From Erythrobacter sp. (GTDB lineage: Bacteria > Pseudomonadota > Alphaproteobacteria > Sphingomonadales > Sphingomonadaceae), in assembly GCA_013001165.1 (NCBI GenBank), contig JABDNC010000261.1:1-46065 (forward strand): a stretch of DNA of 46,065 bases, in the 5' to 3' direction. Every line of letters starts with the position of its first letter. Position 1 is the first letter of the stretch. The notes under the pieces were generated by a model that was given only the letters and a program-made list of their open reading frames with translations, ran no database searches and had not been told where the DNA came from. A program made the translations under genes and the position numbers. Of the stretch, positions 1 through 46,065 are shown in pieces.

Positions 1-2
1 CA

Positions 3-1229
3 GTAGTCGCGCTGGTCGCCATGATCGGAAACCACGCAGCCGACGCCGGTTACGTGGTGCTCATCCCGCTTGCAGGCATCCTCTTCGCTGCAGCCGGACG
101 CCATCCGCTCGCCGGCATCGCGGCCGCTTTCGCCGGTGTTTCCGGGGGTTTCTCGGCCAATATCTCGCCCGGCCAGCTCGACGCCCTGCTCTTCGGTATC
201 ACCGAGGAAGCCGTGGGTGCCAGCGCGCTCGACCCCAGCTGGACCGCGAACATCGCCGGCAACTGGTATTTCATCGCCGCAATGACGTTCCTCTACCTGC
301 CGATCATCTGGTATGTGACCGACAAGATCATCGAGCCGCGCCTCGGCGCATGGACCGGCGGTGCGACAGCCGGTGTAGAAGCCGGTGACACGCCTGCCGA
401 TCCTGCCGCGAACGACGAAGCGCTGGCCTCCAAGGGCCTGCGCCACGCAGGTCTTGCCGCACTGTTCGTGATCGGCTTGTGGCTAGTGATGGTTTTCGCC
501 CCCGGCACTCCGCTGATCGACGAGGCTGCATGCGACGCAGTGCCTGCTGCCGACTGTTCGATCCACGCGCAGCTGCGCCCGCTCTACCAGTCGCTGGTAG
601 CAGGCTTCTTCCTGCTCTTCCTGTTGACCGGCTGGGCCTATGGCCGCGCCACCGGCACGATCAAGAACCACCGCGACCTCGTGAACATGATGGCCGAGAG
701 CATGAAGGACATGGGTTATTACCTCGTCCTCGCCTTTGCCGCCGCGCATTTCGTGGCGATGTTCGGCTGGTCCAATCTCGGCCTGATCACCGCGGTCCAT
801 GGCGCTGCCGGTATCGAAAGCACCGGCCTGCCACTGCCGCTGGTCCTCGGCCTGATGGTGATTTTCGCAGGTATCCTGAACCTCTTCGTGGGTTCGGCAT
901 CGGCGAAGTGGGCGCTGCTCGCCCCGATCCTCGTGCCGATGCTCATGCTGCTCGGCATCAGTCCCGAAGGTGCGACCGCCGCCTACCGCGTAGGTGACAG
1001 TGCGACCAACATCATCACGCCGCTGATGGTCTACTTCCCGCTGATCCTGGTTTTCGCGCAGCGCTGGGTGAAGGACTTCGGTCTCGGCAGCCTGACCGCG
1101 ATGATGCTGCCCTACTCGGTATGGCTGCTCATCTCGGGCGTCTTGCTGATTGTGGGCTGGTTCTACCTCGGCATCCCGCTGGGTCCCGACGCACCGGTAG
1201 GGTACACCCTGCCGGGCGCCGCCGGATAG
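3..1229 (+). CDS. AbgT family transporter, 5'-truncated by window edge
   Basis: Frame is open upstream of the first ATG (21). Multi-TM protein with AbgT-like motifs (SANISPGQLDALLFGITEEA; GSASAKWALLAPILVPMLMLLGISPE; YRVGDSATNIITPLMVYFPL). Confidence 0.88.
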   Translation, partial: VVALVAMIGNHAADAGYVVLIPLAGILFAAAGRHPLAGIAAAFAGVSGGFSANISPGQLDALLFGITEEAVGASALDPSWTANIAGNWYFIAAMTFLYLPIIWYVTDKIIEPRLGAWTGGATAGVEAGDTPADPAANDEALASKGLRHAGLAALFVIGLWLVMVFAPGTPLIDEAACDAVPAADCSIHAQLRPLYQSLVAGFFLLFLLTGWAYGRATGTIKNHRDLVNMMAESMKDMGYYLVLAFAAAHFVAMFGWSNLGLITAVHGAAGIESTGLPLPLVLGLMVIFAGILNLFVGSASAKWALLAPILVPMLMLLGISPEGATAAYRVGDSATNIITPLMVYFPLILVFAQRWVKDFGLGSLTAMMLPYSVWLLISGVLLIVGWFYLGIPLGPDAPVGYTLPGAAG

Positions 1230-1232
1230 GGC

Positions 1233-1631
1233 CTATTCTTCGTCCTCGAGGTCGCGTGCGACCTTGGGGTCGGAGAGCAGCTGCTCGATGCGGCCCGCCT
1301 CGTCGAAGCTTTCGTCGGGCTGGAACGCGAGCTTGGGCGCGAATTTCAGGCCCAACCGCTTGGCGACTTCCTTCTGGAAGAAGGCCGTATTCGTGCGCAA
1401 AGCCTTGAGCACCGCTGCCTCGTCCTGTCCCAGCAGGGGTTTCACATAGGCTTTCGCATTGCGAAGGTCGGGCGTCATGCGGACTTCGGTCACGGCGATA
1501 TTCGACGCACGCAGCACATCGTCATGCGCTTCGCCGCGCGCGAGCAGTTCGGACAAGATGTGCCGGACTCGCTCGCCCACCTTCAGGACGCGAACGGATT
1601 GCTGTTCGGGGGTGGATAGGTTGCGGGCCAT
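1233..1631 (-). CDS. rbfA: 30S ribosome-binding factor A
   Basis: 132 aa; [18 protein letters not shown]...[20 protein letters not shown] typical of RbfA; near infB. Confidence 0.92.
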
Positions 1632-2179
1632 CAGTCTGCCATCTTTCCTAGAATACGTTTGAGCGAGTTCATGTTGCGGGCCGTCCCCTTGCAGCGCAAC
1701 CGCCGTTCAAGAACCTTGTTCGACAGGTCCGATACGCCAACTCCGTGCACATAGTCGAGGAACAGGACGCGATTACCCAGCGCCAGCCTCTCGCTGCCCT
1801 TCGTGCAGTGTTCTTGGATAAGCGCGTCGACTGCCGCAGTATCGGGTTGCTGGCTCAGGAAGATCGAATGCACCATCTTGTCCGAGCCGTGTTCGGGGCC
1901 CGTTCCATGAAAGGGGTTTTCCGTTATCGCGGCCTGCACCTCGTCGCGCGAACGGACCATGGCGCAGGATTTGAAACCGAAACGCTGCTGGACCACGCTT
2001 TCGAGTTCGATCTCGATCAGCGCCGGGTCACGGTCATCGGTGAAGATCACGTTCCCGCTGGCCGCGACGGTCTCGACATCGGAATATCCGGCATCGGCAA
2101 GAGCCGCCTTGAGATCGACCATCTTGATCCGGTTGCCGCCGATATTGATACTGCCCAGAAGCGCAAGATAGCGCGTCAT
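1631..2179 (-). CDS. DUF1697 family protein
   Basis: [46 protein letters not shown] matches the DUF1697 N-terminal pattern. Confidence 0.85.
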
Positions 2180-2183
2180 TGCG

Positions 2184-2608
2184 TCAGCCTTCGCCCATTA
2201 CCGGCCGCGGGGTCGGTAAGGCCGTGCTCGTCGAGCGGGCCAGCAGGTTGCCGGCCTCGTCGAACAATTCACCCTCGAGGAAGATTACACGGCGACCTCG
2301 GCGAATAACGCGGCCTTTGCCGACGAGCGGACCGGCCATCACAGGGCGCAGCAAGGTCATCGAAATTTCGAGATTGAGCGGCGCTTCCGCATGGTCTGTG
2401 GCCCAGACATGCGCCCAGCCCATAACCTCGTCGAGGAAGCCCGCAACCAAGCCACCCTGTACGCTGCCGCGCGGGGTGATGAAGCTGTCGGGCGCGGTGA
2501 AGCGCAAGGTAATTTCCTCGCGCTCTTCGTCAAAGCTGTCGAAGGCGACGCCCATCAAATCGGCATGGGCGGCGCCTTCGTTATGCTGTCTTGCGTCGTG
2601 CGTCTCGC

Positions 2609-2612
<4 letters not shown>
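2184..2612 (-). CDS. PaaI-like hotdog thioesterase
   Basis: 142 aa; FITPRGSVQGGLVAGFLDEVMGWA hotdog motif. Confidence 0.82.
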
Positions 2613-5160
<2,548 letters not shown>

Positions 5161-5164
<4 letters not shown>

Positions 5165-5889
5165 TCGTTCGTATCGTCACCGGCGTGCGCATTGGCCCGC
5201 CCGAATTCCTCAGGGATATCCCGTCCCAGATAATGCATCAGGCGCATCAAGGGCTTGAGAACCCGCGCAGCCGAAGCATCGTGTGTCAGACCAAGGTGGA
5301 CGACATTGTCGCGGCCCAATGCCACAGACAAAGCGTCGCGGTCCAGTGGCAGTGTCCAGCCACGTTCGCCCGACCCCTCCGCATCGCGCCCTACGCGCCA
5401 GGCCTGGTCGAGCTTCTTGCGCCCGTCCTCGCTGGCGTCGCTCGCGTGGAGAAGCAGCGCTACACCACCGGCCCGTGCCGTTTCGGCAATGCGCTGCGTT
5501 CCCAAGATAAGGGCTCCGACGCGCATTTCGAGACCCAGCCGGTCAAGAAAGACGCGGGTCAGCGCGGCCTCGATCTTTTCGGGCAGATTTTCGGGAATCT
5601 CCAGATCGCCCGTCTTGAAGGCGCGCGAGAGGCCGGCCTTAAGCTTGCCGTTCGCCAATGCTTCTTCGATGGCCGTGCGCGAGGAACACACCCATGCGCC
5701 CCGCCCCGGGGCCTTTTCCTGCGCATCTGGCAGGACAAGTCCGGAGGGAGACGCGGCGAGACGGACCAGCGCATCGCGCGAGTCCGTCTTTCCGGTAAGG
5801 ATGCAGCGCCGTTCGGGCTCGGAAGCTTTCCGTGCCTTGGGCGCGTCAGCGATGTCGGACGTCAGGCGCTCATTGGGTGGAGTCCGCAT
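5161..5889 (-). CDS. YlxR-domain (DUF448) RNA-binding protein with L7Ae-like C-terminus
   Basis: RRCILTGKTDSRDALVRLA...PGRGAWVC; between nusA and infB. Start chosen at the internal Met (MRTPPNER) because the ORF-track start overlaps nusA by about 90 nt. Confidence 0.85.
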
Positions 5890-7534
5890 CGGCGGCCTCC
5901 TGCGTTTCGGTCGCCTCGGCGGCTGCCGGAGCTTCCTCTTCGTCTTCGAACCAATGTGCACGGGCAGCCATGATGATTTCGTTGCCCTGCTCTTCGGTCA
6001 GGCCGTATTCGCCCAGCACACCGCCCTTGTCCTGCTCGCGCATCGGACGATCGCGGCGCATCGGCGGGCCGTCCGCGTTGTTGCGGCGACGCGGAGCTTC
6101 GCGCTTCTTGGCGATGAGTTCGTCGGTTGCGAGGTCGGCCACGTCGTCGAGCGTCTTGAGACCTGCCATGCCCAGCGTAACGAGCATCGCTTCGCTCAGG
6201 TGCGGCAATTCGGCGAGATCGTCTTCGACGCCCAGTTCGCGGCGTGCCTCGCGATGCGCGGCTTCCTGGCGGTCAAGCGCTTCCTTGGCGCGGTTCTGGA
6301 GTTCTTCACCCAGTTCCTCGTCGAAGCCTTCGATGCTGGCGAGCTCTTCCAGCTCGACATAGGCGACTTCTTCCAGGTCGGCGAAGCCTTCGGCCACGAG
6401 CAGCTGCGAGAGTGTTTCGTCGACGTCCAGTTCCTCTTCGAACATCTTCGAGCGCTCGGCGAATTCCTTCTGGCGCTTCTCCGAGGCTTCTTCCTCGGTC
6501 ATGATGTCGATCTGGTTGCCGGTCAGCTGGCTGGCGAGACGCACGTTTTGGCCGCGGCGGCCGATGGCGAGCGACAGCTGGTCGTCGGGAACGACGACTT
6601 CGATGCGGCCGTCTTCTTCATCAAGGACGACGCGGCTGACGGTGGCCGGCTGGAGCGCGTTCACGATGAAGGTCGCGCCGTCATCCGACCAGGGGATGAT
6701 GTCGATCTTTTCGCCCTGCAGTTCCTGCACGACGGCCTGGACGCGGCTACCCTTCATGCCGACGCAGGCGCCGACGGGGTCGATGCTGCTGTCATGGCTG
6801 ATGACGCCGATCTTGGCGCGGCTGCCCGGGTCGCGAGCGGCTGCCTTGATCTCGATGATGCCGTCGTAGATTTCGGGCACTTCCTGCGCGAACAGCTTGC
6901 GCATGAAATCGGGGTGCGCGCGGCTGAGGAATATCTGCGGGCCGCGGTTGTTGCGTTCCACCTTGGTGATGAGCGCGCGGACACGCTCGCCGACACGGGC
7001 GGCTTCGCGCGGGATCTGCTGGTCGCGGCGGATGACGCCTTCGGCACGGCCGAGGTTGACGATCACGTGGCCGAACTCGACCGACTTGATCACACCGGTG
7101 ATGACTTCGCCGGCACGGTCCTTGAATTCTTCGAACTGGCGCTCGCGCTCTGCGTCGCGGACCTTCTGGAAGATGACCTGCTTGGCCGACTGAGCGTCGA
7201 TACGGCCGAGATCGACCGGGGGCAGCGGATCGACGATGAAGTCACCGATCTTGGCATCGGCTTCCAGCTTCTGGGCCTGCTTGAGATCGACCTGCTTGAA
7301 GTAGTCTTCGACTTCCTCAACGACCTCGACGACACGCCACAGGCGAAGGTCGCCCGTCTGCGGATCGAGCTTGGCGCGGATGTCGTTCTCCGCACCATAG
7401 CGGTTGCGGGCGGACTTCTGGATCGCCTCTTCCATCGCTTCGATCACGATGGATTTGTCGATCATCTTTTCCGATGCGACCGCATTAGCAATCGCGAGGA
7501 GTTCAGCCTTGTTGGCGGAAATGGCACTGGCCAT
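5870..7534 (-). CDS. nusA: Transcription termination/antitermination factor NusA
   Basis: 554 aa; S1/KH signature (SRAHPDFMRKLFAQEVPEIYDGIIEIKAAARDPGSRAKI; CVGMKGSRVQAVVQELQGEKIDI). Confidence 0.97.
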   Translation of the reverse strand: MASAISANKAELLAIANAVASEKMIDKSIVIEAMEEAIQKSARNRYGAENDIRAKLDPQTGDLRLWRVVEVVEEVEDYFKQVDLKQAQKLEADAKIGDFIVDPLPPVDLGRIDAQSAKQVIFQKVRDAERERQFEEFKDRAGEVITGVIKSVEFGHVIVNLGRAEGVIRRDQQIPREAARVGERVRALITKVERNNRGPQIFLSRAHPDFMRKLFAQEVPEIYDGIIEIKAAARDPGSRAKIGVISHDSSIDPVGACVGMKGSRVQAVVQELQGEKIDIIPWSDDGATFIVNALQPATVSRVVLDEEDGRIEVVVPDDQLSLAIGRRGQNVRLASQLTGNQIDIMTEEEASEKRQKEFAERSKMFEEELDVDETLSQLLVAEGFADLEEVAYVELEELASIEGFDEELGEELQNRAKEALDRQEAAHREARRELGVEDDLAELPHLSEAMLVTLGMAGLKTLDDVADLATDELIAKKREAPRRRNNADGPPMRRDRPMREQDKGGVLGEYGLTEEQGNEIIMAARAHWFEDEEEAPAAAEATETQEAADADSTQ

Positions 7535-8091
7535 CAGTCGTCTGCCTTTTCTTCTTCGATGTCGTCGGCACCACTCGTGTCGAGCGGCTGGGTGGCGGCA
7601 ATAAGCGCGTCGGTCAAGACGAGCTTTGCCGAGTGAATCTGGTCGCGGGGGAGTTTCGCTTCGCCCGCCTTGGCGTCTTCGATCACCACGAGGTCGCCCT
7701 CGAGGCCCTTGAGTTCGCCCTTGTAGTTGCGCTGGCCGTCATAGCCCTTGGCCATGGAAACCTTCGCTTCATGCCCGGCCCAGTTTTCGAAATCCTTGGC
7801 GCGGGTGAGCGGGCGGTCGATGCCGGGCGAGCTGACTTCGAGGTGATAGGCACCCTCGATAAGCACTTCGCCCTGCTCTTCAAGCTCGTCGATCCGCTCG
7901 GAAACGCGGCGCGACAGCGCAGCGCACTGCTCGATGATGAGCTGGCCCGTCTTCGGGTCTTCGGCCATGATCTGGAGCGCTTCGCCACCATCACCGGCCT
8001 CGGAAGGGACCATCTTCACGCGCACGAGCTCGAAACCCAGCGCGTTCGCTTCGGGTTCGATTACTTCGTTCAAGCGTGCAAGATCGGCCAT
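7534..8091 (-). CDS. rimP: Ribosome maturation factor RimP
   Basis: EVSSPGIDRPLTRAKDFENWAGHEAKV is diagnostic; precedes nusA. Confidence 0.95.
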   Translation of the reverse strand: MADLARLNEVIEPEANALGFELVRVKMVPSEAGDGGEALQIMAEDPKTGQLIIEQCAALSRRVSERIDELEEQGEVLIEGAYHLEVSSPGIDRPLTRAKDFENWAGHEAKVSMAKGYDGQRNYKGELKGLEGDLVVIEDAKAGEAKLPRDQIHSAKLVLTDALIAATQPLDTSGADDIEEEKADD

Positions 8092-8346
8092 TCATACTCC
8101 AATTGCGGACGTGTGTTACGACAACGAGACTTTGCGCCGGCCCCTTGCGGCGCCAGCCCCTTCAGTGTCGCGACAATGTCGGGATGGGTGGCGAGATAGG
8201 CGCGAGTCCCGAGAAAAGCAATAGGTTCTGCATTTTGTCCCGGTTCGTGGTATAACCAATAAGCGACCATCATGGCCGCGCCGTGCTCGCCCGGCCGTCC
8301 CGTTTTGCCTGATTGGCCGGGAGAGCCCCTAAGAAGGGGATGCGAG

Positions 8347-8823
8347 ATGAAGTATGCTTGTACAACCATCGCCGCCTTTTTGATGCTGTCAGCCTGCGGC
8401 GGTGCGACCGAGAACGAGGCGCCCGAGGGGCCGCGCGACCGCGACGCGGCCTGGACTCCGGAAGAAGGGCTGCCCGACTTCGCCGAGAGGCAGGACCCCA
8501 ATCCCGGCGTCGGAACCTGGATGAACCGGCTGGATCCGCAGGAAAGCGGAGCTTGCAACTTTACCGAGAAGCCACCGCAGGACCGTCCGCAGGAATACGT
8601 GCTAACCGCCTGGAGCGGAAACCTCGACCTCTATACCCCGCGCGACACGCTGGAGCACCGGCGTGGCGAAGGCTTTATCGAATCCGCCTTCATGCATTCG
8701 CGCCCGATCGTCGCGGTACGCCAGGGGATGGACGACCTGTGGATCGAGCCCGTGGGCGAGAATGTCGTCCTCTATATCGGCGCGGACGAGCTCACCTGCC
8801 GCCGCGATGCCGGACAGGGTTAG
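8347..8823 (+). CDS. Hypothetical lipoprotein
   Basis: Start at internal ATG gives MKYACTTIAAFLMLSACGG (lipobox LSAC). Confidence 0.65.
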   Translation: MKYACTTIAAFLMLSACGGATENEAPEGPRDRDAAWTPEEGLPDFAERQDPNPGVGTWMNRLDPQESGACNFTEKPPQDRPQEYVLTAWSGNLDLYTPRDTLEHRRGEGFIESAFMHSRPIVAVRQGMDDLWIEPVGENVVLYIGADELTCRRDAGQG

Positions 8824-8829
8824 CCGCGC

Positions 8830-9123
8830 TTACTGGCAGAAGCGCGCGATCTGCGCGTCATAGTGCTCCATGCGAGCAGGACGGTTCTGCTCGATCGAGC
8901 GGCTCCATTCCTCCTCAGCCAGTCGTTGGAATTCCTCGCACTGGACCGCGTAGGCCTCTGCCTTGCTCTCATCCATGACCTGGTTGATGCTCTTCCCGTC
9001 GAGCGCTGCCATTTCCTGGTTCATCGCGTTTTCGGCGTTGCGCGGAGCCGAAACCGAATAGGCGACCCAACCCGCAATCACGACGGTACCAATCAATCCA
9101 AGAGCACCCTTTACAAAATCCAT
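8830..9123 (-). CDS. Hypothetical small membrane-anchored protein
   Basis: 97 aa; N-terminal TM (LIGTVVIAGWVAYSV); 3' end convergent with the lipoprotein gene. Confidence 0.55.
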   Translation of the reverse strand: MDFVKGALGLIGTVVIAGWVAYSVSAPRNAENAMNQEMAALDGKSINQVMDESKAEAYAVQCEEFQRLAEEEWSRSIEQNRPARMEHYDAQIARFCQ

Positions 9124-9179
9124 TGCTTGTCCCCTTCCGACAATTGCCGAGGATATAGCGCGGTGCAGTAAATGTTTTC

Positions 9180-10208
9180 CTACTCGCCCTCTTCCATGAG
9201 GCCGTGTTTCTTGATCGCATGGCGTAGCTGGTCGTAGCTCAGGCCTAGCGCCTTGGCTGTCTGTCGCTGGTTCCAGCGGTGCTTGCCAAGCGCATGCTCG
9301 ATTATGGCGCGTTCATGCTCGTCCACCGCGGCCTTGAGATCGTCGACATGGTCGAGGTCTATCGACGGTGCGCCGGGCTGCGGGCTAGCTGCTTCGGCAG
9401 AAGCCTGCTTGGGAGGCGCGGGAGAGACAGGCTTCCAAGGGCTGTCGAAAGGATCGAACTGGACGTGGGCGATCGGGGTCTCCCAGTCATCCCAGCGGTA
9501 CACCGCACGTTCGACTACGTTGCGCAATTCACGCACATTGCCCGGCCAGGGATGGTTCTCGAGCTCTTCGGAGACATGATCGGCGAAACCGGGCCAGGCT
9601 TCCCAGCCGAGTTCCGCACCCATCCGGCGTCCGAAATAATCGGCCAGCACCTCGATATCGCCCTCGCGCACACGAAGGGGCGGCAGGGTGATGACCTCGA
9701 AACTCAAGCGGTCGAGCAGATCAGCCCTGAACTCGCCCCGAGCCGCCTTGGCTGGCAAGTCCTCATTGGTGGCAGCGACAATCCGCACGTCGACCCTCAT
9801 CGGGCGTGACGAACCAATGCGCGTCACCTCGCCATATTCCACGGCACGCAACAGGCGCTCTTGGGCGCCCATCGACAAAGTACCCAGTTCGTCGAGGAAT
9901 AACGTGCCCTTGTCGGCTTCCTCGAACCTTCCGGCGCGTTGTTTGGTAGCTCCCGTAAACGCACCTGCTTCGTGGCCGAACAGTTCGGCCTCAATGAGCG
10001 TTTCGGGAAGCGCTGCACAGTTCATCGTAACGAGCGGCTCGTCCCAGCGGGTGGACAGACGGTGGAGTCGCTCGGCAATCAGTTCCTTGCCGGTACCGCG
10101 CTCGCCGATGACCAGAACGGGCCTGCGCATGGGGGCCGCGCGACTGGTCCGCTCGACCGCGTCGAGAAAGGCCCCAGACTGGCCGATATACTGATTTTCC
10201 CGCTCCAT
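9180..10208 (-). CDS. pspF: Sigma-54-dependent psp operon activator PspF
   Basis: AAA+ bEBP motifs (GERGTGKELIAERLH, GAFTGA, FLDELGTL) and a Fis-type HTH C-terminus; no N-terminal receiver; divergent to pspA. Start set at MERENQYIGQS. Confidence 0.92.
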   Translation of the reverse strand: MERENQYIGQSGAFLDAVERTSRAAPMRRPVLVIGERGTGKELIAERLHRLSTRWDEPLVTMNCAALPETLIEAELFGHEAGAFTGATKQRAGRFEEADKGTLFLDELGTLSMGAQERLLRAVEYGEVTRIGSSRPMRVDVRIVAATNEDLPAKAARGEFRADLLDRLSFEVITLPPLRVREGDIEVLADYFGRRMGAELGWEAWPGFADHVSEELENHPWPGNVRELRNVVERAVYRWDDWETPIAHVQFDPFDSPWKPVSPAPPKQASAEAASPQPGAPSIDLDHVDDLKAAVDEHERAIIEHALGKHRWNQRQTAKALGLSYDQLRHAIKKHGLMEEGE

Positions 10209-10308
10209 AACCAATATATAGGGATTTTCACCAAGGCTTGGCAATCCCCGCCATGTCGATTTCCACCCACCCACTCAAAGGCTACCGATTTCTCCCGTTT
10301 TACGAGTT

Positions 10309-10324
10309 TGGCACACCCCTTGCT
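10309..10324 (+). promoter_or_regulatory. Sigma-54 (-24/-12) promoter of the psp operon
   Basis: TGGCACACCCCTTGCT matches TGGCAC-N5-TTGC(W), in the pspF/psp divergent intergenic region. Confidence 0.88.
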
Positions 10325-10365
10325 GAACATGGGACAACAACTGTTTACGTCCAAGGGAGGACACC

Positions 10366-10518
10366 ATGTACGACCGCAAGTTCTTCAGCACCCAGCTCGG
10401 CAAGGCCGCCATCGCCAGCATCGCCATGATGACGGCATTCGTAGCCCTGAGCTCGCAGATCACGGTCACCACCCCGATGCCGCTGGTGGCATCGATCCAG
10501 CATGTGGAAATCGCGTGA
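10366..10518 (+). CDS. 50-aa hydrophobic small protein, first ORF after the sigma-54 promoter
   Basis: ATG preceded by AAGGGAGG; MYDRKFFSTQLGKAAIASIAMMTAFVALSSQITVTTPMPLVASIQHVEIA. Below the ORF-track length cut-off. Confidence 0.65.
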   Translation: MYDRKFFSTQLGKAAIASIAMMTAFVALSSQITVTTPMPLVASIQHVEIA

Positions 10519-10534
10519 GCAATTTCGATCCCCT

Positions 10535-10600
10535 CGGGCCGGAGCGTTCTACCCCCGGTAGTCCCCCGCGCAACCCAGCGCAGAAGAACGCTTCGGCCCG
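10535..10600 (+). other. Long stem-loop between the 50-aa ORF and pspA
   Basis: CGGGCCGGAGCGTTCT (10535-10550) pairs with AGAACGCTTCGGCCCG (10585-10600): 16 bp with one G.U; no T-run follows. Confidence 0.6.
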
Positions 10601-10721
10601 CCCCAATACAGTCCGCTTGTCGCGGCTCGACAGTGAGGTAGAACGGCTTCGCCACTCGCCCACTCCGACGCAGGACACCGGCAAGCGCACTGCACAGTTT
10701 TTTTCCAGTGGAGCACCTTTG

Positions 10722-11408
10722 ATGGGAATCTTCAGCCGTACCCGTGACATCATCGCGGCCAACTTCAACGACATGCTCGACCAGGCGGACGATCCTCAGA
10801 AGATGATCCGCATGATCATCCTCGAAATGGAGGAAACGCTGGTCGAGGTCCGCGCAAGTGCCGCTCGCACCATCGCCGACCAGAAGGAAATGCACCGCCA
10901 TTCGGTCAAGCTCGAACGGCTCCAGACCGATTGGGGCGAAAAGGCAGCGCTCGCACTTTCGAAAGATCGTGAAGACCTCGCCCGTGCAGCCCTGGTCGAG
11001 AAGAAAAAGGCCGGCGACATGGCCGACCAGCTCAAACAGGAAATCTCGGTGCTCGACGATGCCCTGCGCGCTTACGAAAAGGACATCGCCAAGCTGCAGA
11101 ACCGCCTGCGCGAAGCTCGCAGCCGCCAGACTGCCATCGCGGCGCGTCTCGAAAGCGCAGAGAACCGCGTCAAGCTGCGCAGCCTGATGACCGAAGATCG
11201 CGTGGACGATGCGCTCAGCCGCTTCGACCAGCTCGAACGCCGCGTCGATTACGCCGAAGGCCGCGCCGATGCGCTGTCGATCGAGGGCAAGGGCCAGCCG
11301 AGCCTATCCGACGAGATTGCCGCGCTCGAAGGCGCCGATGCAATCGATGACGAACTTGAACAGATGAAAAAGGCGCTCGGCAAGGACGGCGCAAAGAAAG
11401 AGGACTGA
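10722..11408 (+). CDS. pspA: Phage shock protein A
   Basis: MGIFSRTRDIIAANFNDMLDQADDPQKMIRMIILEMEETLVEVR; PspA/IM30 coiled coil; GGAG SD 8 nt before ATG. Confidence 0.95.
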   Translation: MGIFSRTRDIIAANFNDMLDQADDPQKMIRMIILEMEETLVEVRASAARTIADQKEMHRHSVKLERLQTDWGEKAALALSKDREDLARAALVEKKKAGDMADQLKQEISVLDDALRAYEKDIAKLQNRLREARSRQTAIAARLESAENRVKLRSLMTEDRVDDALSRFDQLERRVDYAEGRADALSIEGKGQPSLSDEIAALEGADAIDDELEQMKKALGKDGAKKED

Positions 11409-11411
11409 CCC

Positions 11412-11708
11412 GTGGACGAGATTTTTGCAATCGTATCGATCTTCATCGCGCTGCCGTGGATCATTCTCCACTACATCACGAAATGGAAGACTTCCGCCAC
11501 CATCACCACCGATGACGAGGCCCTGCTCGAAGAGCTCTACAACCTCGCCAAGCGCCTCGATGACCGCATGGACACCGTTGAACGCCTGGTGGCTTCCGAC
11601 AACCCCGATTTCCGTCCTGCCCGCCTCGTCCATGACAGCGAAGAGGACAACCAGCAGCTGCGCGAACTCGAACAGCTGATCGCCGAGAAAAAAGGAGCAG
11701 CAAAGTGA
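11412..11708 (+). CDS. pspB: Envelope stress protein PspB
   Basis: IFAIVSIFIALPWIILHYITKWK...LLEELYNLAKRLDDRMDTVERLV; position after pspA; GTG start. Confidence 0.88.
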   Translation: MDEIFAIVSIFIALPWIILHYITKWKTSATITTDDEALLEELYNLAKRLDDRMDTVERLVASDNPDFRPARLVHDSEEDNQQLRELEQLIAEKKGAAK

Positions 11709-12082
11709 ATAGCCCCCGTACAACCCTCTATCGCGACAAGACCAATGCGAAGCTGATGGGCGTGTGCTCGGGCATCGCGGACTACACGGGCGTCGATGCC
11801 TTCTGGGTTCGCCTCGGCTTCCTCGGCCTGACCTTCATGACCGGTGGATCGACGATCCCCTTCTACTTCCTGGCCGGCCTGCTGCTGAACAAGAAGCCCG
11901 CGCATCTCTATTCCGAGCCTGCCGAGCAGAAGTACTGGCAGGGCGTGCGCCAGAACCCGAAGCGCACGGCTCGCGAGATCCGTAGCCGCATGAAGGATAT
12001 CGACCGCCGCCTCGCCGACGTCGAGACCTTCTACGTCAGCAACAACCCGCGCCTGACCGCCGAAATCGAGCGCCTGCGCTAA
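11705..12082 (+). CDS. pspC: PspC-domain envelope stress protein
   Basis: LYRDKTNAKLMGVCSGIADYTGVDAFWVRLGFLGLTF is the PspC domain. Confidence 0.92.
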   Translation: MNSPRTTLYRDKTNAKLMGVCSGIADYTGVDAFWVRLGFLGLTFMTGGSTIPFYFLAGLLLNKKPAHLYSEPAEQKYWQGVRQNPKRTAREIRSRMKDIDRRLADVETFYVSNNPRLTAEIERLR

Positions 12083-12106
12083 GCCGCGAAGAGGGGAGGA
12101 AAGACC

Positions 12107-12412
12107 ATGGATCTGGCAATATTGATCCCGCTTGCACCCTTTATCATGGTGCTTGGCATCATCTGGCTGGTGAACCAGCGCAAGCTTGAGGAAAAGCGCA
12201 TCTCGGCCACCGCCGAGGCTAGTTCCGAAAAGGCCGCGCAATACGCCAGCCGCGTGCAGCAACTCGAAGACCGCGTCCAGGTGCTCGAGCGTATCGTGAC
12301 CGACAAGGGCTACGATGTGGCCACGCAGATCGAAGCGCTTCGTGACCAGCGCCAAGTCGAAGACAAAGGCAGCGGCGTGCCGCTCGATATCAAGAATTCG
12401 GAGAGAGCATAA
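12107..12412 (+). CDS. Psp-associated small membrane protein, paralog 1
   Basis: One TM plus LEDRVQVLERIVTDKGYDVATQIEALRD; shares C-terminal GSGVPLDIKNSERA with paralog 2. Confidence 0.8.
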   Translation: MDLAILIPLAPFIMVLGIIWLVNQRKLEEKRISATAEASSEKAAQYASRVQQLEDRVQVLERIVTDKGYDVATQIEALRDQRQVEDKGSGVPLDIKNSERA

Positions 12413-12747
12413 TGGATTGGGGAGGCCCGGCTTTCGTCATTGCCCTGGTGGCGCTCAGCACTGGTGGTTGGCTTATCAACAACTGGATCCGCGCCAAGCA
12501 TGGCTACTCTCTCGAAGACGAATGGGGCGGCAAGACCGAGCGCCGCGACACGGCGGAAACCAAGCGACTGCGCGAAGAGAACCGCGAGCTGCATGACAAG
12601 CTCGACTCCATGCAGGACCGCATGATCGTGCTCGAAAAGATCGTCACCGACCGCGGCTATTCGCTGAGCGACGAAATCGAAGCCCTGCGCGACCGCGACA
12701 CCGGCACTGGCGTGCCGCTCGACATCAAGACTTCGGAGAAAGCATAA
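12412..12747 (+). CDS. Psp-associated small membrane protein, paralog 2
   Basis: One TM plus MQDRMIVLEKIVTDRGYSLSDEIEALRD; TAATG overlap with the preceding gene. Confidence 0.8.
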   Translation: MDWGGPAFVIALVALSTGGWLINNWIRAKHGYSLEDEWGGKTERRDTAETKRLREENRELHDKLDSMQDRMIVLEKIVTDRGYSLSDEIEALRDRDTGTGVPLDIKTSEKA

Positions 12748-13061
12748 TGGACTTGTCTGAAATCCCCGTAGCGATGCTCGCCATTCCCTCGGCCCTCATC
12801 GCACTCGGCTGGGTCGCCAACACCTGGATCCGCGTGAAGCATGGCTATCCGCTTGAAAACAGCTGGGGCAAGGCGGTGTATCCGCGGAACGACCAAGCCG
12901 TGGAGCGGGTCAAGCTGCTCACCCAGGAAAATGCCGAACTGCGTGCCGAACTCGGCTCGCTCAAGGACCGGCTCGGCAATGTCGAGCGCATCGTGACCGA
13001 CAGCGGCTATCACCTTACCAGCGAGATCGATCGCCTGCGTGACAAGTCGGAGGCCAACTGA
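12747..13061 (+). CDS. Psp-associated small membrane protein, paralog 3
   Basis: One TM plus LKDRLGNVERIVTDSGYHLTSEIDRLRD; shares TWIRVKHGYPLENSWG with paralog 2; TAATG overlap. Confidence 0.8.
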   Translation: MDLSEIPVAMLAIPSALIALGWVANTWIRVKHGYPLENSWGKAVYPRNDQAVERVKLLTQENAELRAELGSLKDRLGNVERIVTDSGYHLTSEIDRLRDKSEAN

Positions 13062-13309
13062 TGTTCGGCGGTGCAGATGCGCAATTGGTGCAGGACGCGC
13101 TAATCATTGCAGCGCTGGCTGCGGCGGGCGGCTTTGCCTTCGCCATCGGATTCCGGAAGCTTCACAACCGGACCGCTGACGACATGAAGCCAAACTCCAA
13201 AGGCGAGCTCGAAGAACGTGTCGAAGTGCTGGAGCGCATCGCTACCGACCGGACGATCGGCCTGGCCGATGAGATCGAACAACTACGCACGACCAAGGAG
13301 ACTGCATGA
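13061..13309 (+). CDS. Psp-associated small membrane protein, paralog 4
   Basis: One TM plus LEERVEVLERIATDRTIGLADEIEQLRT; TGATG overlap. Confidence 0.8.
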   Translation: MFGGADAQLVQDALIIAALAAAGGFAFAIGFRKLHNRTADDMKPNSKGELEERVEVLERIATDRTIGLADEIEQLRTTKETA

Positions 13310-13614
13310 TGGACCCTGACCTCATACTCATCTTCGGGTTCATCCTGACAGTCGCCAGCCTTGGCATGGTGACCGGTATCGTCATCCACCGCAGCCAGAT
13401 CCGTGCCGATGAGCGCAAGCTGGAACTCAAGGCGCAGGTCGAGCAGGCCAAGGCAGACCAGGCCCGTTTCGGCAATGGCGATTACAGCAAGATGGAAGAA
13501 CGCGTCCGCGTGCTCGAACGCATCGCCACCGACAGCAACCATGCACTCGCGGCGCAGATCGATGAACTGCGGGCACTTGATGCAGTCGAAGACAAGCGGG
13601 AGCGTGCTTCGTGA
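13306..13614 (+). CDS. Psp-associated small membrane protein, paralog 5
   Basis: One TM plus MEERVRVLERIATDSNHALAAQIDELRA; ATGA overlap. Confidence 0.8.
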   Translation: MMDPDLILIFGFILTVASLGMVTGIVIHRSQIRADERKLELKAQVEQAKADQARFGNGDYSKMEERVRVLERIATDSNHALAAQIDELRALDAVEDKRERAS

Positions 13615-13904
13615 GTGGATGGGCCATCGTAGCTGTCGTCGCGATCGTGGTGTGGGGCATCGTCCAGATGGGCAAGGCTCGCCACCGCGCAGACCGCGGC
13701 ATCGTCACCGACGAACGCGGTAACGAAAGCTTCGGCCAGGCCCGCGATGCGGAAACGGAACAGGAAATCGAAGACCTGCGCGAACGGATCAAGGTACTCG
13801 AGAGGATCGCCACCGACGGCAATTCGCTCGACGCTCAGGAAACCAAGAGAATTGCCGCCGAGATCGAAGCGCTGCGCGACAAGCAGCCCGGCAAAGGCGA
13901 ATAG
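13611..13904 (+). CDS. Psp-associated small membrane protein, paralog 6
   Basis: One TM plus LRERIKVLERIATDGNSLDAQETKRIAAEIEALRD; GTGA overlap. Confidence 0.78.
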   Translation: MSGWAIVAVVAIVVWGIVQMGKARHRADRGIVTDERGNESFGQARDAETEQEIEDLRERIKVLERIATDGNSLDAQETKRIAAEIEALRDKQPGKGE

Positions 13905-13937
13905 GAAGAGGCACTGGTTCAAGGAGGACATGGGGAA

Positions 13938-14174
13938 ATGTTCGAACCTACATTGATTATCGCGGCAGCCAGCCTGACTGGTCTCGTCATCATCGCAGCG
14001 GCCATGTTACGTGGCTGGCAGGGCTGGCTGGAGCTCAAGCGCAGCGAACTCGAGGGACATCACGGCCCGCGGGCAGAAGAAGGCTCTTCGATGGGCGCGG
14101 CCCGTATCGAACTTGCCGACCTGAAAGAGCGCATCAAGAAGCTCGAGGCAATCGCCAGCGGGGTGGACCTGTGA
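13938..14174 (+). CDS. Psp-associated small membrane protein, paralog 7 (short)
   Basis: One TM plus LKERIKKLEAIASG; the motif is truncated. Confidence 0.72.
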   Translation: MFEPTLIIAAASLTGLVIIAAAMLRGWQGWLELKRSELEGHHGPRAEEGSSMGAARIELADLKERIKKLEAIASGVDL

Positions 14175-14347
14175 TCGAGCGGGGCGGCGAAGTCGCCAAG
14201 GTCGGGATCGGGATCGGCAGCGCGCTAGCGATTGCAATTTCGTGGAGCCAGAACCAATCGATCCTCTGGGCCATCTTCCATGGCTTCATCAGCTGGATCT
14301 ACGTGATCTACCATGCCTTTACCCGCCCGGGCGGCCTGATGGGCTGA
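14171..14347 (+). CDS. 58-aa small membrane protein
   Basis: GTGA overlap with preceding stop; VIERGGEVAKVGIGIGSALAIAISWSQNQSILWAIFHGFISWIYVIYHAFTRPGGLMG. Absent from the ORF track (length cut-off). Confidence 0.7.
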   Translation: MIERGGEVAKVGIGIGSALAIAISWSQNQSILWAIFHGFISWIYVIYHAFTRPGGLMG

Positions 14348-14389
14348 GACGATGGACGCATGCGCGCTCGCAGGCTAGAGGGCGCCGCC

Positions 14390-14797
14390 ATGCGATCCCT
14401 TTCCGATATCGAAGAAGAGTACGAGTTCCTCGAAGGCGATGAACGTTATCGCCTCCTGATCGAACTCGGGCGCGAACTGGACGAGATGCCGGACGCGTTG
14501 AAGACCGATGCAACCCTGGTGCGCGGCTGTTCCGCGAGCGTGTGGGTCTATCCCACCGGCGAGCCGGGCAGGCTCCACTTTCTCGCCGACAGCAATGCAG
14601 CGATCACCAAGGGCATCGTCGCGCTGGTGATTTCCGCCGTTCAGGATCGTCCTGCTAGCGAAGTCGCCCACATGGACATTCACGCTGCCCTCGCCCCCTT
14701 CGACCTGAAGAACCAGCTGTCGAGCAATCGCACGCAGGGCGTGCCCAACATGATCGCCTTGGTAAAGGAGCACGCTGCGCGGATCGCAGCAGGCTGA
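14390..14797 (+). CDS. sufE: SufE family Fe-S assembly protein
   Basis: RYRLLIELGRELDEMPDALKTDATLVRGCSASVWV with conserved Cys motif (VRGC). Confidence 0.9.
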   Translation: MRSLSDIEEEYEFLEGDERYRLLIELGRELDEMPDALKTDATLVRGCSASVWVYPTGEPGRLHFLADSNAAITKGIVALVISAVQDRPASEVAHMDIHAALAPFDLKNQLSSNRTQGVPNMIALVKEHAARIAAG

Positions 14798-14798
14798 C

Positions 14799-15146
14799 AT
14801 GCGCACGATCTACCGCGTCCTTGGCTATATTGCGGTAGCACTTGGCGCGATCGGCGCGTTCCTGCCGATCATGCCGACGGTCCCGTTCCTGCTCCTCGCG
14901 GTCTATTTCTTCGCCCGATCCAGCCCAGAGCTGGAGCAAAAAATCCTCGACCATCCGCACTGGGGGCCGCAAGTTCTCGATTGGCGCGAACGGCGTGCGA
15001 TCAGCCGGAGGTCCAAGACTATGGCGATCGGTGCGATGGCGACGGGCGCCGTGGTGACTTACTTCACGCTCGGACACCCATGGTACTGGGTGTCGCTGGC
15101 GATCCTTGCCATCGCAGGAACCTGGATCGCCACTCGCAACGAATAG
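14799..15146 (+). CDS. DUF454 (YbaN) family inner membrane protein
   Basis: GAIGAFLPIMPTVPFLLLAVYFFARSSPELEQKILDHPHWGP. Confidence 0.87.
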   Translation: MRTIYRVLGYIAVALGAIGAFLPIMPTVPFLLLAVYFFARSSPELEQKILDHPHWGPQVLDWRERRAISRRSKTMAIGAMATGAVVTYFTLGHPWYWVSLAILAIAGTWIATRNE

Positions 15147-15150
15147 CGCC

Positions 15151-17121
15151 TCAGTCCTTCTGCAAGGGCCAGTCCATCGGAGACGGAAGATCCAGCGACG
15201 CGCCGGCTTGCTCGAGCCGCGCCTTGAATCTCGGCGTCGCATCGAGATCGAAGCCATTGCCGCAGTGGCACGTTACTATGCCGCTGTGTGCGAACCAGAT
15301 CGGCCCCGCCGGCCGTGCGTCGATCCTGGCTGCGACCTCATCGGCGAAATCCTGATCACCCATCAATGTTGCGACATGCAGGAACGCGACATCGGGCGCA
15401 CCCATTTGTTCGAAGAACTCTTTCTGGGCCTGCAAACCCTTTCGGTCGCCTTCGGCAGCGAGCACCCAGGTCTCTGCCTGCCCCCGATAATATGCCTGCG
15501 GGTCCATCTTGCCCAACACTTCGCGCGCCTCTCCGGTCCGTCCGGCGGCCGCCAGCGCGAGAACATGGATGCGCATCATCGCCTCCGAGGTGTCCCCAGC
15601 GCTCTCGGCAATCTCGATCGCCTCATCGAGGCGGTCGGCATAGATCAACATCGCCACCAGCGGGACGCGGCTCGACAAGGGATCGCACTTCCTTTGGCGC
15701 TGCGCATACTCGATATACTCGTCGACCAGCCCCAGCCGTATGACCAGCCAGTCATCGTAGCTCGTAAGCATGCTGCAGCTGCCCTGATGCGTCAGAAGGC
15801 GTTCCACGACCTCCCTCGCGTTGGACCAGTCGTCCGAATACTGGATCGCCTGCTGGTCGATAATCGGATAGGCCGAGCGAGGCGCATTCTCGCGCGCCAA
15901 TGCCAGTCTGCGTAGAATTTCGAGACGCGCCTCTTCGGCTACTGCGGGTCCCCCAACATCAAAGCCGATGCTGTGGTCGGTCAGCAAGTGGCTGTAACGG
16001 TCGATTGCAGCGATCTGCGCATTCCAGAATTTCGGTTCGAGCGCGAAAGCACGGTCGAACAACTCGTTGGCCTCGGCCAGATTTTCGTAGGTCGCGCCCT
16101 GGTTGTGCGCTTTACCGAAGAGGTCCAGACCCCGTGCGAAGAGCGCATAAGCTTCGGGATTATCGATACCCGCATCGCCCATCCGGGAACGCTTGTCGTC
16201 ATCCAGCAGCACGCCAAGTGCCTCGGCCGCGCGTTCGGCAATTTCCGACTGGACGCGCAGGATGTCGGATCCGGCAACGTCGTAAGTGTCGCTCCAGAGC
16301 TGACTGCCATCTTCGGCGCGCACGAGCTGTGCCGTGACGCGCCAATCCTCGCCATTTCTCCTCACAGTCCCGTCGACGAGGTGCGTCACCCCGAGCCTTT
16401 CCGCCACTTCGCCGGCCTGGAGGTCGGTTTCGGCAAACTGGAAACTGGAAGAACGCGCCGTGACACGCAGCTCGGTCAGCGCGCCCAATCGGTTGAGGAT
16501 TTCTTCCGCCACGCCTTCGGCGAAATAGCGATCCTCTTCATCTTGCGAGAGCGAGCGGAAGGGCAGGACCGCGACAGCGGTTAGTTCTTCTTGCTTAGTT
16601 GCCTCGACGGATCCTGCCGACCCGCCGGCAAACCACCACGCCCCCAGGCCTGCGAGAAGGAGAATAGCCCCGACAGCTGCAAAAATCCCCACGAGACTGC
16701 GGGCAGGCGCGGCTTGTGATGCAGGAGGCGAAGAGGGCAGGCTGCCCAGCCTGTGGCCCAACGCGCGCAGGAGATCGCCGTGGCCGTGATCGTCCGTCAT
16801 GTCGATGGCGTGAATCTGTTTGAACCCGATCGGTGGGGGGGTTCCGTCGAGACTGGTAGCCACCAGCTTTCCTGCTTCTAGGCCTATCCCCGCCTCGTCG
16901 CGCACCCAGCGGGACGTGACGCCGTCTTTGGACCAGAGAACGAGGACGACCTGCGCCTCTTCCAGCCTTCGTTCGATTTCCTTGGCGAATTCCGAACCGC
17001 CATCGATGTGGCGATCCCACCAGACCGAATAACCGGCAGCCTCGATCTCGGCCGCCAGCCGCTCCGCACTTTCACGGTCAGCGCGGGCATAGGAAAGGAA
17101 GATGTCCCCCATGACCGGCAA
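15151..17121 (-). CDS. TIR domain / TM / TolB-like (FlgO-type) / TPR protein
   Basis: N-terminal DIFLSYARADRESAERLAAEIEAAGYSVWWDRHIDGGSEF...SRWVRDEAGIGLEAGK; single TM; VAVLPFRSLSQDEEDRYFAEGVAEEILNRL; TPR-like C-terminus. Confidence 0.85.
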   Translation of the reverse strand: MPVMGDIFLSYARADRESAERLAAEIEAAGYSVWWDRHIDGGSEFAKEIERRLEEAQVVLVLWSKDGVTSRWVRDEAGIGLEAGKLVATSLDGTPPPIGFKQIHAIDMTDDHGHGDLLRALGHRLGSLPSSPPASQAAPARSLVGIFAAVGAILLLAGLGAWWFAGGSAGSVEATKQEELTAVAVLPFRSLSQDEEDRYFAEGVAEEILNRLGALTELRVTARSSSFQFAETDLQAGEVAERLGVTHLVDGTVRRNGEDWRVTAQLVRAEDGSQLWSDTYDVAGSDILRVQSEIAERAAEALGVLLDDDKRSRMGDAGIDNPEAYALFARGLDLFGKAHNQGATYENLAEANELFDRAFALEPKFWNAQIAAIDRYSHLLTDHSIGFDVGGPAVAEEARLEILRRLALARENAPRSAYPIIDQQAIQYSDDWSNAREVVERLLTHQGSCSMLTSYDDWLVIRLGLVDEYIEYAQRQRKCDPLSSRVPLVAMLIYADRLDEAIEIAESAGDTSEAMMRIHVLALAAAGRTGEAREVLGKMDPQAYYRGQAETWVLAAEGDRKGLQAQKEFFEQMGAPDVAFLHVATLMGDQDFADEVAARIDARPAGPIWFAHSGIVTCHCGNGFDLDATPRFKARLEQAGASLDLPSPMDWPLQKD

Positions 17122-17272
17122 TTCTGCCAGTATTTCAGCGCATGTCCACTTTCATTCGCTTTGAAGTGCCGCGAAGTGGGAAATACCGGAAAGCTGCGAA
17201 TATTCAGGAACCGCAATTATCCCATGACGTTATTTTCTCAGATGGCGGGAGGGTAGACATAAGGAAAACTCA

Positions 17273-17431
17273 ATGGCCATTCTCATTCTTATCGCCACCA
17301 TCCTTCTTCCCCCGCTCGGCGTTGCAGCGAAGCACGGACTTGGCGGCACTTTCCTGCTTAATCTGGTGCTGACGCTGCTCGGGTTTATTCCGGGCCTGAT
17401 CCACGGCCTGTACGTTAACTACGCAAGGTAG
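17273..17431 (+). CDS. YqaE/Pmp3 family small membrane protein
   Basis: 52 aa: MAILILIATILLPPLGVAAKHGLGGTFLLNLVLTLLGFIPGLIHGLYVNYAR; classic YqaE/Pmp3 pattern. Below the ORF-track cut-off. Confidence 0.85.
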   Translation: MAILILIATILLPPLGVAAKHGLGGTFLLNLVLTLLGFIPGLIHGLYVNYAR

Positions 17432-17467
17432 GGCTGAGAACCTGAATTTTCGAAGCGCCGGGGCGGT

Positions 17468-17968
17468 CTACGCTCCGGCGCTTTCGCGTACGACTGCCTC
17501 GCCCGCTTCACGCTGGCGCCTGAGTTCGGCTTTCAGCTTGGCCGGGTCCTGCGCGAATACGAAACCGAAGCTGACGCCGCCTTCCTTGCCGATGGTGGCG
17601 TGATGCAGCTTGTGGGCCTGCACCAGGCGCTTGGCATAGCCCCTCTTGGGCACCCATTTGAAATAGCGCTGATGAACCAGCCCGTCGTGCACCAGCGTAT
17701 AGATGACACCATAACAGGTGATCCCGAAAGCGATCCACCAAAGCAGGTCCGACCAGACATAGCCGATGGCGAACATCGCGAATACGATGGTCCCGAAGGT
17801 CACGGCGTAAAGATCGTTCTTCTCGAGTTTGTTGTCATGCGGCTCGTGATGGTCGCGATGCCAGCCCCAACCCCATCCGTGCATGATGTACTTGTGTGCC
17901 CACCAGGCAAACAGCTCCATCCCTGCTATAGACAGGACTACGGTAAGGAGGATGGCGGGTACGCTCAT
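17468..17968 (-). CDS. crtZ: Beta-carotene hydroxylase
   Basis: WWAHKYIMHGWGWGWHRDHHEP and VHDGLVHQRYFKWVPKRGYAKRLVQAHKLHH histidine boxes. Confidence 0.93.
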   Translation of the reverse strand: MSVPAILLTVVLSIAGMELFAWWAHKYIMHGWGWGWHRDHHEPHDNKLEKNDLYAVTFGTIVFAMFAIGYVWSDLLWWIAFGITCYGVIYTLVHDGLVHQRYFKWVPKRGYAKRLVQAHKLHHATIGKEGGVSFGFVFAQDPAKLKAELRRQREAGEAVVRESAGA

Positions 17969-18726
17969 GAAGATGCCTGTGATTCGATCGCTGTCCGGCG
18001 CGCATCCGGCAATTTCCACCAGGGCACGTGCGGCGCGAGATGATGCTCGTGATGATAGCCGAAATGAAAGCACGAGGCGAGAGACTTGAGCCAGCCGAAA
18101 TCGTCCGTCCGCGCATTGTGCCCATCGGGAAAGCCTTCCGCTGCATGTCGGTGCGGGCGGAAGGTGCCGAAATAGAAGAGCTGGATCGAGGACGCGATGG
18201 CAGGTGCACCATAGAGAAGGACGATCTTCTCTACCGGCACGCCTAGCAGCAGCCAGTAAGCCAGGACGACCGTGAACACGAACACGACCGACTGCCACCC
18301 GAAATATCGCCGCAGGAATTCGCCGTACCAAGGCCAGAAACGGGTGGGGTGGCTTACGCTGAAATCCGGATCCGTTTCGCTGCCCGGCGCCCGGTGGTGT
18401 GCGAAATGCGCGTCACGCATCCGTTTCCACGAAAAGCCGGCGTAGATGAACAGCAGGAAGCCGCCGATTGCGTCGTTCAACCGCCCGCCGCGCGGAACCA
18501 GCGAGCCATGCATGGCATCATGGCTGACGATGAACAGGCCGACCGATAGCCAGCATTGGACAAATGCGATCCCGAGGGCCAGCGGAAGGCTGGCCCAGTC
18601 GAGCTCGAAACGGAACATGGAAAAAAGGTGTAGCGAAAGCCACGAGGCGAAGATCGCAAACGCCAGAAACAAGCCGACGAAAGCCTGCTTGCGTGCCGAT
18701 CCGGCTGTGAGCGACCGCTTATCCAT
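17965..18726 (-). CDS. crtW: Beta-carotene ketolase
   Basis: SHDAMHGSL, RMRDAHFAHHRAPGSETDPDF and FHFGYHHEHHLAPHVPWWKLP; 4-nt overlap with crtZ. Confidence 0.92.
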   Translation of the reverse strand: MDKRSLTAGSARKQAFVGLFLAFAIFASWLSLHLFSMFRFELDWASLPLALGIAFVQCWLSVGLFIVSHDAMHGSLVPRGGRLNDAIGGFLLFIYAGFSWKRMRDAHFAHHRAPGSETDPDFSVSHPTRFWPWYGEFLRRYFGWQSVVFVFTVVLAYWLLLGVPVEKIVLLYGAPAIASSIQLFYFGTFRPHRHAAEGFPDGHNARTDDFGWLKSLASCFHFGYHHEHHLAPHVPWWKLPDARRTAIESQASS

Positions 18727-18767
18727 GCCGATGATATAAGGAGCCTCCGGCGCCTTGCAAAGGCGGC

Positions 18768-19184
18768 TCAGGTAGCTGGCTTCTTCCGGACGATACCGAA
18801 ATACTTTTCCGCGACCTCCGCGCTGATGCGCGCGGGGCGGTGGGTTTCACTGTCGAGGCAGCACCACATGCTCTGCACCTCGGCCAGCACGTCTTCACCG
18901 CGGCGAATCACGGTATTGTAGAAGCTGCGTGCGCCCTTGATCTTTTCGAGCACCGTCTCGGCAATGACATCGTCATCGAGAAATGCGGGCTTGCGATAGG
19001 TGATCTCGTGCTTGAGCGCGACCCACGCCTTGCTTGCCACTTCCTCTGCTGGCGCAAGTTTCTGCCAATGAGCCAGCACCGTGTCCTGCACCCAGTTCAG
19101 GTAGCGCGCATTGTTCACGTGCCCCATGAAATCGATATCGGCGGGGAGGACTTTGATCGGAAAGGAGAATGATTTTGCTGACAT
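18768..19184 (-). CDS. Acyl-CoA thioesterase (4HBT-like)
   Basis: VLPADIDFMGHVNNARYLNWVQDTVLAHW hotdog signature. Confidence 0.82.
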   Translation of the reverse strand: MSAKSFSFPIKVLPADIDFMGHVNNARYLNWVQDTVLAHWQKLAPAEEVASKAWVALKHEITYRKPAFLDDDVIAETVLEKIKGARSFYNTVIRRGEDVLAEVQSMWCCLDSETHRPARISAEVAEKYFGIVRKKPAT

Positions 19185-19305
19185 GAATGTAAGTTAGCAG
19201 ACTAAACATGACTGTTCCATGATTCTCTTGAGATAAAAGGCAATCTTGGCCCGCCCTTTGATTTGCCTTTTTGCGCATGTCCCAAAGTGAGGCCAAACCA
19301 CCCGC

Positions 19306-20742
19306 ATGGCGAGCAAACCGCGCACACTCTACGAGAAGATCTGGGACGCCCATGTCGTCGAACGACAGGACGATGGTACGTGCCTCGTCTATATCGACCG
19401 GCATCTGGTCCACGAAGTCACCAGCCCTCAGGCTTTTGAGGCGTTGCGCCTTGCTGGGCGAAAGGTCCGCCGTCCCGATCTCACGCTGGCGGTACCCGAT
19501 CACAACCTGCCAACCACGCCGCGCCTTGCACGCGACGGATCACGCCTGCCTATCGAGGACAAGCAAAGCGCCGCACAGCTCGCCGCCCTCGAGGCAAACG
19601 CTCCGGCCTTCGGAATCGACTACATCGACGCCGTCGCACCCGAGCAGGGGATCGTTCACGTTGTCGGGCCGGAACAGGGCTTCTCGCTTCCCGGCACAAC
19701 GATCGTCTGCGGTGACAGCCATACCGCAGCCCATGGCGGCATCGGCGCGCTCGCATTTGGGATTGGAACCAGCGAGGTCGAGCATGTGCTCGCCACCCAG
19801 ACTTTGTTGCTGCGCCCCAGCAAGACGATGGAAGTGCGCGTGGAAGGCAAACTGGGACCGGGCGTGACGCCCAAGGACCTTATCCTGCACATCATCGGCG
19901 TCATCGGCACTGCCGGGGGCACCGGACACGTCATTGAATATCGCGGACCCGTGTTCGAGAAAATGAGCGTCGAAGGCCGTCTGACGGTGTGCAACATGAG
20001 CATCGAGGGCGGCGCCCGCGCCGGGCTGATCGCTCCTGATGAAACCGTGTTCGAATACCTCGAGGGCCGTCCCTACGCGCCTTCGGGGCAAGCTTGGGAC
20101 GACGCGGTCGAATGGTGGCGTTCGCTCGCCACCGACGAAGGCGCAAGCTTCGACAAATCGGTCGTCATCGATGCCGCCGATGTGGAACCAACTGTAAGCT
20201 GGGGCACGAGCCCCGAAGACGTCGTCGCCATCGGGGGCACTGTCCCCTCGCCCGACAGCTTTGCCGACCCGTCCAAGCAGGAAGCGGCCCGCAAGAGCCT
20301 AGACTACATGGGTCTCGCCCCCGGAACGCCGCTGGAAGCGGTCGAAGTCGAGAACATCTTCATCGGTTCATGCACCAACAGTCGTATCGAGGATCTGCGT
20401 GCTGCCGCCGCCGTGCTTGAAGGGCGCAAGAAGGCTGCGAACGTACGCTGGGCAATCGCGGTGCCGGGCTCCGGCCTCGTCAAGCGACAGGCGGAGGAAG
20501 AGGGGCTCGACCGCATCTTCACCGAGGCGGGCTTCGAATGGCGCGAGCCGGGATGCTCGGCGTGTCTTGCGATGAACCCCGACAAGGTGCCGCCGGGCGA
20601 ACGCTGCGCCTCGACCAGCAACCGCAACTTCGTCGGGCGGCAGGGCCCCGGATCGCGCACCCACCTCCTCAGTCCGGCGATGGCCGCTGCCGCTGCCGTG
20701 ACCGGTCGGCTCACCGACGTACGCAAGCTGATGGGCGAGTGA
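19306..20742 (+). CDS. leuC: 3-isopropylmalate dehydratase large subunit
   Basis: [62 protein letters not shown]. Confidence 0.97.
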
Positions 20743-20781
20743 CCCCTTGCCCTTCGTTTCAGCAAATACCATGAGGGGAGC

Positions 20782-20940
20782 ATGACAAAGCTCCCCAAAG
20801 GCAAGGCCGCCATCGCAGGTGCGATCGGTTCCGCCGCCATCGCCGCAGCGCTGCTCTACGCGAACAAGCGCCGCGAAAAGAAGAACCAGCCCAAGCAGCC
20901 GGGGCCGATCCCCTCGGGTGAGAATCCGGAGACCGATTGA
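20782..20940 (+). CDS. 52-aa small membrane protein between leuC and leuD
   Basis: [52 protein letters not shown]; stop overlaps leuD ATG (TGATG); not in ORF track. Confidence 0.7.
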
Positions 20941-21551
20941 TGAAACAGGTGTCGACCATTTCGGGCCGCGCGATTCCGCTAGGCCTCAAGAATGTCGACA
21001 CCGACGTCATCATCCCCGCGCACTGGCTGAAGACGGTCAGCCGCGAGGGATTGGGCAAAGGCGCATTCGAAACGATCCGCCAGACGCCCGGCAATCCCTT
21101 CGACGTAGAAGATTTCGCGGGCGCCCCGATCCTGATCGCGGGCGACAATTTCGGCTGCGGGTCGAGCCGCGAGCATGCCGCATGGGCGATGCTCGACATG
21201 GGCCTCACAGCCGTGATCGCGCCGAGTTTCTCGGACATATTCTCGGGCAACGCCTTCAAAAACGGCATACTGGCGGTCGAATTGCCGCAGGATCAGGTCG
21301 ACCGGTTGCTCGAAGTGGCGAAGGACCACCCGATCACCATCGATCTCGAAAACCAGGTCGTGACCACTCCCTTCCAGGATCGCTTCACTTTCGAAGTCGA
21401 TCCCTTCCGCAAGCATTGCCTCCTCAATGGCCTCGATGAAATCGGCCTGACGCTGGAGCGCGATGCCTCGATTGCAAAACACGAACAGACGCGCTCCGCG
21501 AGCCTACCCTGGCTCGGCGCGCCACAAAACAAACGGAGAGAGCCCGCATGA
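20940..21551 (+). CDS. leuD: 3-isopropylmalate dehydratase small subunit
   Basis: [33 protein letters not shown]. Confidence 0.96.
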
Positions 21552-22546
21552 AAGCAGTCCTGTCGAAAGAGACCGGCGGCCCCGAGACCCTCGTAGTCGA
21601 AGACATCGAAGTCCCTACTCCCGGCAAGGGCGAGGTGTTGATCGATGTGGCGGCCTGCGCGATCAATTTTCCCGACACGCTGATCATCCGGGACATGTAC
21701 CAGTTCAAGCCCCCGCGCCCCTTCGCGCCGGGTGGTGAGATTTCTGGCACGATCGAGGCCTTGGGCGAAGGCGTGGAAGGCTTCGCTGTGGGCGACCGCG
21801 TCATCTGCGGCGTAGGCAATGGAGGTCTGCAGGAGAAGGTGGCGGTCGCCGCCGCACGCCTATTCAAGGTCCCGGACGGCATCGACCTGGTGCAGGCATC
21901 GGCCCTGCTAATGACTTATGGCACCACGATCCACGGCTTGAAGGACCGCGGCGATATCAGGGAAGGCGAGACCGTCCTTGTGCTGGGCGCTGCGGGCGGC
22001 GTGGGCCTTTCGGCCGTCGAACTCGCCAAGGCTTACGGCTGCCGAGTAGTGGCTGCCGTCTCGACCGAAGAGAAGGGCGAGGTCGCCAAGAAGGCCGGTG
22101 CCGACGAGGTGGTGATTTACCCGCGCGCACCCTTCGACAAGGACACCTCGAAGCAACTCGCCAATGATTTCAAGGCTGCTGTCGGGTCGAACGGCGCAGA
22201 CATCGTCTATGACATCGTTGGTGGCGACTATTCGGAGCCTGCCCTCCGCTCGATCGCGTGGGAAGGTCGCTTCCTTGTCATCGGCTTCCCGGCCGGGATC
22301 GCCAAGATGCCGCTCAACCTGACCCTGCTCAAGAGCTGCGATATCCGCGGCGTGTTCTGGGGCGCATTCACTGCACGCGAACCGGAACGCAACAACGCCA
22401 ATATCGCCGAGCTCTTCGATCTCTGGAAAGCCGGCAAGATCAACCCGCTCGTCAGCGAGACTTATCCGATCGAACGGGCACATGAAGCGATTGCGAAGCT
22501 GGAAAATCGCGGAGCGATCGGAAAACTCGTCGTGACGATGGATTAA
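21548..22546 (+). CDS. NADPH:quinone oxidoreductase-like MDR protein
   Basis: [25 protein letters not shown] fold motifs. Confidence 0.9.
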
Positions 22547-22620
22547 TCGACCGCCACACCCTTGCCGCCTTGTGATGCGATGCCTATTCGGCAAGGCAAG
22601 ACACACCCAAGGGGAAAGAC

Positions 22621-22947
22621 ATGACCGACTTCAAGGATCGTGAACGCGGCGAAGAATCCAAGTTCGCCTTCGACCAGGAAACCGAATTCAAGATTGCGGC
22701 TCGCCGTAATCGCCTGCTGGGCGAATGGGCCGCGGGCCTCATGGGCCTGACCGAAGAGGAAACCGATGCCTACAAGAAGGCAGTGGTGCAGGCCGATTTC
22801 GAGGAAGCCGGCGATGAAGACGTCATCCGCAAGCTGCTGGGCGATCTGACTGCTGCCGAATGCGATGTAAGCGAAGCCGACATCCGCGCCAAGCTGGAAG
22901 AATGCTCCGTCGAAGCACGCCGCCAGTTCATGAGCGACCAGAAGTAA
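22621..22947 (+). CDS. DUF1476 family protein
   Basis: FKDRERGEESKFAFDQETEFKIAARRNRLLGEWAA typical of DUF1476. Confidence 0.9.
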   Translation: MTDFKDRERGEESKFAFDQETEFKIAARRNRLLGEWAAGLMGLTEEETDAYKKAVVQADFEEAGDEDVIRKLLGDLTAAECDVSEADIRAKLEECSVEARRQFMSDQK

Positions 22948-22951
22948 TCCC

Positions 22952-23185
22952 ATGCCGATGCCAGCCGAAGACATCGTTGCGCTGATCGAAGCCGCGCTTC
23001 CCGGCGCGGTGGTCGAAATGCGCGATCTTGCAGGCGACAACGATCACTGGGCGGCCAAGGTCACTGCGCCACAATTCGCAGGGAAAACTCGGGTCGCCCA
23101 GCACAAGCTGGTCTACGAAGCGCTGGGTGAACGCATGGGCGGTGAACTCCACGCCTTGCAACTGACCACCCAAGCACCCAACTGA
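22952..23185 (+). CDS. BolA family protein
   Basis: ALPGAVVEMRDLAGDNDHWAAKVTAPQFAGKTRVAQHKLVYEALGERMGGELHALQL. Confidence 0.92.
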   Translation: MPMPAEDIVALIEAALPGAVVEMRDLAGDNDHWAAKVTAPQFAGKTRVAQHKLVYEALGERMGGELHALQLTTQAPN

Positions 23186-23223
23186 CAGCCAGACATTTTC
23201 GCTAATTTAAAGGCAGGGCACCC

Positions 23224-23556
23224 ATGTCCGACGTAAACTCGCGCATTTCCGACATCGTCAAAGGCAACGATGTCGTTCTTTTCATGAAGGGCACCCCGCT
23301 CTTCCCGCAGTGCGGCTTTTCCAGCCGTGCGGTGGCTATCCTCGATCATTGCGGTGTCGCCTACGACAGCGTCGACGTACTGCAGGATATGGAAGTCCGT
23401 CAGGGCATCAAGGCCTACTCCGACTGGCCGACGATCCCGCAGCTTTACGTAAAGGGCGAATTCCTCGGCGGCAGCGACATCATGATGGAGATGTTCGAGG
23501 CAGGCGAACTGCAGCAGTTCATGGATGAAAAGCAGGTCGCCAAGGCCGAAGGCTAG
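23224..23556 (+). CDS. grxD: Monothiol glutaredoxin, Grx4 family
   Basis: VVLFMKGTPLFPQCGFSSRAVAIL; DWPTIPQLYVKGEFLGGSDIMMEM. Confidence 0.94.
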   Translation: MSDVNSRISDIVKGNDVVLFMKGTPLFPQCGFSSRAVAILDHCGVAYDSVDVLQDMEVRQGIKAYSDWPTIPQLYVKGEFLGGSDIMMEMFEAGELQQFMDEKQVAKAEG

Positions 23557-23580
23557 GGCAAAGCCCAACCAGAAACGGGA

Positions 23581-23618
23581 AAGGCCCGCCCGGGGGACTG
23601 CCGGGCGGGCCTTTTTTT
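23581..23618 (+). terminator. Rho-independent terminator after grxD
   Basis: AGGCCCGCCCGG-loop-CCGGGCGGGCCT followed by TTTTTT. Confidence 0.92.
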
Positions 23619-23771
23619 GTTCGTTCGGGGAGGCGGACACAGGAGACCGGGACGGTCCGCCTCTCGAAGACTATTGGGACGCCAGCAGCTATGCATGGTG
23701 CGTGCCAAACACGAAATGCCGAACGGTTTCAGGCAGTACGATAGTTAACGCCGAATTTCGAAATCGCTCGG

Positions 23772-24629
23772 GTGTCAAAAATTCCGACGCAGCGCATTAA
23801 CCTTCCCGGCTTGGCAATCCTGCCCGACATCGCCACACAGGCGGGTATGAGCATCAACCCTGACGACTCTCCCGAGGGCATCCCCGCAGCCACCGTAGTG
23901 ATTTTCCGCAAGGGAGCGGACGATGGCCCGCCCGAAATCCTGATGACAATCCGTTCGCGAGAGATGGTCTTCGCCGGAGGCATGGCGGTCTTTCCCGGAG
24001 GGCGTGTCGATCCGGCCGATTTCGAGCTTGGCGCCATGATGGGCGGTCCGCTCGAGCCGGACGAGGCAGCCCACCAGATCGCGGTTGTCAGGGAGACGCT
24101 CGAGGAAACGGGACTCGTCATCGGCCTTTCGGGCGATATCGATGCCGATCGCGCACGCGCAGCACGCGCCTATCTTCTCCAAACGGGCGATCTCGCCAGC
24201 GTGCTCGATCATTTCGACTGGTCGCTCGACCTCGACCAGCTGACACCCTTCGCCCGCTGGTATCCCAAGAACGAGCGCATCCCGCGCGTCTACGATACAC
24301 GGTTCTATATCGCGGACCTTGGGACCGGCGCGGTCGAGATCGAAGCCGACCTGTCGGAAAACACGCACCTATTCTGGACGACAGCGCAAGGCGCGCTGGA
24401 TGCGGCCGAGCGCGGCGACATCAAGGTCATCTTCCCGACGCGGCGCAACCTCGAACGGCTCGCACTCTTCGACGATTTCAGCGCCGCAAAGGAACAGGCC
24501 GACCGGATACCGGTACGCACGATCACGCCTTACATGGGCGAACGCGAAGGCAAGAGCTGGCTCGAGATCGGTGAAGACCTTGGTTACCCGGTCACCGGCG
24601 AACCGCTCGATACGGTTGCGCGCGGATAG
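23772..24629 (+). CDS. NUDIX hydrolase (start codon uncertain)
   Basis: GGMAVFPGGRVD...RETLEETGLVIG Nudix box. Confidence 0.82.
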   Translation: MSKIPTQRINLPGLAILPDIATQAGMSINPDDSPEGIPAATVVIFRKGADDGPPEILMTIRSREMVFAGGMAVFPGGRVDPADFELGAMMGGPLEPDEAAHQIAVVRETLEETGLVIGLSGDIDADRARAARAYLLQTGDLASVLDHFDWSLDLDQLTPFARWYPKNERIPRVYDTRFYIADLGTGAVEIEADLSENTHLFWTTAQGALDAAERGDIKVIFPTRRNLERLALFDDFSAAKEQADRIPVRTITPYMGEREGKSWLEIGEDLGYPVTGEPLDTVARG

Positions 24630-24701
24630 CTTAAGCCGCCCTCAAGCAGTGGGGCGGTAGGGCGAGCTCCGCCCTCAAGTAGCGAAGCGATAGGGCGAAA
24701 A
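24630..24701. repeat. Tandem pair of ~28-nt hairpin units (CGCCCTCAAG...TAGGGCG)
   Basis: cgccctcaagcagtggggcggtagggcg and cgccctcaagtagcgaagcgatagggcg, separated by ~5 nt, each with GCCCT/AGGGC arms. Confidence 0.65.
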
Positions 24702-24705
24702 AAGA

Positions 24706-24782
24706 TGGCGCGCCCGGCAGGACTCGAACCTGCTGCCTCAAGATTAGAAGTCTCGCGCTCTATCCAGATGAGCTACGGGCGC
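24706..24782 (-). tRNA. tRNA-Arg (anticodon TCT), CCA encoded
   Basis: Reverse complement GCGCCCGTAGCTCATCTGGATAGAGCGCGAGACTTCTAATCTTGAGGCAGCAGGTTCGAGTCCTGCCGGGCGCGCCA folds as cloverleaf; loop CTTCTAA. Confidence 0.96.
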
Positions 24783-24842
24783 GCGCCGTGGACGCCATAA
24801 CGCGGCTTTGCCTTAGCGCCAATCGGCGATAGGCAGCGCGCT

Positions 24843-25580
24843 ATGGAAAAGACCCAGCCCGCAACACCCGACATTGCCCCGCGTTTTCGCTATTATGATC
24901 TGGTGATGGCGGCTTTCGTCACGATCCTGCTGCTGTCGAACCTGATCGGTGCATCGAAGCCCAGCTATGTGAACCTGCCGGTGATCGGTCAGTGGTCATT
25001 CGGTGCAGGCGTCCTGTTCTTCCCGGTGAGCTATATCATCGGCGACATCCTGACCGAGGTTTACGGATACGCCCGCGCCAGGCGGGTCATCTGGACCGGT
25101 TTTGCCGCACTCCTGTTCATGGCTTTCATGGCATGGGTGGTCGTGCAATTGCCGCCGGCCGAGGGCTGGCCCGGGCAGGAGTCCTACGAGTTCGTTTTCG
25201 GCAACAGCTGGCGGATCGTGCTGGCATCCATGGTCGCTTTCTGGGCGGGCGAATTCGCTAACAGCTATGTCCTTGCCAAGATGAAGGTCTGGACCGAAGG
25301 GCGGCATCTGTGGATGCGCACGATCGGTTCGACCGTTGTCGGCCAGGGTCTCGACAGCCTGATCTTTTATCCGCTCGCTTTCTGGGGCCTTGCTGGTTGG
25401 CCTGTCGAACTCCTCTGGCAGGTCGTCTTGTCCCAGTGGCTGATAAAGACCGCATGGGAGGCCCTCCTGACGCCCGTCACCTATTTGGCAGTGAACAAGC
25501 TCAAACAGGCGGAAGGCGTCGAGATCTTCGACACCCAGACAGACTTCTCGCCCTTCGCATCGTCCAACAACAAGGCGTAA
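24843..25580 (+). CDS. Queuosine precursor transporter (YhhQ/VUT family)
   Basis: NLIGASKPSYVNLP...FPVSYIIGDILTEVYGYARARRVIW. Confidence 0.92.
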   Translation: MEKTQPATPDIAPRFRYYDLVMAAFVTILLLSNLIGASKPSYVNLPVIGQWSFGAGVLFFPVSYIIGDILTEVYGYARARRVIWTGFAALLFMAFMAWVVVQLPPAEGWPGQESYEFVFGNSWRIVLASMVAFWAGEFANSYVLAKMKVWTEGRHLWMRTIGSTVVGQGLDSLIFYPLAFWGLAGWPVELLWQVVLSQWLIKTAWEALLTPVTYLAVNKLKQAEGVEIFDTQTDFSPFASSNNKA

Positions 25581-25583
25581 GAA

Positions 25584-25610
25584 AGGGGCGGCCCCGCGAA
25601 GGGCCGCCCC
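25584..25610. terminator. Strong GC hairpin between convergent genes
   Basis: GGGGCGGCCC-cgcgaag-GGGCCGCCCC between the transporter and the convergent TonB receptor; T-run weak. Confidence 0.65.
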
Positions 25611-25638
25611 GATTTCCCCTTGTTGAAGACAGAGGGGT

Positions 25639-28614
25639 TTAGAACTTCGCGCCGATGGCCACGCCGTAGCGGCGCGGATCGAGCGTGAAGATGTTGCTGA
25701 ACAGGCCCGAGCTAGCGTCGGTCACGTACAGGCCGGTTTCCGACGAGCTGTCGAAGATGTTCTGCACGAATGCACGGATGTAGAAACGCTCGCTCGCATC
25801 GTTGAACTGGATCTGCGCATTCGCCTGGACGAACGGAGCGATCCGGTTGACGTTGCCATTGAAGACGTTGCCGTACTGTTCACCGGTGTAGGTAATGTCG
25901 ACACGCGGCACGAGCGTCGCGCCATTGCCGAACTCGGCAGTATACTGCGCACCGAACGATGCCTTCATTTCCGGCGCCTGCGGAAGCTTGTTGCCGCGCA
26001 GGTTCACTTCCACACCCGGGCTCAGGACCTGGATCGGACCGAACAGGCCGACCAGAGTCGGGTTGGCCGACTGGGCTTCTAGCACCGAACAGATGCTGAA
26101 GGCGCCCGAAGAGGCAATGCCACCATCCGAGGGGAACTCGGTCGGGCCCTGAAGGCCGAGGCCTCCGTTAACCGCTGCTACGAAGGCATCGGCTCCGGCA
26201 CCGGTAACAGCACAATTCGCACCATTGGTGATGTCCTTGATGATCACGGCATCGGGATCGCCGCCGCCCGGATCACGCGGGTTGGAGAAGAACTGGTCCC
26301 CTGCAACCTTCGCATCGAGGAACGACACATTCATGTTGAACAGCCATGCCGGATCGGGCCGCATGATAGTCTCGAACTCGAGACCCCAGATGTTGGCGTC
26401 GATCGTATCGTTGACCGAGGTACGCGCGATGATGCGGCTGAGCTGCAGGTCCTTGTACTTGTAGTAGAAGGCCGTCGCGTTGAACTGCAGCGTATCGTCG
26501 AGGAAGCTGTTCTTCGACCCGATTTCGAAAGCATCGATGCTTTCCGAACCGAAGGTCTCCGCAACTTCGAAGATCGGCTGCAGCGGCGGGTTGATACCGC
26601 CTGATTTGTAACCGCGCGAGTACGAGGCATACAGGTGGTTGTCCGGCGAAAGCTCGTAGTCGACCACGAAGCGGCCGGTGAATTCGTCGAACGAAGCCGT
26701 ACGCTGCTGCAGAAGCTGGTTTCCGGGCGTGCCCGGATCGGCATCATAAAGACCGACGAAGGGTGACGAGAACGGATCGGGGCTGCCGAACGGGTTGAGG
26801 AAGCTTGCCAGCGTAGAACGGGCGACGTTGGTCTTGTCGTCATTATTGTAACGCAGGCCTGCAGTAATCTTCAGCCGGTCGGTGACGTCGAGATAGGCTT
26901 CACCGAAGATGCCGTAGCTTTCGAGCTTGAAGTCCAGCGTGTTGTTCCGGAAGAACGAGGTCGCCAGATAGCTGGGCGGCAGGTCGTTCGCCGGATCGGC
27001 ATCGAGCGTGCTCGGGAAAGTGTTGAATGCACCGAGGACGCCGACGATGTAGTCGATCGCGAAGCTGTTGACGTAGTAGCTGTTGTTGATCGTCTTGCTC
27101 TGGGCATAGATGCCGCCGAGCAGGAAGTTGAACGGCCCGTCGAAGTCAGAGGAAATGATCCCTTCGACCGACCATGCTTCGCCGGTCTGGTTCGAGCGGT
27201 CGAACTGGAGGCCGTCCGGACTGCACAGCGAGTTGCCTTCGAAGGCCCCCAGGTTTTCCATGTCGTTGTCGGACGTACATAGCGTGCCGCCCGGACCATT
27301 GGGAATGATCGCATTGGCGATGGGCGCGAAATAGGCGCTCGAGCCGGGAATGAATCCCAGGATGGCGCCGGTGCCCGGATCGGTAATCGGAACCCCGTTA
27401 TCTGCAAAGAACTGCAGGGTGTTCAGCGCCGTCGCGTAGCCCGACACGTCACCAACTGCGAGATTGTAGTCCTGGCGCGAGTCGATCGAGGTTTCCTGAT
27501 AGGTGCCGGTCAGCGACACCTGGAAGTTGCCGAACTGCTGTTCCAGATGCGCCTGAAGCTGCAATTCGTCGGCGAAGTAGTCCGGCGTGAAGGCCGTATT
27601 CACGACGCGTGCATCGGCCGGATTTTCTACCCCGGCGTAGATGCCGCCATCATAGAGGCTGCCGAGGCCGAAGCTGGTCGGGATACCATTGATAGCGAAA
27701 AACTCGCGCGAGCCCAGCGTACCGGTGAAGGTCGCATTGGAGTTGTTGGGCGAGAAATCGCGACGCGAGTTGAGGCATCCCAGCACGCCCGTCGGGTCGT
27801 ACTGGCACTTCTGCTTCTGGATACGCAGGCGATTATCGTCCTCGCGGAAGTAATAGCCCATCAGGTCGATGGTCGTATCCGGACCCGGCTCGAAACGCAG
27901 CGACCCGCGAATGGCGTACATTTCGCGGTCGTCGATATCGCTACCGTCGTAGAGGTTCTCGGTATAGCCGTCGCGGTCGAGCCAGAAGCCGGCGATACGC
28001 AGGCCGATCGCATCACCGATCGGCACATTGACCATGCCCTTTGCGCGCAGCGAGTTGTAATTGCCGTATTCGAATTCCGCCGCGGCTCCGAAGCCAGAAA
28101 GATCCGGCTTGTTGGTGACGACGTTGACGACGCCCGAGGTCGCATTGCGGCCGAACAGCGTGCCCTGCGGTCCGCGAAGCACCTCGACGCGTTCGAGGTC
28201 GAAATATTCGGTTTCGAACAGGCGCGTTCCGAACAGCGGCGCCGAGTTCAGGTGGATGGCGGTCGCGCTGTCGCAGGTCACGCCGACGCAAAGGTCGCCG
28301 ATACCGCGGATCGTGAAGCTCGACGCGGTGAAGTTCGACTTGGTGAAGGAGACGTTGGGCAACGTCAGCTGAAGGTCGCTGGCGTTTTCGATCTGCTGCG
28401 CTTCTAGCGCTTCGCTATCGAAGGCGCTCACCGCGATCGGCACTTCCTGCAGGCTCTGGGCCTGGCGCTGTGCGGTCACGATAATGACGCGTTCGTTGGT
28501 GGTTTCTTCCGCAATACCGGATTCGTCGCTGTCTCCGGTTACGTCCTGCGCATATGCGGGAACTGCGAATGCGCCGGCACAGATTCCGGCCATCAGGGTA
28601 GCCCTGATCCTCAT
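25639..28614 (-). CDS. TonB-dependent receptor
   Basis: Signal peptide; plug (RVEVLRGPQGTLFGRNATSGVVNVVTNKP); C-terminal beta-barrel ending RYGVAIGAKF. Confidence 0.94.
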   Translation of the reverse strand: MRIRATLMAGICAGAFAVPAYAQDVTGDSDESGIAEETTNERVIIVTAQRQAQSLQEVPIAVSAFDSEALEAQQIENASDLQLTLPNVSFTKSNFTASSFTIRGIGDLCVGVTCDSATAIHLNSAPLFGTRLFETEYFDLERVEVLRGPQGTLFGRNATSGVVNVVTNKPDLSGFGAAAEFEYGNYNSLRAKGMVNVPIGDAIGLRIAGFWLDRDGYTENLYDGSDIDDREMYAIRGSLRFEPGPDTTIDLMGYYFREDDNRLRIQKQKCQYDPTGVLGCLNSRRDFSPNNSNATFTGTLGSREFFAINGIPTSFGLGSLYDGGIYAGVENPADARVVNTAFTPDYFADELQLQAHLEQQFGNFQVSLTGTYQETSIDSRQDYNLAVGDVSGYATALNTLQFFADNGVPITDPGTGAILGFIPGSSAYFAPIANAIIPNGPGGTLCTSDNDMENLGAFEGNSLCSPDGLQFDRSNQTGEAWSVEGIISSDFDGPFNFLLGGIYAQSKTINNSYYVNSFAIDYIVGVLGAFNTFPSTLDADPANDLPPSYLATSFFRNNTLDFKLESYGIFGEAYLDVTDRLKITAGLRYNNDDKTNVARSTLASFLNPFGSPDPFSSPFVGLYDADPGTPGNQLLQQRTASFDEFTGRFVVDYELSPDNHLYASYSRGYKSGGINPPLQPIFEVAETFGSESIDAFEIGSKNSFLDDTLQFNATAFYYKYKDLQLSRIIARTSVNDTIDANIWGLEFETIMRPDPAWLFNMNVSFLDAKVAGDQFFSNPRDPGGGDPDAVIIKDITNGANCAVTGAGADAFVAAVNGGLGLQGPTEFPSDGGIASSGAFSICSVLEAQSANPTLVGLFGPIQVLSPGVEVNLRGNKLPQAPEMKASFGAQYTAEFGNGATLVPRVDITYTGEQYGNVFNGNVNRIAPFVQANAQIQFNDASERFYIRAFVQNIFDSSSETGLYVTDASSGLFSNIFTLDPRRYGVAIGAKF

Positions 28615-28825
28615 AAACCCTCTCCTCATCCCTTTGGTCTTCTCTCAGGAGACCTGCCGCGCAGGCTATCATACAATCGTATGCACGCAAGTTTTTGCGC
28701 AGCATTCTTGCGCAAGAAAGCGGATTTGGGTTTTCTTGTTGCACCGCAGCAATTTCATGAAATGCAATTGACGCTACGGCATAGGGGACCCGCCGGTGAG
28801 TGACGCTACGGCGACGGAGATTGGC

Positions 28826-29851
28826 TCAGATGAGGTCGGAACTCTGGGCGATCTGCGAAATGCCGCGTTTGCCGCTCGAATCGCGATTCAATTGCACCAC
28901 GACATCGATTACGCTGGCGGCATAAGCGATCGTATCGCTGCGCGTCAGGCCTATGCCGGTCTGCATGACCATGAGCGAAAGCTGCTCGAGCGCTCCGCTC
29001 AGCGAGTTGGCGTGGATAGTGGAGAAGCTGCCCGGATGGCCGGTGTTGATCGCGCGCAGGAAAGACACGCTCTCCGCGCCGCGCAGTTCGCCAAGAACGA
29101 TCCGGTCGGGACGCAGGCGAAGCGCTGCCTGGAGCAGTTCATTGGCAGTGACCTTGGCCTCGCCAAGTTCGCCCTTCACCGCGACAAGGCCAACACCGTT
29201 TTCGCCCGGCAGTTTCAGTTCGGGCGTATCCTCGACGAGCACCACGCGTTCGTGGCGTGGGATCTCACCAAGCATGGCGTTGAGGAATGTTGTCTTGCCG
29301 GTGCTGGTACCGCCGGAGACGAGGATCGTCTTACGCTGCCTGACTGCCTCGCGCAGGAATGCAACCGGCTCGGCCTGCGGATCGGGCATGGCCCCCTGCT
29401 CCGCCTTTGCGAGCGGGCCGGAATCATAGGCATCGAGCGGAAGGTCGAGGCGGCGGTGACGACGGATAGCCATCGCCCAGTGCTTGCGCGCAGCGGGCGG
29501 GCCGCAAAACTGGATACGGGCGCCGTCCGGTAGCGTCGCGCCGAGCAGCGGATGTTCGCGGTTGATGCCCTGATGGCTGACCCTTGCGACCTGTTCGGCA
29601 AGGCGCTGGATCAGTCGATCATCGATGTCGGGTCGCAGCACCTTTTGCATGCCGCCAGCAGCCGCATCCTCGACCCACACCTCTCCCGGGCGGTTCACGA
29701 GAATCTCGGTAACGGTGTCCCGGCCCAGCCATTCGGCAAAGGGCTTGAGATATGCTTCGAGATAGACGCTACGCTCGCCCTGCAGATCGACGTTGGGCGC
29801 ATCCTCTTCCGGATGATCGTCCGGCAGGAAAGGATGGATGTCGGCGCTCAC
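28826..29851 (-). CDS. virB11: T4SS ATPase VirB11
   Basis: TILVSGGTSTGKTTFLNAML; TGHPGSFSTIHANS. Confidence 0.93.
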   Translation of the reverse strand: MSADIHPFLPDDHPEEDAPNVDLQGERSVYLEAYLKPFAEWLGRDTVTEILVNRPGEVWVEDAAAGGMQKVLRPDIDDRLIQRLAEQVARVSHQGINREHPLLGATLPDGARIQFCGPPAARKHWAMAIRRHRRLDLPLDAYDSGPLAKAEQGAMPDPQAEPVAFLREAVRQRKTILVSGGTSTGKTTFLNAMLGEIPRHERVVLVEDTPELKLPGENGVGLVAVKGELGEAKVTANELLQAALRLRPDRIVLGELRGAESVSFLRAINTGHPGSFSTIHANSLSGALEQLSLMVMQTGIGLTRSDTIAYAASVIDVVVQLNRDSSGKRGISQIAQSSDLI

Positions 29852-29867
29852 CTCGTGTCGTCCCGGC

Positions 29868-30986
29868 TCAGTTGACGCGCGAGAAATCGAGGTCGCGCGC
29901 AGTGAAGATACGGATCGGTTCGCCGATCTTCACCCGCACGGTGGGACTGCGCGAACCGTCCTGTTCGGCAGCGGTAGCGGCGGCGGACTGGCTGGCACCG
30001 CCGAGTACGATGCCGCCTGCTCCGCCAGTGGCGAGCGTTCCAAGGCCGCCTACGACCGAAAGCAGCATGGCCGAGCCGAAGCGATTGAAGAAGCCGTTGC
30101 CCGAAACCTTGCCTTCGAGGCCGGTAGTGCCGTCGAAACCGATTGCCGGCGATGCGAGGCTGACCGATGCGCCATCCGGACGGATCAGGCGCGTCCAGAT
30201 CACATAGGCACGCTTCTGGCCGTTCTGCATGCCCGACTGGTACTGGCCGATAAGGCGGCTTGAACGCGGAACCAGAACGCGGCTCCCATCGAAGCTGCGT
30301 ACGTCCTGGCTCACCACGGCGCGGACATAGCCCGGCACATTGGTGTCGATCGCAGTCTCGAGGATTGCGGGGATCAGCGTGCCCTGCGTGACCGTGGTCG
30401 CGGGATTGGTCATCGCCTTGGCCTGTGCCGGAGCACCGCCAACGCCCCCTACGCGGCTGGCGAAATCGGAAGCGGAATTCCCGTCGGCAGGCGCGCCAGA
30501 GGCAGCCGCACCCTCTGCCGTCGGATCGACCGCAAGGCTGATCGGGGCAGTGCCATCGAATACGACGGTCGGATTGTTGAACGGATTGCCAGCCGGGACC
30601 GTCTCGGGCGGTGCGGAGAGGACCGGTGCCGGTGCGGGCACAGCGCCCGGATTGTCCTGCGTCGGCGGCAAAGCAGCCGGTACATTTGCCGGCGCTACGA
30701 CTTGCGCAGGTGCAGGAGCCGCCACTTGCGGATTGCCGATGCCCTGCGGATCGGGCGTGCGTGCAGCGTTCATGCTCCACAGCGTGATCGCGCCGAGCCC
30801 GGCGACGATGGCGATGCCTGCCACCATGCCCATGGCATCGCTCTTCCCGCCCTGTCGCGCGACTGCGGGAAAAGCATTGCGCTGCGCAAGATCGATGACT
30901 TCCGCATCGCTTTCATCGCGCGGATCGATATCGTTCGCGATATTCGCGCCGCCACCCTTGGTCGGCATCTTCAGCGTGTTGCGCAT
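29868..30986 (-). CDS. virB10: T4SS protein VirB10 (TrbI/VirB10)
   Basis: N-terminal TM, Pro-rich linker, LIPAILETAIDTNVPGYVRAVVSQDVRSFDGSRVLVPRSSRLIGQY. Confidence 0.93.
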   Translation of the reverse strand: MRNTLKMPTKGGGANIANDIDPRDESDAEVIDLAQRNAFPAVARQGGKSDAMGMVAGIAIVAGLGAITLWSMNAARTPDPQGIGNPQVAAPAPAQVVAPANVPAALPPTQDNPGAVPAPAPVLSAPPETVPAGNPFNNPTVVFDGTAPISLAVDPTAEGAAASGAPADGNSASDFASRVGGVGGAPAQAKAMTNPATTVTQGTLIPAILETAIDTNVPGYVRAVVSQDVRSFDGSRVLVPRSSRLIGQYQSGMQNGQKRAYVIWTRLIRPDGASVSLASPAIGFDGTTGLEGKVSGNGFFNRFGSAMLLSVVGGLGTLATGGAGGIVLGGASQSAAATAAEQDGSRSPTVRVKIGEPIRIFTARDLDFSRVN

Positions 30987-31747
30987 CAGCTGTTCCCCCT
31001 CTGGGCAAGTGCGGTTTCGGTCGTATTCGCGCTGCGCTCAGGACCGGTGTTAACCAGGGTCGCGCTGTCATCGCCCGAACGCAGGATGAGCGAGCGCGGC
31101 ACGCCGTCGATGACGATGGTATCGCCGCGAACGGTGTAGTTGACGGGGCCCTCGGTGCCCTTGGCATTGGCCACAAGGATGGCCGGGACATCGCGCCCCG
31201 AAGGCCAGGTCAGGAAGGTGGCTTCGCCATCGTCGAAGGCGCGGTCGGGCAACAGGCTCGCCTCGCCCTCGCCGCTCCAGGCAAAGTTGAGATCTGCCGG
31301 ATCGACCGAAGAGAAGGGATCTTCCGGCTGGGCCTCTGCCGCAGCCTGAGCCATCTCTGCCTTGCGCGCCTCCTCTTCCAGATCGACCGGATAGTCGAAG
31401 CGCAGCACGTAGACCGGCTTCGCATTGGGGCTCGCGACCAGGTCGAACAGGTAGGTGCGCTTGCTGGTGACGACCGTCAGATTGGTCGCAGCGCGCGGTT
31501 CGAGCGGTTTCACGAAGAGAATGTTGGCGCGCTTGTTGGGCGTAACCTGCCACGTCTGCGAATTGCCGATGGCGACATTCTCGATCACCTCGTCATCGCC
31601 GAAGACGATGCTGGCCTGCACGTTGACGCGGCCCGGGAGAGTGACGACGGAGAACTCGTCATACATGACTTCCTGCAGGCGCGAATCCGCTACTGCGGGC
31701 GTTGCAAGGACAGCGAGCGCGAGCGCCGGAATAAGCGCGCGATTCAT
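30986..31747 (-). CDS. virB9: T4SS protein VirB9
   Basis: Signal peptide; TNLTVVTSKRTYLFDL; TFLTWPSGRDVPAILV. Start inferred at internal ATG overlapping the virB6 stop. Confidence 0.88.
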   Translation of the reverse strand: MNRALIPALALAVLATPAVADSRLQEVMYDEFSVVTLPGRVNVQASIVFGDDEVIENVAIGNSQTWQVTPNKRANILFVKPLEPRAATNLTVVTSKRTYLFDLVASPNAKPVYVLRFDYPVDLEEEARKAEMAQAAAEAQPEDPFSSVDPADLNFAWSGEGEASLLPDRAFDDGEATFLTWPSGRDVPAILVANAKGTEGPVNYTVRGDTIVIDGVPRSLILRSGDDSATLVNTGPERSANTTETALAQRGNS

Positions 31748-32919
31748 GACTTTTTCTCCGTAGAACTGTCGAGGCTGCGCGGCGGAGCGGACTTGAACCG
31801 GCTGCCGATGCCCGATGTGCGACTGGGTCCCGCCGTAGTCGGAGAGACCTGAGCGCCACCTGAAGCGGTGGCGTAAACCTTGGTTGTGCGCGAGGAACCG
31901 CCCGCGCTGCTGTCGTTTGCGGCGACGCCAGTGGTCACGGCGGATACGTCGATCCGGCGCGCCTGGTCGCTCGCCTGCGTGGCGGCCTGTGCCTGCGCCA
32001 GCGGCTGGGTGACGACCGGCGCGGGAGCTGGCGCGCTCTTGGTATCGATGCCGCCGTCTTCCTTCGACGGAACGAGACCGAATACGGTCCAGCCGGATAC
32101 CATTGCGGCCGCGACCTTGAAGACCATGACCATGAGCGCGACGTGGACTGCGCCGATCATGAAGAAGGCCATGCCCGCCTGTGCCGGTACGACTCCCGGC
32201 TGCGAGGTTAGCGCGGAAAGGATCGGCACCGAAAGCTCGAGCATGATCGAGCCGCCAAGGACCGCAAAGAGCGGCGCGAGCGCGCACATCACGAGGCCCT
32301 TGAGCCAGCCAGTGAATAGGCCGCGCGTGCCGTTGAAGAGCGCGAGGACGACGAAAATTGGCCCCAACGCAACGAGGATGCCGAGCGCAATCTTTGTCGT
32401 GACCAGCAGGCCGACCGTGCCGAGCATGAACAGCATGGCGCCGAGCCACATCATGCCGTGCGGGCTGAAGGCCGAGAAATCCGAGTTGTTTCCGCTCGCC
32501 TCCTGGATCGCAATGAAGACCACATCGATCTTCTGCGCAAACACATCTGTGGCAGAGCCCCGCGTTCCGGTGAGTACTCCGGCCAAATAATCGGGCGTGC
32601 CGACGAACAGGTTCCAGACAACGCTCTGATAGGCGACCCAGCTGGTGGCGAAGGTCAGGACCAGGCCCAGCGTCATCATGCGCGGGATAAGTGCACGGAC
32701 ACCGATATTGGTGCGGCCGGTCAGCAGCAGGTATCCGAAGATCGCCACATAAATCGTCAGGACGATCGTAAGCGACGTGCCAAGCGCGCCGCCGGGCGCG
32801 AACAGCTTTCCGAAAGCCGCCGCGCTCGCTTCACCGGCAACGCAATCGACGCCGCGCAGCGCTGCTGCGACGCCGTTGCCTACCTGTCCGGCGACTTCCT
32901 GGCACGCTGCGCTGGTCAT
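31744..32919 (-). CDS. virB6: T4SS VirB6/TrbL-type membrane protein
   Basis: Multi-TM; FGYLLLTGRTNIGVRALIPRMMTLGLVLTFATSWVAYQSVVWNLFVG; position between virB4 and virB9. Confidence 0.88.
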   Translation of the reverse strand: MTSAACQEVAGQVGNGVAAALRGVDCVAGEASAAAFGKLFAPGGALGTSLTIVLTIYVAIFGYLLLTGRTNIGVRALIPRMMTLGLVLTFATSWVAYQSVVWNLFVGTPDYLAGVLTGTRGSATDVFAQKIDVVFIAIQEASGNNSDFSAFSPHGMMWLGAMLFMLGTVGLLVTTKIALGILVALGPIFVVLALFNGTRGLFTGWLKGLVMCALAPLFAVLGGSIMLELSVPILSALTSQPGVVPAQAGMAFFMIGAVHVALMVMVFKVAAAMVSGWTVFGLVPSKEDGGIDTKSAPAPAPVVTQPLAQAQAATQASDQARRIDVSAVTTGVAANDSSAGGSSRTTKVYATASGGAQVSPTTAGPSRTSGIGSRFKSAPPRSLDSSTEKKS

Positions 32920-35345
32920 TCGGCAGCCTGTCCGATTTCTATGTCGTCGTTAATGTCGTTCGCTCCGCCAGGCCATGCCGAGCCGGTCAGCGCGGGGAAC
33001 CAGTCTGCAGGCGCATCGCCCATCGCTTCACGCAGGCTATCGAGACGACGCACCGAGCTTTCGCGGCCCGACAGGAGTGTCAGGACTTCGGGCGCTCCCG
33101 AAAGGTCGAGGCGCACGACGACACTCGCATCGGGCTGCCGCACGAGGAAGCACCGGCTATGCGCTGGTAGCGTTCGGATCAGCGCGAGTTCGTGCGTGGT
33201 GAGGCCGAAGCCGTCGCAATAGTCTTCCGGACGCGCACGCGAATTGGGCATGAAAACCATGGTCGCGGTCTGTTCGACAAGCGCGGTCGAAATGCGGCTT
33301 TCGAGCGCATCGCGGGCCGACTGGGTAGCAAAGCCGACGAGGGCGTTGCGCTTACGCAGCGTCTTGAGCCAGTCGCGGATGCGCGCGGCGAAGACATCGT
33401 CGTCGAGCGCCTTCCACCCCTCGTCGATGAGGATCATGGTCGGCTTGCCGTCCAAACGCTCCTCGATGCGGTGGAAGAGATACATCATGGTCGCGGTGCG
33501 CAGCTTGGGGTTTTCCAACAGCGCGGTCATGTCGAAGCCGAGCACGCGAGCCGACATGTCGAGACGGTCCTCGGCATTGTCGAACAGCCATGCGTGCTCG
33601 CCCTCGCCGATCCACGCGCCCAGCCTGTCTGCGAGGTCGCCCGGCAGCGGACGGCGACTGCCCGAAAGCAGTTCCTTGAAGTGACGCAGGCGGCGCAGCG
33701 AAGCATCGTTGGCATAGGCCGCGTCGACTGCATGCGCGATAGTCGCTTCTTCTTCGGGACCTTCGGCCTTCAGCAACACGCCCAGCCAGTCGCGCAGGAA
33801 GGCGCGGTTGGTCGGCGTGTCTTCGAGCGACATCGGGTTGAAGCCCGTCGGTTGGCCCGCACGTATGCTGTCGTAACGCCCGCCGATGCCGCGCACGAAC
33901 AGTTCCGCACCGCGGTCCTTGTCGAACAGGATGGTGCGGGGCGCGAACTTCTGCGCCTGTGCGGCGAGGAAGTTCATCACCACCGTCTTACCCGAACCCG
34001 AAGGTCCGATGACCGAGAAATTGCCAAGGTCGCCGTGGTGGAAATTGAAGAAGAACGGTGTCGCACTGGTGGTTTCCAGCAGCGTGACCGCATCGCCCCA
34101 GTGGTTATCGTGAGGCTGGCCGAGCGCGAAGCCGTGCAGGCTGCCGAAGCTCGCCATGTTGGCGCTGGAGATAAGCGCGCGGCGCACGAGATAACCTTCG
34201 TTGCCGGGGAACTGGCCCCAGAAAGCAGGCTCGAGATTGGTGTCTTCGCGCACGGCGATCGCACCGGTGTCCGCGAGAGCGGCTGCACATGCCGCAGTCG
34301 CATCGTCGAGACGACCGAGGTCGCGTTCCTTGACCATGACGGTAAGGTGATGGTCGCCGAAACCGACGGCTCCCGCACCCAGCTCGTCACGCGCGGCCAT
34401 CATGTCTGCACGTTCTGCAGCAGCTTCCTCATCGGCCGATCTGAGGCGGCGGATTGCGAGGTCCATACGCTCACGCGCAGTCTGGCGCTCGGTCGGCGCG
34501 TAGCTCTCCGACACAACCATTTCGAACGGCAGGCGCAGCAGGCCATCGAGCAAGCCCGGGCTGGTCGCTTCAGGATAGTCCTTGAGGCCGAGGATCGATG
34601 CAAAATCGGGCGAGCCCGATCCGCGCTGTTCGATCGCATCGAGACCGAAGCTGACGCGGCGATAGGGCAACATCATGCCGAGATCGACGTCTTCGCTCGG
34701 CTTGCGCACCGGGCGCATCTCGCCGTTGTAAAGCGCGGAAAGCAGCTCGAGCATTTCCGAATTCACATTGCCCTGCGGCCCTATGTACTCGCCGAGCACG
34801 CTCGCACCGTAGGACTGCAGCGAGGCGACGAGACCTTGCGCCGCCGCACGCAGCGAACGCATGTCCTTGGGATCGGCTTCGAGACGGTCCTTGCGGCCGC
34901 GCATCTTCTTGCCGACGCGCTCGACAAGGCCCGCCTTGCCGCGCGCGGGGCGGCGGATCAAGGTGATGAACTGGTCATTCACGAACAGCTGGCCCGAGCC
35001 GAGCCGTTCCTTCCAGCGCGCATCGATATGGCGGCTGATCGGGTCGGGAAACTCGGCGTCAAGTTCCACCGAAACACGGCGGCGGATGACGTGATGATAA
35101 AGCACGAAACGGGCATCGAGCGTGCTGCGCAGCATCACCTCACGCGTTGCCGCATGGGCGTTGAGCGCGTCGCTATCTTCGGTCTCGAACAAGAGTCCGG
35201 GAACCTGGATGGCGGTCATCACGCTGCCGTCACGCAGCAGGACGGTGCTTTCGTCGACCAGCCGCGCGTAGGGCAGGCGGTCACCGGCACGGGCTTCCTT
35301 CGCGCTCCACGAGGCGGGGCCGATCCATTTGCCGTTACGCGGCAT
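32916..35345 (-). CDS. virB4: T4SS ATPase VirB4
   Basis: 809 aa; GPSGSGKTVVMNFLAAQAQKF; ILIDEGWKALDD. Confidence 0.95.
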   Translation of the reverse strand: MPRNGKWIGPASWSAKEARAGDRLPYARLVDESTVLLRDGSVMTAIQVPGLLFETEDSDALNAHAATREVMLRSTLDARFVLYHHVIRRRVSVELDAEFPDPISRHIDARWKERLGSGQLFVNDQFITLIRRPARGKAGLVERVGKKMRGRKDRLEADPKDMRSLRAAAQGLVASLQSYGASVLGEYIGPQGNVNSEMLELLSALYNGEMRPVRKPSEDVDLGMMLPYRRVSFGLDAIEQRGSGSPDFASILGLKDYPEATSPGLLDGLLRLPFEMVVSESYAPTERQTARERMDLAIRRLRSADEEAAAERADMMAARDELGAGAVGFGDHHLTVMVKERDLGRLDDATAACAAALADTGAIAVREDTNLEPAFWGQFPGNEGYLVRRALISSANMASFGSLHGFALGQPHDNHWGDAVTLLETTSATPFFFNFHHGDLGNFSVIGPSGSGKTVVMNFLAAQAQKFAPRTILFDKDRGAELFVRGIGGRYDSIRAGQPTGFNPMSLEDTPTNRAFLRDWLGVLLKAEGPEEEATIAHAVDAAYANDASLRRLRHFKELLSGSRRPLPGDLADRLGAWIGEGEHAWLFDNAEDRLDMSARVLGFDMTALLENPKLRTATMMYLFHRIEERLDGKPTMILIDEGWKALDDDVFAARIRDWLKTLRKRNALVGFATQSARDALESRISTALVEQTATMVFMPNSRARPEDYCDGFGLTTHELALIRTLPAHSRCFLVRQPDASVVVRLDLSGAPEVLTLLSGRESSVRRLDSLREAMGDAPADWFPALTGSAWPGGANDINDDIEIGQAAE

Positions 35346-35619
35346 AGCTGTTGCACCCCCAGTGCTTGTAGTTCTTCACCCGCGGGCACTTCGAGACCTT
35401 GGTGATCCACAGGTCGAAGATGCGCGGCTCGCGCAGACAGGCGAAGTAACCGACGCCGTGCATCACGAGCGCTGCGAACAGCGCCCAGAAGCTGCCGGTG
35501 ATCAGGAATATCTCGGTCGTCACCACCCCGTTGATGATGAAATAGTTGAACGTCACGCCCGCAAACATCTGCGGACGCGTAAGCGCTCTGTGGACGGGGT
35601 GGCGGACGAGAGCGGTCAT
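35335..35619 (-). CDS. virB3: T4SS protein VirB3
   Basis: VHRALTRPQMFAGVTFNYFIINGVVTTEIFLIT; overlaps virB4 start. Confidence 0.88.
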   Translation of the reverse strand: MTALVRHPVHRALTRPQMFAGVTFNYFIINGVVTTEIFLITGSFWALFAALVMHGVGYFACLREPRIFDLWITKVSKCPRVKNYKHWGCNSYAA

Positions 35620-35620
35620 C

Positions 35621-35926
35621 TTACGCAGCGACGCCCTGGATACCGGCAACAATCGAGGCCGCGCCAAAGAGGATGAAGACGCCGATGATCACGGTCGCAC
35701 CGAAGCGCCAGTTGAGGCGGCCGGTCAGCATCATGAAGCCGACGGCAGCAACGGCCATGACCGCCACGGCGGTCGCGACATTGCCGAGGAGCGTGCCTTG
35801 GAGCCAGCCCAGTGCATTGACGATAGGGCCCGAACCGGCCGGATCGGCCTGCACCTGCTGCGCGAAGGCAACTGAAGGACTTGCAAGGGCCACAAGCGCG
35901 GCCAGCTTGGCGAAAAACGATTTCAA
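35621..35926 (-). CDS. virB2: T4SS pilin-like protein VirB2 (TTG start proposed)
   Basis: Signal peptide (LKSFFAKLAALVALASPSVAFAQ), two TM segments; GGGAG upstream of TTG. Confidence 0.8.
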   Translation of the reverse strand: MKSFFAKLAALVALASPSVAFAQQVQADPAGSGPIVNALGWLQGTLLGNVATAVAVMAVAAVGFMMLTGRLNWRFGATVIIGVFILFGAASIVAGIQGVAA

Positions 35927-35930
35927 ACTT

Positions 35931-36563
35931 CTACTCCCGTGAGTGATCTGCCAGCCGCCCCATGATCGAAGCGACATAATTCTGGGTTTCGCGAATGCGC
36001 GGAATTCCGTCGGCACGTTCAACCCGCCCCGGTCCGGCATTATAAGCGGCAAGGGCTTTCTCCAAGTCGCCGTCGAACCGGTCGAGTTGCTCGCGTAGAT
36101 AACGCGCGCCCCCTTCAAGGTTTGCAAACGGATCCTTGGGGTCGACACCGAGGTCGCGCGCCGTGCCGGGCATCAACTGCGCGAGGCCCTGCGCACCGAC
36201 CGGCGAAACGGCATCGTGCCGCCAGCGGCTTTCCTGCCAGACCATCGCCTCGATCAGAGATTCGCTGAGGTCGTACTTGGCCGACAGTTCGGCGACTTTG
36301 GCGCGGTAGATTTCCGGGACACCGCTGGCATGCACCACAGGGTCTGCAACGACGACATCCGGCACGAAAATCTCCGCCGGAACCTCCTCTACAGGCGCGG
36401 CAAGTGCAGCGTTCACACTTTGCGCAGCAGGTAAGGCAGTGCCCCCGCCGGCTTTCCAGCGTGCACCGTCACCATCGATCTCCATTACATCCGCCTTCGC
36501 CGGGAAGGCGGCCAGCGCGGTGCAAATCAATCCCGTCACCAACGCCGGATGTGTGCGAATCAT
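35931..36563 (-). CDS. virB1: VirB1-like lytic transglycosylase
   Basis: SLT motif LIEAMVWQESRWRHDAVSPVGAQGLAQLMPGTARDLG; GGAGGG SD before ATG at 36563. Confidence 0.87.
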   Translation of the reverse strand: MIRTHPALVTGLICTALAAFPAKADVMEIDGDGARWKAGGGTALPAAQSVNAALAAPVEEVPAEIFVPDVVVADPVVHASGVPEIYRAKVAELSAKYDLSESLIEAMVWQESRWRHDAVSPVGAQGLAQLMPGTARDLGVDPKDPFANLEGGARYLREQLDRFDGDLEKALAAYNAGPGRVERADGIPRIRETQNYVASIMGRLADHSRE

Positions 36564-36654
36564 GTCGTACACCCTCCGTGCGGCCCCAATGGCCCTCATA
36601 CATGACAGAAGGGTGACGTAAGCATGAATATGGTTAAATTGCGCCTAAGCGAGC

Positions 36655-36690
36655 AAAAAAAGAGCCCATTTCACTAAAGGAAACGGGCTC
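36655..36690 (-). terminator. Rho-independent terminator after the 36724-37107 gene
   Basis: Minus strand GAGCCCGTTTC-ctttagt-GAAATGGGCTC then TTTTTTT. Confidence 0.88.
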
Positions 36691-36723
36691 AACTCGGGGG
36701 TGTCCCCCAATTGCATGACAAGC

Positions 36724-37107
36724 TCAGCGGTTGGCGAGCGCCACGTACTGGCTGAACTCGCCGCGATCGATCATCGCGAGGCCGCGACGGGCCAACACGC
36801 GGGAATCGACCCAGTCTCCGGTAGCAGTTTCGAGTTCGTAGCGGTCGGCGTTGCGGGCCGCAGCGGCGAAGCGGGCGCGGGCCTCGTCATATTCGCCCAC
36901 GCGCGCAAGAGCGACCGCGTGATTGATCTGGCGTGCCGGATCGTGGTCCGAAAGTTTCTCGCACTCCTCGATAGCCTTGAGCGCTTCGCGGTCATGGCCG
37001 GCGACGAGCTCCTCATAACCGATATCGTATTCGGTATCGGGTGCGGTCACGACAAGTGCAGTCTCGTTTGCGAATACCAGAAGGGTAGCGGCAGCGATCA
37101 GGGACAT
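36724..37107 (-). CDS. Small TPR-like exported protein
   Basis: MSLIAAATLLVFANETALVV... then DPARQINHAVALARVGEYDEARARFAAAARN TPR-like repeat; start at internal ATG. Confidence 0.65.
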   Translation of the reverse strand: MSLIAAATLLVFANETALVVTAPDTEYDIGYEELVAGHDREALKAIEECEKLSDHDPARQINHAVALARVGEYDEARARFAAAARNADRYELETATGDWVDSRVLARRGLAMIDRGEFSQYVALANR

Positions 37108-37346
37108 CTCTCTTCTCCCAAACTTATGAGGAGTGAATATCGCTGCATCAGGGCAACTGCAACAAAACCGTAACATTGTCATATTTCTGAAATGTGCGGT
37201 CTAGCGCACGAAACCTGTTGAAACTGCAACACAACGGTCACGAACCAACACAAACTGTCACACGGCGTCCGTAGCGGGCGAGTCGCGATCAACGAATTCG
37301 CATTCGAAATTCCGATTCTTTCCCGGTTTTTGAGGGGACCGTTTCC

Positions 37347-38924
37347 GTGACCAATATTCACCGTTCGCTAATTCTCGGCGCTTCCGCCATCGCCCTGGCC
37401 GGCTGCGGCGCAGACGAAATCGTCTCGCCCGGCACCGGCGGCAACATCACCATCAACAACGGCGGTGGCGGAGGCAGCACTCCTTCTCCCACCCCGACTT
37501 CCGGCACCATGGTGACCCCGGCAGCAGGCTGCCCCACCATCAGCGACCCGCAAGGCCTCACGGATGATGGCACGATCGCAGGTCCGACCGGCGAATACCG
37601 TGTCTGCACCATGCCGGCGCGCTTCAACGCCAGCGCCACGCTGCCCTATATCGAAGGCCTGCTCTACCGCATGAACGGCCGCGTCGATGTCGGCACCGAC
37701 GGTGGTCCCTCGCCGACCAACTCGGACGGTCTCGACGACACCGATGTCGAATTGACCATTGAGCCGGGCGTGATCATCTACGCATCGGGTTCGAGCTTCC
37801 TCAACGTCAACCGCGGCAACACGATCGAAGCTGTCGGCACCGCCGATCGCCCGATCATCTTCACCAGCCGCGACAACGTCCTCGGCCTCAACAACGACAG
37901 TTCGTCGGGCCAGTGGGGCGGCGTCGTCCTTTCGGGCCGTGCACCGGTTACCGACTGCATCGCATCGGGCGCAACACCGGGCACGGTGAACTGCGAACGC
38001 CAGGTCGAAGGTGCTGCACAGCCGGCCATATTCGGCGGCGCGACGCCGGGCGACAGCTCGGGCACCATGAGCTATGTCCAGATCCGTTACTCGGGCTTCG
38101 TCCTGTCTGGCGACAGCGAACTCCAGTCGCTGACCACTGGCGGAACCGGTTCGGGCACCGTTCTCAACAACATCATGAGCTACAACAGCTCGGATGACGG
38201 CGTCGAATTCTTCGGCGGCCGCGTGAATGTCCAGAACATGATCGTGGTCGGCGCGGAAGACGACAGCATCGACACCGACACCGGCGTGAAGGCCAACATC
38301 CAGTACCTCATCGCGATCCAGCGCCCCGGCGCCGGTGACACGATCATCGAGGCCGACAGCGACAACGCCTTCAACGAGGCCACCCCGCGCCAGAACACGC
38401 GCATCTCCAACGCAACCTTCGTCCATCAGAAGGCCGACGACCAGGTCGTTCGTATCCGCGGTTTCGCCGACTACTCGATCGCCAACTCGGTCATCGTATC
38501 GAACCAGGGCACGCCCTGCCTTCGCATCGACGGTCCGGAAGAGCTGAACCGCGCCGCCAATGCCGGCATCGACGAAGCCGGTCCGGTCGCCTTCGACTCG
38601 CTGGTTCTCGACTGTGCTTCGTCGCCCTTCCGCGACAGCTCGGGCGTGACGGCAGCGGAAATCGAGACCCGCTTCAACGCCGGCACCAACACCAATTCGG
38701 CATTCACCAACACGCTGGCTTCGCTCTTCCTCAACGGAAGCAACGAGGACGCAGTACCGGTATTCGACGTGACCGCATGGGCCAGCTTCTTCGAGCTGCC
38801 GACCCGCATCGGCGCCGTCTTCACCGAGAATGCAGGCTGGGTGAACGGCTGGACCTGCAACTCGAGCACGGTGACGTTCGACAGCAGCGTCAGCGATTGC
38901 ACGAGCCTGCCGGTCTACAACTGA
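37347..38924 (+). CDS. Large secreted lipoprotein, probable beta-helix fold
   Basis: Lipobox ALAGCG; Gly/Asn-rich repetitive strands (IIFTSRDNVLGLNNDSSSGQWGGVVLSGRAPV); directly upstream of a TonB receptor. Confidence 0.75.
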   Translation: MTNIHRSLILGASAIALAGCGADEIVSPGTGGNITINNGGGGGSTPSPTPTSGTMVTPAAGCPTISDPQGLTDDGTIAGPTGEYRVCTMPARFNASATLPYIEGLLYRMNGRVDVGTDGGPSPTNSDGLDDTDVELTIEPGVIIYASGSSFLNVNRGNTIEAVGTADRPIIFTSRDNVLGLNNDSSSGQWGGVVLSGRAPVTDCIASGATPGTVNCERQVEGAAQPAIFGGATPGDSSGTMSYVQIRYSGFVLSGDSELQSLTTGGTGSGTVLNNIMSYNSSDDGVEFFGGRVNVQNMIVVGAEDDSIDTDTGVKANIQYLIAIQRPGAGDTIIEADSDNAFNEATPRQNTRISNATFVHQKADDQVVRIRGFADYSIANSVIVSNQGTPCLRIDGPEELNRAANAGIDEAGPVAFDSLVLDCASSPFRDSSGVTAAEIETRFNAGTNTNSAFTNTLASLFLNGSNEDAVPVFDVTAWASFFELPTRIGAVFTENAGWVNGWTCNSSTVTFDSSVSDCTSLPVYN

Positions 38925-39019
38925 TCGACCGTATCGGAGGCGGGGGAGCGCAGTATCGCGCCCTCCCGCCTCTTTTCGAATTGTACCGAATTTCGACCTG
39001 AATTGAGGGGGTCAACACG

Positions 39020-41776
39020 ATGTCCACTGGCAAGCAGCTTGCAGGGCTGCTCCTGCTCTCCACCGCCCTGGCCTTCCCCGCTGCCGCCATCGCGCAAAGC
39101 ACCGGGGCAGAAGGGCCGCCGCCGACCGAAGAGGAAGTTCCCGACCAGGAACTGACTGATGACGTCGAAACGGCCAATGAAACCGTTCCCGGCGATGTCG
39201 CGGTAGAAGAGCAGGCCGAACCGGATATCTCGATCCCAGGCGGCACCATCGTCGTCACCGGACGCCGCACGCGCGACGTCACTCGCGCCTCGCCGCAGGT
39301 CGTCACCGTGCTCGACACGGCCAGCATCGCCCGTACCGGCGAAGGCGACATCGCCGGCGCACTCGGCCGCGTCACCGGCCTGTCGCAGCAGGGCAACGGC
39401 CTCGTTTACGTCCGCGGCCTCGGCGACCGCTATTCGCTGGCGCTTTTGAACGGCCTGCCGCTCCCCTCGCCCCAACCGCTCAGCCGCGTCGTGCCGCTCG
39501 ACATTTTCCCGACCAGCGTGGTCGCATCGAGCCTGGTGCAGAAGACCTATTCGGCCAACTTCCCGGGCGAATTCGGCGGCGGTGTGATCAATCTCACCAC
39601 CCGCGCGATCCCGACCGAAAGCTTCCTCACGGTCAGCGGATCGCTCTCGGGCGACGGCGAGACCACCTTCGGCCCCGGCTACACCTATTTCGGTGGCGAT
39701 TGGGACTGGACCGGTTTCGACCAAGGCCGCCGCGAGGTCGGCAATTATGGTGCGCTGCAGGGCTTCTTCGACAGCGGCGCCCGCATCAATGACGATGGCG
39801 TAGATACGCGCGCCATCCTGCAGGACCTGAACGATCCGAACCTCTACCTCGTGCAGAAGATCGGCGACCTTCCGGCGAACTTCTCGGCAGGCGTAACCGC
39901 AGGCACCTCGTTCGACGTCGGCTCCGACGGGCTGCTGGGCATCATTGCCACCGGTTCGATCAGCAACAAGTGGCGCAACCGCTTCATCACGAAGCAGACT
40001 GCCGTGAACGCCGATCTCGATCTCGACACCGACTTCAACGAGTTCGTCACCGACAACCGCGTGCTGGTGAACAGCCTGCTGGGCTTCGGCCTCGAACTTG
40101 GCGAACACAAGTTCCGCCTCACCAACCTCTACATCCACGACACGCTCAAGCGTGCCTCGCTGGAAGAGGGAACCGACTTCCAGGACGGTGACGACTCGCT
40201 GATCCAGGACACCTCGTGGTTCGAACGGCAGCTGTTCAACAGCCAGTTCGTCGGTGAGCTCGAATTCGGCGACCTCTCGGTAGACCTTCGCGGCGGCTAT
40301 GCACAGACCAAGCGTGAAGCGCCGTTCGATTGGACCTTCGAATATGTCCGCACCAACAATGCCAACGATCCGTTCGGAGACGTCTACCTCAACACGCTCG
40401 ATCCGCAGCGTGGCGGTGCCATCGTGTCCTTCTCCGACCTCAAGGAAGACCTGTGGTACGGCGGGATCGACGTCGCCTACATCGTCAACGACTGGCTCAA
40501 TGCCACCGTCGGCTATGCCTATACCGACACCGATCGCTTCTCGACCCGCCGCGAATTCGACATTCGTGCTTCCTCGGGCTTCCCCGATGCTTTCGGCGCG
40601 TTCCGTCCAGATAACCTTCTTGGCGACGCGCTGATCGACTTCGCTTTCGATCCCGATGCGCAGGCGGCAGGCGGCATCGGCCCCTACAACCTGACCATCT
40701 TCGAAACCACGCAGTCCGACCCGGCCTTTGCCGCGGCGCTGGAAATCCATGCCGCTTACGGCAAGGTCAACCTGCGTCCCTTCGACACGCTCTCCATCGA
40801 TGTCGGCGTGCGTTACGAGGATGCGGTCCAGTCGGTCGAGGCAGTCGAGGTCTTCGCAGAACCCCTTGGTTCGACCAGCGGCACGCTGCTCGAGAACGAT
40901 TACTGGCTGCCGGGCGGAACGCTGACCTGGGAGCTGACCGACAGCCTCCAGTTCCGCGCCAGTGCATCGAAGACCATCGCTCGCCCGCAGTTCCGTGAGC
41001 TGATCTTCCAGACCTATTTCGATCCGGAAACCAACCGCCAGTTCAACGGCAACCCGCGTCTCGTCGACAGCGAGCTCACGAACTACGAAGCACGCCTCGA
41101 ATATTACATCGGCGGCGGCAGCCGTGCGAGCGTGGCCGGTTTCTACAAGGAAATCGAAAACCCGATCGAGGTCTTCACCAGCTTCTCGGACAACGAGATC
41201 ATCAGCGGCTTCGCCAATGCCCCGAGCGCCGAGCTGTTCGGCGGGGAGGCAGAGCTGCAGTACAATTACGATCTCATGGACCTTGGCGGCTGGTTCGACA
41301 GCCAGCAGCTCGTGCTGATCGCGAACTACACCTACACCCAGTCGGAAATCAAAGTCGGACCTGACGACATCGCCAGCGTCTTCCCCTTTGCCGACCAGCC
41401 GGCGACCAACTTCTTCGACGACGGCGTTCCGCTGACCGGCCAGTCGGACCATCTGGTGAACGTCCAGCTCGGCCTCGAGGATCTCGACCGCCTGAGCCAG
41501 TTCACCGTGCTGCTCAAATACGCCAGCGAGCGTGTGACCAGCCGCGGCGCGGGCCCCCTGCCCGACATCATCGAGGAACCGGGCCTCACGCTCGACTTCG
41601 TGGTCCGCCAGGGCTTCAAGGTGTTCGGTGACAAGGAATTGGAACTGAAGTTCGAGGCGCGCAACCTGACCGGCCGCGACCACGAGGAATTCCAGACCAA
41701 CGGTACCAATCGGATCGACATCAACAGCTACGACGTCGGCCGCAGCATCAGCATGGGCGCATCGATCAAGTTCTGA
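39020..41776 (+). CDS. TonB-dependent receptor
   Basis: Plug (GNGLVYVRGLGDRYSLALLNGLPLPSPQPLSRVVPLDIFPTSVVASSLVQKTYSANFPGEFGGGVINL) and a barrel ending SISMGASIKF. Confidence 0.93.
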   Translation: MSTGKQLAGLLLLSTALAFPAAAIAQSTGAEGPPPTEEEVPDQELTDDVETANETVPGDVAVEEQAEPDISIPGGTIVVTGRRTRDVTRASPQVVTVLDTASIARTGEGDIAGALGRVTGLSQQGNGLVYVRGLGDRYSLALLNGLPLPSPQPLSRVVPLDIFPTSVVASSLVQKTYSANFPGEFGGGVINLTTRAIPTESFLTVSGSLSGDGETTFGPGYTYFGGDWDWTGFDQGRREVGNYGALQGFFDSGARINDDGVDTRAILQDLNDPNLYLVQKIGDLPANFSAGVTAGTSFDVGSDGLLGIIATGSISNKWRNRFITKQTAVNADLDLDTDFNEFVTDNRVLVNSLLGFGLELGEHKFRLTNLYIHDTLKRASLEEGTDFQDGDDSLIQDTSWFERQLFNSQFVGELEFGDLSVDLRGGYAQTKREAPFDWTFEYVRTNNANDPFGDVYLNTLDPQRGGAIVSFSDLKEDLWYGGIDVAYIVNDWLNATVGYAYTDTDRFSTRREFDIRASSGFPDAFGAFRPDNLLGDALIDFAFDPDAQAAGGIGPYNLTIFETTQSDPAFAAALEIHAAYGKVNLRPFDTLSIDVGVRYEDAVQSVEAVEVFAEPLGSTSGTLLENDYWLPGGTLTWELTDSLQFRASASKTIARPQFRELIFQTYFDPETNRQFNGNPRLVDSELTNYEARLEYYIGGGSRASVAGFYKEIENPIEVFTSFSDNEIISGFANAPSAELFGGEAELQYNYDLMDLGGWFDSQQLVLIANYTYTQSEIKVGPDDIASVFPFADQPATNFFDDGVPLTGQSDHLVNVQLGLEDLDRLSQFTVLLKYASERVTSRGAGPLPDIIEEPGLTLDFVVRQGFKVFGDKELELKFEARNLTGRDHEEFQTNGTNRIDINSYDVGRSISMGASIKF

Positions 41777-41797
41777 GAAACCCTCCTCGGACGACTG

Positions 41798-41832
41798 AAA
41801 GGGGCCGCTTCACTGTGAAGCGGCCCCTTCTT
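41798..41832. terminator. Hairpin terminator, probably bidirectional
   Basis: GGGGCCGCTTCA-ctg-TGAAGCGGCCCC followed by TTCTTTG; between convergent genes. Confidence 0.88.
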
Positions 41833-41850
41833 TGTGTTCGATTGCGAAGA

Positions 41851-42525
41851 TTAGTGACTGTCGTAGACGTAGCCGAGCGAGCGCACGGTCCGGATCGGTT
41901 CTCCGGCCCCGACATTACGTAAGGCGCGGCGGAGACGTCCGATCCACACATCGACGGTGCGTTCGTCGATCGGCGGGTCCTGCTTGCCCAACCCGTCGAT
42001 CAGTTCGGTGCGGCTGAGCACGCGGTCCGCGTTTTCGGCGAAGAAACGCAGCAAGCGGAATTCGTTGGGTCGAAGCGTGATGGGCTTGTCATCCCAGCGC
42101 GCCTGTAGGGCGGGCAAGTCGATCTCAAGATCGCCCAGCTTTAAGGGCCTCGATCCGACCTGCGAGATACGTCCTGTGCCGAGCGCAAGGACGCGGTCGA
42201 GAACGACGGTGCGATCGACCGGGCCGACCACGTAATCGTCTGCGCCCGCAGCCAGCGCGCGCCGCTTGTCTTCGGCATCGCAGCTTTCGAGGACCATGGT
42301 GACATGTGCATCGGCCGTTCGCGGATCGGCTCGCAAGCGGCGGCACATCTCGAGGCCCGACAGGTCGTCGAGGACCCAGTCCACGAATGCGCAGACGGAC
42401 CCTTCGATCAGGCGCTGTGGACCGCCTGAGGAGAGGTGGCCGAAAATATAGCGAACCTCGCCATTGTCGAAGTCGTCGAATGCGTCGACCTGTTCGGCAG
42501 TCATCAGAATATTGATCACGGCCAC
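41851..42525 (-). CDS. OmpR/PhoB-family response regulator with atypical receiver
   Basis: Winged-helix ITLRPNEFRLLRFFAENADRVLSRTELIDGLGKQDPPIDERTVDVWIGRLRRAL; receiver-like N-terminus with FVDWVL. Confidence 0.88.
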   Translation of the reverse strand: MAVINILMTAEQVDAFDDFDNGEVRYIFGHLSSGGPQRLIEGSVCAFVDWVLDDLSGLEMCRRLRADPRTADAHVTMVLESCDAEDKRRALAAGADDYVVGPVDRTVVLDRVLALGTGRISQVGSRPLKLGDLEIDLPALQARWDDKPITLRPNEFRLLRFFAENADRVLSRTELIDGLGKQDPPIDERTVDVWIGRLRRALRNVGAGEPIRTVRSLGYVYDSH

Positions 42526-42570
42526 GCCGGTGTCCTTGTCCCCTGTTACAGGAGAAGCGTTGGCCTATTC

Positions 42571-42590
42571 ATGTGACTGGTTTGTGACCC
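42571..42590 (-). promoter_or_regulatory. Pho-box-like direct repeat upstream of the response regulator
   Basis: Minus strand GGGTCACAAACCAGTCACAT; GTCAC repeated at 11-bp spacing. Confidence 0.45.
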
Positions 42591-42618
42591 TCTCGCGGGC
42601 TTTGTAACACTCCGAAGC

Positions 42619-43641
42619 TCAGCCGTTTTTCAGCGTCACCTTGCCGAACGAAGGAGCGGTCGAGACAACGCCGACAGGCTTCTTGGGAAGGTAGGGTTCT
42701 TCGAGCCGTTCGACCTCTTCATCGGTCAGTTGGAGCGTCATCGCATCGACCGCTGCACCGATGTGACCGGGCTTGGTCGCGCCAATGATCGGGGCGGTGA
42801 TGCCCCTGGCGAAATGCCACGCCAGCGCCACGGTGGCGCGCGAAGTACCGCGCTCTTGCGCAATCGCGCCGACTGCCTCGATCACCTTGCGATCGGCGTC
42901 GACATTCTGGGTGTAGAGCGTCTTGCCGAAGCCATCCGTTTCGCTTCGAACCGTGCTTTCGTCCCATGCGCGGGCGAGTTTCCCGCGCGCCAGCGGCGAC
43001 CACGGAATGATCGCAACGCCCTGGTCTTCGCAGAGCGGGATCATCTCGCGTTCTTCTTCACGGTAGAGGAGGTTCACGTGGTTCTGCATCGAGATGAAAG
43101 TGGTCCATCCCATACTGCGCGCCACTTCCTGCGCCTTGCCGAACTGCCATGCTGCCATGGAGGACGCGCCGATGTACCGCGCCTTGCCGGACTTCACGAT
43201 GTCGTGAAGCGCTTCCATCGTCTCTTCGATCGGAGTCGAGGGATCCCAGCGGTGAATCTGGAAGAGGTCGACATAATCCATTTTGAGTCGGCCGAGGCTG
43301 TCGTCGATGGCCTGGAACAGGCTCTTGCGCGAATTGCCGCCCGCATTGGGCGTGTTCCTCCAAGGCAGGAAAGCCTTGGTGGCGAGCACTATCTCGTCGC
43401 GGTGCGTGAACTCGGGCAGCAGCTTGCCTACCACCTCTTCCGAAGCGCCCTTCGAATACATGTTGGCCGTGTCGAAGAAATTGATCCCCGCCTCTACCGC
43501 CTCGCGGATGAAAGGTCGGCTCTCGTCCTCACCCAGCACCCAGTCGCCGTGCCAGCCCTTGGTGGTGTCGCCATAGCTCATGCAACCAAGGCACAGACGT
43601 GAGACCTTGAGACCGCTGGGCCCTAAGTTGACATATTCCAC
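42619..43641 (-). CDS. Aldo/keto reductase
   Basis: MEYVNLGPSGLKVSRLCLGCMSYG; INFFDTANMYSKGASEEVVG. Confidence 0.94.
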   Translation of the reverse strand: MEYVNLGPSGLKVSRLCLGCMSYGDTTKGWHGDWVLGEDESRPFIREAVEAGINFFDTANMYSKGASEEVVGKLLPEFTHRDEIVLATKAFLPWRNTPNAGGNSRKSLFQAIDDSLGRLKMDYVDLFQIHRWDPSTPIEETMEALHDIVKSGKARYIGASSMAAWQFGKAQEVARSMGWTTFISMQNHVNLLYREEEREMIPLCEDQGVAIIPWSPLARGKLARAWDESTVRSETDGFGKTLYTQNVDADRKVIEAVGAIAQERGTSRATVALAWHFARGITAPIIGATKPGHIGAAVDAMTLQLTDEEVERLEEPYLPKKPVGVVSTAPSFGKVTLKNG

Positions 43642-43645
43642 CGCC

Positions 43646-44377
43646 TCAGTTCCCCACGCTCAAGCCGCCGTCGACGCTGATCGTCTGTCCGACAACGAAG
43701 TCGGCAAGCGGCGATGCAAGGAACAGCGCCGCTCCTGCCATGTCCTCCGGCAAGCCCAGCCGCCCGCGCGGCGTGGCAGCGATGGTCTGCTTCTGGAACC
43801 GCTCGTCTTTCAGGAACACGTCGTTGATCTTTGTGTGGACGTATCCCGGCGCGATGCCGTTCACACGAATGCCATCTGGTCCGAATGCTACGCCAAGCGA
43901 CTTCACCATGCTGATCGCGCCCGCCTTGCTCGCGCCATAGGCCGGGTTGCCGATCAGGCCGCGATACCCGCCGATCGAGCTCACGATAATCAGCGAACCG
44001 CCGGTATCCGCCAGCTTCTGGCGCGTCGCATTCGCGCAGTCGAGCAGGCTGTCGAGATTCACCTCCATCACCGCGTCCCAGCCCTCGCGGGTGAATTCCT
44101 CGCGGCCATAGCGCGCTATGCCCTGGCACAGCACGACCACGTCGAGGGTCCCGGGCCAGTCGAAGGCATCGACCGCGTCGCGGTCCGAGACGTCGAGCGA
44201 GTGGAAGGAGAGGCCTTCCATATCACTATCTGGATAATCCTCGGCAGAGCCACGCGTGCCGGTCACGTGGACGGTCGCTCCAGCCTTGCGGAAGCCCTGC
44301 GCGATGCCGTTTCCGATTCCGCTCGTGCCCCCCACCACGAGGACGGTCTTGCCTGAATAGTCGAGCGGATCGGTCAT
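43646..44377 (-). CDS. SDR family oxidoreductase
   Basis: VLVVGGTSGIGNGIAQGF; NPAYGASKAGAISMVKSLGVAF. Confidence 0.93.
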   Translation of the reverse strand: MTDPLDYSGKTVLVVGGTSGIGNGIAQGFRKAGATVHVTGTRGSAEDYPDSDMEGLSFHSLDVSDRDAVDAFDWPGTLDVVVLCQGIARYGREEFTREGWDAVMEVNLDSLLDCANATRQKLADTGGSLIIVSSIGGYRGLIGNPAYGASKAGAISMVKSLGVAFGPDGIRVNGIAPGYVHTKINDVFLKDERFQKQTIAATPRGRLGLPEDMAGAALFLASPLADFVVGQTISVDGGLSVGN

Positions 44378-44387
44378 AGTACTCTCC

Positions 44388-45530
44388 TCAGATTGAGCGG
44401 CTGACGACTTCTTTCATGATCTCGTTCGTGCCGCCATAGATGCGCTGGACGCGGGCATCGCGCCAAAGCCGCGCGATGGGATATTCATTCATGTAGCCTG
44501 CCCCGCCATGCAGCTGGAGCGCGGCATCGCAGCATTCCCACTGGAGGTCGGTGTGCCACAGCTTGGCAGCGCTCGCCTCGTCCGTGGTCAGCTCGCCCTT
44601 CAAGTGACGCTGGATCGCCCAGTCGAGATGCGCCCAGCCGACCTGCAGCTTGGCAGCCAGATCGGCGAGAGTGAACTTGGTGTTCTGGAATTCGAACACG
44701 GTCTTGCCGAATGCCTTGCGGTCCTTGGTGAACTTCACCGCCTCGTCGAAAGCGCGTTGCGCCCCCGCCTGCGCACCGACGGCGATGGACAGACGTTCCT
44801 GCGGAAGCTCCTCCATCAAGTGGATGAAGCCTCGGCCTTCCCCTCCAAGGAGGTTTTCCTTAGGCACGCGGCAGTCGTTGAAGAACAACTCCGATGTATC
44901 GGCGGCGTGCTGGCCGATCTTGTCGAGATTGCGCCCGCGCTCGAAGCCCGGCGTTCCCGCATCGACGAGGATCAACGAGGTCCCCTTCGCACCCTGCGAA
45001 GGGTCGGTCTTGCAGACCACGATCACGCAATCGGCGTTCTGGCCGTTGGTAATATAAGTCTTCGAGCCATTGATGACCCACTGGTCGCCATCGAGCTTGG
45101 CCGTGGTGCGCACGCCCTGCAAGTCCGAACCTGCGCCCGGTTCGGTCATGGCGATGGCCGTGATGATGTCGCCCGACACCATGCCCGGAAGGTATTTCGC
45201 TTTCTGCTCGTCGGTGCCGAGGCGTTCGAAATAGTTGACCGTGATGTCGTTCTGCAAAGTGAAACCGGCGGAAGAACCCATGTAGCTCAGTTCTTCGGCA
45301 ATTACGCAATTGAAGCCGAAGTCGAGGCCGAGCCCCCCGTTCTCCTCGGCAACGGTCGGGCAGAGCATGCCAGCTTCGCCCAGCGCCTTCCATGCCTCGC
45401 GGCCGACGATGCCCTCTTCCTCGTGCTTGTCGAGATAGGGGACCATGTGTTCGGCAAAGACCTTGCGCACCGTGTCGCGGAAGGCCTCGTGGTCATCATT
45501 GTAGGCGAAGCGCTTGCTTGTATCGAGCAT
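44388..45530 (-). CDS. Acyl-CoA dehydrogenase
   Basis: AMTEPGAGSDLQGVRTTA; GGAGYMNEYPIARLWRDARVQRIYGGTNEIMKEVVSRSI. Confidence 0.95.
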   Translation of the reverse strand: MLDTSKRFAYNDDHEAFRDTVRKVFAEHMVPYLDKHEEEGIVGREAWKALGEAGMLCPTVAEENGGLGLDFGFNCVIAEELSYMGSSAGFTLQNDITVNYFERLGTDEQKAKYLPGMVSGDIITAIAMTEPGAGSDLQGVRTTAKLDGDQWVINGSKTYITNGQNADCVIVVCKTDPSQGAKGTSLILVDAGTPGFERGRNLDKIGQHAADTSELFFNDCRVPKENLLGGEGRGFIHLMEELPQERLSIAVGAQAGAQRAFDEAVKFTKDRKAFGKTVFEFQNTKFTLADLAAKLQVGWAHLDWAIQRHLKGELTTDEASAAKLWHTDLQWECCDAALQLHGGAGYMNEYPIARLWRDARVQRIYGGTNEIMKEVVSRSI

Positions 45531-45541
45531 GGGTCAGTCCC

Positions 45542-46065
45542 TCAGGCGTTCTGGAAACCGGCGAGGCGCTGGGTGATGATTTCCTCGGCCTGGCTCATGA
45601 TGTTGTCGATCAGTTCTTGGCAGGTCGGGATGTCGTTGATGAGGCCTGCCACCATGCCACAGGACCATGCGCCTGCATCCATGTCGCCTTCGGTCATGAT
45701 GCGCGGATAGACGCCCGCGACCTGTTCGATGATGTCCTCGAACTTGAGGTCGGCGCCCTTCTCCTTCTCGATCTTGAGCAATTCCTCGACCGCGTCATTG
45801 GTCATCACGCGTTCGGTATTGCGCAGCGGACGCATGACAAGGCGTGTGTCGAGCTCGGAGGCTGCGACGATCGCTTTCTTCACGTTCTCGTGAACCGGCG
45901 CTTCCTTGGTCGCGATGAAGCGCGTGCCCATGTTCATGCCGTCCGCGCCCATGGCGAGCGATGCCACGAGGCTGCGACCATCGGCCATGCCACCGCTGGC
46001 GACGAAGGGGATTTCCAGCTCGTCCGCTGCGCGGGGCAGCAGGATCATGTTCGGGATATCGTCCT
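45542..46065 (-). CDS. Nitronate monooxygenase family protein, truncated by window edge
   Basis: Frame open to window end; DDIPNMILLPRAADELEIPFVASGGMADGRSLVASLAMGADGMNMGTRFIATKEAPVH. Confidence 0.88.
   Translation of the reverse strand, partial: DDIPNMILLPRAADELEIPFVASGGMADGRSLVASLAMGADGMNMGTRFIATKEAPVHENVKKAIVAASELDTRLVMRPLRNTERVMTNDAVEELLKIEKEKGADLKFEDIIEQVAGVYPRIMTEGDMDAGAWSCGMVAGLINDIPTCQELIDNIMSQAEEIITQRLAGFQNA

Follow-up and report, generated by a model that had tools for sequence, protein, structure and literature searches.

What are the seven small genes that directly follow pspABC on the + strand (12107-14174) of an Erythrobacter sp. contig, and what might their products do in a phage shock protein operon? 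The stretch of DNA analysed here, referred to as the window, comprises 46,065 nucleotides. A sequence-only reading had described the seven genes as consecutive, mostly overlapping paralogs encoding membrane proteins with one N-terminal transmembrane (TM) segment and a shared C-terminal signature, and all of them were found at these places.

Organization of the psp locus

The locus setting is that of a Qipengyuania-like genome of the Erythrobacteraceae, a group put by GTDB into the Sphingomonadaceae, and the encoded PspA has the same sequence as the Q. xiamenensis protein (locus L003). The gene order is pspF (divergently oriented), a sigma-54 site, a 50-aa ORF, pspA, pspB, pspC, the array genes (designated P1-P7), a 58-aa ORF, sufE and a DUF454 gene (Table 1). 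The 50-aa ORF, for which a Pfam search gave no match, is the first gene 3' of the sigma-54 site, and its stop codon shares bases with the GTG at which the PspA extension begins. The 58-aa ORF could not be linked to the array units by hhalign; its ortholog adjoins P7 in about half of the relatives. The psp operon is also adjoined by a gene for a TIR-domain protein with a TPR-like C-terminal part (15151-17112, - strand), which shows 70-81 percent identity in three close relatives and is absent from most other loci examined.

Table 1. Features identified in the psp locus of the window
Feature	Position	Strand	Supporting data
pspF, sigma-54 activator (AAA+ plus Fis HTH), divergent	9180..10208	-	Pfam PF00158 206 bits, HTH_8
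Sigma-54-type promoter, TGGCAC-N5-TTGCT	10309..10324	+	sole match in window
Small conserved 50-aa ORF, one hydrophobic segment, operon head	10366..10518	+	present in 68 relatives' loci
PspA N-terminal extension, 69 codons, SRLDSEVERLR motif	10515..10721	+	open frame in 80/80 relatives
pspA core	10722..11408	+	PF04012 125 bits
pspB	11412..11708	+	PF06667 78 bits, TIGR02976 91 bits
pspC, C-terminal end RLTAEIERLR	11705..12082	+	TIGR02978 121 bits
P1, PspB-like, first in array	12107..12412	+	PF06667 26.0 bits (cut-off 25.6)
P2, mosaic (P3-like head, P1-like tail), missing in Q. xiamenensis	12412..12747	+	
P3, with KHGYxLExxWG; of the units, tail nearest to PspC C-terminus	12747..13061	+	E 2e-8 to PspC tail
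P4, missing in Q. xiamenensis	13061..13309	+	
P5, start at 13306 or 13309	13306..13614	+	
P6, penultimate in 75/77 arrays	13611..13904	+	
P7, divergent, without EIExLR tail, last in 77/77 arrays	13938..14174	+	
58-aa hydrophobic ORF, overlaps P7 (GTGA), no paralog of units	14171..14347	+	hhalign
sufE, fixed right border of array	14360..14797	+	PF02657 115 bits

Start and stop codons overlap at five of the six internal junctions of the array (TAATG, TAATG, TGATG, ATGA and GTGA), which suggests co-translation; the sole internal gap (33 bp) separates P6 from P7, and 24 bp lie between pspC and P1. The sigma-54 site 5' of pspA is conserved in 76 of 80 relatives, and none was found inside the array. 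By this layout the array is quite probably part of the predicted PspF/sigma-54-dependent psp operon. A literature search on psp expression in sphingomonads yielded nothing useful.

Coding status and topology of the units

Gene calling based on codon usage and blind to the array selected exactly these seven ORFs. Pairwise comparison with close relatives gave dN/dS values of 0.00-0.26 for each unit. Purifying selection is thus strong on all seven, which behave as functional genes.

The encoded proteins (78-111 aa) all carry the N-terminal TM helix that had been claimed for them, and a clear TM segment near the N-terminus was detected in 395 of 432 units of relatives. Positive charge is greater on the C side of this segment in 397 of the 432 units, the criterion applied for an N-out/C-in orientation. 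According to these predictions, the N-terminus of each unit would face the periplasm, and a single TM helix would lead via a helical linker to a PspB/PspC-type element in the cytoplasm. The model of P1 predicts one long helix (residues 9-88); a Foldseek search with this model returned no match, and no solved structure was matched by PspB.

Homology among the units

Comparison of ortholog-group profiles revealed that P1-P6 mutually match at E-values of 1e-8 to 1e-31 (pairwise profile-profile values, not those of a library search). P7, the outlier and most divergent unit, is linked to P6 at E 2.6e-8. Five columns (R56, E61, I75, L78 and R79 in P1 numbering) are invariant among 33 diverse units. 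On these profile comparisons the seven genes are paralogous beyond chance, as the sequence-only reading had claimed; the shared C-terminal signature that it assigned to all of them holds for P1-P6, which end in ERIVTD....LxxEIExLR, but P7 lacks the EIExLR tail.

In a tree of 77 arrays the P2, P3, P4, P5 and P7 groups each formed a nearly pure clade, and those of P1 and P6 did so for the most part (F1 0.89-1.00), with low support for the P1 and P3 groups. Since the clades follow the unit groups, the duplications probably predate the genera.

Relationship of the units to PspB and PspC

The sequence-only reading had placed the proteins well beyond canonical PspB/PspC. This view did not survive profile analysis: PspB, PspC and the units have a cytoplasmic element in common, which that reading had missed, and the units are very probably divergent members of the PspB family that carry a PspC-type tail. 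A profile built only from array units matched E. coli PspB with 22.1 bits (E 3e-5 in a set of 4300 proteins), a score equal to that of the native PspB profile on the same protein; none of 500 local shuffles reached it, the best scoring 15.2. The same profile aligned weakly to the E. coli PspC tail ETRLREMERYVTSDTFTL (8.6 bits, 0/500 shuffles). When whole genomes from other families of the order were scanned, its weaker matches (E 3e-5 to 1e-3) were pspB genes adjoining pspC. Wider profiles were required for this link, since no significant match resulted when the units were compared, profile to profile, with the PspB group of the Erythrobacteraceae only (E 0.0006-0.5).

The units share with PspB (PF06667 / TIGR02976) the N-terminal TM segment, a cytoplasmic helix with an RxxxLExI core and a place in the same operon. 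They differ from it in being longer and mostly under the curated cut-offs: P1 is the sole unit of the window above the Pfam cut-off (Table 1), P2-P7 individually remain below it, and among the 33 diverse units four match PF06667 at E<=0.01. The TIGR02976 equivalog cut-off (51.7 bits) was not reached by any unit, and the best score (P1, 31.3 bits) indicates paralogs rather than PspB itself. Over the same 33 units the top NCBIfam families were PspC (7) and PspB (6); the matches of several units to PspB and to the PspC tail were below the equivalog cut-offs. Moreover, the PspB-type ending (hLxxExPxWR, or ILDxExPxWR) is absent from P1-P6, which end in PspC-type EIExLR, and the native pspB is a separate gene of the operon.

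With the C-terminal cytoplasmic domain of PspC (TIGR02978 positions 82-121) the units have in common the ungapped tail RxxxhERhhTs....LxxEIExLR. PspC of the Sphingomonad family also ends in EIExLR, whereas the units lack the PspC domain proper: PF04024 had no match in any of them, and only the C-terminal part of TIGR02978 did. A locus of another alphaproteobacterial family (L129) encodes, after pspABC, two TM proteins, of which one has a PspC tail (28.5 bits to TIGR02978 positions 82-121) and the other a PspB tail (39 bits to PF06667). PspD and PspG are, like the units, small membrane proteins with an accessory place in the psp regulon, but no profile link to them was found, and all that E. 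coli pspD shares is the equivalent place 3' of pspC.

Distribution and gene order of the array

All 77 complete loci of the Erythrobacteraceae have the array flanked by pspC and sufE, in agreement with the expectation that it should recur next to pspABC in related genomes, and this synteny also occurs in other genera. It consists of 3-9 units in these 77 loci. The order is fixed at the ends, with P1 first in 75/77 arrays and P6 and P7 at the positions given in Table 1, and the middle varies. In the whole family, 111 of 121 genomes contained matches to the A1 profile, and a genome typically had several of them in a cluster. Among 20 psp loci from other genera, 19 carry units or P7 3' of pspC or its remnant; one of these loci (L189) has P7 alone and another (L188) has neither. 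PspC was absent in 6 of 8 checked family genomes without units and in none of 18 with units (Fisher p 1e-4, uncorrected for relatedness).

In other families of the order the number of PspB-like genes is one or two, and most of these are not near psp; outside the order matches are rare. Because PspB-like units are often found away from psp genes in these other families, the role of the units may not be confined to Psp signalling. The standalone PspB-like one-TM genes were observed at loci L145-L166 (e.g. L148:1495-1767, L166:1507-1779 and L153:1513-1770); three of them adjoin a gene for an RpoD-like sigma factor, as judged by eye and not by profile.

Turnover within the array

Compared with Q. 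xiamenensis, the window contains two extra whole units, P2 and P4, which are clean insertions or deletions, and the neighbouring genes are 91-99 percent identical. More generally, middle units have been gained and lost between close relatives. The P1 alleles of the two loci (window 12107-12412 and L003:8388-8693) differ sharply, with a dS of 1.2 against 0.03-0.37 for the neighbouring genes, the odd allele being that of Q. xiamenensis. Between psp operons that are nearly identical, such divergence points to the replacement of a gene inside the array.

Serial duplication had been proposed from the sequence, but P2 is no simple serial duplicate, its head scoring 41 bits as P3-like against 0.6 and its end being P1-like. 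The mosaic P2, the divergence of P1 and the gain and loss of units fit recombination between units at the shared coiled-coil and tail sequence.

Tail motif and the PspA extension

The motif [LI]xx[EQ][IV][ED]xLR forms the very end of all 81 PspC proteins. Most units have it too, as do 65 of the 80 N-terminal extensions of PspA, whereas it had no match in 233,729 residues of neighbouring background proteins. A 19-position tail profile, which like the motif pattern was defined after seeing the sequences, gave eight significant matches in the window's whole genome, all in the psp operon (next match E 1.04). A profile built solely from unit tails found PspC at no better than E 0.15-0.27, and at E<=1 the PspA extension was not among its matches. 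Sphingomonads are largely alone in having the EIExLR ending, PspC elsewhere mostly ending in LxxxFRxL.

The in-frame PspA extension of the Erythrobacteraceae contains the conserved sequence SRLDxE[IV]ERLRxSPTPTQ, in which the short motif is the same as in the PspC and unit tails; it is kept in 65-72 of 80 relatives, with dN<dS. A low-confidence prediction places a short helix over the motif (residues 34-47) and shows the rest of the extension as disordered. Near its C-terminus (around 11300-11360) PspA carries LxxE[I/F]AxL, which resembles the PspC and unit tails. Covariation of I/F in this motif with the PspC tail was weak outside the family (18/5 vs 9/11, p 0.03 uncorrected for relatedness) and was not relied on.

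Possible function of the array

The PspB and PspC proteins of Yersinia are joined in a membrane complex; when this is in the on state, PspA is bound by the C-terminal cytoplasmic domain of PspC, whereby PspF is freed (PMC5596341); in E. coli, PspB and PspC make contact through their membrane regions (PMC3068692). Given the PspB build and PspC tail of the units, the simplest reading is that they would add PspA-docking sites with different membrane-facing heads. By this analogy their most likely function would be that of extra one-TM sensors or adaptors presenting PspC-type tails to PspA. The overall explanation towards which we lean is that of an ordered, expanded PspB-family set in the psp operon, whose tails would act on PspA. 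The sequence-only reading had likewise proposed a modular set of membrane sensors or adaptors, and this part of its proposal fits the synteny, the sigma-54 layout and the joint loss with pspC.

The units would be induced together with psp and may assemble with PspB and PspC via TM and coiled-coil contacts. Their tails, by analogy with the C-terminal domain of Yersinia PspC, could bind PspA and either pull it off PspF or anchor it at the damaged membrane; for this docking mechanism we consider the chances evenly balanced. The variable TM and linker segments may tune which membrane lesions are sensed, the constant tail providing a common output, and the PspA extension, bearing the same short motif, may compete in cis for the same site.

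It is conceivable, albeit unlikely, that the units are effectors rather than sensors, i.e. that they act like PspBC as plugs in the membrane and neutralise secretins at the wrong place or other pores, different TM segments covering different pores and PspA binding being incidental. In Yersinia, PspB and PspC suffice to prevent the toxicity of secretins, whose multimers they bind (PMC5596341), and such a role would agree with variation of the TM segment and linker above a preserved tail as well as with the turnover of middle units. However, a constant PspC-type tail indicates a cytoplasmic partner, and the strong purifying selection is accompanied by no sign of rapid positive selection. We find it improbable that the units serve as structural scaffolds, i.e. 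hetero-coiled-coil partners that determine how large PspA assemblies at the membrane become, or their stoichiometry, and have no signalling role: the fixed order with invariant ends (P1...P6-P7), the long helix of the P1 model and the overlapping genes would suit such a scaffold, but the free variation in unit number among relatives fits a fixed stoichiometry poorly. Chance likeness of small membrane proteins that are unrelated and have coiled coils of a generic kind, located by chance behind psp, draws on the matches of some units to ZapB and bZIP models (E 1e-3 to 1e-4) and on a loose-cut-off PspB search that was positive in 11 of 14 control genomes, but it is already contradicted by the invariant R/E/I/L/R columns, the presence of array genes 3' of pspC in 80/80 loci, the PspB score reached by no shuffle and the genome-wide specificity of the tail profile, and is extremely improbable.

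Relation to previous reports and significance

The protein AOL22920.1 presumably comes from Erythrobacter. It is the one example given for "PspB duplicates" in a psp operon, in a single sentence of the main text of a 2024 study that also devotes one sentence to PspC with a divergent PspB at its C-terminus (PMC11237479). These duplicates are in outline the same phenomenon as the array of the window; an array of 3-9 units, its order, the tail motif and a family-wide survey were not found in that main text. Alphaproteobacteria are not named in the main text of a phyletic survey from 2022. In the literature searched we found no description of the array size and order, the chimeric PspB/PspC build, the family-wide spread or the PspA extension.

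A gene group present throughout the family, most members of which are named by no curated profile, is now explained. For the open question of how membrane damage is detected by PspB and PspC and relayed to PspA, the arrays offer 3-9 natural sensor variants per genome in environmental bacteria, in which the constant and the variable parts are clearly set apart. Should PspA dock at the tail, the array would supply ready natural swaps for mapping sensing versus output. More speculatively, and with considerable doubt, the PspB/PspC sensor of the Sphingomonadaceae may have turned into a recombining repertoire of swappable TM/linker heads on a constant PspA-docking tail, with the motif grafted onto the PspA N-terminus in Erythrobacteraceae as a built-in competitor; if this is true, several membrane lesions would be sensed via one output.
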